A stretch of DNA of 64,000 nt from an uncultured Caulobacteraceae bacterium (GTDB lineage: Bacteria > Pseudomonadota > Alphaproteobacteria > Caulobacterales > Caulobacteraceae), in contig CAIYVC010000073.1 of the NCBI GenBank assembly GCA_903929535.1, positions 1 to 64,000 on the forward strand, in the 5' to 3' direction. Each line of letters begins with the position of its first letter. Position 1 is the stretch's first letter. The notes under the pieces are model-generated. The model searched no databases. It saw only the letters and a list, made by a program, of their open reading frames with translations, and was not told where the DNA came from. Below, piece after piece: positions 1 to 64,000 of the stretch. Made by a program: the position numbers and the translations under genes.

Positions 1-2053
1 TCACGCCCTTGCCGCGCGGCATCTCCGGCAGCTCTTCCAGCGCAAACACCAGAATCTTGCCGTTGTCGCCGACCACGGCCAGCTGATCGCCCTCCAGCGG
101 CAGGCACACCGCCACGCCCTTGGCGTCCACCGTCAGCACCTGCTTGCCGCCGCGCTTGGAGGCCAGGGCCTCCTCCTCCGGCATGATGAAGCCGTATCCC
201 TGCTTGGACGCCAGGATCAGCTTGCGCCCGGCCTTGTGCGGGAACACCGCCTCGATCCCCACCCGGTCGTCCAGGTCGATCATCAGCCGCAGCGGCTCGC
301 CATGCCCGCGCGCCGAAGGGAGCTTGTCGCAAGGGATGGTGAAGAAGCGTCCATCCGAGGCGAAGATCAGCAGCTTGTCCGTCGTCTCGCACGGGACCAG
401 GAAGCCGAGCTTGTCGCCTTCCTTGAACTTCAGCTCCGAGGGATCCTCGACCTTGCCCTTTTGCGCCCGGATCCAGCCGCGTTCGGACAGGATCACGGTG
501 ATCGCCTCGCGCACGATCATCGCCTCTATGGCCGCCGAGGCGTCCACCAGGGGCGCGACATCGAAGGTCGAACGGCGGCGTCCGATCGCCGTGCCCTGTC
601 CCAGCACGTCGCGCACGGCCCGCAGGCCCGCGCCCACCAGCTTCCACTGCTCCTTGTCCGAGGCCAGCATCCCCTGGATGCCGTCGCGCTCTTCCGACAG
701 GGCGGCGTGCTCCTTGCGCAGCTCCATCTCCTCCAACCGGGCCAATTGGCGTAGCCGGGTATTGAGGATGGCGTCGGCCTGGATTTCCGAAAGGGCGAAG
801 ACCTCGATCAGCTTGGCCTTGGGGAATTCCTCGTAGCGGACGATGCGGATCACCTCGTCCAGGTTGAGGAACACCACCAGCATCCCGTCCAGGATATGCA
901 GGCGGGCCTCGATCTTGGCCAAGCGGTAGCGGGCGCGGCGGATCAGCACCTCGCGCCGGTGATCCAGGAAGGCCACCAGGGCCTGCTTCAGGTTCATCAC
1001 GCCCGGGGTGCCGCGGGCGTCCAGCACGTTCAAGTTGACCGGGAAGCGGGTCTCCAGGTCCGAGAGCTTGAACAGGCTCTCCATCAGCACTTCGGGCTCG
1101 ACGTTGCGCGACTTGGGCTCGATCACCAGCCGCACGTCCTCGGCCGACTCGTCGCGCACATCACCCAGCAGCGGCGCCTTCTTCAGATCGATCAGATTGG
1201 CCAGCTGCTCGACCAGATCGGCCTTGCGCACCTGGTACGGGATCTCAGTGATCACGATGCGATACACGCCGCGCGCGTCGTCTTCCTTGAACCAGCGGGC
1301 GCGGGTCCGCACCCCGCCCCGGCCGGTCTCATAGACCTCGCGCAGGGACGAAGCCGGTTCGACGATCACCCCGCCGGTGGGGAAGTCCGGCCCGGGCACC
1401 CGCTCCATCAGGTCGGCGATGGTCGCCTCGGGGCGTTGCAGCAGCAGCAGGCAGGCGTCGATCAGCTCTCCGCAATTGTGCGGCGGGATCGAGGTGGCCA
1501 TGCCTACGGCGATGCCGGACGAGCCGTTGGCCAGCAGATTGGGGAAGCCCGCGGGCAGGACGACGGGTTCCTTGTCCTCGCCGTCGTAGGTAGCGCGGAA
1601 ATCAACCGCGTCCTCGTCGATCCCGTCCAGCAGCATCTGCGCCGCCACCGTCATCCGGCATTCGGTGTAACGCATGGCCGCCGCGTTATCGCCGTCGATG
1701 TTGCCGAAATTGCCCTGACCGTCGATCAGCGGATAGCGCTGGGCGAAGTCCTGGGCCAGGCGGACCATGGCCTCGTACACCGCCACGTCACCGTGCGGGT
1801 GAAACTTGCCGATCACGTCGCCGACCACCCGCGCGCACTTCTTGGCGCCGCTGGCCGGGTCAAGCCGCAGCTCGCTCATGGCGTAGAGCACCCGCCGGTG
1901 CACCGGCTTCAGCCCGTCGCGCACATCCGGCAGCGCCCGGTTGGTGATGGTCGACAGGGCGTAGGCCAGGTAGCGCTTGGACAGCGCCTCGGCCAGCGGC
2001 TCATCGACAATGCGGTCGTCGCCGCCCTCGTCGGGTGTGAAGGGTTTGGTCAT
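1..2053 (-). CDS. parC: DNA topoisomerase IV subunit A (partial, C-terminus off the window)
   Basis: Subunit A of topoisomerase IV, the type IIA enzyme that decatenates daughter chromosomes; works with ParE. The ATG is at 2053-2051 and 684 codons are visible before the left edge. The breakage-reunion domain opens with the usual [17 protein letters not shown] block, then KFHPHGD. The catalytic tyrosine is Tyr129 in AMRYTE. The later part keeps ParC-style beta-propeller repeats. ParC is preferred to GyrA from the N-terminal sequence ([11 protein letters not shown]) and my memory of alphaproteobacterial ParC; GyrA cannot be fully excluded without a search. A GANTC-bearing inverted repeat lies directly upstream of the start. 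Confidence 0.93.
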
Positions 2054-2060
2054 GGCCCCA

Positions 2061-2075
2061 CAGAATCAGATTCTG
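2061..2075. promoter_or_regulatory. Inverted repeat with two GANTC sites upstream of parC
   Basis: CAGAATC-A-GATTCTG is a perfect 7-bp inverted repeat with a 1-nt spacer, 7 nt upstream of the parC start. Each arm contains a GANTC motif (GAATC at 2063-2067 and GATTC at 2069-2073), the target of the CcrM methyltransferase in Caulobacterales. The function is inferred: methylation-sensitive control, or an operator. It is also short enough to be chance. Confidence 0.4.
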
Positions 2076-2216
2076 GCGCCGGGCTCCACAGATGATGGCG
2101 CGCGCCGGAAAGAGGCCGGGGATAACTCCAACCCCCAACTTGCCTCACACTTACCTTGTCACCCGCCCCCGCGCCGATCTAAGCCTAGGGCAAGACAAGA
2201 AGATCGGGAGGCCGGG

Positions 2217-4256
2217 ATGTCGGTATTTTCGCGCAGGGCGCTGCTCAGCATGCCGCTGCTCGCCTTCCTGTTCGCCAAGGCGCCCCGCGCCCTGGCCCAG
2301 ACGGCGGCGAAAGTTGCTCCGCCCGCGCCGGGCAAAGCCGCCCTCCCCGCCACCACCGACTGGCGGTCCTACGCCGGCAACCCCGCCGCCACCCGCTACG
2401 CGGCCCTGGATCAGATCAACGCCGGCAACTTCAACGACCTGGAGGTCGCCTGGCGCTTCAAGCCCGACGCCTTCGGGTCCAACCCCGAATACGACCTGGA
2501 ATGCACGCCCCTGGTGGCCAAGGGCGTCATGTACACGACCGTCGGCACGCGGCGCGACGTGGTGGCCCTGGACGCCGCCACCGGCGAGCTTCTGTGGATG
2601 CACCGGATCGACGAGGGCGAGCGGGCCGTGAAGGCGCCGCGCAAGCTCTCCGGCCACGGGGTCTCATATTGGACCGACGGCAAGCAGGAACGCATCCTAT
2701 ACGTTACCATCGGCTACCAGCTGGTCGCCCTGGACGCCAAGACCGGCCTGCAGATCCCCAGCTTCGGCGTGAACGGCATCGTCGACCTGAAGCTGAACGA
2801 CGATCAGGACATCGGCCCGCTCAACGACGACATCGGCCTGCACTCCACGCCCCTGGTGGCCAAGGACGTGGTCATCATCGGCGCCGCCCACACCGTCGGC
2901 AACGCCCCCAAGCACCATGCCAACGTCAAGGGCTTCGCCCGCGGCTTCGACGTGCACACGGGCAAGCGTCTGTGGATCTTCCACACCATCCCGAAGAAGG
3001 GCGAGTTCGGCTACGACACCTGGCTGGACGGCACCGATCAGATCGGCAACGCCGGCGTCTGGGCCCAGATCTCGGCCGACGAGGACCTCAACCTCGTCTA
3101 CCTGCCCGTCGAACTGCCCACGGGCGACTACAACGGCGGCTTCCGGCGTGGGCCTGGTCTGTTCGGCGAGAGCATCGTGGCGGTGGACCTGCACACCGGC
3201 GTGCGCCGCTGGCACTTCCAGACCGTGCACCATGGCCTGTGGGACTTCGATATCCCCTGCGCGCCCATGCTGATGGACATCCCGGTGGACGGGAAGATGG
3301 TCAAGGCCCTGGCCCAGCCGACCAAACAGTCCTTCCTCTATGTGCTGAACCGCGAAACCGGCCAGCCGATCTGGCCGATCGTCGAAAAGCCCGTGCCCCA
3401 GGGCGACGTCCCCGGCGAATGGTACTCGCCGACCCAGCCCTTCCCCTCCAAGCCCCCGCCCTTCGACCTGCAGGGGATTTCCGAGAACGACCTGATCAAC
3501 TTCACCCCGGCCCTGCGCGCCGAGGCGGTCGCCCTGACCAAGAACTACCGCATGGGTCCGCTGTTCACGCCGTCCTCCGTCTGGAGCGAGGACGGGACCT
3601 GGGGCACCCTGGTCGGGCCCAACGCCACCGGCGGCGCCAACTGGCCGGGCGGCTCCTACGATCCGGACACCCACACCCTCTACATCTATTCCAAGACCGA
3701 GGCGGACGTGGCCTCCAGCGTCAAGGCGACGTCAGACCGGTCGGACTTCGACTATGTGAACAGCCGCGGCTTCCCGCCGCCGGGACAACGGCCCAAGCCG
3801 CGCGGCGCCTTCCGCCCCGGCGTTCTCCAGGTCCAGGGCCTGCCCCTGCTGAAACCACCCTATGGCCGCATCACCGCCATCGACCTGACCAAGGGCGAGA
3901 TCGCCTGGCAGATCGCTCACGGCGAGACCCCCGACGAGATCAAGAACCACCCGGCCCTGAAGGGCATGACCATCCCGCGCACCGGGCGTCCGGGCCTGCT
4001 GGGCACCCTGACCACCAAGTCGCTGGTCATCTGCGGCGAAGGCGGCTTCTTCACCACGCCCAATGGCAAGCGCGGCGCCATGCTGCGCGCCTACGACAAG
4101 GCCACGGGGATCGAGAAGGGCGCCGTCTACATCCCCGCGCCCCAGAGCGGCGGCCTGATCACCTACATGCAGGGCGGCGCCCAGTATCTCGCCGTTGCCG
4201 TCAGCGGCGGGAACTACTCCGGCGAGATCATCGCCTTCCGCCTGCCGAAAGCCTGA
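2217..4256 (+). CDS. PQQ-dependent membrane/periplasmic dehydrogenase (quinoprotein)
   Basis: 679-residue quinoprotein of the glucose/alcohol dehydrogenase beta-propeller family, which oxidises a sugar or alcohol in the periplasm with PQQ and passes electrons to a quinone or cytochrome. The N-terminus has a Tat-like signal (SRRALLSM, hydrophobic core, cleavage near ALAQ). Propeller repeats of the form VVALDAATGELLW and ITAIDLTKGEIAW are visible, and WDFDIP is typical of the family. The ATG at 2217 was chosen because it begins the signal peptide; the frame is open further upstream but without homology-like content. The next gene, 8 nt downstream, is a cytochrome c that probably accepts the electrons. 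The substrate cannot be read from the sequence. Confidence 0.88.
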   Translation: MSVFSRRALLSMPLLAFLFAKAPRALAQTAAKVAPPAPGKAALPATTDWRSYAGNPAATRYAALDQINAGNFNDLEVAWRFKPDAFGSNPEYDLECTPLVAKGVMYTTVGTRRDVVALDAATGELLWMHRIDEGERAVKAPRKLSGHGVSYWTDGKQERILYVTIGYQLVALDAKTGLQIPSFGVNGIVDLKLNDDQDIGPLNDDIGLHSTPLVAKDVVIIGAAHTVGNAPKHHANVKGFARGFDVHTGKRLWIFHTIPKKGEFGYDTWLDGTDQIGNAGVWAQISADEDLNLVYLPVELPTGDYNGGFRRGPGLFGESIVAVDLHTGVRRWHFQTVHHGLWDFDIPCAPMLMDIPVDGKMVKALAQPTKQSFLYVLNRETGQPIWPIVEKPVPQGDVPGEWYSPTQPFPSKPPPFDLQGISENDLINFTPALRAEAVALTKNYRMGPLFTPSSVWSEDGTWGTLVGPNATGGANWPGGSYDPDTHTLYIYSKTEADVASSVKATSDRSDFDYVNSRGFPPPGQRPKPRGAFRPGVLQVQGLPLLKPPYGRITAIDLTKGEIAWQIAHGETPDEIKNHPALKGMTIPRTGRPGLLGTLTTKSLVICGEGGFFTTPNGKRGAMLRAYDKATGIEKGAVYIPAPQSGGLITYMQGGAQYLAVAVSGGNYSGEIIAFRLPKA

Positions 4257-4264
4257 CCGGCGGC

Positions 4265-4687
4265 ATGTTTTCCGTGAAGTCACTTGCTGTGACCGCCTGC
4301 GTGGCCGCCGCCCTGACCGTCGCCGGTATGGCGCTTGCCCAGAACGTCTCCACCGGAGTCTACAGCCCGGCCCAGGTGGCGCGCGGCGCCGATCTCTACG
4401 CCGCCCAGTGCGCCCGCTGCCACGGCGCCTCGATGGAGGGGCTCGACGTCGCCCCGCCCCTCACGGGGGGAACCTTTCTCAGTCACTGGACCGGCCAGCC
4501 CCTGGCCGCCCTGGCGACGCGGGTGCGCACCACCATGCCGATCGACAAGCCGGGCACCCTGGGCCAAGCCGCCAGCGCCGACCTCGTCGCCTCCATCCTG
4601 GACGCCAACGGCTATCCGGCGGGCAAGGCGGACCTGCCGCCCGGCAATGCGGCCCTCGGAGCGATGACGCTCGACGCGCCTAAGTAG
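4265..4687 (+). CDS. Small periplasmic c-type cytochrome
   Basis: 140-residue class I cytochrome c with a Sec signal (hydrophobic to ALAQ) and one haem-binding motif CARCH. Downstream, TTMPIDKPGTL probably supplies the methionine ligand. It lies 8 nt behind the PQQ dehydrogenase, so it is most likely co-transcribed and acts as its electron acceptor, a common pairing for such enzymes. Its stop codon (4685-4687) abuts the stop of the convergent recO (4688-4690) with no gap. Confidence 0.86.
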   Translation: MFSVKSLAVTACVAAALTVAGMALAQNVSTGVYSPAQVARGADLYAAQCARCHGASMEGLDVAPPLTGGTFLSHWTGQPLAALATRVRTTMPIDKPGTLGQAASADLVASILDANGYPAGKADLPPGNAALGAMTLDAPK

Positions 4688-5419
4688 CTAAAGCCGGTTC
4701 TTTTCCCGCAGCCGGTCCACCAGCCACACCCGCGCGGGCGGCAGAGGCCGGTTCAGCGGGTTGAACACGAACTGCTCCAGAAAATGGCCGGTCAGGATCA
4801 TCCCGGAGTCGACATCGCCATCCCCCAGCCCCGCCTGGGCTCCCAGCAGGAAGGGCGGCAGGCGCAGCAGCTTGTCGCGATAGGGCTCGCCGGCCTTGGC
4901 GCTCACCGCCCGGCCGGTGCGGGGTGACACATAGATCAGGTCGTCGGTCGAACCGGTCGCGGCGCATTTGCTGAGATCCAGCCCAAAGCCCAGGTCCTGC
5001 AGTAGCCCCGCCTCGAACCGCACATAGACCGCCGGCCAGATGTCCGGATGGACCAGCGAAAGGATCAGCGCCTCAAGCCCGTAGAAGGCCCCCGGATGCG
5101 CCTCGCGCTCGGGCAGGGCCCCGGCGGCCACCGTGGCGGCGGCGTTGAGTCCGGCCAGGGCGTCCGGATCGTCGAACAGGCTGGAAGGCCCCTCGCCCAC
5201 CGGCTCCAGCGTCACCGATCCCAACTGCTCGGACACCCGCGACCGGTAATGCGCCACCACCCGCGCCCCGGCCTGCAGGAAGGGCTTCATCTTGCGCGAC
5301 GCGCCGCCCGCCACATGCCCGGCCCATCGCCCGCGTTCACTAGTCAGAAGCTCGACGATGGCCCCGCTTTCACCGTGGGCGCGGGCCGACAACACATAGG
5401 CGTCGTCTTCCCATTCCAT
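4688..5419 (-). CDS. recO: DNA repair protein RecO
   Basis: 243 residues, normal length. RecO binds single-stranded DNA and, with RecR/RecF, loads RecA at gaps (RecFOR pathway). The N-terminal OB-fold is recognisable: start MEWEDDAYVLSARAHGE, then ELLTSERGRWAGHVAGG and the KMKPFLQAGARV segment. It is the last gene of the minus-strand run lepB-rnc-era-recO, a conserved alphaproteobacterial order, 41 nt after era. Confidence 0.92.
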   Translation of the reverse strand: MEWEDDAYVLSARAHGESGAIVELLTSERGRWAGHVAGGASRKMKPFLQAGARVVAHYRSRVSEQLGSVTLEPVGEGPSSLFDDPDALAGLNAAATVAAGALPEREAHPGAFYGLEALILSLVHPDIWPAVYVRFEAGLLQDLGFGLDLSKCAATGSTDDLIYVSPRTGRAVSAKAGEPYRDKLLRLPPFLLGAQAGLGDGDVDSGMILTGHFLEQFVFNPLNRPLPPARVWLVDRLREKNRL

Positions 5420-5460
5420 CTTAGAAGCGCGCGCTAACGCTTCGCTGCTTGAGCGCGGCC

Positions 5461-6405
5461 TTACACATCAAAATCCAGGCCCCAGTCGGAATAGGAGCCC
5501 CGCTCCTCGGCCCAGTTCTCCTTCACCTTCACATGCAGGAACAGGTGGATGGGCCGGTCGAACAGTTCGGTCAGTTCGGTGCGCGAGGCCTCGCCGATCC
5601 ACTTCAGCGTCTGGCCGCCCTTGCCCAGCACGATCGGCCGCTGGCCTTCACGCTCGACGAAGATGGTCTGCTCGATACGCGAGCCGCCGTCCTTGGTCTC
5701 GGTGAAGGACGTCGTTTCCACACTGGCGGCGTAGGGCAGCTCCTCGTGCAGCCGCAGATAAATCTTCTCGCGGGTGATCTCGGCGGCCAGCAGGCGCGCG
5801 GGAATGTCGGCGCTCTGATCCTCCGGATAGAGCCACGGGCTTTCCGGCATCAGCTCGGCCAGCCGCGCCTTCAGGTCGTCCACGCCCGAACCGTTGAGCG
5901 CAGAAATCATGAAGACTTCTGTGTAGACGCCTGTTTCAAATAGGGTTTGCGAGGCGCCAAGCAGCTTCTCCCGCTTCATGCCGTCGATCTTGTTGAGCAC
6001 CAGGATCGCCTTGGTCCCGGCGCCTTTCAGCCCGTCGACAATGGACTGCACATCGAAGGCTGAGCGCTTCTCGCCGGCCTTGGCCTGGCCTTCCGCCACC
6101 AGGATTTCGCCGTTCACGTCTACCAGATGCACCACCACGTCGGCGCCCTCGCCCGCGCCCCAGGCGGAGCGGACCATGGCCCGGTCCAGACGGCGGCGGG
6201 GGGTAAAGATGCCGGGCGTGTCCACCAGCACGATCTGGGCGTCGCCGTGCATCGCCACGCCCCTCACCGGAAAGCGCGTCGTCTGCACCTTCTGCGTCAC
6301 GATCGAGACCTTGGAGCCCACCAGCCGGTTGACCAGGGTCGACTTGCCCGCGTTGGGCGCCCCGATCACCGCAGCGAAGCCCGCCTTGGTCTTCTGCTCG
6401 CTCAT
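5461..6405 (-). CDS. era: GTPase Era
   Basis: 314 residues. Essential GTPase that binds the 3' end of 16S rRNA during 30S maturation. The G1 loop is GAPNAGKST, the G3 region DTPGIF and G4 NKID. The C-terminal KH domain carries [13 protein letters not shown] and ends with the family-typical [12 protein letters not shown]. The start overlaps the rnc stop by 4 nt (ATGA), so the two are translationally coupled. Confidence 0.96.
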
Positions 6406-7106
6406 GCCGCGCCTTCCCGTTGCAGCAGCGCCTGGGCGGCCGCCTTTTCCGCATCCTGGCGCGAACGCCCCTCCGCTCTGATCGGCTCCAACCCCGCGAC
6501 CTTTGCCTCCACGGTGAACACCGGCGCATGGTCCGGCCCCTTGCGCCCCACCACTTCATAAGCCGGCAGCGGCTTGCCCGAGCCCTGCGCCCACTCCTGC
6601 AGCTGGGTCTTGGGATCGAGCGGGCGCGGCAGGCCCAGCTCGCCGATCGGGCCGGCCCAGAGGTCCAGGAACACCGCCCGCGCCGCAGGCAGGCCGCCTT
6701 CCTGATAGAGCGCTGCCATCACCGCCTCGCAGCCGCCGGCCAGGATCGAATCCTTGTCGCGCCCGCCCGCCTTGGTCTCTGCCGCCGACAGGCGCAGCGC
6801 GGGCCCCAGGTCCATGGCGCGCGCCACAAAGGCGCAGGTCTTGCGGCTGACCAGGGCGTTCAGGCGCGGGGCCAGGTCGCCCTCACTGCTCTTGGGATAG
6901 AGCTCGGCCAGCCGTTCGGCGGCCAGCAGGCCCAGCACCCGGTCGCCGATGAACTCCAGCCGCTCGTTGTCGCCGATGGTCTTGGCCCCGTCGCCGACGC
7001 TGGAATGGGTCAGTGCCCGCTCCAGCAGCGCCGGATCGGCAAAGGCAAAGCCCAGGCGCCGTTCCAGGGCGGCGATCGCGGCGGCCCTAGAATGTTCGGC
7101 GGGCAT
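6402..7106 (-). CDS. rnc: Ribonuclease III
   Basis: 234 residues. Double-strand-specific endoribonuclease for rRNA and mRNA processing. The catalytic signature [13 protein letters not shown] is present near residue 45, the second acidic cluster lies in [12 protein letters not shown], and a C-terminal dsRNA-binding domain ([10 protein letters not shown] to the end) is complete. It lies between lepB (2 nt upstream) and era (4-nt overlap). Confidence 0.96.
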
Positions 7107-7108
7107 GG

Positions 7109-7888
7109 TCAGTACAGATAGTGGAAGAAGCGGCTGGGACGGCCGTCCATCACCCAGGTCCAGGGCTTGAACAGGGACGCGCCCTTGTTCCAGGACAGCA
7201 GGATGATCTGCGCCTTGCCTTCCAGGTTTTCCGCCGGGACGAAGCCCACCCCATCGTTCTCCTGCGGGAAGCGGCTATCCAGCGAGTTGTCCCGGTTGTC
7301 GCCCATGAAGAAGTAGTAGCCCTCGGGCACCACATAGACGTCGGTGTTCTCGGCCGGCTGGCTCGGGTCAACCTGATAGGTGATGTAGGAGCGGGCGTTG
7401 GGCATGGTCTCGCGGATCACGTCCGCCTTGGTCATGAAGCCGCCCAGGTCGATGGTCGTCTGCCCCTGGGGCATCTGGCCGATCGGCTTGTCGTTGATGA
7501 ACACCGTGCCGTGCTTGACCTGGATACGGTCGCCCGGAAGGCCAACCAGCCGCTTGATGTAGTCCATCTTGGTATCGCGCGGCAGCTTGAACACGATCAC
7601 GTCGCCGCGGCTGGGCGCGTGGAAGAACAGGCGGCCGTGGAACAGCGGCGGGCTCAGCGGAATCGAGTGCTTGGAGAAGCCGTAGCTGTATTTCGAGACG
7701 ATGATGTAGTCGCCTTCCAGCAGGGTCGGCTCCATCGACGCCGACGGAATGGTGAAGGGCTGGAACAGCAGCACCCGCAGCAGCAGGGCGATCAACAGGG
7801 CGTAGAGGACGGTTTTAGCGACTTCGACCATCTCGTTGGTCGCGCGCGAGCGCGCCGCGTGGGGGGCCGTCTTGCTGGCGGATGACAT
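7109..7888 (-). CDS. lepB: Signal peptidase I
   Basis: Membrane-anchored leader peptidase that cuts Sec signal peptides. One N-terminal transmembrane helix ([17 protein letters not shown]) is followed by box B with the nucleophile serine in PSASMEPTL, box D with the catalytic lysine in [12 protein letters not shown], and box [13 protein letters not shown] chose the ATG at 7888 because it gives the usual short cytoplasmic lead of about 20 residues; an in-frame ATG at 7903 adds five residues, and neither has a clear Shine-Dalgarno. Expected to be co-transcribed with rnc, era and recO. Confidence 0.93.
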
Positions 7889-7992
7889 AAGGACCGGTCT
7901 CATAAGGCTACGCCGGCTACGCGGGCTGGCGTTCTTGCTAGTCGTTTGCCGACGTCACGGCAAGCCGATCAGGGCCCCGCGCCCCGTATGCC

Positions 7993-8403
7993 TCACCCCT
8001 GCGCGTCCTGGGACACAGCTTCGATCACCACGAACGCCTGGGCGTAGGGATGGTCGTCGGTAAGGCTGAGGTGGATCACGCCCTTCATTCCAGGCGGAAT
8101 AAGGGCGGCCAGTCGCTCGGCGGCCCCGCCGGTCAACTGCATGGTCGGTTTGCCCGAGGGCGCGTTGACCACCCCCATGTCGCGCCAGAACACCCCTGCC
8201 CTGATCCCGGTGCCCAGCGCCTTGGAGCAAGCCTCCTTGGCCGCGAATCGCTTGGCGTAGCTGGCCGCCCGGTCGTTCTTGCGCTCAGAGCGCTTCCGCT
8301 CGACCTCGGTGAATATCCGCTGGGTGAACCGGTCGCCGAACCGGTCCAGGGTCTCCTGCACCCGCCGGATGTCGCTCAGGTCCGAGCCGATGCCGATAAT
8401 CAA
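7993..8403 (-). CDS. acpS: Holo-[acyl-carrier-protein] synthase
   Basis: 136 residues. Transfers 4'-phosphopantetheine from CoA to ACP. It begins [14 protein letters not shown] with the Mg-binding aspartate of the GxDxxxI motif, and has the second signature [15 protein letters not shown]. The only suitable start is TTG at 8403-8401, which overlaps the pdxJ stop in the tetranucleotide TTGA, equivalent to the usual ATGA coupling. The pdxJ-acpS order is typical of proteobacteria. Confidence 0.93.
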
Positions 8404-9161
8404 CTCGCCGTCTCCGATCGCGCCTGATTCATCAGGGCGCGCATCACCCCGATGGCGCCGGGCAAACCCGAGAAGATCGCCTCGCCAATCAGGAAATGGC
8501 CGATGTTCAGCTCCACCACCTGCAGGATCTTCGAGACCGGGCCGACGCTGTCGTAATCGATGCCGTGGCCCGCATGGACCTCCAGCCCCCGGCGCGAGGC
8601 CTCGATGGCCGCCTCCTTCAGCGATCCTAAAAGGCGTCGCGCCTGATCCGCGTGCCCCGCCTTGACCGCCTCGCAATAGGCGCCGGTGTGCAGCTCCACC
8701 ACCTGGGCTCCGACCGCCTCGGCCATTTCGATCTGAACCAGGCTGGGTTCGATGAACAGCGACACCCGCACCCCCGCGTCGCGCAGCCGGCGGGTGACCG
8801 GAGCGATGGCGTTATGCCCCTTCACCACGTCCAGCCCGCCCTCGGTGGTCCGCTCCTCGCGCCGCTCGGGCACCAGGCAGGCGGCGTGGGGGCCGTGCTC
8901 CAGGGCGATGGCCAGCATCTCCTCGGTCACCGCCATCTCCAGGTTCAGCGGCCGGTTGGAGCGGCGGCACAGCGCCGCCAGCCCATTGATGTCGGCGTCC
9001 GAGATGTGGCGGCGGTCTTCGCGAAGGTGGGCCGTGATGCCGTCTGCCCCGGCCTGGATGGCCAGTTCGGCGGCGCGCAGGGGCTCAGGATGGGAGCCGC
9101 CTCTAGCGTTGCGGATGGTGGCGACGTGATCGATGTTCACGCCCAGCCGCAGGCGGTTCAC
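8400..9161 (-). CDS. pdxJ: Pyridoxine 5'-phosphate synthase
   Basis: 253 residues, a TIM-barrel enzyme that condenses 1-deoxyxylulose 5-phosphate with 3-amino-1-hydroxyacetone phosphate in vitamin B6 synthesis. Diagnostic segments are [16 protein letters not shown] at the N-terminus, [17 protein letters not shown] and GHGIDYDSV. The start overlaps the pyrE stop by 4 nt and its stop overlaps the TTG start of acpS, so pyrE, pdxJ and acpS form a tight operon. Confidence 0.96.
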
Positions 9162-9742
9162 TTCGACAGTCTCCGGCTGCCCGGGTCCTCGATCGGAATC
9201 GCGGCCAGCTCCGGCGGCAGCTGATCAGCGGGATAGGCCGGCACATCCAGGGTCGCGAGAGCTACCAGCGGCACGCCCACGTCCGCCCGTCCGCCCGAGC
9301 GGTCGACGATACAGGCGGCGCAGACCACCTCGCCGCCCGCGGCCTGGATCGCCTCGATGGTCTCGCGCGATGAAAGCCCCGTGGTCACGATGTCCTCGAC
9401 CATGGCGATCTTGGCGCCCGGATGGATGCCGAACCCCCGCCGCAGCTTGAACTGCCCGCCCTCGCGCTCGACGTAGAGTGAAGTCACCCCCAACTGCCGC
9501 GCCGTCTCATAGCCCGGAATGATGCCCCCAACGGCGGGCGAGATCACCAGGTCCACCTCCGGCGCCAGGGCGCGAATCTTGTCGGCCAGGGCCTTGCACA
9601 GCCGCTCGCACCGCTCGGGCCGGGCGAACACCAGGTTCTTCTGCAGGAACACCGGCGAATGCAGCCCGGAGGACAGCACGAAATGCCCCTCGCGCAGGGC
9701 GCCCGCGTCGCGGAATTCGTTGAGCACGTCTTCGGTGTTCAT
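9158..9742 (-). CDS. pyrE: Orotate phosphoribosyltransferase
   Basis: 194 residues. Makes orotidine 5'-phosphate from orotate and PRPP in pyrimidine synthesis. The PRPP-binding signature is [25 protein letters not shown] and [12 protein letters not shown] are also family-typical. The ATG at 9742 was preferred to upstream in-frame sequence, which lacks similarity. First gene of the minus-strand cluster that continues through pdxJ and acpS; its promoter should lie between 9743 and 9878. Confidence 0.94.
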
Positions 9743-9878
9743 GGTCGGCAAGTCCCGGTGGCTATGACGATGGCGTAACCGGGGAATGGCGGCGGGCGCA
9801 AGCGCCTGCCGGAACAAACAACGGTCCAGGGACTTTGAATTCAGCCTGCACGTGGCGAACAACAAGGACGCGAATCCG

Positions 9879-10028
9879 ATGCTCTACACCCTGGCTGTCA
9901 TCCTCCTGGTCCTGTGGCTTCTGGGCTTCGTGGCCTTCCATGTCGGCGGCGGTCTGATCCACCTGCTGCTGGTTATCGCTGTCATCTGCATCGTCTATCA
10001 GCTGATCACCGGCCGCCGAGTGCTCTGA
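9879..10028 (+). CDS. Lmo0937-like small membrane protein
   Basis: 49-residue protein with two hydrophobic segments ([16 protein letters not shown] and [16 protein letters not shown]) separated by HVGGG. This is the pattern of the Lmo0937 family, widespread tiny membrane proteins of unknown function often linked to stress. ATG 9879 follows an AAGGA at 9864-9868 with 10-nt spacing; longer in-frame extension upstream is polar and unlikely to be translated. Confidence 0.75.
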
Positions 10029-10128
10029 CGCGCCGCTATCGTTCCGGGAAGCGGCGTTGCGCCGCCGCCCGGTTCGGTGGCAAATCCCTTGAAGGCCGCG
10101 CTAAGGCGGCATTGACGGGGAGATGGGC

Positions 10129-11760
10129 ATGAACGCCGCCGATGCGATCGCGGAAATCCTGAAACGCGAGGGCGTCGACGTCCTGTTCGCCTATCCCCGG
10201 AACGCCGTGATCGAATCCGCGGCCAAGGCCGGCATCCGCACTGTCATCGTACGCCAGGAGCGGACAGGCCTGCACATGGCCGACGCCCTGTCGCGCATGA
10301 CCAAGGGCCGCCGCATGGGCGTATTCGCCATGCAGCATGGCCCGGGCGCCGAGAACGCCTACGGCGGCGTCGCCCAGGCCTACGGCGACAGCGTGCCGGT
10401 CCTGGTTCTGCCCCAGGGCTACGCCCGCAAGAACGCCTACCTGCCGTTCAACTTCAACTCGACGCGCGAGATGGCCGCCGTGTCCAAGCACGCCGAGCCG
10501 CTCACCTCGGGCGCCGAAGTCGCCAATGTCTTCCGCCGCGCCTTCACCCAGTTGCGCAACGGCCGCCCCCAGCCGGTGGTAGTCGAACTGCCGATGGACG
10601 TGTTCGAGGAGGCCGCGCCCGAGCCCCTCGTCTACAACCCCGTCCCCTCCACCCGCTCCGGCCCCGATCCCGAGGCCGTACATACGGCAGCCAAGACGCT
10701 GGTCCAGGCCAAGCGCCCGGTGATCTACGCCGGTCAGGGCGTTCACTGGGCCGAGGCCTACGATGAGCTCCAGGCCCTGGCCGAACAGCTTGCCATTCCA
10801 GTGTGCACCAGCCTGCCGGGCAAGAGCTGCTTCGACGAGACCCATCCCCTGGCCCTCGGTTCGGGCGGCAACGCGGTCCCGCGCCCCGTGCCCCACTTCC
10901 TCAAGGCCGCCGACCTGATCCTCGGCATCGGCTGCAGCTTCACCGAGACCTCGTTCGGCATCGCCATGCCGCCGGGCATCCCCATCATTCACGCCACCGC
11001 CGACGCCACCGACATCAACAAGAGCGTCGAATGCGCCCACGCCCTGGTCGGCGACGCCCAGCTGACGCTCCTAGCTCTGATAGAGGCCTGCAAGGCCTTG
11101 CCGAACGGCTCGGGCCGCGATTCAAGCGCCGTCGCCGCCGAGATCAAGGGGGTGGAAGCCGACTGGCTGAAGCTGTGGCTGCCCAAGCTGACCTCCAATG
11201 ACGAGCCCCTGTCGCCCTATCGGGTCCTGTGGGAGCTGCAGCAGACCGTGGATGTGTCGAACACCATCATCACCCATGACGCCGGCAGCCCGCGCGACCA
11301 GCTGACCCCCTTCTGGAAGTCCACCTCGCGCCACGGCTATATCGGCTGGGGCAAGACTACCCAGCTCGGCTACGGCCTGGGCCTGGCCATGGGCGCCAAG
11401 CTCGCCTGCCCCGAAAAGCTCTGCATCAACGTCTGGGGCGACGCGGCCATCGGCTTCACCGACATGGACTTCGAGACCGCCGTGCGCGAGCGCCTGCCGA
11501 TCCTGTCGGTCCTGCTCAACAACAGCGCCATGGCCATCGAACTGCCGATCATGCCGGTCGCCACCGAGAAGTACCGCGCTACCGACATCTCCGGCGACTA
11601 CGCGGCCATGGCCCGCGCCTTCGGCGGCTACGGCGAGCGGGTGACCGACCCTGCCGAGATCGGCGCGGCCATCCGGCGGGGCATCGAGCGCACCGAAGCG
11701 GGCCAGCCCGCTTTGCTGGAGTTCATCACCCAGCGCGAAACCCAGATTTCCAAAGGTTGA
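10129..11760 (+). CDS. Thiamine pyrophosphate-dependent enzyme, acetolactate synthase-like
   Basis: 543 residues with the three-domain layout of the TPP enzyme family (acetolactate synthase, oxalyl-CoA decarboxylase, benzoylformate decarboxylase). The N-terminal domain carries the conserved glutamate in VRQERTGLHMADALSR. The C-terminal TPP motif reads GDAAIGFTDMDFETAV ending in NN, with GDA in place of the common GDG. ATG 10129 follows GGGGAG at 10117-10122; an ATG at 10123 is too close to it. The next gene is an MFS transporter 5 nt downstream, suggesting use of an imported organic acid. The substrate is not determinable here. Confidence 0.8.
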   Translation: MNAADAIAEILKREGVDVLFAYPRNAVIESAAKAGIRTVIVRQERTGLHMADALSRMTKGRRMGVFAMQHGPGAENAYGGVAQAYGDSVPVLVLPQGYARKNAYLPFNFNSTREMAAVSKHAEPLTSGAEVANVFRRAFTQLRNGRPQPVVVELPMDVFEEAAPEPLVYNPVPSTRSGPDPEAVHTAAKTLVQAKRPVIYAGQGVHWAEAYDELQALAEQLAIPVCTSLPGKSCFDETHPLALGSGGNAVPRPVPHFLKAADLILGIGCSFTETSFGIAMPPGIPIIHATADATDINKSVECAHALVGDAQLTLLALIEACKALPNGSGRDSSAVAAEIKGVEADWLKLWLPKLTSNDEPLSPYRVLWELQQTVDVSNTIITHDAGSPRDQLTPFWKSTSRHGYIGWGKTTQLGYGLGLAMGAKLACPEKLCINVWGDAAIGFTDMDFETAVRERLPILSVLLNNSAMAIELPIMPVATEKYRATDISGDYAAMARAFGGYGERVTDPAEIGAAIRRGIERTEAGQPALLEFITQRETQISKG

Positions 11761-11765
11761 CCGGC

Positions 11766-13052
11766 ATGGCGTCCGACATCGAACGTTCGACCATGCGCAA
11801 GCTGGCTTTGCGCGTCGGCTGCTTCTGCGGCCTGCTCTATTTCTTCAACTGGCTGGATCGCAACAACGTCGGTTTCGCCGCCCTGCAGATGAACAAGGAG
11901 CTGGGGTTCGCCCCAGCGGTCTACGGTCTCGGCGCCGGGGTCTTCTTCGCCGGCTTCGCCATTTTCGAGGTGCCCAGCAACATCATCCTGCACCGGGTCG
12001 GCGTGCGGGTCTGGATCGCGCGGATCATGATCACCTGGGGCCTGATCTGCTGCGCCTTCGCCGCGATCCAGAACGTCACCGGCTTCTACAGCCTCCGCTT
12101 CGCCCTGGGCGTGGCCGAGGCGGGCTTCACCCCGGGCCTGGTGCTCTACTTCTCCTACTGGTTCCCGCGCCGCTACCGCGCCCGCGCCTTCGCCCTGCTC
12201 TTCACCACGCCCCTGCTGGCTCCTGTGATCGGCGGCCCCATCTCCGGCGGTCTGATGACGGCGCTGAACGGCATGGGCGGCTTGGCGGGCTGGCGCTGGA
12301 TGTTCCTGCTGGAGGGCCTGCCCACCGTGGTCCTCGGCTTCGTCTGCCTGCTCTACCTCAAGGCCGGACCGCTCCAGGCTCCCTGGCTCACCCAGCCGGA
12401 AAAGGACTGGCTCGCCGCCACGCTCCAGGCCGAAGAAGAAGCTGACCCCGCCAAGCAGCACGCCTCTGTCAAAGCCTTCCTCACCGACGGACGCCTCTGG
12501 GCCCTGACGGCGGTCTATTTCTTCTGGTCGATGAGCGGCTACGGCATCCTCTTCTGGCTGCCCCAGATCATCGGCGCGGCCACGGGTCTGAACCCGTTCG
12601 AGATCAGCCTGATCAACGCCATCCCCTTCCTGTTCGCCATCGCCGGTCTGGTGCTGATCGGAAGGCGCTCTGACCGCACCGGCATACGCAAGCAGCCCAT
12701 CGTCATCTTCGCCATCGGCAGCGGCATCGCCCTGATCGCGGCGGCGTCCGCAAGCTCGCCCCTCCTCGGCTTTGTCCTGATCTGCGCGGCGGCTTTCTGC
12801 ATCTGGGGTCAGCAGGCTGTGTTCTGGACCCTGCCCTCCACCTACCTGACCGGCGCCTCGGCGGCGGCGGGCATCGCCCTGGTCAACACCGGCTCGGCGC
12901 TCGGCGGCTTCATCAGCCCCCCGGCGATCGGCTTCATCCGCCAGGCGGGCGGCAGCTACGCCCTCGGTCTGGCATGTCTGGGGGTCACGTCGCTGGTGGT
13001 GGCGGTGATCGTCGGCCTGATGCGCATCGACCGGACCCAGCCGCAGCCCTAG
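11766..13052 (+). CDS. MFS transporter, anion:cation symporter (ACS) type
   Basis: 428-residue major facilitator with about 12 hydrophobic segments. YFFNWLDRNNVGFAAL at the N-terminus, EVPSNIILHRVGVRVWIAR, and RFALGVAEAGFTPGLVLY match the ACS/phthalate-hexuronate permease group. ATG 11766 lies 9 nt behind AAAGG (11752-11756); a TTG at 11757 overlapping the upstream stop is too close to that site. Probably in an operon with the TPP enzyme. Its stop shares a CTAG with the convergent binding protein. Confidence 0.85.
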   Translation: MASDIERSTMRKLALRVGCFCGLLYFFNWLDRNNVGFAALQMNKELGFAPAVYGLGAGVFFAGFAIFEVPSNIILHRVGVRVWIARIMITWGLICCAFAAIQNVTGFYSLRFALGVAEAGFTPGLVLYFSYWFPRRYRARAFALLFTTPLLAPVIGGPISGGLMTALNGMGGLAGWRWMFLLEGLPTVVLGFVCLLYLKAGPLQAPWLTQPEKDWLAATLQAEEEADPAKQHASVKAFLTDGRLWALTAVYFFWSMSGYGILFWLPQIIGAATGLNPFEISLINAIPFLFAIAGLVLIGRRSDRTGIRKQPIVIFAIGSGIALIAAASASSPLLGFVLICAAAFCIWGQQAVFWTLPSTYLTGASAAAGIALVNTGSALGGFISPPAIGFIRQAGGSYALGLACLGVTSLVVAVIVGLMRIDRTQPQP

Positions 13053-13822
13053 GGCCGCTTGGCGGGCTCCATGCCCGTGGCTGTGATGGTCGCCGCCGCC
13101 TGGGGCGAGCTCAGATAGGCCACCAGAGCCGCAGCTTCCTTGGGGTGCTGCGACTTGGCCACCACGCCCCCCGAGAAGACCGTGACCTTCTGCAGGCTCT
13201 CCGGGATCAAGCCCACGATATCGATGCCCTTGACCGGCTTCAGCTCGCTCAGCTGCTGGAAGCCCAGCTCCGCCTTGTCCGCCGCCACGATTTCGCCGAC
13301 CGGCGTGGCCGGGATCATGTGGCTCTTGCCCGCCATCTGCTCGGCGATGCCCATCTTTTTGAACAGTTCGGTCTGGACATAGACGCCGCTGGCGCTGTCC
13401 GAGTAGGCCACCGACTTGGCCGCCAGCAGGGTCTGCTTCAGCGCTTCCGGCGTGCGGATATCCGGCTTCTTCGCTCCCGCCTTGACCGCCGCCGCGATCC
13501 GCCCGCTGGCCAGAGCCCGCTTGCTGGCCGGAAGCACCAATCCCCCGGCCGCCAGATCGTCCAGCGCGCTGCCGACCATGATCACCACATCGGCGTCCTC
13601 GCCGCGCGCCAGCCGGTTGGGGATGGCCTGGGGCGTCTCGCCCATCGACGGCCCCTCGATCATCTGCACCTTGTCGCCGCTGGCCTTCTCGTACTGCGGC
13701 GTCAGGATCTCATAGGCCGCCGTGAAGCCGCCGGATATCATCACCTTCAGTTGCGCGGCCTCAGCCGACACACCGCAGGCCAAGGCGAGAGCAGCCCCGA
13801 GGAACAGGCGCGTCTTGAGCAT
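13049..13822 (-). CDS. ModA-like periplasmic substrate-binding protein
   Basis: 257 residues with a Sec signal (cleavage near AEAA) and a type II periplasmic binding fold like the molybdate-binding protein ModA: LKVMISGGFTAAYEILTPQYEKASG at the start of the mature protein and SDSASGVYVQTEL in the middle. No ABC permease or ATPase lies next to it. Such orphan ModA-like proteins are common in alphaproteobacteria and their ligand is often unknown. Lies 6 nt upstream of the rel stop on the same strand order (rel first). Confidence 0.75.
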   Translation of the reverse strand: MLKTRLFLGAALALACGVSAEAAQLKVMISGGFTAAYEILTPQYEKASGDKVQMIEGPSMGETPQAIPNRLARGEDADVVIMVGSALDDLAAGGLVLPASKRALASGRIAAAVKAGAKKPDIRTPEALKQTLLAAKSVAYSDSASGVYVQTELFKKMGIAEQMAGKSHMIPATPVGEIVAADKAELGFQQLSELKPVKGIDIVGLIPESLQKVTVFSGGVVAKSQHPKEAAALVAYLSSPQAAATITATGMEPAKRP

Positions 13823-13828
13823 CCGCCC

Positions 13829-16132
13829 CTACCCCTTTGCCCGGTCCACGGTCTCCACCGGCGGACAGGCCCGGAGCGCCGCGGCGATCAGGGTCAGGTG
13901 GCGGGCGTCGCGCACCTCCACGTCGAAGTCCACGTCGAAGAAGTCCGACTGGCGGTGGTGCATGTTCATGTTGACGATGTTGCCGCCCGCCTCGCCGATG
14001 ATGGTGCAGACTTGGCCCAGCACGCCCGGCGCATCGCGGATCGTGGCGTTGAGACGCGCGGTCGAAAGCGTGCTCTGCTCGGCCTGGGCGGTCCAGTGCA
14101 TGTCGCGCCAGAGGTCCTCGCGGTCCTCGAACTCGGCCAGCACCGGGCAGTCGATCGTGTGCACCGCCACCGAGCCGTCCTCGCGGGCGATACCGACGAT
14201 GCGGTCCCCGGGCACCGGGCTGCAGCATTCAGCGAAATGGACCGAGGTCCCCGCGCCGATCCCCGCGCCGCGCACGAAGGTGCGGGCCATCGGGCCGTCC
14301 TCGATCTTCTGGCGCTGCAGGGCGGCGGCGCGCTCGTCGGCCTTCAGCCCTGGATAGATGGTCTCCAGCACCTGGGTGGCGGCTACCCGGCCCCGGCCCA
14401 CGGCGACGAACAGCTCGTCCTCGGTGGTCACCCCGAACCGCTCCAGCGTGCCCTTCAGCTGCACCGTGCTGCGCGACTTGCCGGCGCGGGCGAAAGTCTC
14501 GTCCAGGGTCGTTCGGCCGACGCGGGTGAACTCCTCGCGTTCGGACTGGCGCATGTGGCGGCGGATCGCCGAGCGCGCCCGCCCCGTCACCGTCAGCGAG
14601 CGCCATTCGGTCCAGGCCACCGACTTGGGGCCCCGGATGATCTCCACCACGTCGCCGTTTTGCAGCGGCGTGCGCAACGGGCGCGGCTCGCCGTTGATCT
14701 TGACCCCGGCGGTGGTGTCGCCGACGTCGCTGTGCACCGCATAGGCGAAGTCCAGCGGCATGGCCCCGCGCGGCAGGCTGATCAGGCGGCCTTTGGGCGT
14801 GAACACGAACACCTGGTCGAGGAACATCTCCAGCTTGGCGTGCTCGACCAGCTCCTCGGCGTCGCCGCCGTGCTCCAGCACCTGGACCAGTTGGCGCAGG
14901 TTCTGCAGCGGATCGCGCCCGCCCTCGGCCTCCGCCGCCTCCGCGTCGAAGCCGTAGGAGGCGTTCTTGTAGGTCCAGTGGGCGGCCACGCCCTCCTCGG
15001 CGATGCGGTCCATCGCCTGGGTGCGGATCTGCATCTCGATGCGCATGCCCTTGGGGCCCACGATGGTGGTGTGCAGCGAGCGATAGTTGTTGCGCTTGGG
15101 CGTGGAGATGAAGTCCTTGAACCGCTCGGGCACCGACGACCAGGTCCGGTGGATCACCCCCAGCGCCCGGTAGCAGTCGTCCTCCGTGTCGACGATCACC
15201 CGGAACGCGTAGATGTCCGACATCTGCGAGAAGCCGATCGACTTGCGCTGCAGCTTGCGCCAGATCGAATAGGGGTTCTTCTCGCGGCCATAGACCCGCG
15301 CCGGGATTCCCGAACCTTCCAGCCTCTGCGAGATTTCGCCGCTGACCACGGCCACCGCTGCGCCTTGCGTCGAGCGCAGGGTCTCCAGCCGTCGCACGAT
15401 GGCGGTGCGGGCCATCGGGTTCAGATGTTCGAAAGCCAGCTCTTCCAGTTCCGAACAGATGCGATGACAGCCGATCGAGCGGGCCAGAGGCGCATAGATG
15501 TCCAGCGTCTCGCGCGAAATCCGCTCGCGCTTGTCCACGCTCTTGATGAAGCCCAGCGTGCGCATGTTGTGCAGACGGTCGGCCAGCTTGACCATCAGCA
15601 CCCGCACATCCTTGGAGATGGCCAGGATGAACTTGCGCAGGTTTTCCGCCTGCCGCACGTGCTCGGCGTTCAGCTCCAGGCGCGACAGCTTGGTCACGCC
15701 CTCGACCAGCTCGCCGATCTCCTCGCCGAACATCTCGTCGATCACCTGCCGGGTAGCCGGGGTGTCCTCGATCACGTCGTGCAGCAGGGCCGTGACGATG
15801 GTGGCGGTGTCCAGCCGGTAGTCAGTCAGGATACCGGCCACCTCGATCGGATGGGCGAAATAGGGATCGCCCGAGGCGCGTGTCTGGCTGCCGTGCATGC
15901 GCATGGCGTAGACATAGGCGCGGTTGAGCAGGGCCTCGTCGGCGGTCGGGTCATAGCTCTTGACCCGGTCGATCAGCTCATACTGGCGCAGGAACTTCGG
16001 GCGCGGAGACTTGGCCGGAGCCGGTGCAGGCGCGGGTTCAGCCGCTAAGGCTGCTGGGTCGGCGGCAGGTGGAATGGCGGCGGCCGGGTCGGACGCCTCG
16101 GCGGTGAGCGTGTCTGAGCCCTCGGGGCTCAG
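13829..16132 (-). CDS. rel: Bifunctional (p)ppGpp synthetase/hydrolase; apparent CTG start
   Basis: Single alphaproteobacterial Rel/SpoT enzyme that makes and degrades the alarmone (p)ppGpp. Domains in order: HD hydrolase (LLHDVIEDT), RelA synthetase ([31 protein letters not shown]), TGS ([14 protein letters not shown]), helical region and C-terminal ACT. The first ATG in frame is at 15904, but conserved N-terminal sequence ([21 protein letters not shown]) continues upstream of it. From there to the in-frame stop at 16154-16156 there is no ATG, GTG or TTG. A CTG at 16132-16130 overlaps the rpoZ stop (CTGA) and lies 7 nt behind a perfect AGGAGG, so I place the start there (767 residues). Confidence 0.85.
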
Positions 16133-16488
16133 TAGCGCTCCTCCTGCCCGCCGTCACGGTCGCTCTGCAGGGCGCGCACGAGTTCTTGCTCGCTCATGTG
16201 CATGTGCTGCGGATCGGCCAGCAGGGCCAGGGTCTCGGCCTCTTCCTCGGCTTCCGAACGCTCGTCGACGCGTTGCAGGGTGCCGATCAGGGTTTCCTTC
16301 AGGCCGTCGGCGTCGATCACATCGTCGGCGATCTCGCGCAGGGCCACCACGGGGTTCTTGTCGTTGTCCCGATCGACCATGATCTGGGCGCCGGCGGACA
16401 CGGCGCGGGCGCGGTGAGCGGCCAGCAGCACGAGGCTGAAGCGGTTGGGAACCTTCTCGACGCAATCTTCGACGGTGACGCGGGCCAT
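16129..16488 (-). CDS. rpoZ: RNA polymerase omega subunit
   Basis: 119 residues. Omega helps assemble RNA polymerase and forms part of a ppGpp-binding site in proteobacteria. [30 protein letters not shown] is the conserved N-terminus; [11 protein letters not shown] follows. The C-terminal extension is acidic (SEAEEEAE). It directly precedes rel, with stop and start overlapping, linking polymerase and alarmone synthesis as in many proteobacteria. Confidence 0.94.
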
Positions 16489-16514
16489 GGAGTCTCTCGG
16501 CAATTGAATAGAAC

Positions 16515-16543
16515 AAAATAGGGAACGGCGGCCTTCATGGCAA
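16515..16543 (-). promoter_or_regulatory. Candidate housekeeping promoter for rpoZ-rel
   Basis: On the minus strand TTGCCA (16543-16538) and TATTTT (16520-16515) are separated by 17 nt, about 27 nt upstream of the rpoZ ATG. This is a match to the sigma-70 consensus and fits the gap between folK and rpoZ. It overlaps an imperfect GGC-rich hairpin that could terminate folK transcripts. Not experimentally supported. Confidence 0.35.
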
Positions 16544-16561
16544 CGCCGAACGGGTAAATTG

Positions 16562-17062
16562 CTATTGCGGTGCGGCGTCACGGCCCACGGCGGCGGTCCG
16601 GGCCAGCTCTCCGGCGCTCTTGCCGCTCACCGGATGACGCCACTGCGGCGCGATCTCCGCCAGCGGTCCCATCACGAAATAGCGGTCCGCCGCCCGCGGA
16701 TGCGGCAGGGTCAGCGGCCCCTCCAGCACCGTGCGTCCGTGGGCGATCAGGTCCAGATCCAGGGTGCGCGGCGCGTTGGCCTGCCCCCTCACCCGCCCGA
16801 ACGCCTCCTCCAGCCCGTGCAGGGCCGCCATCACCTCCGGCGGCGACAGCTTGGTGCGCACCAGGGCCACCCCGTTCAGGAACGGCGGGTCGTGAGGGTC
16901 CGGCCAGGCCGCCGAGCGCCACCAGCGCGACACCCGCACCGGTTCCAGCCCCACCCCAGCCATCCGCTCCAGCGCCGCCTGCAGCGCGTCCGCGACCGAA
17001 GCGTGGGCTCCACGCAGGTTGCCGCCGAACGCGATCACCGCTAGCTGATTTGAGTTGGGCAT
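16562..17062 (-). CDS. folK: 2-amino-4-hydroxy-6-hydroxymethyldihydropteridine pyrophosphokinase
   Basis: 166 residues. HPPK of folate synthesis. Family markers: AFGGNLRG at the N-terminus, [10 protein letters not shown], and the signature [11 protein letters not shown], followed by [21 protein letters not shown]. Start ATG at 17062. It is upstream of rpoZ on the same strand, 73 nt apart, with a likely promoter for rpoZ in between. Confidence 0.93.
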
Positions 17063-17148
17063 AGGGACTTTGGAACTTCACTCATGACTTGCAGGCAATC
17101 GCCCTGTCTCATTGACGTCGCCGGTACCGTTTATGGGCGCCTAGTCTG

Positions 17149-17793
17149 ATGGCTATCAACCCCGAACCCGGTCGCGACTGTCCCCTCTGCCCCCGCCTGG
17201 TGGCATACCGCGAGGAAAACCGGCGCAAGGAGCCGACCTGGTTCAACGGCCCCGCGCCCTCCTTCGGCGATCCGGATGCCCGTCTGCTGGTGGCGGGCCT
17301 GGCGCCCGGACGCGGCGGCGCCAACCGCACGGGCCGCCCCTTCACCGGCGACTACGCCGGCAAGCTGCTTTACGAAACCCTCGACAAGTTCGGCTTCTCC
17401 GAAGGCAAGTTCCAGGCCCGCACCGACGACGGCGTGCGCCTGATCGACTGCATGCTCAGCAACGCCGTTCGCTGCGCTCCGCCCGGCAACAAGCCCCTGC
17501 CGGTCGAGGAGACCACCTGCCGTCAGTTCCTCAGCGCCCGCATCGCCGCCCTGCCCCAGCTGAAGGCCATCGTCTGCCTGGGCGATGTGGCGCGGCGTAA
17601 TGTGCTGAAGGCGGTCGGATTGAAGGGCTCGGCGGCTCCCCCGGGCCACGGGCTGCAGTTCCAGGCCGGCCCCTACCGCCTGTTCTCCAGCTACCACTGC
17701 TCGCGTCTCAACACGAACACGGGCCGGCTCACCACCCCCATGTTCGAAGCGGTATTCGCCGACGTGCGAGCTTACTTGGACGGGCTGGAGTAG
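17149..17793 (+). CDS. Uracil-DNA glycosylase, family 5 (UdgB-like)
   Basis: 214 residues. Removes uracil and other deaminated bases from DNA. The N-terminal CPLC plus a later Cys suggest an iron-sulfur cluster as in family 4/5 enzymes. Motif 1 is GLAPGRGGANRTGRPFTGD, the family 5 form, which lacks the usual polar catalytic residue of family 1. Motif 3 is HCSRLNTNTGRLT, where most relatives have HPS. Stands alone, convergent with the subtilase; a small palindrome CCGCTAGCGG (17795-17804) spans the gap between the two stops. Confidence 0.85.
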   Translation: MAINPEPGRDCPLCPRLVAYREENRRKEPTWFNGPAPSFGDPDARLLVAGLAPGRGGANRTGRPFTGDYAGKLLYETLDKFGFSEGKFQARTDDGVRLIDCMLSNAVRCAPPGNKPLPVEETTCRQFLSARIAALPQLKAIVCLGDVARRNVLKAVGLKGSAAPPGHGLQFQAGPYRLFSSYHCSRLNTNTGRLTTPMFEAVFADVRAYLDGLE

Positions 17794-17796
17794 CCG

Positions 17797-18903
17797 CTAG
17801 CGGCTGGCGTAGTTGCGGTCGCGGCGGTCGGCCATCGCCATCTGATAGGCGTGGAACACGTCCAGGCGGCCGCGGCCGTAGACGGTGTCGCCCTGCGCGC
17901 CGCCGCCGCTCTGGGCGGAACGGAGCAGCAGGTCCACGGCCTGACGGCCGGTCATCTCGGGGAAGGCCTGCATCAGCAGGGCCAGGGCGCCGGCCACGTG
18001 CGGCGCGGCGAAGGATGTACCGGAGATCAGGGCGCAGGTGTCGGCGTCGCAGTCGGTGACCACCCGCTTGCCCGGCGCGCTGATGTAGGCGGCGCGCGCG
18101 GGGCCGGCGCGATTAGAGAAGGCGGCCATCTGGCCTTCCTTGTCGACCGCGCCCACGGCCAGGACCGAACCGGCGAAGCGCGGATCGGCGGCGTAACGCC
18201 CAGGCCAGGCCGGCTGCAACTTGCCATCGTTGCCTGCTGCCACGATCACGACCGCGCCGGACTTCACAGCCCGGCCCAGCGCCGCCTCGAACTTCTGGCC
18301 CAGCGGCTCGTCGCCGGCCAGGGACAGGTCGATGATGCGCACCTTCTTGGACACCGCGTAGTCCAGCGCCTTGGTCAGGTTGTTGGCCGAGAAGGCGCAT
18401 TCGTCCTTGCAGGCGCCGTCGCTGTCGGCGCGCACCGACAGCACCTGGGCGTCATAGGCCACGCCCACAGCCCCAACCCCTTCGGGCGAACCCACCAGGG
18501 TCTCGGCGATGTAGACGGCGTGGCGGTCGGTCTTGGCCGGGTCCTTGCGGCCCGGGATGATGTCGATCGAGGCGTTGGAGATGTTGCCGGCCAGGCCCGC
18601 CGAAGCGCCGCTGAGGCCGGAGTCGATCACCGCCACCGTCACGCCCTTGCCGGTCAGGCCCAGTGCGTGAAGCTTGTCCGCGCCAATGGCGCGAACGCCC
18701 CAGCTCAGGCGGTAGGCGCGGGTCTCGGAGGTGTCTTCGTTACGCTTCTGGGTGTCCTGGGCGGCGCCGGCGGGGCCCAGCGTATCGACCAGGGCGGCGG
18801 ACACCATCTCGGCCCGGGCCGTCGACATCGCACCAAGCGCGAGGGTCAGGGCCAGTCCCGCGGCCAGTATCGCCTGGCCTTTGCCGTCCGTACGCTTGCG
18901 CAC
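17797..18903 (-). CDS. Secreted S8 (subtilisin-like) serine protease
   Basis: 368 residues from a GTG at 18903, which starts a clear signal peptide (VRKRTDGKGQ, hydrophobic core, cleavage near ARAE). The frame stays open to an ATG at 19050, giving a polar basic lead that would bury the signal. Triad: Asp in VAVIDSGLSG, His in DRHAVYIAETLVG, Ser in SGTSFAAPHVAGAL; the oxyanion Asn is probably in VAAGNDG. The His block departs from the usual HGTHVAG. Two nearby Cys pairs (CKDEC, CDADTC) may form disulfides. No propeptide is obvious. Confidence 0.82.
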   Translation of the reverse strand: MRKRTDGKGQAILAAGLALTLALGAMSTARAEMVSAALVDTLGPAGAAQDTQKRNEDTSETRAYRLSWGVRAIGADKLHALGLTGKGVTVAVIDSGLSGASAGLAGNISNASIDIIPGRKDPAKTDRHAVYIAETLVGSPEGVGAVGVAYDAQVLSVRADSDGACKDECAFSANNLTKALDYAVSKKVRIIDLSLAGDEPLGQKFEAALGRAVKSGAVVIVAAGNDGKLQPAWPGRYAADPRFAGSVLAVGAVDKEGQMAAFSNRAGPARAAYISAPGKRVVTDCDADTCALISGTSFAAPHVAGALALLMQAFPEMTGRQAVDLLLRSAQSGGGAQGDTVYGRGRLDVFHAYQMAMADRRDRNYASR

Positions 18904-19108
18904 TTTTTGGTCGCCCCCGAAGGCCACGTCTCGATAATCCGTTTTTCGCGACCGGCTGGAACTTTTTCGGCGTTCCGAAAACGCCTGCCCAATCAGTCGC
19001 CTATTTGGCTTATCGAGTTTTTGCGGTGCGTCGAGCTTGGCAGTAAGCACCTTTTTGACGCAGGCGGCCTATCTCCCCTTAGAGACGGTCAAGCTGCTCA
19101 CAAAATAG

Positions 19109-19594
19109 TCATCCGCGGTCACGCATCAGGCGCCCCTGCTCGCGCTTCCAGTCGCGTTCGGCCTCGACCTCGCGCTTGTCGTGAGCCTTCTTGCCCTTGG
19201 CCAGGGCCACCTCCAGCTTCACCATGCCCTTCTCGTTGAAGTAGAGCTTGGTGGGAATCAGCGTCTTGCCGTCCCGCTGCACGGCCCCCAGCATCTTGTC
19301 GATCTCCTTGCGGTGCAGGAGCAGCTTCCGCGGCCGGCGCGGGTCGTGGTTGAAGCGATTCGCCGGGCCGTATTCGGGGATGTAGGCGTTGATGAGGGTC
19401 AGCTCGCGCCCCTCCGCCGAGGCGTAGGATTCGGCGATATTGGCCCGCCCGTCCCGCAGCGCCTTGACCTCGGTGCCGGTCAGCGAAAGCCCCGCCTCGT
19501 AGGTCTGCTCCAGGAAGTAGTCGAAGCGGGCCCGGCGGTTCTCGGCGATCAGCTTGTTCTTGCCCGCGTCGCCCTTGTCCGTCTTGCCGGTCAC
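19109..19594 (-). CDS. smpB: SsrA-binding protein SmpB
   Basis: 161 residues. Binds tmRNA and brings it to stalled ribosomes for trans-translation. [29 protein letters not shown] and the C-terminal basic tail [13 protein letters not shown] are diagnostic. The start overlaps the dapA stop by 4 nt (ATGA); the dapA-smpB pair is common in alphaproteobacteria. The partner ssrA was not found in this window. Confidence 0.95.
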
Positions 19595-20505
19595 CGGCTG
19601 GCGGCGCGGTTAGGCAGGCTGGCTTCGGCGCCGGCCTCACGCATGGCCGCGAGCACCGCCGGCTTCACAGCCTCGGCGCAGGGCGTCACCGGCAGGCGCA
19701 CTTCCTCGTCGCAAAGGCCTAGGTGCGCCAGGGCGAACTTGGTCGGCGCCGGGGAAGCGTCCAGGAACAGCGCCTTGTGTAGCCGGATCATGCGGTCCTG
19801 CTGATAGAGGGCGCCCGGCCAGTCGCCGGCCATGCAGGCGTTCATGAAGCTCGCGAAGGCTTCGGGGACCACATTGCAACTGACCGAGATGCAGCCGTGC
19901 CCGCCGTGCGCCATGTAACCCAGCGCCGAGGGATCGTCCCCCGTCAGCAGCACGAAGTCCTCCGGGCACTCCAGCCGCATCAGGCTGATCCGCGCCAGAT
20001 CGCCGGTGGCGTCCTTGACCCCGGCCATGTTGGGCAGTTTGGCCAGGCGCGCGATGGTCTCGGTCGACACGTCCGAACCGGTCCGGCTCGGCACATTGTA
20101 GATCAGCACCGGCAGCTGCACGGCGTCGTTGATCGCCTTGTAGTGTTGGTAGATGCCCTCCTGGCTGGGGCGGTTGTAGTAGGGCGAGACCACCAGGGCC
20201 GCGTCCGCGCCCACCGTCTTGGCGAAATGCACCAGTTCGATGGCCTCGGCGGTCGAGTTGGAGCCCGCCCCGGCGATCACCGGTACGCGGCCGGCGGCGG
20301 TCTTGACGCACAGCTCCACCACCCGGCGGTGCTCGTCGTGGCTGAGAGTGGCCGTCTCGCCCGTGGTGCCGACCGGCACTAGGCCGTGCACGCCGCCGGC
20401 GATCTGACGCTCCACCAGGGCGACGAACGCGTCCTCATCGACCGCGCCGCCGGAAAACGGCGTGACCAGCGCCGGAATTGCGCCCTTGAACAGAGGGTTA
20501 GTCAT
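19591..20505 (-). CDS. dapA: 4-hydroxy-tetrahydrodipicolinate synthase
   Basis: 304 residues. First committed step to diaminopimelate and lysine, condensing aspartate semialdehyde with pyruvate. Conserved blocks: [31 protein letters not shown], the tyrosine in [10 protein letters not shown] and the Schiff-base lysine in [13 protein letters not shown] 20505 is the conserved start. Divergent from the lytic transglycosylase gene, with a short shared intergenic region. Confidence 0.95.
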
Positions 20506-20567
20506 GATGTGCAATAAGCCGTGATGTGTCGCCGCGGGGAGTTGCGGCCCAATTTTCTGCGGACAAT

Positions 20568-22910
20568 ATGGCCCCGCAGGGGGCACAAGCAATAATAGAC
20601 TCCCCTGTGAGTCGCCGCCGGAGTGGAAAGTTGGCCTATTGGACCCGAGTTTTGCTGGGAGCCGCCTGCGTCGCGGCTCTGACAGGCTCGGCCGTGGCCC
20701 AGGGCACGGTGCGCGACACCCCCGCCGCGCCGGGCGCCCTCACCGTCACCATCGCCGCCCCGACCGCCAACGACATCGAATGGGTCCGCACGGGCCTGGC
20801 CGCCGTCCGCTCCGGCAACCTGGATCAGGTGCGCATCGCCGAGAGCAACCTGGCTCAGCCGGTGGCGCGCAAGATCGTGGAATGGGCATCCGCCGACCAG
20901 ATCGGCGCCCGCCTGACGTTCACCGAGGCCGATCAGGCCCTGCGTGATCTGAACGGCTGGCCCCGCCGCGCCAACCGCGTGGCCCTGGCGGAAAAGGCCG
21001 GCGCCGCCTCCGGCCTGTCGCCGCGCCAGGTGATCGACTGGTTCCACGGCGCCGATCCGGCCACCCCCGACGGGGCCATGACCCTGGCGGCCGCCTATCA
21101 GCAGCTCGGCCAGCCGGCCAGCGCCGAGGCCCTGATCAAGCACTACTGGCGCGACCGCGCCTTCGAGATCGAACCTCAGCGCCTGATGCTGGCCCGCTTC
21201 GGCGCCATGCTGACGGTGGACGACCACATCAAGCGGGCCGACACCCTGCTCTACGGCCAGCAGGGCCCGGCGGCGAAAGAGATGCTGCCCCTGCTGCCCG
21301 CCGAACAGCAGGTCCTGGCCGAGGCCCGCATGGCCCTGCGCGCCAATGCCTCAAACGCCGCCGAAATGTTCGCCGCCGTGCCGCTGGAGCATATCCACGA
21401 CCCGGGCCTGGCGGTGGAGCACGCCCGCTACCTCTACGCTCGCGACCTGGGCATCCAGGCCCTGCCGCTGCTGGCCGACTTCCCCAAGAACCTGCCCGAG
21501 GACGCCGCCAGCCGCTTCTGGCTGCTGCGCCGCCAGCTTGTGAATGTCGCGGTCCAGGCCGGCGACTACGTATCCGCCTATCGGGCGGTGGACGGCCACG
21601 GCCTGCCGCCGGGCGCCGACGCGGCGGACGCGGAGTTCCTCGGCGGCTGGATCGCCCTGACCAAGCTGCATGATCCGGCGCGAGCCGAGCAGTATTTCGG
21701 GCGCCTGTCGTTCATCGGCGCCTCGCCCATCACCGCCAGCCGGGCCTACTACTGGCGCGGGCGGGCGGAAGAGGCGCTGGGCGATCCGATCCAGGCCCAG
21801 GCCTATTATGGCCAGGGCGCCAAATACTACACGACCTTCTATGGCCAGCTGGCGGCCACCAAGAACGGCGTCACCGAGCTGGTGCTGGGCGCCGATCCGG
21901 TCGCCACGCCGCTGGACCACGCCCGCTTCGACGCCGCCGAACTGATCCAGGCCGCCAAGATCCTGGCTCAGGCCGGCGACCACACCCTCTACCGCAGCAT
22001 GCTGATCGCGGCGGCCGACGCCCTCCCCACGGCGGGCGACGAGGCCCTGCTGGTGGATTTCGCCCAGGCCAACGGCGACCAGGACCTGGTCATGCGCATC
22101 GTCCGCCTGGCGGCCCAGCGCGGTCTGGTCCTGCCCGAGCGCGGCTATCCCCTGCGCGAGCCGCCCGAGACTTCGCCGGTGGAGGCGCCCTTCGTGCTGG
22201 GCATCATCCGTCAGGAAAGCGGCTTCGACGCCCGCATCCGCTCTGGGGCCGGGGCGCGCGGCATGATGCAGCTGATGCCGAGCACGGCCAAGCGCCTGGC
22301 CTCACGCAACGGCATGCGCTTCAAGGAGGCGATGCTGGACGACCCGGACTACAACATGCGCCTGGGCTCCGGCTTCCTGGGCGATCTGGTGTCCCAGTTC
22401 GACGGCTCCTACCTGATGGCCACCGCCGCCTATAACGCCGGGCCGGGCCGCCCGCCGAAGTGGATCGAGGCCTGCGGCGACCCGCGCGCCTCCTCCACCG
22501 ATCCGGTCGACTACATCGAGTGCATCCCCATCGGCGAGACCCGCAACTACGTTATGCGGGTGCTGGAGAACATGCAGGTCTATCGCGCCCGCCTCGGCGG
22601 CGGCCACGCCCGCCTGACCCTGGCGGCGGATCTCAAGCGCGGCGGCTATGCCCGGGCGTCCGACCCCAATGCGACCGCCCAGAACACCCTGACCCCGAGC
22701 CTGGCCGTGATCCGCAGCGACACCCCTACCGGCATTGTCGCCTCCACACCCATCCCCAATCCGCCGGCCGCTGCGGAGTCCGCCGAACACCCTGTCCTGG
22801 AAAAGGGTGTCATCCACCACACCAAGACCCAGGCCGAGCTGGCCAAGGCGAAAAAGGTCAAGGTGAAGGGCCACGGCGCCAAGCACGCCAAGAAGCGGCG
22901 CAAGTCCTAG
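20568..22910 (+). CDS. Soluble lytic murein transglycosylase (SLT, family 1)
   Basis: About 780 residues. Cleaves peptidoglycan glycan strands to 1,6-anhydro products. After a signal peptide (core [17 protein letters not shown]) comes a long alpha-helical superhelix (U/L domains), then the catalytic SLT domain with the glutamate in [23 protein letters not shown] written here as IRQESGF, GMMQLMP and [10 protein letters not shown]. The C-terminus is a low-complexity lysine-rich tail ([17 protein letters not shown]). The start is uncertain: ATG 20568, GTG 20526 and GTG 20607 are all in frame. anmK at 59887 would recycle its product. Confidence 0.88.
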
Positions 22911-23884
22911 GTCTGAGCGATCGCCCGCGTATAGACGGCGGCATCGACATTGCCGCCCGAGGCGACAACCACGGTCGTGCGCCCCTTGGTCTCGATCCGC
23001 CCCGCCAGCACCGCCGCCAGGGCCACCGCCCCGCCGGGCTCCAGCACCAGCTTCAGGTATTTGAAAGCGAAGGCCATGGCCGCCAGGGCTTCCTCGTCGC
23101 TGACGCCGAAGGCGCCGGACAGATTCTTCTGGTTCAGCGCGAAGGTCATTTCGCCGGGCGCGGGCGCCATCAGGGCGTCGCACAGGCTGGCCGCCTTGGG
23201 CTTCACCGTGATCGGGCGGCCCAGCGCCAGGCTCTGGGCGTGATCGTCATAGGCTTCCGGCTCGACCACATAGAGGCGCGTCTCAGGCGACAGGGCTTTG
23301 AACGCCAGGCCGATCCCCGCCGCCAGCCCACCGCCGGACGCGGGGCACAATAGCTGATCCGCCGTCTCGCCCAGCGCCTTCAGCTGATGGGCGGCCTCCA
23401 ACCCGGCGGTCCCCTGCCCGGCCATCACGTAGAAGTCCTCGAAGGCGGGCACGACCACGGCGCGCCGTTCTGCCGCGATCGTGGCGGCGATCTCTTCGCG
23501 CGACTGGGTCCAACGGTCGTACAGGACCACCTCGCCCCCAAGCGCCTTGGTCCCCTCGATCTTGGCCTGGGGCGCGTCCATCGGCATGACGATCAGCGCC
23601 GGGGTCCCCAGCATCGCCGCTGCCGACGCCACGCCCTGGGCATGGTTGCCCGAGGAAAACGCCACCACCCCGCGCGTCAGTTCGTCCGCATTGAGCCGGC
23701 TGATGCGATTGTAGGCCCCGCGGAACTTGAACGAGCCGGTGCGCTGCAGGCATTCGGGCTTGATGAACACCTTGCCGCCCGTCAGGGCGTCCAGCACGTC
23801 GTGGCGGACCAGGGGCGTCTTGACCGCCAGCCCCTCAAGCCGGGCGGCGGCGTCCACAACATCGTCGAAACTGGGCAGGTGCAT
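22907..23884 (-). CDS. PLP-dependent threonine/serine dehydratase family protein
   Basis: 325 residues, fold type II PLP enzyme. The PLP lysine is in GSFKFRGAYNRI, the glycine-rich phosphate loop is PASGGGLAAG, and SSGNHAQGVA is the asparagine loop. There is no C-terminal ACT regulatory domain, so it resembles catabolic threonine dehydratase or serine/hydroxyaspartate racemase-dehydratase rather than biosynthetic IlvA. Its stop shares CTAG with the convergent transglycosylase gene. Confidence 0.85.
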   Translation of the reverse strand: MHLPSFDDVVDAAARLEGLAVKTPLVRHDVLDALTGGKVFIKPECLQRTGSFKFRGAYNRISRLNADELTRGVVAFSSGNHAQGVASAAAMLGTPALIVMPMDAPQAKIEGTKALGGEVVLYDRWTQSREEIAATIAAERRAVVVPAFEDFYVMAGQGTAGLEAAHQLKALGETADQLLCPASGGGLAAGIGLAFKALSPETRLYVVEPEAYDDHAQSLALGRPITVKPKAASLCDALMAPAPGEMTFALNQKNLSGAFGVSDEEALAAMAFAFKYLKLVLEPGGAVALAAVLAGRIETKGRTTVVVASGGNVDAAVYTRAIAQT

Positions 23885-23965
23885 GGGCGCTTTTAGAGGA
23901 CAATCCCGCTTCCCCGGCAAGTCGGCGGCTTTACCGGCGGCCCCGGGCCCCGTAATGCGGGACGC

Positions 23966-24871
23966 ATGAGTACGGACCCCACCGTCGCGCCGGACGCCCT
24001 GGTAATGCGCACCACGGCCTGGCCCGACTATGCCCTGATCGACAGCGGCGGCGGACGCAAGCTGGAGCGCTATGGCCGTTTCCGCGTCGTGCGGCCCGAG
24101 CCCCAGTGCCTCTGGCCGCCTCGCCTTCCGGCAACCGAATGGGACAGCGCCGATGCCGTGTTCGACCCTTCCGACGAGGACGAGGCCGGCAACTGGCGCT
24201 TCAAGGGCGGCGCCATTCAGCCCTTTCCCCTCGGCTGGGGCGATGTGCGCTTCCACGGCCAGTTCACCAACTTCCGTCACCTGGCCTTCTTCCCCGAGCA
24301 GGCCGCCAACTGGACCTGGCTGCGCGAGCGCGTCATCGCCGCAGGTTCAGACTGCAAGATATTGAACCTGTTCGGCTATACCGGCGTCGCCAGCCTCGTC
24401 TGCGCCGCCGCCGGCGCCGCCGTGACCCACGTCGACGCCTCCAAGCGTGCGATCGGCTGGGCGCGCGACAACGCGGCCCTGGCCGGCATGGCCGACAAGC
24501 CGATCCGCTGGATTTGCGAAGACGCCCGCCGCTACGTCCAGCGCGAGGTGCGCCGCGAAGCGCGCTACGACGGCGTCATTCTCGACCCGCCCAAATACGG
24601 TCGCGGTCCGAACAATGAAGTCTGGCGTCTGTTCGAAGATTTACCCGAACTTACAAAGCTCTGTGCCCAGATCCTGTCGGACGGCGCCAGCTTCATCCTG
24701 CTTAACGCCTACGCCGCCCGTATCTCCGGCGTGGCGCTGGGCCACCTGCTGGCCGCCGAGATGCAAGGGCGCGGCGGGCGCATCGAATGGGGCGAGCTGG
24801 CTCTGCAGGAAGAGACGACAGACCGCCAAATCGGCCTGTCCTTCTTCGCCCGCTGGACGCCGGACACGTGA
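23966..24871 (+). CDS. Class I SAM-dependent rRNA methyltransferase, RlmI/RlmK-like
   Basis: 301 residues. The SAM-binding motif is LNLFGYTGVAS, followed by HVDASKRAIGWARDNA and the catalytic-type motif ILDPPKYGRG found in RNA cytosine/guanine methyltransferases related to RlmI/RlmK. No N-terminal PUA domain is evident. The next gene, another RNA methyltransferase, starts at GTG overlapping the stop by 4 nt, so the two form an operon probably devoted to rRNA modification. Confidence 0.85.
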   Translation: MSTDPTVAPDALVMRTTAWPDYALIDSGGGRKLERYGRFRVVRPEPQCLWPPRLPATEWDSADAVFDPSDEDEAGNWRFKGGAIQPFPLGWGDVRFHGQFTNFRHLAFFPEQAANWTWLRERVIAAGSDCKILNLFGYTGVASLVCAAAGAAVTHVDASKRAIGWARDNAALAGMADKPIRWICEDARRYVQREVRREARYDGVILDPPKYGRGPNNEVWRLFEDLPELTKLCAQILSDGASFILLNAYAARISGVALGHLLAAEMQGRGGRIEWGELALQEETTDRQIGLSFFARWTPDT

Positions 24872-25659
24872 ACACCCGCCAGATCACCTCCCTGACCAAC
24901 CCCACGGTCAAGGCCGTGCGCGGCCTGCATCTGCGCAAGGAGCGCGAGGAGAGCGGCCTCTTCCTCGCCGAAGGCCTCAAGATCGTCATCGAGGCCATCG
25001 ACCTCGGCCACGCGCCCCGCATCCTGATGCACGGCCCGGACGCTGGTCAGCATCCCATGCTGAAGAAGGCCGTCGCGGCCACCGCCGCCGCCGGAGGCGA
25101 GGTGATCGAGGTCAGCCGCGAGGTGCTGGAGAAGGTCTCGCGCCGCGACAACCCCCAGGCCGTAATGGCTGTTTTTCCTCAGGTTTTTACGCCACTCCAT
25201 GACATCGATCCCGCTACCGCCCCCTGCTGGGTGGCGCTGCAGGCGGTGCGGGACCCCGGCAACCTCGGGACCATCATCCGCACGGCGGACTCCGCCGGCT
25301 GCGGTGGTGTGATCCTGGTGGGCGACTGCACCGACCCTTATTCGGTGGAGGCCGTGCGCGCGACCATGGGCTCGGTGTTCGCCGTGCGTATCGCCAAGGC
25401 CACGGTCGAGGAATTCCTGGCCTGGCGCCAAACCTGGCCCGGCTCGGTGGCGGGGACTCTGCTCTCGGCCACGGTCGACTACCGCCAAGCCGACTACCGC
25501 GCGCCAACCCTGATCCTGATGGGCAACGAGCAGCAGGGCCTGCCGCCCGAACTCGCCGCCGCCTGCGACGTGACGGTCAAGATCCCCATGCGCGGCCGCG
25601 CCGACAGCCTCAACCTCTCGGTAGCCACCGGCATCATGATCTACACCGTGACCGGCTGA
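24868..25659 (+). CDS. TrmH/SpoU-family RNA 2'-O-methyltransferase
   Basis: 263 residues with the SPOUT trefoil-knot motifs: motif 1 RDPGNLGTIIRTADSAG, motif 2 LILMGNEQQGLP, and motif 3 IPMRGRADSLNLSVA. An N-terminal substrate-binding domain (LTNPTVKAVRGLHLRKER, FLAEG) matches the RNA 2'-O-ribose methyltransferase substrate-binding family. Start GTG 24868 is translationally coupled to the upstream methyltransferase (GTGA). Confidence 0.9.
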   Translation: MNTRQITSLTNPTVKAVRGLHLRKEREESGLFLAEGLKIVIEAIDLGHAPRILMHGPDAGQHPMLKKAVAATAAAGGEVIEVSREVLEKVSRRDNPQAVMAVFPQVFTPLHDIDPATAPCWVALQAVRDPGNLGTIIRTADSAGCGGVILVGDCTDPYSVEAVRATMGSVFAVRIAKATVEEFLAWRQTWPGSVAGTLLSATVDYRQADYRAPTLILMGNEQQGLPPELAAACDVTVKIPMRGRADSLNLSVATGIMIYTVTG

Positions 25660-25763
25660 CGCCCCGCGTCTCCGCAGATATTTGAAAGTGATTTCTGTGC
25701 GAAGCGGGCGCCCCCGGCCCCGGCTCTGGCGCACCTTGCGGTCATCAAACCGAAGGATCGCCC

Positions 25764-26549
25764 ATGCGCCGCGCGCTTGCCCTGCTTTCCCTGACTCTGG
25801 CCGCCGCCCTAGCCCTCCCCGCTGTGGCCGCGCCCCCGGACATTGCCGGCGTATGGGTAATCCGGCCTCGCGAGGGCCGCCCCCCGCAGAACCCGCCCAA
25901 GCTCACGCCGTCCTACGCCGCGGCGGCGGCTAGGCGCCGTGCGGCCGTCCAGGCAGGCTATGTGCGGGAAGTGACCGGCATGATCTGCGGCCAGAGCGGC
26001 GGTCCGCAACTCTACCAGATCCGGTCGCCGTTCGAGATATTCAGCGGCTTCGGTCGAATGACCTTCATCTTCGAGACCGAGATGAATAACCAGCCGCACA
26101 CGATCTACATGGAAGAAAAGGTCCAGCCGCAGAACATCTATCCCAGTTTCAACGGCCACTCGATCGGCCACTGGGAGGGCAAAACCCTGGTGATCGACAC
26201 GGTTGGCTACATCGGCCGCGGCCCGCTGATCGGCCAAGTGCCGCGCACCACCACAAGTCACGTCACCGAGCGCTTCACCCTCTCGCCCGACGGCCAAACC
26301 CTGACCAACCAGCTCAAGGTTGAAGACCCTCAGGCCCTGCTTGAGCCTTGGACCGCCACCCTGGTGTTCGACCACAAGCCCAATACCGAAGAGCGCTTCG
26401 AGGTCTGGTGCGATCTCGACATGGAAGCGCTCAAGGCCACTGATCTGGAAGGTCTGAAGGACGTCGATCCGGAAATCGCCATCCTCCTGGACGGCTCGAC
26501 CACCGACCCGGCGGTCAAGATCGCCAAGGCCGCCAAGGCGGGCAAATAG
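25764..26549 (+). CDS. Secreted protein of unknown function
   Basis: 261 residues. A signal peptide (MRRALALLSLTLAAALAL, cleavage near VAAP) is followed by DIAGVWVIRPREG and the motif GHSIGHWEGKTLVIDTVGY. That motif recurs in a large family of uncharacterised secreted proteins of Caulobacterales and sphingomonads. I cannot assign a function. Lone plus-strand gene; its stop is 1 nt from that of the convergent DsbA-like gene. Confidence 0.7.
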   Translation: MRRALALLSLTLAAALALPAVAAPPDIAGVWVIRPREGRPPQNPPKLTPSYAAAAARRRAAVQAGYVREVTGMICGQSGGPQLYQIRSPFEIFSGFGRMTFIFETEMNNQPHTIYMEEKVQPQNIYPSFNGHSIGHWEGKTLVIDTVGYIGRGPLIGQVPRTTTSHVTERFTLSPDGQTLTNQLKVEDPQALLEPWTATLVFDHKPNTEERFEVWCDLDMEALKATDLEGLKDVDPEIAILLDGSTTDPAVKIAKAAKAGK

Positions 26550-26550
26550 C

Positions 26551-27201
26551 CTAGGCCGCTTCGCTCGCGATCGACCGAAGGGCTTCCTCGAACGCCTCGG
26601 GCGGCTGACCGCCGGAGATCAGGTACTTCTGATTGATGATCACGGCGGGCACCGAATTAATCCCCGCCGCCTGCCACTGCCGCTCCGCCTCACGCACCTC
26701 GGCGCCGTAACGTCCGGACGTAAGCACTTCCAGCGCCTGGGCTTTATCCAGCCCAGCCTTCTCGGCGGCCTCGACCAGCACCGCGTGATCCGCCGGGCTT
26801 TGGCCATGGGTGAAATAGGCGTCGAACAGGGCGTGCTTCAGCGGCGCCTGACGCCCCTCGATCCCCGCCCAGTGCAGCAGGCGGTGGGCGTCAAAGGTGT
26901 TGTAGATGCGGCTCTGCTCGGAGGTCTTCATGGTGAACCCGACCTGGGCGGCGCGCTGGCGGATCGCATCGCGGTTGGCGGCGGACTGCTCAGGCGTGGA
27001 GCCGTACTTCTGGCCGATGTGCTCGACGATGTTCTGCCCCTCGGGCGCCATGTTCGGGTTCAACTCGAACGGCTGGAAGTGGATGTCGGCCGCCACCACG
27101 TCCTTGGCCCGCTCCAGCGCCTCCTCCAGGCCTTGCAACCCGATGATGCACCAGGGGCAGGACACGTCGGACACGAAGTCGATGCGGATAGGCTTGGTCA
27201 T
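26551..27201 (-). CDS. DsbA-family oxidoreductase, FrnE-like
   Basis: 216 residues, thioredoxin fold with inserted helical domain. The active site is CPWC in FVSDVSCPWCIIG, and the cis-proline loop is INSVPAVIIN. No signal peptide is present from ATG 27201, so it is probably cytoplasmic like FrnE/2-hydroxychromene-2-carboxylate isomerase relatives rather than a periplasmic DsbA. A role in redox stress is inferred from the family. Confidence 0.85.
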   Translation of the reverse strand: MTKPIRIDFVSDVSCPWCIIGLQGLEEALERAKDVVAADIHFQPFELNPNMAPEGQNIVEHIGQKYGSTPEQSAANRDAIRQRAAQVGFTMKTSEQSRIYNTFDAHRLLHWAGIEGRQAPLKHALFDAYFTHGQSPADHAVLVEAAEKAGLDKAQALEVLTSGRYGAEVREAERQWQAAGINSVPAVIINQKYLISGGQPPEAFEEALRSIASEAA

Positions 27202-27357
27202 GGCGGTTTCCCTGACGGCGTTGCGCACAAGATAGGCGCGCCAGCGCCGCGATAAAGCCCTGAGGCGCGCTCCGAGCCGCACTGAGCGTCTGAATCCTTG
27301 ACGCGGAAGCTTCGCAATCTGGAACAATCATGCCGTAACCGAACGAGGCCGCCGCCG

Positions 27358-28431
27358 ATGGGCGCAAAGATCGCCAAGACCCTGCTCCTGCCCGCTCTCC
27401 TCCTGGCCGCCCTGGCTGGAGCCGCTGAGGCCAGGCCCGCCCGCATCCCCATCCGCGTGGTCGTCGTCACCACCTTCGAGATCGGCAAGGACACCGGTGA
27501 CGCACCGGGCGAATTCCAGGCCTGGGCCGAGCGCCTGCCGCTCAAAGAAGCCCTCGCTCCCTCCGCCGGCGCCCGCTCCCTGCGCTACAACGCCAAGAAG
27601 CACGTGCTGGGCATCGTCGCTGGCTCGGGCTCGATCAACGCCGCCGCCTCGACAATGGGCCTGGGCCTCGACCCCCGCTTCGACCTCAGCCACGCCTACT
27701 GGATCATCGCCGGCATCGCCGGGATCAACCCCGCCCAGGGCTCGGTAGGCTCGGCGGCCTGGGCCGAGTGGGTGGTGGACCGCGACCTCAGCCACGAGAT
27801 CGACGCCCGCGAAATCCCGCCGGATTGGTCCACCGGCGTCATCCCTCTCAACCGCGTAAAACCCTATCAGGGCCCGCCGCCAGGCCCCGGCATCTACAGC
27901 CCGAACGCCTATCACCTGGACCCCGGCCTCACCGCCTGGGCCTACAGCCTGACCAGGGACACGCCCTTAGACGACACCCCGGCCTTGCAGGGCATCCGCG
28001 CCCGCTACACTCAGGCCGAGGCCGGCAAGCCGCCGCACGTGATCCGGGGCGACGAGATCACCTCCATGAACTGGTGGACCGGCCCGATCATGACCAAGGT
28101 CGCCGAGGACTGGATGGCCTACTGGACCGACGGCAAGGGCGTCTCGGTCACCACAGCCATGGAGGACAGTGGTGTGATCAGGTCGCTGCAACTGCTTGAA
28201 AAGACGGGCCGGGTCGATCCGCGCCGCGTGCTGGTCCTGCGCACCGCCTCCAACTATTCGGCCCCGGGTCCGGACCAGACGGCGGCGCAGTTCGTCGCCA
28301 GTGAGATCGGCCCGGACCACAAGCTGTCGGCCTTCGTCCCAGCCCTGGAAGCGGCTTACAAGGTCGGCTCCCGCGTCGTCGACGAACTGTCGTCCCATTG
28401 GCCCCGGTACCGGGGCCATCTTCCGAACTAG
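27358..28431 (+). CDS. Purine nucleoside permease (NUP family)
   Basis: 357 residues with a signal peptide (LLLPALLLAALAGAAEA). The mature part, IPIRVVVVTTFEIGKDTGDAPGEFQAW by position 31-56, and the later GIAGINPAQGSVGSAAWAEW resemble the NUP family first described in Candida. The fold also resembles periplasmic nucleoside phosphorylase-like proteins, so enzymatic action on nucleosides is possible. The stop shares CTAG with the convergent hrpB. Confidence 0.8.
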   Translation: MGAKIAKTLLLPALLLAALAGAAEARPARIPIRVVVVTTFEIGKDTGDAPGEFQAWAERLPLKEALAPSAGARSLRYNAKKHVLGIVAGSGSINAAASTMGLGLDPRFDLSHAYWIIAGIAGINPAQGSVGSAAWAEWVVDRDLSHEIDAREIPPDWSTGVIPLNRVKPYQGPPPGPGIYSPNAYHLDPGLTAWAYSLTRDTPLDDTPALQGIRARYTQAEAGKPPHVIRGDEITSMNWWTGPIMTKVAEDWMAYWTDGKGVSVTTAMEDSGVIRSLQLLEKTGRVDPRRVLVLRTASNYSAPGPDQTAAQFVASEIGPDHKLSAFVPALEAAYKVGSRVVDELSSHWPRYRGHLPN

Positions 28432-30890
28432 GTCCCGCGCGGCTTGGCCCGCGCTGTCGGCGGCGCCTGCAGCGGGTCCTCCGGCCAGGGATGCTTGGGA
28501 TAGCGCCCGCGCAGGTCGCTGCGCACGGCCTTCCACGATCCGCGCCAGAAGCCGGGCAGGTCCTTGGTCACCTGGATCGGCCGGCGCGCCGGCGACATCA
28601 TCACCAACGTCAGCGGCACGCGTCCGCCCGCGATGGTCGGATGCTGATCCAGGCCGAACAGCTCCTGCACCCGCATCTCCACCGCCGGCCCGCCCTCCGC
28701 CTCATAGTCGATTGCCGCCCCGGTGCCCGCGGGCGTGACCCAGCTTTCGGGGGCAAGCTGATCCAGAGCATGCATCTGCGGCCAATCCATCAGCCCACGC
28801 AGCGCTTCGTGCAGGGCCGAGGCCGGGATATCCGCCAGACTGCCGCGTCCCATCAGCAAGGGCGCCAGCCAGGCCTCCAGATCGGCCGCCAGAGCCTCGT
28901 CCGACAGATCCGGTGCATCTCCCTGCCCCGCCCCCCGCAGAAAGGCCGCGCGGGCCCGCAGGCGGCGTGAGGCGTGGCCCCAGGGCAGCAGGTCCAGGTC
29001 GCCCCGCGCCTGATTCAGCAGAGTCCGCCCGATCATCGCCGGGTCGGGGCTGTCGATCAGCCGCTCTTCCACTAGCAGCTTGTCCAGCCGGGTGATGCGG
29101 CGGGCCTTCAGCCGCCCCCTGGGATCGGGCGCCAGCACCTCTTCGGTCTTCAGCCGGTCGGCGAAGGCGGCCAGCAGCGCCTCCTCCTCCAGCGGCGCGG
29201 CCAGCAGGATGCGGTCGCGCACCGCCCCGCCGCCAAGATCGCCCACCGCAAGCCACTTCTCCCGCGCCAGGGCGTCGGCGGGGTCGAGATAGGCGCCGCG
29301 CCCGGTCGCCAGCTGGAACTCCCCGAGCGCGCCCCGCGCCTTGGCGATCCGATCCGGATAGGCCTCCGCCAGCAGGAGCCCTGCGTCCAGCGGCTCGCCG
29401 GCCTCCGCCTGCCTGCCCGCCTGCTTGGCCCAACGGTCCGCCAGGGTGCGGGCGTCGGCGGCGCGGTTGCCCTTGTCGCGCTCCAACTGCTCCAGCCGGT
29501 GACGCAGGTCGACGTCGGTCCCGCCCAGAGCCCGCTCGGTAATCAGGGCGGCGATCCGCGCGGCGCGGCGGGCGTCTCCGGCAGCCGCGCCCTTCAGCAC
29601 CATGTGCGCCAGCCGGGGCGGCAAGGGCAGTTCGGCCAGAGCCTTGCCGTGATCCGTCAGCCTTCCTGCCTCGTCCAGCGCCTGCAGCCGGCCTAGCAAC
29701 GCACGGGCCTCTTTGAAGGCGGAGGGCGGCGGTAGGTCCAGGAAGGCCAGGGCGGCGGGATCCCGCGCGCCCCAGCGCGCCAAGTCCAGCGCCAGACCCG
29801 ATAGGTCCGCTTCCAGGATTTCCGGCCGCTCGAACGCCGGCAGGGCCCGCGTCTCCGCCTCCTCCCACATCCGGTAGCAGGTCCCCGGTTGGGTCCGCCC
29901 TGCCCGCCCCCGCCGCTGGTCGGCGGCGGCGCGGCTGACGCGCACGGTGGCCAGCCGGGTCAGGCCGCTCGACGGGTCGAAGCGCGGGACCCGCGACAGC
30001 CCCACATCGATCACGACCCGCACGCCCTCGATGGTCAGGCTGGTCTCGGCGATGGAGGTGGCCAGCACCACCTTGCGGCGGCCCGGCGGCGGCGGGGCAA
30101 TGGCGCGGTCCTGCTGGGCGGGCTCCAAGGCCCCATAAAGGGGGGCAATATCCACGGTCGGGTCGATCAGCCGGTCGGCGATCAGGCGCTCGGCCCGGCG
30201 GATCTCGCCCTGCCCCGGCAGGAACACCAGGATGCTGCCATCTTCCTCTGCCAGCACCCGCCCCACCAGCCGCGCCAGCTGGTCTTCCATCAGCATGCGC
30301 GGATCGCGGCCGAAGTAGCGGGTGTCGACCGGGAACATCCGCCCCTGGCTCTCGATCACCGGCGCATCGCCCAGCAGCGCCGAGACCCGCCCGCCGTCCA
30401 GCGTCGCCGACATCACCAGGATGCGCAGGTCCTCGCGCAGCAGCCCCTGAGCGTCCCGCGCCAGCGCCAGCCCGAGGTCCGCGTCCAGGCTCCGCTCGTG
30501 GAATTCGTCAAAGATGACCGCCGCAACGCCTTCCAGGGCCGGATCGTCCAGGATCATCCGGGTGAAGACGCCCTCAGTGACCACCTCGATGCGGGTTTTG
30601 GCGGATACCTTGGTCTGCAGCCGCACGCGGTAGCCGACCGTGTCGCCCGGCCGCTCGCCCAGGGTCTTGGCCATACGCTCGGCCGCGGCGCGGGCCGCCA
30701 GGCGGCGTGGCTCCAGCATGATGATCTTGCCGTCGCCCCTCCACGGCGCGTCCAGCAGAGCCAGAGGAACCACGGTGGTCTTGCCGGCGCCCGGCGCCGC
30801 CACCAGCACCGCGCAGTTGCACGCAGCCAGCGACGCCTTCAGCGCCCCCAGCACCTCATGAATCGGCAGCATGTCGGTAACTGGCGGCAT
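28428..30890 (-). CDS. hrpB: ATP-dependent RNA helicase HrpB
   Basis: 820 residues, normal for HrpB. DEAH-box helicase: Walker A AAPGAGKTTVVP, motif II DEFHERSLD, motif III MSATLDGG, and motif VI QRRGRAGRTQPG, followed by the HA2 domain and the HrpB C-terminal domain with SPARRPIQVTKDLPGFW. The ATG at 30890 is used; Met at 30872 is an alternative. Function in vivo is poorly defined in the family. Confidence 0.93.
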   Translation of the reverse strand: MPPVTDMLPIHEVLGALKASLAACNCAVLVAAPGAGKTTVVPLALLDAPWRGDGKIIMLEPRRLAARAAAERMAKTLGERPGDTVGYRVRLQTKVSAKTRIEVVTEGVFTRMILDDPALEGVAAVIFDEFHERSLDADLGLALARDAQGLLREDLRILVMSATLDGGRVSALLGDAPVIESQGRMFPVDTRYFGRDPRMLMEDQLARLVGRVLAEEDGSILVFLPGQGEIRRAERLIADRLIDPTVDIAPLYGALEPAQQDRAIAPPPPGRRKVVLATSIAETSLTIEGVRVVIDVGLSRVPRFDPSSGLTRLATVRVSRAAADQRRGRAGRTQPGTCYRMWEEAETRALPAFERPEILEADLSGLALDLARWGARDPAALAFLDLPPPSAFKEARALLGRLQALDEAGRLTDHGKALAELPLPPRLAHMVLKGAAAGDARRAARIAALITERALGGTDVDLRHRLEQLERDKGNRAADARTLADRWAKQAGRQAEAGEPLDAGLLLAEAYPDRIAKARGALGEFQLATGRGAYLDPADALAREKWLAVGDLGGGAVRDRILLAAPLEEEALLAAFADRLKTEEVLAPDPRGRLKARRITRLDKLLVEERLIDSPDPAMIGRTLLNQARGDLDLLPWGHASRRLRARAAFLRGAGQGDAPDLSDEALAADLEAWLAPLLMGRGSLADIPASALHEALRGLMDWPQMHALDQLAPESWVTPAGTGAAIDYEAEGGPAVEMRVQELFGLDQHPTIAGGRVPLTLVMMSPARRPIQVTKDLPGFWRGSWKAVRSDLRGRYPKHPWPEDPLQAPPTARAKPRGT

Positions 30891-30921
30891 GGCGGCCTCT
30901 TACGGCCCGCCGGTCCCCATG

Positions 30922-32397
30922 TCACTCGGCGGGAAGCACCTGACCCTGGTACTTGGCGTGCTTGCGGGCGTAGCCGAAGTAGACCACCAGCCCGACAATC
31001 ATCCACACGAACAGCCGCATGAAGGTCGCCATCGGCAGGCTCATCACCAGATAGAGGCAGGACACCACCCCTAGCGGCGCGATCACCTTCCAGTAGGGCG
31101 TCTTGAACGGCCGCTCCATGTCCGGCTCTTTGATGCGCAGGTAGACGACCCCGGCGCAGATCAGGGAGAAGGCCAGCAGGGTGCCGACCGACACCAGCTC
31201 GCCCAAAAGCCCGATCGGGAACAGCCCGCCCATCAGGGCCGCCGCCGCCGCGGTGATCAGGGTGCCGGCCCAGGGCGTGCGCCGCTTGGAATGCACCTTG
31301 GCGAACAACCCCGGCAGCAGGCCGTCGCGGCCCATGGCGTAGAATATCCGCGACTGGCCGTAGAGCAGCGACAGCATGGTCGAGAACAGGCCGATCATGG
31401 CCCCCCACGTCACTACCGGCTTCAGCCAGGCCAGGGACGGACCGATGGCGTCCACGGCGGTATAGACCGGCGCCGGCACGTCCAGTTCACGGAACGGCAG
31501 CATGCCGGTGATGACCAGGCACATCAGCAGGTAAAGGGTGGTGCAGATGACCAGGGCCGCGATGATGCCGATCGGCATGTTCTTCTGGGGATTGATCGCC
31601 TCCTGGCCGGCGGTGGAGATGGTCTCGAAGCCGATGTAGGCGAAGAAGATCACCCCCGCGGCGGTGAATATCCCCGGCAATCCGTATTTGGTGGCGTGGG
31701 TGACGGGGTCCGTCTCCACCGGCGGAATGAAGGGATGCCAGTTGGCCGGATGGATGTGAGCGAAGCCGAACGCAATCACCAGCAGGACGACGCCAACCTT
31801 AATCATCACGACCACGTTGTTGAAGATCGCTGACTGGGTGATGCCCATGATCAGAATCCCGGCGGTGAACAGCAGCACCAGCACGGCGGGTACGTTGAGA
31901 ACGGCCCCGGTGGCGATCAGGTGATACCCCTCCCCGGCCTTGAACGGCGCATCGGTGAAGATGGCCGGGATGTGGATGCCCAAATCCTTCATCGCCCCCA
32001 CGAAATAGCCTGACCAGCCGACCGATACGGTGGATGCCGCGAACAGGTATTCGACGATAAGGTCCCAGGCGATGAGCCAGGCGACGAACTCGCCCAGGGT
32101 GGCGTAGGCGTAGGTGTAGGCCGAGCCCGACACCGGGATCATGGCCGACAGTTCGGCGTAGCAGAGGGCGGCGAAGGCGCAGACGATGCCCCCGAGAACG
32201 TAGGAGAGCACGATCGCAGGCCCCGCGTGCTGGGCGGCGGCCTGTCCGGTCAGGACGAAAATCCCCGCCCCGATCACCGACCCGATGCCCAGCGTGGTCA
32301 GGTTGAAGGCGCCCAGCCCCCGTTTCAGCGAGTGCGAGCCCTCTTCGCTGGCCTCGGCCAACAGGACATCGATCGGCTTCTTCGTGAAAAGTCCCAT
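30922..32397 (-). CDS. APC-family amino acid permease
   Basis: 491-residue integral membrane protein with about 12-13 hydrophobic helices. The family block TTLGIGSVIGAGIFVLTGQAA is in helix 1, and GFETISTAGQEAINPQKNMP matches cationic amino acid transporters (YfnA/CAT-like). N-terminal KPIDVLLAEASEEGSHSLKRGLGAF is the usual cytoplasmic lead. Start ATG 32397. Upstream of hrpB on the same strand (31-nt gap), probably transcribed together. The exact amino acid is unknown. Confidence 0.88.
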   Translation of the reverse strand: MGLFTKKPIDVLLAEASEEGSHSLKRGLGAFNLTTLGIGSVIGAGIFVLTGQAAAQHAGPAIVLSYVLGGIVCAFAALCYAELSAMIPVSGSAYTYAYATLGEFVAWLIAWDLIVEYLFAASTVSVGWSGYFVGAMKDLGIHIPAIFTDAPFKAGEGYHLIATGAVLNVPAVLVLLFTAGILIMGITQSAIFNNVVVMIKVGVVLLVIAFGFAHIHPANWHPFIPPVETDPVTHATKYGLPGIFTAAGVIFFAYIGFETISTAGQEAINPQKNMPIGIIAALVICTTLYLLMCLVITGMLPFRELDVPAPVYTAVDAIGPSLAWLKPVVTWGAMIGLFSTMLSLLYGQSRIFYAMGRDGLLPGLFAKVHSKRRTPWAGTLITAAAAALMGGLFPIGLLGELVSVGTLLAFSLICAGVVYLRIKEPDMERPFKTPYWKVIAPLGVVSCLYLVMSLPMATFMRLFVWMIVGLVVYFGYARKHAKYQGQVLPAE

Positions 32398-32514
32398 GCG
32401 GCCGAGCGCCCTTCTCAAGCCAATTGGTTGATGTCGCTCAGGAATCGATCCTGAAGCGATCACAGAAGGGCAGCATGGCTTGGCTTGGAGGTCAGGGCAA
32501 CCGGCGTCGGGGCC

Positions 32515-34587
32515 CTAGGCGGCAGAACGGCGCTTGTGGTCGCTCATGCAGCGCTCCAGCACGGCGTGCATCACCGACAGCTGCACGGGCTTGGCGATAT
32601 GGTCGACCATACCCGCCTGACGGCACTGTTCCAGGTTGCGGGCCATCACGTCGGCGCTCATGGCGATGATCGGGGTGGTCGCGTTCATCCCGCCGGAAGC
32701 CTGGATGGCGCGCGCGGCGGCCAGGCCGTCCATCTTGGGCATGTGCACGTCCATCAGGATGGCGTCATAGCCGATCTCGCTGCAGGCCTGCACCGCCTCC
32801 TCGCCAGACGCCGCTAGATCGACCTCGCAGCCCAGCAGCCCCAGCAGGGTCTCGCCCAGCAGGCGGTTCATCGCGTGATCGTCCACCACCAGCACCCGAC
32901 CGCTGAGCGGCGCGGTCGGAGCCGGAGCTTCCCCGGCGGCCTTGGCCTTGGCCTCGATGCGCCGGGCCGGGACCTCGAACCAGAAGGTGGAGCCCACCGA
33001 CAGGCGGCTCTCCACCCCGATACGGCCGCCCATCCGCTCCACCAGCCCCTTGCAGATGGCCAGGCCCAGGCCCGAGCCGCCGTAGTCACGGGTGGTGGAG
33101 CTGTCGGCCTGAGAGAAACGGGTGAACAGGCGGTCGATGACCTCCGGATCGACGCCGATGCCGGTGTCCTGCACCTCGAAGCGCAGCCGCTGCTCCTGCT
33201 CGAAGAAGACCACGGTCAGCAGCACATGGCCGAAGCTGGTGAACTTGACCGCATTGTTGAGCAGGTTGAGCAGAATCTGCTGCAAACGCTGGCCGTCGAT
33301 CTCGTACTGCCCCGGCGCCATGTCCGCTTCCAGCCGCAGGGCCAGGCCCTTGGCGATGGCGGGCGCCTGCAGGATTTCCACGGCATGGGCGGCGCAGGCC
33401 TCCACGTCCAGCGGCTCGGCGTGCAATTCGATCTGCCCGGCCTCGACCTTGGAGAAGTCCAGGATGTCGTTCAGCACCGTCATCAGCGACTGGCCCGCCT
33501 GGGCGATCACCTCGACCTTGCCGCGGATACCGCCCGGCATGGCCGGATCGCGCAGCAGCACCTGGGTGAAGCCCAGGATGCTGTTCATCGGGGTGCGGAT
33601 TTCATGGCTCATGGTGGCCAGGAAGTCGCTCTTGGCCCGGCTGGCGGTCAGGGCCCGGCGTCTCGCTTCACGCGCTGAGGCGGCGCGGCGCACCAGCAGC
33701 CGGCGCAGGCGCGCCTGCTCGGCGACCATGAAGGCGGCCAGAGACATGCCCAGCAGCGAGGTCAGGCAGACGCCCTGATAGAGCAGCGCCCGTTGTTCCA
33801 GTTGCCATTCGGGATGCAGGGCGAACGGCCCGGTCCCGTGCAGGGTCGCCGGCAGCAGGGTCAGGGCCACCAGCAGATTGCCGAACACCGCTCCGCGCGG
33901 GCCCAGCCGGATCGCGGTCAGCAGCAGCAGCGGGCTGATGATGAAGGACGACGGGAAGGCCTCTTGCTTGAACAGCAGAACGGCCACGATCGTAAGGCCG
34001 GTGAGGATGAGGGCAGTCTCGCGCCGGCTACGCCGCAGTTCGGGCATGGTCGGCTGCGACAGCAGCAGGGCCGCCGGCAGGATCACGGCCATCCCCATCA
34101 CATGGGGCAGGAACACCCGGTGCAGACTGCCGATGTAGGCGTCTGCGCCGATCAGCTTGAAGGCGCCGGTCCTGAGGACCACGCCGAACGCCGCGGCCGG
34201 CAGAACCGCGAACAGTTGCAATTTCACGAACACAGAAGCGGTGCGCAGCAGACGGCGCGGCCCCATGACTTGGCGCGCCAAAAGGCCACCCACCACGCCC
34301 TCGGCGACGTTGAACATCACCCGCATCAGAGCGAGCGCCGCGAAATCCGAGGTCGCCAGCATCAGCACGGCGGTGCTGACCACCACCGCCGCCATGCAGG
34401 CCCAAAGCACGCGCCGCTCCAGCAGCAGCACCATGGCGGCGATCACGGCGTTGGAGGGCCAGAACGGCGGCACGGCGTCCCGGCCGATCAGCTTCAGGCT
34501 GACCCAGAGCGCCGCAGCATAGGCCACGCACAGCAGGACGCCCGTCAATGCCTGCCGCGCAACGCCGTCCTGCGTCTGGTCCTTCAT
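32515..34587 (-). CDS. Hybrid histidine kinase with MASE1-type membrane sensor and receiver
   Basis: 690 residues. The N-terminal ~300 residues form a multi-helix membrane domain of MASE1 type (PPFWPSNAVIAAMVLL, PHVMGMAVILPAALL, RLGPRGAVFGNLL). Then a HisKA domain with the phospho-acceptor His328 in MSHEIRTPMNSILGF, a full HATPase (LLNLLNNAVKFT, DTGIGV, GSGLGLAICKG) and a C-terminal receiver with the aspartate in DAILMDVHMPKMDG. All catalytic motifs are intact. Divergent from the response regulator at 34811 across a 223-bp gap. Confidence 0.9.
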   Translation of the reverse strand: MKDQTQDGVARQALTGVLLCVAYAAALWVSLKLIGRDAVPPFWPSNAVIAAMVLLLERRVLWACMAAVVVSTAVLMLATSDFAALALMRVMFNVAEGVVGGLLARQVMGPRRLLRTASVFVKLQLFAVLPAAAFGVVLRTGAFKLIGADAYIGSLHRVFLPHVMGMAVILPAALLLSQPTMPELRRSRRETALILTGLTIVAVLLFKQEAFPSSFIISPLLLLTAIRLGPRGAVFGNLLVALTLLPATLHGTGPFALHPEWQLEQRALLYQGVCLTSLLGMSLAAFMVAEQARLRRLLVRRAASAREARRRALTASRAKSDFLATMSHEIRTPMNSILGFTQVLLRDPAMPGGIRGKVEVIAQAGQSLMTVLNDILDFSKVEAGQIELHAEPLDVEACAAHAVEILQAPAIAKGLALRLEADMAPGQYEIDGQRLQQILLNLLNNAVKFTSFGHVLLTVVFFEQEQRLRFEVQDTGIGVDPEVIDRLFTRFSQADSSTTRDYGGSGLGLAICKGLVERMGGRIGVESRLSVGSTFWFEVPARRIEAKAKAAGEAPAPTAPLSGRVLVVDDHAMNRLLGETLLGLLGCEVDLAASGEEAVQACSEIGYDAILMDVHMPKMDGLAAARAIQASGGMNATTPIIAMSADVMARNLEQCRQAGMVDHIAKPVQLSVMHAVLERCMSDHKRRSAA

Positions 34588-34690
34588 GGCGTCGACTTCA
34601 TCCCCTAGGCGCCCGCACTGTCACGATTGTGAGCGGCGAAGTCTTAAGGAGGGCCTTAGATCGCTGGTCGGGAGCACGCGTTATTCAACT

Positions 34691-34728
34691 GAGTCGCGAA
34701 GTCTCGGGAATCTCAGTCGGTCGGATTC
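34691..34728. promoter_or_regulatory. Cluster of three GANTC (CcrM) sites
   Basis: GAGTC (34691-34695), GAATC (34708-34712) and GATTC (34724-34728) lie within 38 bp in the gap between the divergent hybrid kinase and OmpR-type regulator genes. In Caulobacter, GANTC sites in promoters are methylated by CcrM and read by GcrA. A TTAA-N7-CTTA element at 34644-34658 resembles a degenerate CtrA box. A role in cell-cycle timing is inferred only. Confidence 0.4.
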
Positions 34729-34810
34729 GGCAACAAACCCGGCGTCCAGCTTGCCCGCGTGTTGCAATATCGAAATTCCGCAGTGACTCTGGTTTGGAAC
34801 AAGACCGAGC

Positions 34811-35548
34811 ATGGAAGTCGATTTGAGCCGCAACCCAGGGTCCAGCGCCCACATCCTGATGGTCGACGACGACCCGGGCATCCGAGACGTCGTATCCGAA
34901 TTCCTCACCCGTCACGGCTACACCGTGGAAACGGCCGGGGACGCCGCGGGTATGGAGCGGGCGCTGGAGCGCGGCGACATCGACCTGATGGTGCTCGACA
35001 TCATGCTGCCCGGCGAGGACGGCCTGTCGATCTGCCGCCGCGTGGCCGGCACCGGCCCGGCCATCATCATGCTCAGCGCCATGGGCGAGGACACCGACCG
35101 CATCGTCGGGCTGGAGATCGGCGCGGACGACTACCTGCCCAAGCCCTGCAACCCGCGCGAGCTGCTGGCCCGCGTGCGCGCCGTCCTGCGCCGCCGCCAG
35201 GAACCCAAGGTGATCGAGGATCATCACGGCGGCGTCCTGGAATTCGCCGGCTGGCGCCTGGATCTGGTCCGCCGCGAGCTGCGCACACCCCAGGGCGTGG
35301 TCATCAACCTGTCCAGCGGCGAATTCTCCCTGCTGCGCGCCCTGGTGGAGCGGCCCCAGCGGGTGCTGACCCGCGATCAGCTGCTCGACTTCGCCCGCGG
35401 CCCCGAGACCGAGGCCTACGACCGCGCCATTGACGTGCAGATCAGCCGCCTGCGCAAGAAGCTGGACGACGGCGCCGGCGGCCAGGAGCTGATCCGGACC
35501 ATCCGCAACGAGGGCTACATGTTCAGCGCCAAGGTGGTGCGGACGTGA
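34811..35548 (+). CDS. OmpR/PhoB-family response regulator
   Basis: 245 residues. Receiver domain with acidic pocket VDDDPG, phospho-acceptor aspartate in LMVLDIMLPGEDG and conserved lysine in YLPKPCNPREL. A C-terminal winged helix (INLSSGEFSLLRALVE, DVQISRLRKKLDD, IRTIRNEGYMF) binds DNA. The stop overlaps the GTG start of the downstream sensor kinase by 4 nt, defining a two-component pair. The stimulus cannot be told from the sequence. Confidence 0.93.
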   Translation: MEVDLSRNPGSSAHILMVDDDPGIRDVVSEFLTRHGYTVETAGDAAGMERALERGDIDLMVLDIMLPGEDGLSICRRVAGTGPAIIMLSAMGEDTDRIVGLEIGADDYLPKPCNPRELLARVRAVLRRRQEPKVIEDHHGGVLEFAGWRLDLVRRELRTPQGVVINLSSGEFSLLRALVERPQRVLTRDQLLDFARGPETEAYDRAIDVQISRLRKKLDDGAGGQELIRTIRNEGYMFSAKVVRT

Positions 35549-36888
35549 AGTTCAAGTTGCTGGACAAGGGCGGGGGCACCCTCTTCGCCCAGGTTTTTGC
35601 CCTGGTCCTGGTAGCCATCATCGGCGCCCAGGCGATCAACCTGCTGATCGTCTTCAACCTGCCACCGCCGACCCCCAACTTCTATACCGAGACCGACGTG
35701 GTGCGGGCTCTGCGCGGCGAACCCAGCGCGGCGCGCGGCAAGCTGCTGGTTCACGCGGAAAGCGCCGAACCGGTCACCGATCAGGACGCCCGCATCGGGT
35801 TCAGCCGTTTCCGCGCGGGCCTGGCCTCTAACCTCGGCATCAAGGAAGACGACATTCTGGTCATTACCGAAGGCGGCCCGCCGGACCGGCGCGGCTATCG
35901 CCTGGTGCGTGACCGCCTCAATGAGCAGGGCGGCCAGTCGCGCGAGGAAAGCTTCGTGATGTCGCCGTTCAAGCTCGCCTTGAAACTGCGCAACGGCCAC
36001 TGGGTCACCGTCCAACCCGTCGACCGGGGCTCACTCGCGCCCTGGCAACAGCGGTTCGTCATCTGGTTCGCCATCAGTTCGGTGGCCTTGATCCCCCTGG
36101 CCTATTTCTTCTCGCGCAGCCTCGTCAGACCCATCACCAGCTTCGCCGAGGCCGCCGAACGGTTCGGCCGCGACCCCCGCGCACCGCCCCTGGCCCTGAA
36201 GGGCTCGTCGGAGATCACCACGGCGGTGACCGCCTTCAACGAGATGCAGGACCGCCTTCGCCGCTACGTCGAGGACCGCACCAGCATGGTGGCGGCCATC
36301 GCCCACGACCTGCGCACCCCTCTCACCCGCCTGCGCTTCCGCGTCGAGGCGGCGCCCGAGGAGGCGCGGGCCAAGATGAACTCCGACATCGACCAGATGG
36401 AGGCCATGATCGCCGCCACCCTGGTGTTCGTGCGCGACGCCGCCGGCGATCCGCAGCGCTCGCGGCTTGAGCTGTCGTCCCTGCTGGAAAGCGTGGTCGA
36501 CGACATGGCCGAGACCGGCGCCGACGTCACCGTGCAGCATACCGAGAAGGTCATCATCGACGCCGACGGCCTGGCCCTGCGTCGCCTGCTCACCAACCTG
36601 CTGGAAAACGCCTTGAAGTACGGCGTGCGCGCCCGCACCCGCCTGTCGGTCAAGAACGGCCTGGCCGAGATCGACGTGGACGACGACGGCCCCGGCGTGC
36701 CGATCCCCGAGCTGAACCGCGTGTTCGACCCCTTCTACCGCCGCGAACCCTCCCGCAGCCGCCAGACCGGCGGCATCGGCTTGGGCCTCTCCGTCGCCCG
36801 CTCCATCGCCCGCGCCCACGGCGGCGACGTGGATCTCGTGAACCGCCCCTCCGGCGGCCTGACGGCGCGGGTCACTCTGCCGGTCTGA
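35545..36888 (+). CDS. EnvZ-type sensor histidine kinase
   Basis: 447 residues; GTG start coupled to the regulator (GTGA). N-terminal TM helix (FALVLVAIIGAQAINLLIVF), a periplasmic sensor region of about 130 residues, second TM (FVIWFAISSVALIPLAYFF), HAMP, HisKA with His254 in AIAHDLRTPLTR, and HATPase motifs (NLLENALKYG, DDDGPGVP, GGIGLGLSVARSI). Layout is that of EnvZ/RstB-type kinases; all ATP-binding motifs are complete. Confidence 0.92.
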   Translation: MKFKLLDKGGGTLFAQVFALVLVAIIGAQAINLLIVFNLPPPTPNFYTETDVVRALRGEPSAARGKLLVHAESAEPVTDQDARIGFSRFRAGLASNLGIKEDDILVITEGGPPDRRGYRLVRDRLNEQGGQSREESFVMSPFKLALKLRNGHWVTVQPVDRGSLAPWQQRFVIWFAISSVALIPLAYFFSRSLVRPITSFAEAAERFGRDPRAPPLALKGSSEITTAVTAFNEMQDRLRRYVEDRTSMVAAIAHDLRTPLTRLRFRVEAAPEEARAKMNSDIDQMEAMIAATLVFVRDAAGDPQRSRLELSSLLESVVDDMAETGADVTVQHTEKVIIDADGLALRRLLTNLLENALKYGVRARTRLSVKNGLAEIDVDDDGPGVPIPELNRVFDPFYRREPSRSRQTGGIGLGLSVARSIARAHGGDVDLVNRPSGGLTARVTLPV

Positions 36889-37024
36889 CCGCGCACACGG
36901 GCCTATAGCTTCTCTAATGGCCCTCCGATCAAAGATGCGCTGCCAAGGCGCGCCCGCCCCTGTAAACCCTCACGCTCGGCGTCCTATCTAAGCGCCTGGA
37001 TTTCTTGGTGACGTTGCTTTGACG

Positions 37025-37972
37025 ATGACAGCCCATACGCCCACCTCCGCCTTCGACGCCGCGTCCCGCAGACCCCTGTCGGACCACCTGCGCCGCCTGG
37101 AGGCGGAGTCGATCGAGATCATGCGCGAGGTCGCCGCCGCGTTCGACAATCCGGTGATGCTCTATTCGATCGGCAAGGACTCGGGCGTCATGCTGCACCT
37201 GGCGGCCAAGGCCTTCTATCCGTCCAAGCTGCCCTTCCCGCTCCTGCACGTCGACACCAAATGGAAGTTCGCCGACATGATCCGCCACCGCGACTCCATC
37301 GTGGAGCGTTATGGCGTGGACCTGCTGGTCTACACCAACCAGGACGGCGTCGATCGCGGCATCAACCCCATCGCCTCCGGCTCGTCTCTGCACACCCAGG
37401 TGATGAAGACCGACGCCCTGAAACAGGCGCTGGACAAGTACGGCTTCGACGCGGCCTTCGGCGGCGCCCGCCGCGACGAGGAAAAGAGCCGGGCCAAGGA
37501 GCGCATCTTCTCGTTCCGCTCGGAAGGCCACGTCTGGGACCCGCGCAACCAGCGCCCCGAACTTTGGCGGCTCTACAACACGCGCATCGCCAAGGGCGAG
37601 ACGATCCGCGTCTTCCCCCTGTCCAATTGGACCGAGCTCGACATCTGGGAATACACCCGCGCCGAGGCCATCCCCATCGTGCCCCTGTACCTGGCCGCGC
37701 CGCGCCCCGTGGTGCAGCGCGACGGCATGCTGATCATGCGTGACGACGACCGCATGCCGCTGAAGCCCGGCGAGGTCGAAGAGATCCGCTCGGTGCGCTT
37801 CCGCTCCCTCGGCTGCTATCCGCTGAGCGCGGCTGTGGAATCTGAGGCCGCCACCCTGGACGACATCATCGACGAGATGCGCGTCAGCCGCACCTCCGAG
37901 CGCCAAGGCCGGCTGATCGACACGGACGAGTCCGCCTCGATGGAGAAGAAGAAGCGCGAGGGGTACTTCTGA
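37025..37972 (+). CDS. cysD: Sulfate adenylyltransferase subunit 2
   Basis: 315 residues. Catalytic subunit of ATP sulfurylase, forming APS from sulfate and ATP together with the GTPase CysN. The PP-loop is [32 protein letters not shown] is the family signature and the C-terminus ends KKREGYF as expected. ATG 37025 was preferred to an in-frame TTG at 37019. The stop and the cysNC start share one base (TGATG). Confidence 0.94.
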
Positions 37973-39864
37973 TGAGCGAAACTCTCGTCAAAGCCGCCCC
38001 CGGCGGCGCGGTGCAGACCGGAAACGGCCGCGGCCTGCTGCGCTTCCTCACCTGCGGTTCGGTGGACGTCGGCAAGTCGACCCTGATCGGCCGCCTGCTC
38101 TACGACTCCAAGCTGATCTTCGAAGACCAGCTGGCCTCGCTGGAGCGCGATTCCAAGAAGCACGGCACCGTCGGCGAGGATATCGACCTCGCTCTGCTGG
38201 TGGACGGCCTGGAGGCCGAGCGGCAGCAGGGCATCACCATCGATGTCGCCTACCGCTTCTTCACCACGCCCAATCGCTCCTTCATCGTCGCCGACACCCC
38301 CGGCCACGAGCAGTACACCCGCAACATGGCCACCGGCGCCTCCAACGCCGATCTGGCCGTGATCCTGATCGATGCCCGCAAGGGCGTGCTGACCCAGACC
38401 CGCCGGCACAGCTACATCTGCTCGCTGCTGGGCGTGAAGCACCTGGTCGTGGCGGTGAACAAGATCGACCTGGAAGGCTACAGCCAGCAGGTCTTCGACC
38501 GGATTGTCGCCGACTACCTGGACTTCGCCAAGACGCTCGGCTTCGAGACCATCACCCCAATCCCGATGTCCGCCCGTTACGGCGACAACGTCTACACCCG
38601 CTCGGACAAGCTGCCCTGGTTCAAGGGCAAGACCTTGATCGAACACCTTGAAACCATTGATGTTGAGTCCACCGCCGCGGCCAAGGCGTTCCGCTTCCCG
38701 GTGCAGTGGGTCAACCGCCCCAACCTCGACTTCCGCGGCTTCTCGGGCACCGTCGCCTCCGGCGTGGTCAAGCCCGGCGACAAGGTCGTGGTGGCCGCCT
38801 CGGGCCGCGAGACCCAGGTCGAGCGCATCGTCACCTATGACGGCGATCTGGCCGAGGCCCGCGCGGGCGACGCCGTCACCCTGACCCTCAAGGACGAGGT
38901 CGATATCGCCCGCGGCGACCTGCTGGTCCCGCCCACCGCCCGTCCTGAAGTCGCCGACCAGTTCGCCGCCCACCTCTTGTGGATGACCGACGAGCCCCTG
39001 CTCCCCGGCCGCTCCTACCTGATGCGTATCGGCACCCAGGTCAGCCCCGTGAAGGTCACGGCGCTGAAGCACAAGATCGACGTCGACACCCTAGAGCACC
39101 TGGCCGGGCGCACCCTGGCGCTCAACGAGATCGGCTTCTGCAACTTCTCCACCGCCAACCCGATCGCCTTCGACCCCTACGTCGATAACCGCGAGACCGG
39201 CGCCTTCATCCTGATCGACCGCTACACCAACGCCACGGTCGGCGCGGGCATGGTCAGCTTCGGCCTGCGCCGGGCGGCCAACATCCATCGCCAGTCTCTG
39301 CTGGTCGGCCGCGAGGAGCGCGAGAAGCTCAACGGGCACAAGCCGGCGGTCCTGTGGTTCACGGGCCTGTCGGGCTCGGGCAAGTCCACCATAGCCAACC
39401 TGGTCGAGCGCGAGCTGCACGACCGAGGCGTGCGCACCTTCCTGCTGGACGGCGACAACGTCCGTCACGGCCTCAACCGCGACCTCGGCTTCTCCGACGC
39501 CGACCGAGTCGAGAACGTCCGCCGCGTGGGCGAGGTGGCCAAGCTGTTCGTCGAGGCCGGCGTGGTGGTGCTGTGCTCCTTCATCTCCCCCTTCAAGGCT
39601 GAGCGGCGCATGGCGCGCGAGCTGTTCGCCGAGGGCGAGTTCCTGGAGGTGTTCGTCGACACCCCCATCGAGGACTGCATCAAGCGCGACCCCAAGGGCC
39701 TCTACGCCAAGGCGCTGAAGGGCGAGATCGCCAATTTTACAGGCATATCTTCGCCATATGAGCGCCCCGAAGCCGCCGAACTAGTCCTTGACACTGCCGG
39801 CTCGGAACCCGCTGCATCCGCGCGTCGGGTAGTCGACCATCTGATCGCTCTGGGCATCGTATAA
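37972..39864 (+). CDS. cysNC: Bifunctional CysN-CysC: sulfate adenylyltransferase subunit 1 / APS kinase
   Basis: 630 residues, a NodQ-like fusion. The N-terminal ~440 residues are a GTPase (G1 [16 protein letters not shown]3 [13 protein letters not shown]4 NKID) with beta-barrel domains. The C-terminal ~190 residues are APS kinase (P-loop [13 protein letters not shown] near residue 463, [25 protein letters not shown]), which makes PAPS. With cysD this gives the whole route from sulfate to PAPS. Confidence 0.94.
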
Positions 39865-39933
39865 CCGCTGATCGCTGGCGGATGTCCCGGGCCACGATGA
39901 TCGGCTTGGGACATAACGATTCAGGATGGGCCG

Positions 39934-40317
39934 GTGGCTGACGCGCGACGCAAAGCCCTGCTTGTCGAGGACGAGGTCCTGGTCGCCATGGTGGCCGAGG
40001 AGCACCTCGGGTCCATCGGCTTCGATGCGATCTGCGCGGAAACGGCGGAGGAGGCCCTGCGGGCCCTGGCCGCCGACCCCGATCTGCGCCTGGCGGTGAT
40101 CGACATCGGGCTGCCGGACATGCGCGGCGACGATCTGGCGGTCCAGATCCGCGCCGCCGCTCCCGACATCATGATCGTCATGGCCACCGGCTACGACGGC
40201 GCACCGCTGCGCGCCAGGTTCGCCGGCGACGCCCGGCTGACGGTGCTGTCCAAGCCCTACAGCGAAAGCGATCTGCGCAAGGCGGTCGCCTCCCTGGAGC
40301 CCGAAGTCCTGGCCTGA
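39934..40317 (+). CDS. Single-domain response regulator
   Basis: 127 residues, receiver domain only, from GTG 39934. Acidic pocket VEDEVLV, phospho-acceptor aspartate in AVIDIGLPDMRG, and lysine in LSKPYSESDL. No output domain. Family resemblance is to the CheY-like/FixJ-receiver proteins that often act with HisKA_2/HWE kinases in alphaproteobacteria; its place 1.4 kb from phyR makes a link to the stress cascade possible but unproven. Confidence 0.85.
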   Translation: MADARRKALLVEDEVLVAMVAEEHLGSIGFDAICAETAEEALRALAADPDLRLAVIDIGLPDMRGDDLAVQIRAAAPDIMIVMATGYDGAPLRARFAGDARLTVLSKPYSESDLRKAVASLEPEVLA

Positions 40318-40387
40318 GCGCCACGCTTGCCCGCGCCGATCTCCGTGTCCTACACCATCGGGAAAACCATAACCCCCGGAGGACGCC

Positions 40388-41131
40388 ATGGCGCGCGAAC
40401 AGATCACCATCACCACCAGGGACGGCGCCTGCGCGGCCACCGTCTTCACGCCCTCGACCGGCTCGGGGCCCTGGCCCGCGGTGATCTACTGCATGGACGC
40501 GCTGGCCATCCGCCCCGCTGTGCTGGAGGCGAGCCAGCGGCTCGCCGATGCCGGCTTCGTGGTCCTGACCCCCGACCTGTTCTACCGCTACGGCCCCTAT
40601 GCGCCTATGGTCCCCAAGGAGGTGTTCTCCAAGCCGGATATCCGCGCCGAACTCGGCCCCTACATGAGCACCATCGATGGTCCTCGCGCGGCTTCCGACG
40701 CCACCGCCTTCCTGGCCTATATCGACAGCCGGACGGATGTCCTGGGCAAGAAGGTCGGATCCACGGGCTACTGTATGGGCGGCGGTTTGGCGCTGAGCAT
40801 GGCGGGTCACCATCCGGACCGCTTCGCCGCGGCGGCCAGCTTCCACGGCGGCAACCTGGCCTCAGACGCCCCCACCAGCCCCCACCTGCTGGCCTCCAAA
40901 ATCAAGGCGCGCGTCTACATCGGCGTGGCCGACAACGACAATTCCTACCCGCCGGAGATGGGCGAACGGCTGCAGACGGCGCTGCGTGAGGGAGGTGTGG
41001 AGTTCGTCTCGGCCTTCTATCCGGGCGCCTTGCACGGCTGGACCCAGACAGACTTCCCCGTCTACGACGCGCCGGCCGCCGAACGGCACTGGCGCGATCT
41101 GATCGGGCTGTTCAACGAAACGCTGAGGTAG
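40388..41131 (+). CDS. Dienelactone hydrolase-family protein
   Basis: 247 residues, alpha/beta hydrolase. The nucleophile elbow is GYCMGGG, with cysteine in the nucleophile position as in true dienelactone hydrolases. The histidine is likely in ALHGWTQ. ATG 40388 has GGAGG at 40378-40382. No aromatic-degradation genes surround it, so the natural substrate is unknown. Followed by a strong hairpin at 41134-41162. Confidence 0.85.
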   Translation: MAREQITITTRDGACAATVFTPSTGSGPWPAVIYCMDALAIRPAVLEASQRLADAGFVVLTPDLFYRYGPYAPMVPKEVFSKPDIRAELGPYMSTIDGPRAASDATAFLAYIDSRTDVLGKKVGSTGYCMGGGLALSMAGHHPDRFAAAASFHGGNLASDAPTSPHLLASKIKARVYIGVADNDNSYPPEMGERLQTALREGGVEFVSAFYPGALHGWTQTDFPVYDAPAAERHWRDLIGLFNETLR

Positions 41132-41133
41132 TA

Positions 41134-41162
41134 GCCGGCGACGGCGCGAGCCAGTCGCCGGC
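41134..41162. terminator. Hairpin between convergent genes
   Basis: GCCGGCGAC (41134-41142) and GTCGCCGGC (41154-41162) form a perfect 9-bp stem with an 11-nt loop, exactly in the gap between two convergent stops. The T-tract is poor (GGTCGTT follows), so it may be an inefficient intrinsic terminator or an RNA-stabilising hairpin serving both directions. Confidence 0.55.
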
Positions 41163-41169
41163 GGTCGTT

Positions 41170-41619
41170 CTAGTCGCGCAGAGCGAAGCCCGCCACCACG
41201 CCCAGCAGGGCGCCGATGGCGAAGATCGAGGCCACCGTACCCAGCGGGCGTTCCTGCACCAGCTGGCTGGCCTGGTCCTTGGCTTCCACCGCGCGCGACC
41301 CAGCCCAGCGGCTCAGGTCCTCGGAGGTGCGGGCGATGGCTTCCAGCGACGCGCGCAGGCGGTCCTGGGCCAGTTCGGCGCTGTCCTCGGCGGCGCTTTG
41401 CACCACCTTGGCGTCGCGCGAGACGCGCACGGCGCCGCTCTTGACGGTGCGGGCGCTGCGGCGGCCGAAGCTTTTGGCCTCCTGGGCGACCGTGGCGCCG
41501 GTGGCCTTGGCGTCGGCGCCGACCTTGGCGGCGGTGGCCTTGGCGGTGCGCGCGGCGGCGCGGGTGGCGCGCTTGGCGCGGCGGGCGGGTTCTTGCAGGT
41601 CGGTGGTGATGTCAGACAT
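41170..41619 (-). CDS. YqjD/ElaB-like (DUF883-type) membrane-anchored helical protein
   Basis: 149 residues. The first ~120 are charged, Ala/Lys/Arg-rich and probably coiled-coil (RRAKRATRAAARTAKATAAK); the C-terminus is one transmembrane helix (GTVASIFAIGALLGVVAGFAL) ending in RD. This is the layout of the YqjD/ElaB/YgaM family, stationary-phase ribosome-associated inner-membrane proteins in E. coli; the match here is by layout and the ERPLGTVA lead only. A near-consensus GSR promoter lies upstream. Confidence 0.6.
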   Translation of the reverse strand: MSDITTDLQEPARRAKRATRAAARTAKATAAKVGADAKATGATVAQEAKSFGRRSARTVKSGAVRVSRDAKVVQSAAEDSAELAQDRLRASLEAIARTSEDLSRWAGSRAVEAKDQASQLVQERPLGTVASIFAIGALLGVVAGFALRD

Positions 41620-41662
41620 GGGCTGGGCTCCTGTTTGGAGAGAAAAACCGTTCAGCTAGGCT

Positions 41663-41687
41663 AACTGCTGAGCTGCAAGGCGGTTCC
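41663..41687 (-). promoter_or_regulatory. Near-consensus EcfG-type promoter upstream of the YqjD-like gene
   Basis: On the minus strand GGAAC (41687-41683) is followed after exactly 16 nt by AGTT (41666-41663), one mismatch from CGTT. It sits in the 77-bp gap upstream of the helical membrane protein gene. Weaker than the perfect sites in the same island, but correctly placed and spaced. Confidence 0.35.
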
Positions 41688-41696
41688 TGAAATGGC

Positions 41697-42476
41697 TCAA
41701 TCCCGGGCCGCCTGCGGCTCGTGAAAGAACAGCGCCTGGCCGATCAAGGCCCGCACCGCGGCATCCTGGAAGGGCTTGGTCACCAGGAAGGCGGGCTCGC
41801 GCTTCTCCCCGGTCAGCAGCCGCTCGGGAAAGGCGGTGATGAAGATCACCGGGATGTCGAAGGTGCGCAGGATGTCGGAGGCCACGTCCAGCCCGCTGGA
41901 CCCGTCGGCCAGGCGCACGTCCGCCAGGATCAGCCCCAGGTTCCGTCCTTCCGTCAGAGCCAGGGCTTCGGCGCGGGTCGCCGCCACCCCCACCACCGTG
42001 TGCCCCAGTCCCCGCACCAACCGGTCCAGATCCAGGGCCACGATCGGCTCGTCCTCGACGATCAGCACATTGGTCGCCAGCTGATCCTCGATCGCCTGCT
42101 CCGCCGCCGTGTAGCGGTCGGTGGTCTGCTCCAGCGGCAGGTCCAGAACTTGGCTGACTTCCCTGAGCGAGAAGCCTTCGGTCATCACCAGCAGCAGCGC
42201 CGTCCGGTGCTCGGGGGTCAGCTTCAGCAGCCGGCGGTCCGCCGTATGTCCGGGCGCGTCGATGGAATGGCCGTTCAGCGACCGCCGCCAGGTGGCGTGG
42301 AACGCCTTATAAAGAGCGGTCTTCAGCGGCAGGCCCGCGTCCAGCTCCCGCCGCCCGTCGCTTAGGCTCTCCAGCGTCGCCCGCACGAAGTCGTCGCCCT
42401 GCGCCTGGGACCCGGTCAGGGCCCGCGCGTAGCGGCGCAGATAGGGCGTCAGGCGGACGATATCCTTCGCATTCAT
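41697..42476 (-). CDS. phyR: General stress response regulator PhyR
   Basis: 259 residues. PhyR is the anti-anti-sigma factor of the alphaproteobacterial GSR: its N-terminal sigma-like domain, released by phosphorylation, captures the anti-sigma NepR. The sigma-like half spans residues 1-~130 (LTPYLRRYARALTGSQAQGDDFVRATLE, here split at residue 32; LTPEHRTALLLVMTEGFSLREVSQ). The C-terminal receiver has EDEPIVA, the aspartate in LILADVRLADGSSG and lysine in LVTKPFQ. ATG 42476; a perfect GGAAC-N16-CGTT lies 36 nt upstream, consistent with autoregulation. Confidence 0.93.
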   Translation of the reverse strand: MNAKDIVRLTPYLRRYARALTGSQAQGDDFVRATLESLSDGRRELDAGLPLKTALYKAFHATWRRSLNGHSIDAPGHTADRRLLKLTPEHRTALLLVMTEGFSLREVSQVLDLPLEQTTDRYTAAEQAIEDQLATNVLIVEDEPIVALDLDRLVRGLGHTVVGVAATRAEALALTEGRNLGLILADVRLADGSSGLDVASDILRTFDIPVIFITAFPERLLTGEKREPAFLVTKPFQDAAVRALIGQALFFHEPQAARD

Positions 42477-42511
42477 GGGTCGGGCCGGGCTCCAAAGCGC
42501 TTCCACACGAA

Positions 42512-42536
42512 AACGGGACCTTGCGGCTCAGGTTCC
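42512..42536 (-). promoter_or_regulatory. EcfG-type promoter of phyR
   Basis: Minus strand: GGAAC at 42536-42532, 16-nt spacer, CGTT at 42515-42512, 36 nt before the phyR ATG. Exact match to the alphaproteobacterial GSR consensus. Its -35 element is only 5 bp from that of the opposite-facing promoter at 42542. Confidence 0.8.
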
Positions 42537-42541
42537 CCAGC

Positions 42542-42566
42542 GGAACCCACAGGGCGAGGCTCCGTT
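42542..42566 (+). promoter_or_regulatory. EcfG-type promoter of the kinase-like gene
   Basis: Plus strand: GGAAC at 42542-42546, 16-nt spacer, CGTT at 42563-42566, 84 nt before the ATG at 42651. Exact consensus. Together with the phyR promoter it makes a back-to-back pair sharing a 15-bp -35 core GTTCC-CCAGC-GGAAC. Confidence 0.8.
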
Positions 42567-42650
42567 ACAACAGCACAAGTACTGCGACTGGATTGCAACA
42601 ACACCGGTCGGAACCGCTCAATACTCCGCTCGGTAAGGCCCAATTTTGTA

Positions 42651-43817
42651 ATGACGACACCTCACGGAAGGAATTTGCGGGCGCGTATCAAAGCTCACGG
42701 GCTGCGCGCCTTGAGCGTCAAGGCCTGGACCGGCATGGGTCCCATCCGCAGCATCCGCGGCGGCCTCCTGCTGATGACCGTCGTGGCCGTCACCCCGCTG
42801 GTCCTGTTCGCCTCTGGCATGGCCCTGCTGCGGGCCGGAGACGCCCATCAGCTGCCCACCACCGCCGCCTGGATCACCGTCGCCGCCGTGCCGGTCCTGA
42901 TCGGCGTCGCGGCAGTCGTCATCGTCAGCATCGCCTCCGAAGCCATGGTCATGGAGTGGCTCTTCTATCTGGAACGGCTGTCGCGAGCCTATGCGCGCGG
43001 CCGCTACAGCCTGCGGCCCAAGCGTCTGCAGAACGCGCCTCTGGAATTCCGCGCGCTCGGCGACGCGGTCGAGGAAATGGCCTCCGCCGTCGAGCATCGC
43101 GACCAGGCCCTCCGCGACGCTCTGCAGGAACAGACCGTCCTGCTGCGCGAAGTCCACCACCGGGTGAAGAACAACCTGCAGATCGTCGGCAGCCTGCTCA
43201 GCCTCCAGGCCGCCCGCAACACCGACCCTGACACCAAGGCCGCCCTGCAGGACGCCATGGTCCGCATCGACGCTCTCTCCCTCAGCCAGCGCTTTACGCA
43301 GCAGCAGGAGGAGGAAGACGTCATCTCGTCGGTGGAATTGTTCGAAGCCTTCGTCGGCCAGATCCGCGCCCGGCTCGGAAGCGTACGCCGGGGCTTGGCC
43401 CTGACCACCGACATCGAGGCGCACGTCCTGCCGCTGGATACCGGCTCGCGCCTGACCATGATCGCTGCCGAAGCCCTAGTCTGCGCTTTCCGCTCGACCC
43501 GTTCTAATCCCCTCGCCTGCCATCTCAAGCTGACCTTCAACGTCGATGGCGTGGAGATGACCCTCACTGTGGCCGACGAACCGGACGCCTTCATCTGCGG
43601 CCCTGACCAGATTTCGCGGGACCTGATCGACGGCTACATCCGCCAAATGCGCGGCCGTCTGAACGTGCTGGAAGGCACGGGCCAGCTGACCGTTTCGGCG
43701 CCCTGCCACCTGCCGCGCCATGAAGCCGAACAGGCTCCCGCTGATGCTCCCAGTTCGACGCAGACCCCGAAATTCTTTCGGGTTTTGGATCGAACCCATC
43801 GCAGCGTCGCGAGTTAG
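42651..43817 (+). CDS. HisKA_2 kinase-like protein with degenerate ATP-binding domain (PhyP/PhyK-like)
   Basis: 388 residues. Two N-terminal TM helices (GLLLMTVVAVTPLVLFASG; WITVAAVPVLIGVAAVVIVS) with a very short periplasmic loop, then a HisKA_2 dimerisation domain with LLREVHHRVKNNLQIVGSLL (candidate phospho-His 169/170). The expected ATPase domain is present in length but degraded: the N-box ELVTNALKHAF is EALVCAFRST with Cys278 in place of Asn, the G1 box is ADEPDAF, and the G2 glycines are gone. This suggests loss of kinase activity. In Sphingomonas, PhyP is a HisKA_2-type negative regulator of PhyR encoded beside it; a similar phosphatase role is my inference. A true kinase would then be elsewhere. 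Confidence 0.75.
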   Translation: MTTPHGRNLRARIKAHGLRALSVKAWTGMGPIRSIRGGLLLMTVVAVTPLVLFASGMALLRAGDAHQLPTTAAWITVAAVPVLIGVAAVVIVSIASEAMVMEWLFYLERLSRAYARGRYSLRPKRLQNAPLEFRALGDAVEEMASAVEHRDQALRDALQEQTVLLREVHHRVKNNLQIVGSLLSLQAARNTDPDTKAALQDAMVRIDALSLSQRFTQQQEEEDVISSVELFEAFVGQIRARLGSVRRGLALTTDIEAHVLPLDTGSRLTMIAAEALVCAFRSTRSNPLACHLKLTFNVDGVEMTLTVADEPDAFICGPDQISRDLIDGYIRQMRGRLNVLEGTGQLTVSAPCHLPRHEAEQAPADAPSSTQTPKFFRVLDRTHRSVAS

Positions 43818-43845
43818 TTCAGTGGGGGATTTGACGGAGACAAGC

Positions 43846-44040
43846 ATGGTCGGACCCTCAGCCGGTGGTGAACAGCCCTATCCAGAGCCGGTCGCTCCTC
43901 CGTCCGCTCCTCCCGAAACACCCCCTATCGAAGCCCCCCAAGAAGAACCTCCGATGACGCCGTTCAACGACGGCGGGCGTCCCGTGGACGTCGGTGCGGC
44001 TCGATACCCTACCCTCACCCGCGGCCTCCTCGCCGCCTGA
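43846..44040 (+). CDS. Small proline/glutamate-rich protein of unknown function
   Basis: 64 residues, rich in Pro and Glu (PEPVAPPSAPPETPPIEAPQEEPP) and predicted to be disordered. ATG 43846 has GGAG at 43836-43839 at good spacing. It starts 28 nt after the kinase-like gene, so probably shares its transcript. It occupies the position where nepR might be expected but lacks the helical RMYDEVV/PDRF-type core of NepR. I cannot assign a function. Confidence 0.5.
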   Translation: MVGPSAGGEQPYPEPVAPPSAPPETPPIEAPQEEPPMTPFNDGGRPVDVGAARYPTLTRGLLAA

Positions 44041-44066
44041 TCCCCTGCCCCCCAAGGAGAGAACCA

Positions 44067-44294
44067 ATGGCTCAAGATCGCCCGCAGAAGACCCCCTCCC
44101 GTCGCGGTTTCGCCGCCATGGACAAGGATCGCCAGCGCGAGATCGCCCGCAAGGGCGGCGCCAGCGTTCCGGACGAGAAGCGCAGCTTCTCCCAGGACCG
44201 CGACCTCGCCGCCGCGGCAGGCCGCAAGGGTGGTGAAGCCTCGCATGGCGGCGGCCGCACCGGTCGCCCCGCCGACGCCCGCCGCCCGGCTTAG
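44067..44294 (+). CDS. KGG-motif (con-10/GsiB-like) stress protein
   Basis: 75 residues, hydrophilic, with repeats RGFAAMDKDRQREIARKGG and LAAAAGRKGGEASHGGG. This RKGG repeat pattern defines the KGG/con-10 family of stress-induced hydrophilins. ATG 44067 is preceded by AAGGAG at 44055-44060. Lies between the kinase-like gene and the sigma factor gene, so it is probably part of the stress regulon. Confidence 0.8.
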   Translation: MAQDRPQKTPSRRGFAAMDKDRQREIARKGGASVPDEKRSFSQDRDLAAAAGRKGGEASHGGGRTGRPADARRPA

Positions 44295-44336
44295 ACCCTA
44301 GCGCCGGCCGGGACCCAGACGCTCAAGGCTCAGCTC

Positions 44337-44361
44337 GGAACAGATGGTTCCGCATTGCGTT
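44337..44361 (+). promoter_or_regulatory. EcfG-type promoter of the sigma factor gene
   Basis: GGAAC at 44337-44341, 16-nt spacer, CGTT at 44358-44361, 72 nt before the ATG at 44434. Exact consensus. Because transcription would begin near 44368, an in-frame upstream ATG at 44344 cannot be the start from this promoter. Confidence 0.8.
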
Positions 44362-44433
44362 GGGCAAAAGGTCCCGGTCTCGCGCGACAGGCGTCACGCG
44401 CAGCAGCCGCGATGGGGGCGAAGGTGTGCAGTC

Positions 44434-45027
44434 ATGACTAGCGCCCGCGCGTTGCAAGGCGACGACGCCGGTCCCGACGGGATTGGCGGTCAAAGCTGGC
44501 GCGACGCCGTGGTCACCATGATCCCCGCCCTTCGCGCCTTCGCCTGGTCTCTCAGCCACAACTCTTCGGACGCCGACGATCTGGTGCAGGACACCCTGAT
44601 CAAGGCCTGGACCCACCGCGACAAGTTCGAAGTCGGCACCAACCTGAGGGCGTGGCTCTTCACCATCCTGCGCAACACCTACTACACCGCTGTCGTGCGC
44701 CGCCGCCGCGAGGTGCGCGACGAGACCGGCGCCTATGCCGCCACCCTGTCGACCCCGCCGACCCAGGACTGGAGCCTGGCCATGCGGTCGCTGCAGACCG
44801 CCCTGGCCCAGCTGCCCGACGAGAACCGCGAGGCCCTGATCCTGGTCGGCGCCGCGGGCCTGTCCTACGAGGAGGCCGCCGAGGTGTGCGGCTGCGCGCT
44901 GGGCACCATCAAAAGCCGGGTCAACCGCGCCCGCGCCCGCCTGCTCAAGATCATGGACGCCGAAGACGCGTCCGACGCCTTCGCCGGCGATATCCACGCC
45001 TCGCAGCCCGCCTCGCCGAACCTTTAG
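44434..45027 (+). CDS. ecfG: ECF sigma factor, EcfG family (general stress response)
   Basis: 197 residues. Sigma region 2 is PALRAFAWSLSHNSSDADDLVQDTLIKAW (residues ~30-58), with NLRAWLFTILRNTYYT; region 4 is LPDENREALILVGAAGLSYEEAAEVCGC followed by GTIKSRVNRARARL. These match the EcfG (ECF15; SigT/SigU) group that recognises GGAAC-N16-CGTT. ATG 44434 was chosen over 44344 because the promoter's -10 lies between them. The gene is probably autoregulated. In relatives nepR usually precedes it; here a KGG protein does. Confidence 0.9.
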   Translation: MTSARALQGDDAGPDGIGGQSWRDAVVTMIPALRAFAWSLSHNSSDADDLVQDTLIKAWTHRDKFEVGTNLRAWLFTILRNTYYTAVVRRRREVRDETGAYAATLSTPPTQDWSLAMRSLQTALAQLPDENREALILVGAAGLSYEEAAEVCGCALGTIKSRVNRARARLLKIMDAEDASDAFAGDIHASQPASPNL

Positions 45028-45066
45028 ACCGTTCAGTCATCTCGCCTCAACCCAATGGAGTCCGCC

Positions 45067-45450
45067 ATGGAAACCCGAACCTTTGAATCCGAAGACGCCG
45101 GCCGCCGCCGGCTGATCTCAGCCGACCGAGTCCAGGGCACGGCGGTCTACGACCAGGCCGGAGAAAAGCTGGGCCATATCGAGGACGTTCTGCTGCACAA
45201 GGTGTCGGGCAAGGTGGCCTATGCGGTGATGTCCTTCGGCGGCTTCCTGGGCGCCGGCGAGCGCTACCATCCCCTGCCCTGGTCGATGCTCACCTACGAC
45301 ACCGAGCGTAACGGCTACGTCGTGCCCCTCAACAAAGCCCAGCTCGAGGACGCCCCGACCCTCGGCGGCGACAAGGCCGAACACGAGGACGACACCGTCT
45401 GGGCCGACCAGGTGCATAGCCACTACGGCATGCCCGGCCCCTTCATCTGA
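45067..45450 (+). CDS. PRC-barrel domain protein
   Basis: 127 residues. PRC-barrel fold: ISADRVQGTAVYDQAGEKLGHIEDVLLHK, split across residues 14-42, then GKVAYAVMSFGGFLGAGERYHPLPW. Such proteins are frequent in alphaproteobacterial stress regulons, function unclear. ATG 45067 has GGAG 6 nt upstream; the upstream ATG at 45055 would itself contain that site. Follows the sigma factor by 39 nt with no promoter motif of its own, so co-transcription is likely. Confidence 0.85.
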   Translation: METRTFESEDAGRRRLISADRVQGTAVYDQAGEKLGHIEDVLLHKVSGKVAYAVMSFGGFLGAGERYHPLPWSMLTYDTERNGYVVPLNKAQLEDAPTLGGDKAEHEDDTVWADQVHSHYGMPGPFI

Positions 45451-45468
45451 ACAACCCGCCCGCCTGCC

Positions 45469-45493
45469 GGAACTCCTTTGAAATCAGTCCGTT
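45469..45493 (+). promoter_or_regulatory. EcfG-type promoter of csbD
   Basis: GGAAC at 45469-45473, 16-nt spacer, CGTT at 45490-45493, 36 nt before the csbD-family ATG. Exact GSR consensus, in a 79-bp intergenic gap. Confidence 0.8.
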
Positions 45494-45529
45494 GATCCGG
45501 GGCAACCTCATCCCACCAGGAGCAAAACC

Positions 45530-45721
45530 ATGGACAAGCTGAGAGCCGAAGGCGCCGGTCAAAAGATGGCCGGCCGCGTCAAGGAAGCCGCCGGCAAGCT
45601 GACCGGCGACGCCAAGCTGCAGGCCGAAGGCCGCGCGGACAAGACCGCGGGCGGCATCAAGAACGCCGTGGGCGGCGCCGCCGACGCGGTGCGCGACGCG
45701 GCCCGCAAGGCGAGCCGCTAG
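45530..45721 (+). CDS. CsbD-family stress protein
   Basis: 63 residues. CsbD-like hydrophilic protein with GQKMAGRVKEAAGKLTGDAKLQAEGRADK at residues 10-38, a pattern found in general stress regulons of many bacteria (SigB-dependent in Bacillus). AGGAG at 45520-45524 precedes ATG 45530. A perfect GSR promoter lies 36 nt upstream and a strong hairpin terminator follows, so it is a monocistronic stress gene. Biochemical role unknown. Confidence 0.88.
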   Translation: MDKLRAEGAGQKMAGRVKEAAGKLTGDAKLQAEGRADKTAGGIKNAVGGAADAVRDAARKASR

Positions 45722-45748
45722 CATCTACGAAAACGTATGATCTGAAGC

Positions 45749-45772
45749 GGCGGGCGCCTCCAGGCGTCCGCC
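45749..45772. terminator. Intrinsic terminator hairpin, convergent
   Basis: GGCGGGCGCCT (45749-45759), loop CC, AGGCGTCCGCC (45762-45772): 11 bp with one G-T pair, followed by GTTTGCC. Placed between csbD (plus) and the MFS exporter (minus), so it can stop transcripts from either side. Confidence 0.7.
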
Positions 45773-45778
45773 GTTTGC

Positions 45779-47188
45779 CTATCCGGCGTCCGCCATGGAT
45801 TCAGCGGCCAAGTCGTCGGCCAGCAGTTCCGACGGCATGTCGTGCCCCAGTCTCAGGCTGCTGACGATGGCTCCGGCCACCCCCAGCCCACCCGCCGCCA
45901 TCAGGGCCCAGCGGTTGGCTTCCGTCAGCGGCAAGGCCCGGAACAGCATCGCCACCAGCACCGCCCCCAGGCTCTGACCGGTCGTGCGCGCCGTAGCCAG
46001 AGCCCCGCCCGTGGCGCCGCTGCGCGCGCGCGGCGCGGACAGAACCATGGTGCGGTTGTTGGGCGACTGGAAGAAGCCGAACCCCGCGCCGCACATGGCG
46101 GTGCGCCAGATGATGCCCAGGTTGTCGACGTCCGACGGCATGGCGGCCAGCAGGAACAGCCCCGCCGCCATCACCAGCAGCCCCACCGAATTGAGGATGG
46201 CGCTGGGCAGCTTCTCGGCCAGCACCCCCGCCACCGACGCCGACAGGGCGGTGCCGATCGGCCACGGCGTCATAAGAATGCCGGTCTCCACCACGCTGCG
46301 CCCCAGCCCCCGCTGGAACAGGAACGGCAGGCTGATGCTCGCCACCAGCTGGGCGCAGAAGGATGCGGTGGAGGTGGCGATGGACAGCCCGAACACCGGG
46401 ATGCGCAGTAGATCGACAGGGAAGATCGGCGCCGGGTTGTCCCACCCCCGGCGGACCACCGCCACCGCGCAGACCGCCGCCACCGCCAGCAGCAGGCAGC
46501 CGAACACCACGCTGGAACCCCGGCTGACCAGATCCGCACCGAACACCAGCGCGCCGAACAGCGCCGCCGAGATAACAGCGCCGATCATGTCGTAGGGGCG
46601 CTTGGCCAGAGTATGGCGCGGCAGGGCGAAGGCCCCGGTAGCCAGGACCAGAGCGCAGAACGGGATGTTGACCGCGAATAGCCAGCGCCAGCTCGCCACC
46701 GACAGAATGGCCGAGGCCACGCTCGGCGCCGCGGCGGTCGAAACCCCGACCACGAAAGCGTTGCCGCCCAGCGCCCGGCCGATCATGCGGCGCGGAAAGG
46801 TGTGCCGCGTCAGGGCGGCGTTCATGCTCATGATCCCCGCCGCGCCCATGCCCTGCAGCCCCCGACCCACCGCCAGCACGGTCAGCGACGGCGCGAAGAT
46901 GCATATCCCCGACGCCAGGGTGAACACCGCCATGCCGGTCATGTAGATGCGGCGGTAGCCGATCATCTCGCCGCAGGCCGCCAGCGGCAGCAGCAGCATG
47001 ACCATGCCCAGCTGATAAGCGTTGATGACCCAGATCGACTCCGCCGCCGTGGCGTTCAACTGGCGGCCCAGGCTGGGCAGGGCGACATTCGCGATCGAGG
47101 AATCCAGCAGCGCCATGGTCATGCCGATCCAGACAACGGCGATCGACCAGTAACGCTGGGGCGGCGGCAGGCCGTCCGTTTCCGTCAT
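45779..47188 (-). CDS. MFS drug exporter, DHA2 (14-helix) type
   Basis: 469 residues, about 14 hydrophobic segments. Motif GMTMALLDSSIANVALPSLG in helix 1 and WVINAYQLGMVMLLLPLAACGEMIGYRR across residues 54-80 are typical of EmrB/QacA-like proton antiporters. No membrane-fusion partner (EmrA) is adjacent. Convergent with csbD across the terminator at 45749. The substrate is unknown. Confidence 0.85.
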   Translation of the reverse strand: MTETDGLPPPQRYWSIAVVWIGMTMALLDSSIANVALPSLGRQLNATAAESIWVINAYQLGMVMLLLPLAACGEMIGYRRIYMTGMAVFTLASGICIFAPSLTVLAVGRGLQGMGAAGIMSMNAALTRHTFPRRMIGRALGGNAFVVGVSTAAAPSVASAILSVASWRWLFAVNIPFCALVLATGAFALPRHTLAKRPYDMIGAVISAALFGALVFGADLVSRGSSVVFGCLLLAVAAVCAVAVVRRGWDNPAPIFPVDLLRIPVFGLSIATSTASFCAQLVASISLPFLFQRGLGRSVVETGILMTPWPIGTALSASVAGVLAEKLPSAILNSVGLLVMAAGLFLLAAMPSDVDNLGIIWRTAMCGAGFGFFQSPNNRTMVLSAPRARSGATGGALATARTTGQSLGAVLVAMLFRALPLTEANRWALMAAGGLGVAGAIVSSLRLGHDMPSELLADDLAAESMADAG

Positions 47189-47322
47189 GTCGCCTCCCTG
47201 CTCCGTGAAATCCTGGGCCGTCAGATACGACGTGGCGCCGCCCGGTCAAGCGCCGTGCTTGCCTAACCCCCGGCGCAGGCTAAAGTGACCGGCGGCAATC
47301 AAGAACAACCCGAGGAAACACC

Positions 47323-48072
47323 ATGAACGTCCGCGTTTACGCGCTGCTGGCCGGCGCCGCCCTTACCCTGGCCGCCCTGCCCGCTCTCAGCCAGCCCAAG
47401 GTTCCGGCCGCCGTGACCGCCGCGGTCGCCGATCCGGGCCGTCCCGCCGCCGACACCGCGCGCGACGCCGAGCGCAAGCCTGCCGAAACCCTGGCCTTCG
47501 CCGGGGTCAAGCCCGGCGACAAGGTCGAGGAGCTGTTCCCCGGCGGCGGCTACTTCACCCGCATCCTCAGCAAGACGGTCGGTCCCAAGGGTCAGATCTT
47601 CCTGGTCACCCCCCAGGCCCTGCAGGCCCGCTTCGGCAAGGGCTCCGACGATCTCGCGGCCGCCGTGGGCAACGCCACCGTGGTCTGGCAACCCGCCGAC
47701 AACCCCGCGACCCCCGAAAAGGTCGACGTGGTCTGGAACACGGACAACTACCACGACTACCGCACGCCCTTCTTCGGGGCGGTGGATATGGCCAAGTTCA
47801 ACAAGGCCATCTTCGACAGTCTGAAGCCGGGCGGCGTCTACGTCGTGCTCGATTACGCCGGCGCGGCCGGGACGGGCGCGACCCAGGCCGCTACCCTGCA
47901 CCGGATCGAGATCGCCACGGTCAAGTCCGAGGTCGAGGCGGCCGGCTTCAAGCTGGAGAAGGAAAGCCCCCTTCTGGCCAACAAGGCCGACGATCACACC
48001 ATCAAGGTGTTCGACGTGAAGCCGCGCGGGTCCGCCGACCAGTTCCTGCTGCTCTTCCGCAAGCCGAAGTAG
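47323..48072 (+). CDS. Secreted methyltransferase-like protein
   Basis: 249 residues with a signal peptide (LLAGAALTLAALPALS) and a class I methyltransferase fold in the mature part: KPAETLAFAGVKPGDKVEELFPGGGYFTRILSK (residues ~47-79) contains the SAM-motif position, but the glycine-rich loop is FPGGGYF. Relatives are annotated as predicted exported methyltransferases; whether they use SAM in the periplasm is doubtful. GAGGA precedes ATG 47323. Confidence 0.78.
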   Translation: MNVRVYALLAGAALTLAALPALSQPKVPAAVTAAVADPGRPAADTARDAERKPAETLAFAGVKPGDKVEELFPGGGYFTRILSKTVGPKGQIFLVTPQALQARFGKGSDDLAAAVGNATVVWQPADNPATPEKVDVVWNTDNYHDYRTPFFGAVDMAKFNKAIFDSLKPGGVYVVLDYAGAAGTGATQAATLHRIEIATVKSEVEAAGFKLEKESPLLANKADDHTIKVFDVKPRGSADQFLLLFRKPK

Positions 48073-48216
48073 TCCATCCGAGGTGAAGAGGCGGCGGCCG
48101 TGTTGCCGCTGCCTCCGGCGCGCCTTAGATTGATGCCGGTCCGCGAGGGTTTGGCGTCCGCCGTGCGTATGGATATGCGAACGGCGGAATATCTCCGGAC
48201 GGCGAAAGGCGACGGC

Positions 48217-48609
48217 ATGAAAAAGCGGATGGCAGGGACGCTCGGAGCGCTCGGCTTGCTGCTGCCGGGCCTGCTTCTGGCAGGTCAGGCTCAAGCTCAC
48301 CACGCCTTCTCCATGTTCGACGCCCAGAAGGAATTGACCCTCGAGGGTACCGTCAAGGAATTCCAGTGGACCAACCCGCACTCCTGGGTCCAGGTCATGG
48401 TCCGTGACGCGACCGGCAAGGAAGTGGAATGGTCCATCGAAGGCGCCAGCCCCAATAACCTCGCCCGCTACGGCTGGAAGAGTTCGTCGATCAAGGCCGG
48501 TGACCATGTTCTGGCCATCGTCCACCCCCTGAAGGACGGCTCGATCGGCGGCAGCCTGGTCAAGATCACCGTCAACGGCCAGGTTATCGGTTCGCAGAAG
48601 CCCAGTTGA
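48217..48609 (+). CDS. DUF6152-type secreted protein
   Basis: 130 residues. Signal peptide (LGLLLPGLLLAGQAQA) then HHAFSMFDAQKELTLEGTVKEFQWTNPHSW (residues ~28-57), the hallmark of the DUF6152 family of small periplasmic proteins. ATG 48217 follows AAAGG with 8-nt spacing. It stands 11 nt upstream of the anti-sigma-like gene, so it is probably the first gene of the sigma operon. Function unknown. Confidence 0.7.
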   Translation: MKKRMAGTLGALGLLLPGLLLAGQAQAHHAFSMFDAQKELTLEGTVKEFQWTNPHSWVQVMVRDATGKEVEWSIEGASPNNLARYGWKSSSIKAGDHVLAIVHPLKDGSIGGSLVKITVNGQVIGSQKPS

Positions 48610-48620
48610 GAGACAGATCC

Positions 48621-48902
48621 ATGTCCTATTCCCTCGACGACAAGCTCACCGCCCTCGCCTCCCGCGATGTCTCCGCCTCGCTGGATGGTCTTGAGGACAG
48701 CGTCTGGATCGCCGTGCAGGCGCGCCGTGCGGCCGCCGGCGCCGGAACCGGCGTACGGGTGGCCATGACCATCACCGCCCTGGCCATGGGCCTGGCGTTC
48801 GGCCACCTGAATGCTCCCAAGCCGACCCATCTGTCGGAAATGGGCGTTCTGTCCGAAGACGGCCTGCTCGCCCCCTCGATCCGCCTGGGAGGCGGTGCGT
48901 GA
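48621..48902 (+). CDS. Small anti-sigma-like membrane protein (CnrY-like position)
   Basis: 93 residues with one transmembrane helix (VRVAMTITALAMGLAFGHL) after a ~50-residue cytoplasmic part (SYSLDDKLTALASRDVSASL). Size, topology and place directly before a CnrX-like sensor and an ECF sigma match CnrY/NccY anti-sigma factors; sequence similarity is not evident by eye. The stop overlaps the next GTG start (GTGA). Confidence 0.55.
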   Translation: MSYSLDDKLTALASRDVSASLDGLEDSVWIAVQARRAAAGAGTGVRVAMTITALAMGLAFGHLNAPKPTHLSEMGVLSEDGLLAPSIRLGGGA

Positions 48903-49360
48903 ACGGCGCCTTTTGGCGCAACCTCGCATTCACGATCGTTCTAGCCGGCCTGGCGGCCTTCGTCGGCGCACGGCTCGGCGCAGGCCACGCCCCTGCCGAA
49001 GCCCCGCGCTCGCGCCTTCTGCTGCGCGACACCGTCTACCAGATGGTCCACACCGACCTGAAGCTGACGCCCGAGCAGTCGCGTAAGATCGACGAGATCG
49101 AGAACCGCTACGCCCATCAGCGCAACACTCTGCGCGCCCAGATCGGCTCGGCCGACGCCGAGCTCGGCGAAGCCCTGGCTAACGAAATGGCGCTCGGCAC
49201 CGCGGCTCAGCGGGCGCTGGAGCACCTGCAGACCTCGATGGGGTCCCTTCAGCGTGAAACCATTCTGTACGTGCTGGAGGTGCGCAACGTGCTCACGCCC
49301 CAGCAGCAGCAGGTGCTTGATCAAAAGGTCTTCGAATCCCTGACAATCGGACCGTTTTGA
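48899..49360 (+). CDS. Periplasmic heavy-metal sensor-like protein (CnrX/Spy-like)
   Basis: 153 residues from GTG 48899. N-terminal membrane anchor (LAFTIVLAGLAAFVGARLG), then an alpha-helical periplasmic domain: LTPEQSRKIDEIENRYAHQRNTL and VRNVLTPQQQQVLDQKVFE, the LTxxQ-type pattern of CnrX/Spy/CpxP hairpin proteins. CnrX binds Ni/Co and signals through CnrY; metal ligands are not certain here (His in YQMVHTDLKLT and YAHQR are candidates). Coupled on both sides by 4-nt overlaps. Confidence 0.7.
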   Translation: MNGAFWRNLAFTIVLAGLAAFVGARLGAGHAPAEAPRSRLLLRDTVYQMVHTDLKLTPEQSRKIDEIENRYAHQRNTLRAQIGSADAELGEALANEMALGTAAQRALEHLQTSMGSLQRETILYVLEVRNVLTPQQQQVLDQKVFESLTIGPF

Positions 49361-49947
49361 CCACGGCCGAGGCCGAGTCCGACGCCGATCTCGTCCGCCG
49401 CGCGCGAGCGGGCGAACAACGCGCCTTTTCCCTGCTGATGGGCCGCCACAAGCACTGGCTCTACCGCTTCATCCGCCGCTACGTGGGCGACGCCGACGAG
49501 GCCTACGACGTCCTGCAGGACGCCTTCGTCTCGGCCATGTCCAACCTGGCCCGCTATGATCCGACCCGGCCGTTCGAGGCGTGGCTTCGGCGAATCGCCC
49601 TCAACAAATGCCGCGACCGGGCCGGCCGCGAGGCGGTCCGCCGGGCCTTCGGGCTTTCCAAGCGCGGTCCGGAGGAGACCGAGGCTGTGGCCGATCCCAC
49701 AGCGGGGGTCGACCAGACCCTGACAGCTGGCCATGCGCTCAAGGCTCTCGATCAGGCCATCGCCTCCCTGCCCGCCGCCCTCAAGGAGCCGCTGGTGCTG
49801 ACGGTGCTGGAGGGGCTCTCGCAAAAGGACGCCGGCGCCATCCTCGGCATCAGCGCCAAGGCGGTGGAGGTGCGGGTCTACCGCGCCAAGCGCCAGCTGG
49901 CGGAAATCCTTGACCGGGAAGCCATGGAAGATTTGATCGAGACTTGA
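49357..49947 (+). CDS. ECF sigma factor (CnrH-like)
   Basis: 196 residues. Region 2: AFSLLMGRHKHWLYRFIRRYVGDADEAYDVLQDAFV (residues ~24-59) with RPFEAWLRRIALNKCRDR; region 4: LKEPLVLTVLEGLSQKDAGAILGISAKAVEVRVYRAKRQL split at GLSQ. The start is TTG 49357 overlapping the upstream stop (TTGA). Encoded last in an anti-sigma/sensor/sigma order like cnrYXH. No metal efflux genes are adjacent, so its regulon lies elsewhere. Confidence 0.85.
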   Translation: MTTAEAESDADLVRRARAGEQRAFSLLMGRHKHWLYRFIRRYVGDADEAYDVLQDAFVSAMSNLARYDPTRPFEAWLRRIALNKCRDRAGREAVRRAFGLSKRGPEETEAVADPTAGVDQTLTAGHALKALDQAIASLPAALKEPLVLTVLEGLSQKDAGAILGISAKAVEVRVYRAKRQLAEILDREAMEDLIET

Positions 49948-50037
49948 GTTTTGCCCCGTAGCAAGGTCAATGTGTCGCCTATAAATTGAGGTGAAGCCAC
50001 CGGTGCAAAATCGGGGCCGCCATGGGAGAGGGAACTA

Positions 50038-50643
50038 ATGAAAGCTTTCGTATTTGCCGCGGCGCTCACCGCTGTGTCGGCGATCGGTATGACCGCCATC
50101 GCGGCCGAGGAATTCGGCCTGCAACCCAACATGATCCGCGCCACCTTCGGCCTGATGGGCAAGGAAGGCATGACCCTCATGTCCAAGGACCTGAAGGAAG
50201 GCGAAGCCATTCCGCTGGACCAGTCGAGCTACGGCGCCTCCAAGTCGCCCCAGTTCTCCTGGACCGGCGCGCCCAAGGGCACCAAGTCCTACGCTCTGAT
50301 CCTGGAAGACGGCGACGCCAACCGTGACGGCGTTCCGATCCTGCATTGGCTGTCTTACAACTACCCGGGCACCCTGAAGTCCGTGCCGGGCGGCCTGACC
50401 CCGGCCAACCTGCCCGCCGGCGCCGCCATGGGTAAGAACATCCAGGGTAAGACCGAATACATGGGCCCGCGCCCGCCCGCCGGCGTCTCGCACATCTACC
50501 ACTACCAAATCCTGGCCCTGGACACGATGCTGCCGCTGAAGGAAGGCGCCACCCGCGCCGAGTTCGTGGCCGCCGCCAAGGACCACGTCCTGGCCTCCAC
50601 CGAGCTGGACGGCTGGTACAGCACCCCGCTGGCCAAGAAATAA
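50038..50643 (+). CDS. YbhB/YbcL-type PEBP-family secreted protein
   Basis: 201 residues. Signal peptide (cleavage near AIAA), then the phosphatidylethanolamine-binding protein fold: SPQFSWTGAPKGTKSYALILED, PILHWLSYN and YMGPRPPAGVSHIYHYQILALD, with the conserved anion-pocket residues DPDAP replaced by a loop EDGDANRDG. Bacterial members are known only as Raf-kinase-inhibitor-like proteins. ATG 50038 follows GGGAGAGGG. Confidence 0.85.
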   Translation: MKAFVFAAALTAVSAIGMTAIAAEEFGLQPNMIRATFGLMGKEGMTLMSKDLKEGEAIPLDQSSYGASKSPQFSWTGAPKGTKSYALILEDGDANRDGVPILHWLSYNYPGTLKSVPGGLTPANLPAGAAMGKNIQGKTEYMGPRPPAGVSHIYHYQILALDTMLPLKEGATRAEFVAAAKDHVLASTELDGWYSTPLAKK

Positions 50644-50672
50644 GCTGAACGCCTATCCCCTGTCCGGGGGTC

Positions 50673-51356
50673 TCAGATTTCCATGAGGCCGTCGGACAGG
50701 GTGTTGCGCCGCTCCCCCGTCGCCGGGAAGTGATCGGCCAGATACCCGCCGCAGATATCGACCGCGGCGACGAAACCGGACGCGGCGTCGCCGCTCCTGA
50801 TCCCCGCCAGAACCGCCGCCACCGCCTCGTCCCAGGCCGCGTCACCCGCCTTCAGGTGGATGGCTTCATCGGCCACGACCGTGACCATGCGCTCGGCCTC
50901 GGCGGCGAAGATCACCACCACCCCCGACGTCGCGCCCAGCAGATGCACCGCGCGCAGCTGCATCATCGCCGCCAGGCGCACCCGGCGCAGCTTCAGGCTC
51001 TTGGGAGTCAGGGCCAGCTTCAGCGGCGTGGCCAGGCTGACCGCCAGCACCACGGCCAGGAAGATCAGCACCTGCAGCATGGCGTAGCCGGTCAGGGCCG
51101 TGCGCACCGAGGCGTCCAGCGACACCGCGTTGGTCGCCACCCAGTCGCCGCCCGACTGCGAGACCAGCCAGGGGTGCAGGCCGAACGCCGCCGCCAGGGC
51201 CGGAACCACCACGGCCCCGATCACGCCCCACGCCAGGGGCGTCTCGCGATAGTTGGATACCTTGTGCGACAGCACGCACAGGATTTCGCCGTCGGTGCGC
51301 GCCTCGGCCCGGCTCACCGCCGCGGCGATACTCTCGTGATCGGCTTGGCTCAGCAT
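50673..51356 (-). CDS. TPM-domain membrane protein
   Basis: 227 residues. N-terminus LSQADHESIAAAVSRAEARTDGEILCVLSHK is the start of a TPM domain interrupted by two TM helices (WGVIGAVVVPALAAAFG; GYAMLQVLIFLAVVLAVSL) and resumed as AVHLLGATSGVVVIFAAEAERMVTVVAD. Ends GGYLADHFP. Lies 1 nt after the other TPM gene in a lemA-TPM-TPM operon. Role unknown; TPM domains of this type are linked to membrane-protein assembly in plants and to LemA in bacteria. Confidence 0.8.
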   Translation of the reverse strand: MLSQADHESIAAAVSRAEARTDGEILCVLSHKVSNYRETPLAWGVIGAVVVPALAAAFGLHPWLVSQSGGDWVATNAVSLDASVRTALTGYAMLQVLIFLAVVLAVSLATPLKLALTPKSLKLRRVRLAAMMQLRAVHLLGATSGVVVIFAAEAERMVTVVADEAIHLKAGDAAWDEAVAAVLAGIRSGDAASGFVAAVDICGGYLADHFPATGERRNTLSDGLMEI

Positions 51357-51357
51357 G

Positions 51358-52185
51358 TCACCAGCTCCCCGAGGATCCGCCGCCGCCGAAGGAGCCGCCT
51401 CCCCCGCCGCCGAAGCCCCCACCGCCGCCTCCACCGAAACCACCGCCGCCCCAGTCGTCGTCACGACGCCCGCCGCCGCTGAGCAGGCTGCCCAGCAGCA
51501 AGCCGGACGCCAGACCGCCGATGCCGCCGCCACCGCCGCCCCGGCCGCTCAGCACGCTGCGCAGGACCATGACCACGATGAACACCACCACCAGAAGCCC
51601 GATCGGACTGCCGCCGCGCCCGCTGGAAGAAGCCTGCTGCCGGCTCGCCTGGGCGGCCCTCTGCTCAGCCGTCGAAGGATCGAGGCTCATCTGCTGGATC
51701 AGCGCCTGGGTGCCTTCCCAAACGCCCCCGTTGATGTCGCCCGCCCGGAACTTGGGCGTCACGGCGCGCTGCAGGATAACATTGGTCATGGCGTCGGTCA
51801 GGACGCCCTCCATCCCGTAGCCGACCTCGATGCGCACTTTGTGTTCGGTGGGCGCGACGATGAACAGGGTGCCGTTGTTCAGCCCCTTCTGGCCCACGCC
51901 CCAGGCGCGGCCGAGCTGATAACCGTAATCGGCGATGTCGTAGCCCTGCAGCGACGGCAGGGTCACCACGATCAGTTGGCGGCTGGTCTGCTGCTCCAGA
52001 ACGGCCAGCCTCTGCGTGAGGTCGGCCTGGATCTGCGGCGACAGTACATGGGCGTCATCCACCACCCGGCCCGTCAACGCCGGGAAGGTCGGCGCCGCGC
52101 GGGCGACGGGCGCGATCAGGAAACAGAGAAGCAGCGCCCAGACGGCGGCCAGGACCGCGGGTCGCGCCTGGGCGATCAACTTCAT
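51358..52185 (-). CDS. TPM-domain protein with Gly-rich C-terminus (YgcG-like)
   Basis: 275 residues. Signal peptide (cleavage near ARAA), TPM domain from LTGRVVDDAHVLSPQIQADL through RQLIVVTLPSLQGYDIADYGYQLGRAW, then a TM helix (IGLLVVVFIVVMVLRSVLS) and a low-complexity C-terminus of repeated GGGGFGGGGGG ending SGSW. This architecture is usual for YgcG-type proteins coupled with LemA. The start overlaps the lemA stop (ATGA). Confidence 0.88.
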   Translation of the reverse strand: MKLIAQARPAVLAAVWALLLCFLIAPVARAAPTFPALTGRVVDDAHVLSPQIQADLTQRLAVLEQQTSRQLIVVTLPSLQGYDIADYGYQLGRAWGVGQKGLNNGTLFIVAPTEHKVRIEVGYGMEGVLTDAMTNVILQRAVTPKFRAGDINGGVWEGTQALIQQMSLDPSTAEQRAAQASRQQASSSGRGGSPIGLLVVVFIVVMVLRSVLSGRGGGGGGIGGLASGLLLGSLLSGGGRRDDDWGGGGFGGGGGGGFGGGGGGSFGGGGSSGSW

Positions 52186-52883
52186 TTCGCCGGCGCCCCC
52201 GGAGCGGCTGCGGGCGAAGGCGCGGGCGCCCCAGTAGTCGGCGCGGGACCCGAAGACTTGGCCGCGCCGCCGGGAGCGGCGATGTTGAAGTTCACCGTCG
52301 GTGCGCTCTGGGCGGTGTCGGAGGCGGCGAACAGGTTCATCGGCTTCTCCGCCGAATACATGGTCTTGGCCCAGAACACGCCGGGGAAGGTGCGCAGCTC
52401 GGTGTTGAACGAGCGCACGGATTCATTGTAGTCGCGCCGCGCCACCGCGATGCGGTTCTCGGTCCCCTCCAGCTGCGACTGCAGGGCCAGGAAGTTCTCG
52501 TTGGACTTCAGCTCGGGATACTTCTCGTTGATCATCATCAAACGGCCCAGCACGCCCGACAGCTTGTCCTGCGCCTGCTGGTACTGAGCGAAGGCGGCCG
52601 GGTTGGTGATGGTCGAGGCGTCGACCTTGACCTGGGTGGCCGAGGCGCGCGCCTGGGTCACGTCCACCAGCACGCCGCGCTCCTGCGCCGCATAGCCCTG
52701 AACGGTGGCCACGAGATTGGGGATCAGGTCGGAGCGGCGCTGATACTGGGTCTGAACCTCAGCCCATTGAGCCTTGGCCTGCTCTTCCTTGGTGGGAATG
52801 GTGTTGACGCCGCAGCCGGCCAGAGCCGTCGAGCCCACGAGGGTCGCGGCGAGCAGTGCGGATCGCAGTCGGGATTGATTCAC
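52182..52883 (-). CDS. LemA-family lipoprotein
   Basis: 233 residues from GTG 52883, with GGAG 8 nt upstream. Lipobox STALAGCG gives Cys25 at the mature N-terminus, instead of the plain TM helix of many LemA proteins. The LemA core follows: WAEVQTQYQRRSDLIPNLVATVQGYA, ELKSNENFLALQSQLEGTENRIAVARRDYN, FPGVFWAK. The C-terminus is a Pro/Ala-rich low-complexity tail. First gene of the lemA-TPM-TPM operon. Confidence 0.9.
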   Translation of the reverse strand: MNQSRLRSALLAATLVGSTALAGCGVNTIPTKEEQAKAQWAEVQTQYQRRSDLIPNLVATVQGYAAQERGVLVDVTQARASATQVKVDASTITNPAAFAQYQQAQDKLSGVLGRLMMINEKYPELKSNENFLALQSQLEGTENRIAVARRDYNESVRSFNTELRTFPGVFWAKTMYSAEKPMNLFAASDTAQSAPTVNFNIAAPGGAAKSSGPAPTTGAPAPSPAAAPGAPAK

Positions 52884-52980
52884 GTTGGTTCTCCAGCGGC
52901 GGGCGAACCTATCAGAGCGCCCCGCGGCTTCATATGGGGGCCGCAAGCTTGACCGAAAGAGGGCCTAGCTGAACTGACCC

Positions 52981-53640
52981 CTAACTGAACTGACCACGCG
53001 CGCGCAGGGCCGCCTCGGTGCGGTTGCGCGCCCCGGTGATGTTCAGGATGGCCTGGACGTGCAGCTTGACCGTGGCCACCGAGATCCCCAGCGCATTGGC
53101 GATCTCCTTGTTGGTCTGGCCCAGCTCGATCAGCCGTAGCACCTCAAGCTGGCGGGTCGACAGGCGCGAGCGCAGCGGCGCCTCGGTCTTCTGGCGGTCC
53201 CCGATGTTGGCGAAGTCGCTGAAATAGAGCCCGCCCGCCAGGATCAGGCGCAAGGCCGCGCTGATGAGGTCCGGCGGCGCCGTCTTGGGGATGCAGCCGC
53301 GCACCCCCGCCTCATAGGCCAGCTGCACCTCGGCGGGCGACAGCACGGCGAACAGCACCAGCGGCGCCGGAGCGACCGCTTCCACCGTCGCTCTCAGATC
53401 ACGGAACTCGGGGTCCTGCGGATCGGCCTCCAGCACCATCATCGCGACGGGCCGCAGGCGGACATCCTCCAGGGCGTCGGCCAGGGTGGCGAAGCCTTCG
53501 GCGGCCTGGGGCGCGAATGTCGCGCCGACCAGACGCGTCAAGGCCTCCCGATAGATTGGGAAGCGGCTGACGACCACGGCGTGCATCACAAGGCCCCGGC
53601 CAGCGTATTCATCCTCTGAAGACAACGCCCCCGTGAACAT
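52981..53640 (-). CDS. LuxR/NarL-family regulator with atypical receiver
   Basis: 219 residues (201 if the Met at 53586 is used; neither start has a clear ribosome site). The N-terminal half has the receiver fold, including the lysine region GCIPKTAPPDLISAAL. But the acidic pocket is missing (VVVSRFPIYRE) and the phospho-acceptor position reads MMVLEADP, with Glu71 for Asp. The C-terminal HTH is a normal NarL type: LSTRQLEVLRLIELGQTNKEIANALGISVATVKLHVQ (residues ~156-192). It is probably phosphorylation-independent. Confidence 0.85.
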   Translation of the reverse strand: MFTGALSSEDEYAGRGLVMHAVVVSRFPIYREALTRLVGATFAPQAAEGFATLADALEDVRLRPVAMMVLEADPQDPEFRDLRATVEAVAPAPLVLFAVLSPAEVQLAYEAGVRGCIPKTAPPDLISAALRLILAGGLYFSDFANIGDRQKTEAPLRSRLSTRQLEVLRLIELGQTNKEIANALGISVATVKLHVQAILNITGARNRTEAALRARGQFS

Positions 53641-54047
53641 GGTTTGGCCAAGCGCCGAAACCGCGACGCAAGAGCACTAAGGGCGTAGAGCCCCGCCGTC
53701 ATCTAGCCAAAAGGTCTAATTTCAAGATTGACCTGACAACCGACCCGAAATCCACGGACTCTCTTTGGTCAAAACCAAGAATATCACATCCGATAATCGA
53801 GTGGAAATTGACGACATTGCCGCCACATCGGGAGAATAGACGCCTATCGCCTCTCACTTTCATAAAAATAAATGGTATACGTGGAAGTTATACAGTCTGT
53901 CCGCATAGTCTTCTCATAGAGTTGCGGCATCATGGATGCCGCCAGAGACAGTGCAGCGGCCGACGTCGGATCGAATCCGGCGCCTCTACTTGGGCGGCAT
54001 AACAGGGATTTTTTCCCTTTCAGCGCGAAGAGCGCCGAAGGCCGACC
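53641..54047. other. 407-bp AT-rich intergenic region with a foldable segment
   Basis: No convincing gene. About 53700-53930 is near 40-45% GC by eye in a window of roughly 68%. A segment at 53917-53988 can close with TAGAG/CTCTA around a perfect 7-bp hairpin (GCGGCAT, loop CATGG, ATGCCGC at 53924-53942) and a 5-bp arm with 7-nt loop (GTCGG-ATCGAAT-CCGGC at 53965-53981). An AGGGA/TCCCT hairpin with a T5 loop is at about 54004-54018. It separates the LuxR-type gene from the glycosylation genes. Confidence 0.4.
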
Positions 54048-56069
54048 TCAGGACGCGGAGGCGCGCCGCCGGAACACAAGGTGCTTGGCGCCAAGATAGT
54101 TGATGAACAGGCCGGCCGCCGTTCCCGCGATCATCGGCGGCAGCAACCGCCCCTGCAGGGCCGCGATGCCCACCACCATGCTGGTGTAGACGCCGAAGTT
54201 GGCCGCGAACCCGACCGACTGCACCGCCAGATAGCGGGACAGCTCCTTCAGCAGGGACTGCTGCCCCGCGTGGAAGCGGAAGGTCCAGGCCCGGTTGACC
54301 AGCCAGGTCGCCATCACCGCCACCAGGAAGGATACGATCCGTCCGCCGATCGGCGACATCCCTACCCCGACCACGGCCTTCAGCACGCTGAAGTCGACGA
54401 TGAAACCCAGGCCGCCCACCACGCAGAAGCGCGCGAAGTGGCCGTTCAGCGGGGGCAGGAAACGCCCGATCACCGGCTGCGCCCGCAGCCGCTCCCAGCG
54501 CTCCAGCACATGCGAAACCATCCGCTTGGTCCAGGTGGCCAGAGCCGGCAGGCCCATCGGCAGGGCGCACATCATCAGCCCCGCCCCCACCGGCATCAGC
54601 CAGCTCAGCCGCGACTGGTAGCGAGCGAAGGGCCCCGACAGCATCCCGCACACCGCCGCATTGACCAGGGTCACCGCCGCCAGCATCAGGATCACGCTGG
54701 CCACCCGCGCGGCCTCATCGTCTGTCCGCAGGCCTCGCGCGAACACCGCCTTGCGCACGTCCCTGCGGCTCAGCCGCCAGGCCAGCAGCAGGACCGTCGC
54801 GATCATCACCGCCCCATGCCAATCAGCCAGGTACTCGAACCTGAACGGCGGGCGGCAGTCGTTCGGCGGGCGGCAAGCGTCGAAATTGGGGATCATCTGC
54901 GGGATGAAGGTCGTCTTCCAGTAGCGGCCCCGCAGGTAGACCGCCGGGTTGCGCAGGGGATCGTCGACCTGGATGGAAACGAGCTGGTCGCCCCAGTTCT
55001 CCAGCGCGGTGAGGGTCACCCCCACCGGATCGAACTTCAAGGCGCCGATGACGAACCGGGTCTCTTCCTGCTCCAGCCGCGTGCGCGTCGGCCGGTCGGC
55101 GAGGTTGAACACGCCCAGCGTCTTGCGGTCGGACCACAGGATCAGGTTGGAGTTGAGCTCCACCGACTCCTTGATGTTCGTCGAACGGACGACGTTGTCC
55201 TGGTACTTGCAGACGGCGTAGGTTTCGCCGTGGGCGCAGGCGTAGCGCATGTAGGCCACGCCCGGTCCGTCAGCCAGCACCCGGGCCATCATGAACGGCG
55301 GATGGCCCAGCTTGTAGCCGGTGCGTGCGTGATAGGTCCCCTCGGCCACGAAGCCGGCGAACCAGGCCAGCAGCGCCGCCGACAGCAGCAGCGCCATCCG
55401 TCGCCCGGCGCTGGCCAGCGGCAGACCCATCAGCCAGACCAGGAAGGCCCCGCCCACCGCCATCACCGCGCCGGTGCCCAGGTGCGACTTGTGGATGGCC
55501 ATGGCGTAGGCGCTGAGCAGCCACAGCCCGACGATCTCGCGCCGCTTCAGCCGGTCGGTCTGGGTCAGGAGCAGGACAAAGGCGGCCCCCCCTATGCCGG
55601 CGAACACGTCGGGCATGGCGAAGGTCGTGAAGAAGGAGAGGCTGGTGCCTGCCACCACCGCGGCGGTCATCACCAGGAAGGACCAGCCGGGCGCCTTGGG
55701 AGCGATCGTGCGCCACAGCAGATAGACCACCCAGGCGGCCAGGAAGCTCTGGATCCCGGCCAGCAGCCACAGCGAACCGATCAGATAGGCGCCGTGCAGC
55801 AGCACGCCGTAGAGCGCCGAGCGCGCGCCCATCACCAGCGGATCGATCATCCGGTCGGACGGAACGGGCTCATCGCCCCAGTTCACGCCCTTGTACATCT
55901 TGAACTTGATGGAGGCCGGGTATTCCTCGACCACCTCGATGAGGTTGCGCCCCATCACCGAGTAGCTGTGCGAGTCGTAGAACACCGTCGGCCTGCCGTC
56001 GGCGAACGCCACCGACATCATCAGCAGCGTCGCCGCAAGCAGAGCCAGAAGCGGCGGTAAGCGACCCAT
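54048..56069 (-). CDS. Polytopic membrane protein fused to a C-terminal GtrA domain
   Basis: 673 residues. Residues ~1-500 hold about ten hydrophobic helices with a periplasmic stretch (DSHSYSVMG, KYQDNVVRSTNIKES), resembling GT-C-type glycosyltransferase scaffolds but without a motif I can name. Residues ~540-670 are a GtrA flippase-type domain (FARFCVVGGLGFIVDFSVL, ATWLVNRAWTFRF, INYLGAKHLVFRRR). GtrA proteins usually stand alone; the fusion could couple lipid-linked sugar flipping to transfer. It lies 18 nt behind the GT2 gene that would make the lipid-linked sugar. Confidence 0.7.
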   Translation of the reverse strand: MGRLPPLLALLAATLLMMSVAFADGRPTVFYDSHSYSVMGRNLIEVVEEYPASIKFKMYKGVNWGDEPVPSDRMIDPLVMGARSALYGVLLHGAYLIGSLWLLAGIQSFLAAWVVYLLWRTIAPKAPGWSFLVMTAAVVAGTSLSFFTTFAMPDVFAGIGGAAFVLLLTQTDRLKRREIVGLWLLSAYAMAIHKSHLGTGAVMAVGGAFLVWLMGLPLASAGRRMALLLSAALLAWFAGFVAEGTYHARTGYKLGHPPFMMARVLADGPGVAYMRYACAHGETYAVCKYQDNVVRSTNIKESVELNSNLILWSDRKTLGVFNLADRPTRTRLEQEETRFVIGALKFDPVGVTLTALENWGDQLVSIQVDDPLRNPAVYLRGRYWKTTFIPQMIPNFDACRPPNDCRPPFRFEYLADWHGAVMIATVLLLAWRLSRRDVRKAVFARGLRTDDEAARVASVILMLAAVTLVNAAVCGMLSGPFARYQSRLSWLMPVGAGLMMCALPMGLPALATWTKRMVSHVLERWERLRAQPVIGRFLPPLNGHFARFCVVGGLGFIVDFSVLKAVVGVGMSPIGGRIVSFLVAVMATWLVNRAWTFRFHAGQQSLLKELSRYLAVQSVGFAANFGVYTSMVVGIAALQGRLLPPMIAGTAAGLFINYLGAKHLVFRRRASAS

Positions 56070-56087
56070 AAAGCTAGCGAAAGCGCG

Positions 56088-57299
56088 TTAGCGGCGGATG
56101 GTCAACAGCGACGTGAGGAAGGCGGTCGCGGCCAGTTGCGCGGCCACCGCGACGGCGGTCAGCGACGGCACCAGCACGCGCAGGATGCTGTCGTAGAGGA
56201 TCGGCCCGAAGTCGCTATGAGCCCAGCTGGTCACCGCCCAGATGCAGCCCGCGACGCCCGCGGCCATCACCACGCCCGCGACCCGCAGCAGCGGCTCCAG
56301 GGTCATGCCGAGGATCAGCCGTTCCAGCTTTTCCGCCGGCGCGGGCAGGAAGCCCTCGACCATGGCGTAACGCTGGGCCAGGGCCCCGAAGGCCACCAAC
56401 TGAGCGCCGATCAGCACGGCGAAGCAGCAGACCACCATGGTGTGGATGTTCAGCTCGATGCGCGGGGTGATGTGCACCGCCCCGTGGCTCAGCAGGGCCG
56501 AGCCCAGCAGGCCCATCGCGATCATGGCGAAGCCGGGATAGACGAACAGCCACGCCGGGCTGTGCAGCAGCAGGAACTTCAGGTGGCGCCAGCCATCGCG
56601 CCACGTGCGCAGGTGCGGCGGACGCGAGCGGCCGTCCGGCGACAGGATGGTCGGAACCTCGGCCATCTTCACCTTATGCAGCGCCGACTTCACCACCATC
56701 TCGCTGGCGAATTCCATGCCGGGGCTCTTCAGCCGCAGCTTCAGGATGGCTTCACGTGAGAAACCGCGCAGGCCGCAGTGGAAGTCGCCCACCGGAATGC
56801 GGAACAGCAGGCGGCCCAGGAACGACAGCACCGGGTTGCCCAGATACTTGTGCAGGAAGGGCATGGCGCCCTTCTTGATGCCGCCCTTGAAGCGGTTGCC
56901 CATGACCAGTTCGTCGCCGCCGCGCAGGCGCTCGACCATCAGGTCCAGCTTCTCGAAATCGTAGCTGTCGTCGGCGTCGCCCATGATGATGAAACGGCCC
57001 TTGGCCGCCGCGATGCCGCCGATCAGGGCCGCGCCGTAGCCGCGCTCGGGAATGGCCGCCACGCGGGCGCCATGGTCCTCGGCGATCAGCTGCGAGCCGT
57101 CGGTGGAGCCGTTGTCGGCGATCAGCACTTCGCCGACGATGCCCGAACGCTCCAGAAAGCCGCGCGCCTTGTCGATGCAAACCGCCAGGGTCTCCGCCTC
57201 GTTGAGGCAAGGCATCAGGATGGTGAGCTCGATGGCGCCGTCGTTTGCCGGCGCCTTCAGGCGCGGCTCAAGTTCGGCGAGCTGGACAGATGCAGTCAT
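56088..57299 (-). CDS. GT2-family glycosyltransferase, polyprenyl-phosphate sugar synthase-like
   Basis: 403 residues. GT-A domain with TILMPCLNEAETL, ADNGSTDGS, DxD-type MGDADDSYDF and GNRFKGG, like dolichyl-phosphate mannose synthase and GtrB. Four or so C-terminal TM helices follow (WLFVYPGFAMIAMGLLGSAL onward). It would load a sugar onto undecaprenyl phosphate; the fused GtrA protein downstream would flip it. ATG 57299; a GC-rich inverted repeat lies 33 nt upstream. Confidence 0.88.
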   Translation of the reverse strand: MTASVQLAELEPRLKAPANDGAIELTILMPCLNEAETLAVCIDKARGFLERSGIVGEVLIADNGSTDGSQLIAEDHGARVAAIPERGYGAALIGGIAAAKGRFIIMGDADDSYDFEKLDLMVERLRGGDELVMGNRFKGGIKKGAMPFLHKYLGNPVLSFLGRLLFRIPVGDFHCGLRGFSREAILKLRLKSPGMEFASEMVVKSALHKVKMAEVPTILSPDGRSRPPHLRTWRDGWRHLKFLLLHSPAWLFVYPGFAMIAMGLLGSALLSHGAVHITPRIELNIHTMVVCCFAVLIGAQLVAFGALAQRYAMVEGFLPAPAEKLERLILGMTLEPLLRVAGVVMAAGVAGCIWAVTSWAHSDFGPILYDSILRVLVPSLTAVAVAAQLAATAFLTSLLTIRR

Positions 57300-57331
57300 G
57301 TGTCGACTCCTCGTCGCCGTCGCGCGGCGTG

Positions 57332-57358
57332 GCCTGGGCCGAGGGAGCGGCCCCAGGC
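57332..57358. repeat. GC-rich inverted repeat upstream of the GT2 gene
   Basis: GCCTGGGCCG (57332-57341) and CGGCCCCAGGC (57348-57358) pair with one bulged base over a 6-nt loop. It sits in the leader of the glycosyltransferase gene and could be an RNA hairpin or operator. No family assignment. Confidence 0.4.
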
Positions 57359-57530
57359 TTCAACATTCCGTGAACACCCTGCCGAGGCTGATACACGACT
57401 CGTCGGGCAAAAGCGATTGCCTTGCGATTAGAAAGACTTCTGGCGCCCACACATAAGGCGCCGCAATTGCGTTGTAACTGAGACGTGAACGCACACCTGG
57501 CGCCGGCTTCCTACATCAGCTTGGCTTGGG

Positions 57531-57555
57531 GGAACGCGGGACGTCCTGTACCGTT
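57531..57555 (+). promoter_or_regulatory. EcfG-type promoter upstream of egtB
   Basis: GGAAC at 57531-57535, 16-nt spacer, CGTT at 57552-57555: the same exact motif as in the phyR/ecfG island. It lies in the ~300-bp gap upstream of egtB on the correct strand. By random expectation roughly half a match would occur in the whole window on both strands, so this single remote hit could be chance, but its placement is right. Confidence 0.55.
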
Positions 57556-57606
57556 TGCCCAAGTTCGGCGGGTGTTTACGCGGAAACAGCGGACGGGGGC
57601 GACCTT

Positions 57607-58893
57607 TTGGCGGCGGCGAATCCAGGCCAGCGGACAGGCTCCGAAGATGCGCGGCGCCCGTCCTGGATGCGGCGCTATGACGCCGTGCGCGGCCAGACCC
57701 TGGCCCTCACCGCCGGCCTCAGCGCCGAGGACCAGCAGATCCAGTCCATGCCCGACGTCAGCCCCACCAAGTGGCACCTGGCGCACATGGCCTGGTTCTT
57801 CGAGACCTTCCTGCTGGCCCCGCGCCTGCCCAGCTACGAGGTGTTCGACCCTCAGTTCGGCTTCCTGTTCAACTCCTACTACGAGGCCGTCGGCGAGCGC
57901 TGGCCGCGTCCCGAGCGGGGCCTGCTGTCGCGCCCCTCCGCCGACCGCATCCTGGCCTACCGCCGCTACGTCGACGCCCACATGAGCGCCCTGATCGCCG
58001 GCGCAAGCGATGAAGAGTGGTCTGAGATCGAGCCGGTGCTGGAGCTGGGTCTGCATCACGAGCAGCAGCATCAGGAGCTGATCCTGATGGACATCAAGCA
58101 CGTCTTCTCGCTCAACCCGCTGGCTCCCGCTTACGCACCTGCCCGCGCCTGGCCCGCCGGCGAGGCCCATCCCCTATCTTGGGTCGCCCATCCGGGCGGG
58201 CTGGTGGAGATCGGCCACGACGGCTCCGGCTTCGCCTTCGACAACGAGGGGCCCCGGCACAAGGTCTGGCTGGAGCCCTTCGTACTGGCCAATCGGCTGT
58301 CCACCTGCGGCGAATACCTGGCCTTCGTCCAGGACGGCGGCTACGCCCGCCCGGGACTATGGCTCTCCGACGGCTGGGCCGCCGTGCAGCGTGAGGGCTG
58401 GAGCGCCCCGCTCTACTGGCGCGACGAAGACAGCCAGCCGCACATCTTCACCCTCTCGGGCCTCCGCCGCCTGAACCCCGCCGAGCCGGTCAGCCACCTC
58501 AGCTTCTACGAGGCCGAAGCCTTCGCCCGCTGGTCGGGCAAGCGCCTGCCGACCGAGGCGGAATGGGAAACCCTGGCCCAGCATCATCCGATGGCCGCGT
58601 CCGAACCCTCCGGCCTCTTCCATCCCCAGGCCGCAGCCCCCATCTCCGGTCTCCAGCAGATGACCGGCGAGCTTTGGCAGTGGACCGCGAGCCCCTACGG
58701 CCCCTACCCCCGCTATCGGCCGCCCGAGGGCCCGATCGGCGAGTACAACGGCAAGTTCATGTCCAGCCAGATGGTCCTGCGCGGCGGCGCGGCGGTGACC
58801 CCGGCCGAGCATACCCGCATGAGTTACCGCAACTTCTTTCCCCCGCACGCCCGCTGGGCCTTCAGTGGCGTGAGACTGGCCGATGATGCTTGA
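57607..58893 (+). CDS. egtB: Ergothioneine biosynthesis sulfoxide synthase EgtB
   Basis: 428 residues from TTG 57607. Non-haem iron enzyme joining hercynine to a thiol donor with O2. The DinB-like N-terminal domain has SPTKWHLAHMAWFFETF and the HxxxH iron ligands in HHEQQHQEL; the C-terminal formylglycine-enzyme-like domain has RLPTEAEWE, GELWQWTASPYGPY and LRGGA. Start options: TTG 57526 (would overlap the promoter), TTG 57607 (G-rich upstream sequence, usual length) or ATG 57667 (408 residues). Overlaps egtD by 11 nt. Confidence 0.9.
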   Translation: MAAANPGQRTGSEDARRPSWMRRYDAVRGQTLALTAGLSAEDQQIQSMPDVSPTKWHLAHMAWFFETFLLAPRLPSYEVFDPQFGFLFNSYYEAVGERWPRPERGLLSRPSADRILAYRRYVDAHMSALIAGASDEEWSEIEPVLELGLHHEQQHQELILMDIKHVFSLNPLAPAYAPARAWPAGEAHPLSWVAHPGGLVEIGHDGSGFAFDNEGPRHKVWLEPFVLANRLSTCGEYLAFVQDGGYARPGLWLSDGWAAVQREGWSAPLYWRDEDSQPHIFTLSGLRRLNPAEPVSHLSFYEAEAFARWSGKRLPTEAEWETLAQHHPMAASEPSGLFHPQAAAPISGLQQMTGELWQWTASPYGPYPRYRPPEGPIGEYNGKFMSSQMVLRGGAAVTPAEHTRMSYRNFFPPHARWAFSGVRLADDA

Positions 58894-59890
58894 TGTCGCC
58901 TGCGCCTACCGGCCTTCGCGCCTGGAATTCCACGACTTCGGCCCGGACCTCGGCGACTTCCGCCAGGCCCTGATCGACGGCCTGTCCGGTCCCGACAAGG
59001 CCATTCCCTGCCGCTTCCTCTACGACGCGCGCGGCTCGGCCCTGTTCGAGAAGATCTGCAAGCTGCCCGAATACTACCCCACCCGCACCGAGCTGGGCAT
59101 CCTGCGCGCCATCGCGCCTCACATCGCCGAGCGCCTCGGCCAAGGCGTGCAGATGATCGAGCTGGGCGGCGTTTCCAGCCTCAAGGCCCGCATCCTGCTG
59201 GACGCTCTGGACGAGCCCAACGCCTACATCCCCGTCGATATCTCCCGCGACCACCTGCGCGCCTCCGCCGAGGCGCTGTACGCCGAAAAGTCCGGCCTGT
59301 CGGTCCTGGCGGTCTGCGCCGACTACACCCAGCCGTTCGAACTGCCCACGGCCCCCGGCAGCGGCCCTCGCATGGGCTTCTTCCCCGGCTCCACCATCGG
59401 CAACCTGCGCCCCGACGAGGCCATCGCCTTCCTCGCCTCCTGGGCCGACCGGCTCGGGCCGGGCTCGGTGATGGTCGTGGGTGTGGACCTGCGCAAGGAC
59501 TCAGCCATCCTCGAACCGGCCTATGACGACGCTCAGGGGGTCACCGCCGCCTTCAGCAAGAACCTGCTGGTGCGGGCCAACCGCGAGCTCGGCGCCGACT
59601 TCGACCCGGACGCCTTCTCCCACCGCGCCCGCTACGACGCCGCCAGCGGCCGCATCGAGATTCACCTGGAAAGCCTGGCGGACCAGACGGCCCACATTCC
59701 AGGCAAGGATGGGGGCGACGTCGCCATCCCCCTGGCCCAGGGCGAGCGCATCCACGTCGAGGACAGCTACAAATACTCGCTGGAGGGCTTCAAGACCCTG
59801 GCCCGCGCCGCCGGCTTCCGCCCGACCGCCCATTGGACCGACGACAACCAGCTGTTCAGCGTCCACTACCTGGAAACCGCCTCGGCCTAG
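58883..59890 (+). CDS. egtD: L-histidine N-alpha-methyltransferase EgtD
   Basis: 335 residues. Makes hercynine, the precursor used by EgtB, by trimethylating histidine with SAM. CRFLYDARGSALFEKICKLPEYYPTRTE (residues ~43-70), PVDISRDHL, FFPGSTIGNL and the C-terminal FSVHYLE are family blocks. The SAM loop reads ELGGVSSLKARILL where most relatives have ELGSGSS. It follows egtB with an 11-nt overlap; egtC and egtE are absent, as is usual for the proteobacterial two-gene form. Confidence 0.92.
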   Translation: MMLDVACAYRPSRLEFHDFGPDLGDFRQALIDGLSGPDKAIPCRFLYDARGSALFEKICKLPEYYPTRTELGILRAIAPHIAERLGQGVQMIELGGVSSLKARILLDALDEPNAYIPVDISRDHLRASAEALYAEKSGLSVLAVCADYTQPFELPTAPGSGPRMGFFPGSTIGNLRPDEAIAFLASWADRLGPGSVMVVGVDLRKDSAILEPAYDDAQGVTAAFSKNLLVRANRELGADFDPDAFSHRARYDAASGRIEIHLESLADQTAHIPGKDGGDVAIPLAQGERIHVEDSYKYSLEGFKTLARAAGFRPTAHWTDDNQLFSVHYLETASA

Positions 59891-60996
59891 GGCCGCGCGA
59901 TCCGCCCGCCGGTCATCGGCGCCGGCACGCCCGTCGTCCCCGGGAAACTGATCGGCAGTCCCCGCAGAGTCCGCGCCGCCAGATAGGCGAAGGCCTCCGC
60001 CTCGATGGAATCCCCGCGCCAGCCCTGATCCTCGGCGCTCGTCACCGGCACCCCTGCCCGCTCCCGTATCGCCGCCAGCAGCACCGGATTATGCCGCCCG
60101 CCGCCGCAGGCCACGATCTGCGAGGGCCGCTCAGGACAGGCTTCCACCCCCAGGGCCACGGTGGCGGCGGCGAAGGCGGTCAGGGTCGCAGCGGCGTCTT
60201 CCAGCGTCAGATGATCCACCCGCGACAGAGAAAAGTCATATCGGTCCAGAGACTTGGCGCCTCGGACCCAGAAGTAGGGATGGTCGAGATAAGCCGCCAG
60301 CACCGCCTCATCCACCCGTCCGGCTCGCGCCAGAGCGCCGTCCTCGTCCAGCCGCCGGTCGGTTCGCGCCTGCACCAGCAGATCGATCATCCCGTTGGCC
60401 GGACCGGTGTCGAAGGCGGTCAAGATTCCGGCGCTGCCACATAGGGTAATGTTGCCCACCCCGCCCAAGTTCAGGACCGCCACGGGCGCCGGAAGTCCCG
60501 AATATCCACGTATCGCGTCATGATACACGGGCGCCAACGGCGCCCCCTGCCCGCCCGCGGCCACGTCGGCGGTGCGGAAATCATAGGCCACCGGCAAGCC
60601 CAGGCCCCGCGCCAGCAAATCCGCGTCGCCCAGCTGCACGGTGCGCCCTTCGGCCCGTGTGCGCCCCGGCGGCTCGTGCCAGACCGTCTGCCCGTGGAAG
60701 CCCACGAGGTCCAGATCGGCGCCGCTGAGCCCATTGGCCGCCATGAATCCCCGCGCGGCTTCCAGATGCTCCTCAGCCACCGCCCGCGCCGCCGGAACAA
60801 AGGAGACAGGCTCCGACGCGCCCCAGGCCCAAACACGCGCATCGTCAGTCGCCGTCTGCACCAGCGACCGCACGCCCGGATCGAGCTTGCGCTCCCCCGC
60901 CGGCCCGAAGGCGGCAATAGTCTCGCCGTCGGTGTCCAGCACCGCCATGTCGACGGCGTCGAGCGAGGTTCCGCTCATGAATCCGAGAACGCGCAT
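59887..60996 (-). CDS. anmK: Anhydro-N-acetylmuramic acid kinase
   Basis: 369 residues. Recycles 1,6-anhydroMurNAc released by lytic transglycosylases, giving MurNAc-6-phosphate. N-terminal GFMSGTSLDAVDMAVL, VGFHGQTVWHEP, LNLGGVGNIT, FDTGPANGMID and the catalytic-type D in DIEAEAFAYLA region (GDSIEAEAFAYLA) mark the family. The stop shares CTAG with egtD. Divergent from tyrS. Confidence 0.94.
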   Translation of the reverse strand: MRVLGFMSGTSLDAVDMAVLDTDGETIAAFGPAGERKLDPGVRSLVQTATDDARVWAWGASEPVSFVPAARAVAEEHLEAARGFMAANGLSGADLDLVGFHGQTVWHEPPGRTRAEGRTVQLGDADLLARGLGLPVAYDFRTADVAAGGQGAPLAPVYHDAIRGYSGLPAPVAVLNLGGVGNITLCGSAGILTAFDTGPANGMIDLLVQARTDRRLDEDGALARAGRVDEAVLAAYLDHPYFWVRGAKSLDRYDFSLSRVDHLTLEDAAATLTAFAAATVALGVEACPERPSQIVACGGGRHNPVLLAAIRERAGVPVTSAEDQGWRGDSIEAEAFAYLAARTLRGLPISFPGTTGVPAPMTGGRIARP

Positions 60997-61229
60997 CCAG
61001 CTTGACTGCCACGGCCTTCAAGCTCATGGGAAGCCCCATGATCACCGCCCGCCCCATCTGCGGCCTCTATTACCGCTCGCAAACCTAGCGAGCGGCCGGT
61101 CGATCTTTGCTTCCGTCCCGCCGCCAACCGGCCGGAGACGAAGCTCACCCTTCAAGCCAAGACGTCTCCGGCCTCGAAATTCAGGAGACTCCCGTGCTAA
61201 ACGCGCCTGCCCGCTTCGAAAGCCCGAGC

Positions 61230-62501
61230 ATGTCCGACACCGATACCGCCGCCTTCCGCCCGAAATCGGACTTCGTCCGCGTGATGCGCGAGCGCGGCTA
61301 CATCCATCAGTGCAGCGACCTGGAAGCGCTCGACAAGGCCGCCTGCGAGGGTGTGGTCACCGCCTACGTCGGCTACGACGCCACCGCCTCCAGCCTGCAT
61401 ATCGGCAACCTGATCAGCGTGATGATGCTGCGCCGCCTGCAACAGGCGGGGCATCGCCCCATCGTGGTCATGGGCGGCGGCACCACCAAGGTCGGTGACC
61501 CGTCGGGCAAGGACACCCAGCGCCAGATGCTCACCGAGGCCGACATCCAGGCCAATATCGACAGCATCAAGGGCGTGTTCAGCCGCTTCCTCGCCTTCGG
61601 AGACGGCAAGACCGACGCCTTCATGGTCGACAACGACGCCTGGCTGTCCAGCTTCGGCTACGTCCAGTTCCTGCGCGACTTCGGCCCCCACTTCACCATC
61701 AACCGCATGCTGACCTTCGAGTCGGTCAAGCTGCGCCTGGACCGCGAGCAGCCGCTGAGCTTCCTCGAGTTCAACTACATGCTGATGCAGGCGGTCGACT
61801 TCCTGGAGCTGAACCGCCGCCACGGCTGCGCCCTGCAGATGGGCGGCTCGGATCAGTGGGGCAACATCATCAACGGGGTGGATCTGATCCGCCGCATGGA
61901 CGCCAAACAGGCCTTCGCCCTGACCACGCCGCTGCTCACGACCTCCTCCGGCGCCAAGATGGGCAAGACCGCCTCCGGCGCCGTCTGGCTCAACGAAGAC
62001 CGCATGAGCCCCTACGACTACTGGCAGTTCTGGCGCAACACCGAGGACGCCGACGTCGGCCGCTTCCTGAAGCTGTTCACCGACCTGCCGCTGGACGAGA
62101 TAGCCAGGCTTGAGTCCCTGCCCGGCGCCGGCATCAACGACGCCAAGAAGGTGCTGGCCGACGAGGCCACCGCCCTGCTCCACGGCAGCGCCGCCGCCCA
62201 GACCGCCCGCGCCACGGCGGAAGCCGCCTTCGAACAGGGCGTCACCTCCGCCGACCTGCCGACTCTGGAGACCTCCCTGGCCGACCTTCAGGCCGGCGTG
62301 CCCCTGGCCAACCTCGCCCACGACGCGGGGCTGGCCTCCTCACGCGGCGAGGCCCGCCGTCTCGCCCAGGGCGGCGGCCTGAAGCTGAACGACAAGGCCG
62401 AGCCGGACGCGGGCCGCCTCGTCACGCTGGCCGATGTCGTGGACGGAACGATCAAGCTTGCCGCCGGCAAGAAGAAGATCGTCCTGCTGAAGCCCGTCTA
62501 A
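61230..62501 (+). CDS. tyrS: Tyrosyl-tRNA synthetase
   Basis: 423 residues, class I synthetase of the short-C-terminus TyrRS type. HIGH-motif variant SSLHIGNL, tyrosine-binding VGYDATASS and [20 protein letters not shown], and the KMSKS-like loop [15 protein letters not shown]. The C-terminal S4 domain is [23 protein letters not shown] 61230 is the conserved start; the frame is open upstream but without likeness. Divergent from anmK, 233 bp between them. Confidence 0.95.
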
Positions 62502-62511
62502 GGAGCGCGCC

Positions 62512-62982
62512 ATGACCCTGGAAGCTGGCAGCAAGGCCCCCGAATTCGAACTGCAGACCGACGACGCCGGAACGCTCACCCTCAAGGGCCTCAGCGGCAA
62601 AACCGTGGCGCTCTACTTCTACCCCAAGGACGACACCCCCGGCTGCACCAATGAGGCCAAGGACTTCTCCGCCCTGAAGGCCGAGTTCGACAAGGCCGGC
62701 GCGGTCGTCATCGGCGTCTCCAAGGACACGGTCGCCAAACACGCCAAGTTCCGCGCCAAGTACGAGCTGACCGTACCCCTGGGCTCGGACCCCGACGCCA
62801 AGGTCATCGAGGCCTATGAGTCCTGGGTGCCCAAGGTCCTCTACGGCCGCGAATATATGGGCATCGACCGCGCCACCTTCCTGATCGACGCCAAGGGCGT
62901 GATCCGCCGCATCTGGCGCAAGGTGAAGGTCGCCGGCCACGCCGCCGAAGTGCTGGCGGCGGTGAACTCGGCGCAGACCTGA
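62512..62982 (+). CDS. bcp: Thioredoxin-dependent peroxiredoxin, BCP/PrxQ type
   Basis: 156 residues. Reduces H2O2 and organic peroxides. The peroxidatic cysteine is in YFYPKDDTPGCTNEA; a second cysteine five residues on, seen in many BCP proteins, is absent, so it may use the 1-Cys mechanism or an external thiol. ATG 62512 with AGGAG upstream, 10 nt after tyrS, so possibly co-transcribed. Confidence 0.92.
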   Translation: MTLEAGSKAPEFELQTDDAGTLTLKGLSGKTVALYFYPKDDTPGCTNEAKDFSALKAEFDKAGAVVIGVSKDTVAKHAKFRAKYELTVPLGSDPDAKVIEAYESWVPKVLYGREYMGIDRATFLIDAKGVIRRIWRKVKVAGHAAEVLAAVNSAQT

Positions 62983-63070
62983 CCAACAAAAGCCAAGGCG
63001 CTGCCAGAATTTCTCGGTCGATCTAATTCCTAGTGGATGAATAGGATTACGGGTGTCCAAGGAGACCCTC

Positions 63071-63588
63071 ATGTCCCGTTCGGGAAAACGCGCCGCCGCC
63101 GCGGCCTCGGCCCTGTTCGCCGCCGCGCTGCTCTCAGCGCCCTACGCCAAGGCGGCGCCCCTGCGCGCGGCTAAGGTCGATGGCGTCTGGGACGCCTCGG
63201 TCCAGATTAAGGACGGCGCCATCCCGTTCAAACTCGACCTCAGCGGCGCCCCGGATCAGGTCCGCGCCACCTATTTCGACGGCGAGCGCGCGGTCACTAC
63301 AGCCACGCGTCTGGCTTCTACGGCTCGCTGGACCTGGAGTCGGTGCTGTCGGCCTACCCGGTCGACTATGTGAACCGCACCTTCGCCCCCTCCTATTCCA
63401 TCTGGGGCGCCACGGTCGGTTACGCCGATCCCAAGGGCAAATGGCGCGCCTTCCTGCAGGGCCAGAACCTCGGGGACAAGAAGTACATCTCCTCGGCTTC
63501 CCAGACCTTCAGCGCCACCGCCGCCTCGGCCATCTACACCCCGGGCCTGGGACGCAACATCACCGCCGCCATCACCTACGCCTTCTAG
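63071..63588 (+). pseudogene. Chimeric remnant: TlpA-like N-terminus joined to a TonB-dependent receptor C-terminus
   Basis: ATG 63071 with AAGGAG opens a signal peptide and AAKVDGVWDASVQIKDGAIPF, GAPDQVRATYFDGERAVTT, which resembles the N-terminal domain of secreted TlpA-like thioredoxins. Near 63292-63300 the likeness breaks and the original frame ends soon after. In another frame from 63295 the DNA encodes a TonB-dependent receptor C-terminus (YSIWGATVGYADPKGKWRA, QGQNLGDKKYISSA, GRNITAAITYAF) ending at 63588. A deletion between two genes, or an assembly error, explains this. Neither product is complete. Confidence 0.7.
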
Positions 63589-63601
63589 AAGGAGACCCAT
63601 C

Positions 63602-64000
63602 GTGACCCTCTTCAAGACCACGCTCGCGGCGGCCGCCCTGGCCTTCGCCCTCGCTTCCCCCGTCCTGGCCAAGGAGGCCATCAACACCCAGGGCTCGGAC
63701 CACAACATCGCCATCAGCGGCATGGACACGGTGGGCTTCTTCACCGAGCACAAGGCGTTGCAGGGCAAGGAGACGATCTACGTCGACTGGAAAGGCGCCC
63801 GCTGGCTGTTCGCCAGCGACAAGGACCGCGATCTGTTCAAGGCGTCGCCGGAGAAGTACGCGCCCCAGTGGGGCGGCTTCTGCGCGGTGGGCGTGGCCAA
63901 CGGCCATATCTCAAAGCACCTGGTGAAGGGCTCCTTCGATATCCATGACGACAAGCTCTACCTGTTCGCCGAGACCGTGAACGGCGACTTCGACCAGTAC
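63602..64000 (+). CDS. Secreted YHS-domain-like protein (partial, C-terminus off the window)
   Basis: 133 codons visible from GTG 63602, with AAGGAG upstream. Signal peptide (LAAAALAFALASPVLA) then AISGMDTVGFFTEHKALQGKETIY and RWLFASDKDRDLFKASPEKYAPQWGGFCAVGVA at residues ~60-92, the YHS pattern seen in secreted tlr1907-like proteins. It often lies near redox or metal genes. It follows the pseudogene by 13 nt, so it may have been co-transcribed with the TlpA-like or receptor gene before the deletion. Confidence 0.82.
   Translation, partial: MTLFKTTLAAAALAFALASPVLAKEAINTQGSDHNIAISGMDTVGFFTEHKALQGKETIYVDWKGARWLFASDKDRDLFKASPEKYAPQWGGFCAVGVANGHISKHLVKGSFDIHDDKLYLFAETVNGDFDQY

Follow-up and report, generated by a model that had tools for sequence, protein, structure and literature searches.

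The closest described counterparts of the protein analyzed here are two HisKA_2 proteins that act on PhyR, namely, PhyT of Sphingomonas melonis Fr1 and PhyK of C. crescentus. PhyT, renamed from PhyP following in vitro assays, carries out SdrG-to-PhyR phosphotransfer in vitro, with the phosphate of SdrG~P passing to PhyR through the PhyT histidine, and, in cells without stress, it binds unphosphorylated PhyR and keeps it sequestered at the membrane (PMC5898713). Genetically, phyP/phyT is an essential negative regulator in S. melonis, a role that has been explained by sequestration, and in vitro, PhyT showed no activity as a phosphatase toward PhyR~P (PMC5898713, S1 Fig). The same work names ChpT and Spo0B as phosphotransferase precedents. 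PhyK of C. crescentus receives phosphate from MrrA and passes it on to PhyR without needing its ATP site: G1/G2 mutants complement fully but an H371A mutant does not, and PhyK itself shows no kinase activity (PMC5964349). The ATP site is nevertheless perfect, and the authors could not say why a site that is dispensable by mutation should be conserved. Second stress response loci are also known, as in Rubellimicrobium thermophilum, where a second GSR locus encodes a PhyR and an EcfG together with an HWE-family kinase, lacks a NepR of its own, and shares the single NepR of the other locus (PMC12148442).

Here, we analyze a 64,000-nucleotide stretch of DNA from an uncultured Caulobacteraceae bacterium (contig CAIYVC010000073.1; hereinafter, the window), in which a second phyR gene lies beside a gene encoding a HisKA_2 protein, termed HK2 (42651 to 43817, plus strand).

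Results

The open reading frame of HK2 specifies a 388-amino-acid membrane protein, which Pfam, the NCBIfam PhyK model, and alignment place as a PhyK-family paralog with a dead ATP domain. The HisKA_2 domain (PF07568) is matched at 1.8e-16 (60.4 bits against a Pfam gathering score of 22.3), and no HATPase domain is matched by Pfam in HK2; in PhyK1, the same genome's own PhyK, both HisKA_2 and HATPase_c are matched, the latter weakly (3.1e-5). The phospho-acceptor block of HK2, LREVHHRVKNNLQ, is intact, as an earlier sequence-only reading had claimed. The acceptor is His170 (43158 to 43160, plus strand), which lies in the motif HHRVKNN within a DHp region spanning residues 161 to 240 (43131 to 43370, plus strand). 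This histidine is invariant in 45 of the 45 aligned relatives, and the longer HHRVKNNLQ block is perfectly retained.

The CA (ATPase) domain (residues 248 to 345; 43392 to 43685, plus strand) is degenerate when aligned with 29 Caulobacteraceae PhyKs and PhyK1. The N-box asparagine, which is present in every aligned PhyK, is replaced by Cys278 (43482 to 43484, plus strand), and the other changes in ATP motifs comprise K281R, H282S, G311P, G320Q, V321I, and G322S. The former G1 box reads DEPDA (residues 309 to 313; 43575 to 43589, plus strand) as opposed to the DDG-type box of PhyKs, with the first aspartate (D309) retained and both glycines gone, and QIS stands in place of GVG in the former G2 box (residues 320 to 322; 43608 to 43616, plus strand). 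The alignment thereby confirms the loss of the N-box asparagine and of the G1 and G2 glycines that had been read from the sequence alone, and HK2 lacks the N, G1, and G2 boxes required of an active HisKA_2 kinase. Overall length of the CA domain is preserved, also in agreement with that reading, and structure prediction, which it had proposed as a check, returned a normal CA fold (AlphaFold; pLDDT mostly >90), confidence being high except at the former ATP lid. As a HisKA_2 DHp-CA fold, the model is best matched by the EL346 kinase (4r39, Z = 19.5), and over DHp plus CA, it aligns best with EL346 and Brucella LOV-HK, in each case with the kinase region. RetS structures are among the fold matches; the absence of ChpT from the 50 matches listed is evidence neither way.

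Hydropathy and AlphaFold place two transmembrane helices in the N-terminal part of HK2, at about residues 34 to 62 (36 to 62 when mapped to 42756 to 42836, plus strand; AlphaFold helix 32 to 62), matching the first transmembrane helix of PhyK, and at about residues 68 to 100 (69 to 100 when mapped to 42855 to 42950, plus strand). The loop between them is about 10 to 14 residues long, compared with about 235 residues in PhyK, where it forms the dCache sensor domain characteristic of the family (in PhyK1, the dCache_1 match falls under Pfam's cutoff). The periplasmic part had been considered too short for a classic sensor, and the loop is indeed tiny, but its shortness reflects a deletion of the PhyK dCache domain and is no argument against PhyK ancestry. 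The sensor is dispensable in the PhyK family, since Brevundimonas sp. AAP58 (L103/L178; also its relative, L179) has, in the canonical location, a sensorless PhyK of 384 amino acids with intact ATP motifs. This protein resembles HK2 in having two transmembrane helices and almost no periplasmic loop, and differs from it in its intact CA motifs and its canonical location.

Relationship of HK2 to PhyK and PhyT

The NCBIfam PhyK model (NF051872) matches HK2 at 1.9e-54 over profile positions 257 to 526, and the score of 185 bits does not reach the cutoff of 750 that PhyK1 passes (760 bits), so that, judged by profile, HK2 is related to PhyK but is not an equivalog. Identity to PhyKs is 34 to 40% over the linker, DHp, and CA regions. 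Of the residues that are invariant among PhyKs, HK2 retains 20 of 25 in the linker and 18 of 27 in the DHp core but only 12 of 36 in the CA domain (DHp core versus CA, Fisher test, P = 0.012; with the linker added, P = 0.0004). By these counts, a PhyK-type linker and DHp are present in HK2, and the second half of the DHp has drifted, with 5 of 14 invariant residues kept and Y213, L216, and Y217 among those changed. Because the DHp core and linker are kept and the CA domain is lost, the motif loss is, on this statistical comparison, not a matter of chance divergence. The same pattern of CA loss occurs in sphingomonad PhyT proteins, which retain 17 to 19 of the 27 DHp core residues and 8 to 10 of the 36 CA residues, as opposed to 21 to 24 and 23 to 24, respectively, in Hyphomonad-type PhyKs.

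A scan of named genomes with the alignment query yielded a graded series of motif loss among the PhyR-adjacent kinases in the matches listed. Motifs are intact in Caulobacteraceae and in most Hyphomonad-type genomes, and they are fully lost in sphingomonads, where the N-box residue is changed from N to L in most proteins and neither G1 nor G2 is present; PhyT of S. melonis is the most thoroughly studied protein of this kind. The PhyR-adjacent HisKA_2 proteins of Rhodobacteraceae (L120 to L132 and relatives) among these matches mostly keep the N box and have a degenerate G1, an intermediate state between PhyK and PhyT.

Phylogenetically, HK2 groups with Caulobacterales PhyKs (86 to 88% support), outside the Caulobacteraceae PhyK clade and on a very long branch (2.66). 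An origin as a recent copy of PhyK1 is rejected (AU test, P = 0.019), a result to be read with caution given the long branch of HK2, and a joint clade of HK2 and sphingomonad PhyTs is not (P = 0.23), making independence of the ATP-site loss from the PhyT lineage no more than likely. No ortholog of HK2 was recovered from the genus, nor from 390 genomes of the family or 398 of the order at an E value of 1e-49, with the best four candidates per genome scored. An origin from a plasmid was rejected, only distant kinases, of at most about 35% identity, being among the best rows of the search. The earlier reading held that a complete N box in close homologs would reduce the replacement to a local divergence. 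The nearest homologs, the PhyKs at 34 to 40% identity, do have complete N boxes, but these are paralogs, and no true ortholog was found. With no ortholog in the 390 family genomes, conservation of the degenerate motifs cannot be shown, and that a single sequence cannot show selection on HK2 is the main weakness of the case.

A second PhyR module without NepR

The gene phyR2 (41697 to 42506, minus strand) adjoins HK2 and encodes a second PhyR paralog, as identified by Pfam, NCBIfam, and phylogeny. With the GTG at 42506 too close to the promoter, its true start is probably the ATG at 42476. PhyR2 has intact sigma-like domains and an intact receiver (PF22029, PF22233, and PF00072), scores 314 bits against NF006623 (cutoff of 240), and has the features of a PhyR, including the receiver phospho-aspartate (LADVRLADGSSG). 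Downstream of HK2, all on the plus strand, lie genes for a KGG stress protein (44067 to 44294), the EcfG-like sigma factor EcfG2 (44434 to 45027), which is 48% identical to the canonical EcfG1, a PRC-barrel protein (45055 to 45450), and a CsbD-like stress protein (45530 to 45721), giving the order phyR2 (−), HK2 (+), KGG (+), ecfG2 (+), PRC (+), CsbD (+). No nepR is found near ecfG2, and the only NepR found in the genome belongs to a complete canonical phyR-nepR-ecfG-phyK locus on another contig (contig 89). The phyR that had been noticed beside HK2 is therefore real but is not part of the main locus, being instead a member of a paralogous set that lacks NepR.

PhyR2 forms a clade (100/100 support) with sequences from 13 other genomes in at least 8 other genera and, from this tree, is an old paralog present across at least 9 genera of Caulobacteraceae. 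In these other genomes, KGG comes after phyR2, in many cases along with an egtBD-type gene and an EcfG-like sigma factor, and a membrane protein is also seen; the PRC-barrel gene after ecfG2 is likewise conserved. A counterpart of HK2 was sought beside phyR2 in other genera, and no HisKA_2 gene was present in the stretches examined from the 13 genomes, in which KGG, a membrane protein, or an egtBD-type gene occupies that place instead. Because these genomes have PhyR2 without an adjoining HK2, PhyR2 can work without it. In one genome of the same genus (G001), the order KGG-ecfG2-PRC-CsbD-MFS is retained; its contig starts at KGG, leaving the upstream phyR2/HK2 region outside it. Another member of the genus (G002, 98% complete) has no PhyR/EcfG match to the PhyR_sigma2 model at an E value of 0.001, and this close relative may have lost the general stress response. 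Elsewhere, a record named as a gammaproteobacterium (Peristeroidobacter soli JW-3, Steroidobacteraceae; L098) contains a complete phyR-nepR-ecfG-phyK locus with a PhyR of 58% identity, reflecting either horizontal transfer or a mislabeled or contaminated record.

A single-domain response regulator (39934 to 40317, plus strand) is also conserved near phyR2 in three other genomes (L080 to L082), at 51 to 53% identity. It was rejected as a FATGUY regulator, having ATGY but not PFXF, and it is a possible extra phosphate donor; it may be a dedicated regulator of the PhyR2 module. Two other single-domain regulators in the genome have the exact PFXFATGY motif of MrrA/SdrG (PFIFATGY and PFLFATGY) and are candidate phosphate donors, and there are ten HisKA_2 matches in the genome.

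EcfG-type promoters

The motif GGAAC-N16/17-CGTT occurs five times in the window, compared with 0.66 occurrences expected. Perfect matches precede both members of the divergent pair formed by HK2 (42542 to 42566, plus strand; spacer of N16) and phyR2 (42512 to 42536, minus strand) as well as ecfG2 (44337 to 44361, plus strand); the other two are at the CsbD gene (45469 to 45493, plus strand) and, at 57.5 kb, at a gene resembling egtB. The same motif also precedes phyR2 at most of its other loci and ecfG2 in several other genomes. Given the excess of motifs over expectation and their recurrence, induction of HK2 by an EcfG-type sigma factor is well supported as a prediction from the promoter motifs, consistent with the control by a stress sigma factor that the sequence-only reading had proposed. 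The negative feedback attached to that proposal is only one option, as EcfG-driven phyR2 and ecfG2, taken by themselves, would make the feedback positive.

The egtB-like gene (57526 to 58893, plus strand), encoding DinB_2 and FGE-sulfatase domains of the kind involved in ergothioneine synthesis, carries its perfect motif (57531 to 57555) at the start of the frame, and its true start is probably downstream of the motif. In three other genomes (L081 to L083), the phyR2-KGG-ecfG2 locus includes a gene for an EgtB-EgtD fusion, which points to a connection of ergothioneine with the second stress module of Caulobacteraceae.

Discussion

We consider it reasonably likely that HK2 is an ATP-independent, PhyT-like phosphotransferase and anchor for PhyR2 that is induced by its own sigma factor. 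HK2 has several features of a PhyT-type protein: an HRxxN motif in the DHp, a degenerate ATPase domain, a membrane anchor, and a gene adjacent to phyR, all shared with PhyT of S. melonis Fr1. Its motif loss equals in amount that of the sphingomonad PhyT relatives. PhyT differs in having a periplasmic domain (sphingomonad open frames are 528 to 575 amino acids, versus 388 for HK2) and a place at the main phyR locus, whereas HK2 descends from Caulobacterales PhyKs by the tree (joint PhyT clade, P = 0.23) and occupies a second, NepR-less locus. The closest sequence family is PhyK of C. crescentus and other Caulobacteraceae, with the same transmembrane helices, linker, and DHp; unlike HK2, those proteins keep every ATP motif and the dCache domain of about 235 amino acids, and are encoded at canonical phyR-nepR-ecfG-phyK loci, as is PhyK1 in this genome. 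The paralogous locus of R. thermophilum resembles the window module in having its own PhyR, EcfG, and HWE-family kinase and no NepR, but its kinase is described only as another HWE-family HK, and no kinase-dead adaptor is reported (PMC12148442). ChpT and Spo0B, which are likened to HK2 here by description, are also histidine kinase-derived phosphotransferases with degenerate catalytic domains, although they serve other pathways.

As a PhyK-derived histidine phosphotransferase and membrane anchor like Sphingomonas PhyT, HK2 would work as follows. Stress-sensing HisKA_2/HWE kinases elsewhere in the cell would supply phosphate to a single-domain regulator with the FATGUY motif, of the MrrA/SdrG type, from which the phosphate would pass to His170 of an HK2 dimer and on to the receiver aspartate of PhyR2; without phosphate, HK2 would retain PhyR2 at the membrane. 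PhyR2~P would then bind the cell's only NepR and free EcfG-type sigma factors, with HK2, phyR2, and ecfG2 being among the genes under their control. The CA domain would bind no ATP and persist as a structural cap, and with sensing handed to other kinases, the periplasmic domain could be lost. The domain anatomy, the lost motifs, the relationship to PhyK, the second locus, the promoter motifs, the FATGUY regulators, and the intact phospho-site and sigma-like domains of PhyR2 are observed; we infer all of the phosphotransfer steps, as well as the sequestration, the preference for PhyR2 rather than PhyR1, the identity of the sigma factor that is freed, and the sign of the effect. Points against this model are the confinement of HK2 to a single genome, the 13 genomes that have PhyR2 with no HK2 beside it, the drift in the second half of the DHp, and the very long branch.

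The view that this HisKA_2 protein acts on a PhyR and is unlikely to be a kinase is supported, and HK2 is very probably not an autokinase. Autophosphorylation in spite of its CA domain, for which one could cite the kept fold and the first G1 aspartate, is extremely improbable with the N-box asparagine, the lysine, the histidine, and both glycines of G1 and of G2 all replaced. We know of no phosphatase-specific motif in HisKA_2 proteins. The possibility that HK2 is mainly a phosphatase or reverse phosphotransferase of PhyR2~P, shutting off the response through sigma-induced negative feedback, is unlikely; it would fit the intact HRxxN block, the absence of kinase motifs, the EcfG promoter motif, and the essential negative role of phyP/phyT in S. 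melonis genetics, but PhyT shows no such activity on PhyR~P in vitro and its negative role is attributed to sequestration (PMC5898713). PhyP had originally been invoked as a HisKA_2-type negative regulator in favor of a phosphatase, and this support falls away now that the protein, as PhyT, is known for phosphotransfer; the alternative offered alongside it, a phosphotransferase or relay, fits the published behavior of both PhyT and PhyK (PMC5898713, PMC5964349).

Sequestration could also be the whole of the function, with HK2 serving only as a membrane anchor or titrator that sets a threshold for the second module without any chemistry at His170. In the absence of stress, PhyT does complex with PhyR and keep it at the membrane (PMC5898713), and HK2 retains two transmembrane helices with nothing to sense and forms a divergent, coregulated pair with phyR2, but the perfect retention of His170 and HHRVKNNLQ goes beyond the needs of a scaffold, and we regard this reading as quite unlikely. 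Degenerate histidine kinase partners, such as RetS, are known. As a pseudokinase, HK2 might similarly associate with PhyK1 or with one of the other HisKA_2 kinases of this genome and modulate its partner, with the DHp of HK2 serving as acceptor in trans; the DHp dimer helices are kept and RetS structures are among the fold matches, but C. crescentus PhyK shows no kinase activity to borrow (PMC5964349), and mixed dimers with PhyK1 are less likely because the DHp has diverged to about 40% identity, leaving this option very improbable. We assign a similarly slight chance to HK2 being a functionless PhyK duplicate in decay. Its presence in one genome only, its very long branch, the erosion of the CA domain and part of the DHp, and a low-GC3 tail from about residue 337 are what decay would produce, but the frame is open for 388 codons with a coding GC3 of 0.79 to 0.92 up to about residue 336, and the promoter motif is perfect. 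A dead gene, moreover, would erode evenly, and the losses in HK2 are concentrated in the CA domain, with the DHp core and linker kept (P = 0.0004); this concentration, the coding signal, and the promoter together argue against decay.

That a HisKA_2 adaptor for PhyR can be kinase-dead, or can work independently of kinase activity, is already known. As far as the cited papers go, what is new is the loss of both sensor and ATP site in one PhyK paralog and the association of this paralog with a second PhyR lineage of old origin. More tentatively than the phosphotransfer function itself, HK2 may be a PhyK copy reduced to its bare phosphotransfer core, with neither sensor nor ATP site, in a second, semi-insulated stress module, the CA pocket possibly having been lost independently of PhyT. 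If so, HK2 would be a natural counterpart of the experiment in which G1 and G2 of PhyK were mutated. That a PhyK paralog of the Caulobacteraceae has shed its ATP site and sensor but still carries the transfer histidine suggests that selection can act on the relay function by itself, and its small size makes HK2 well suited to experiments on the purpose of the CA domain. HK2 further highlights a second, old lineage of PhyR in the Caulobacteraceae, one that has to share the only NepR of the cell in the genome studied here.
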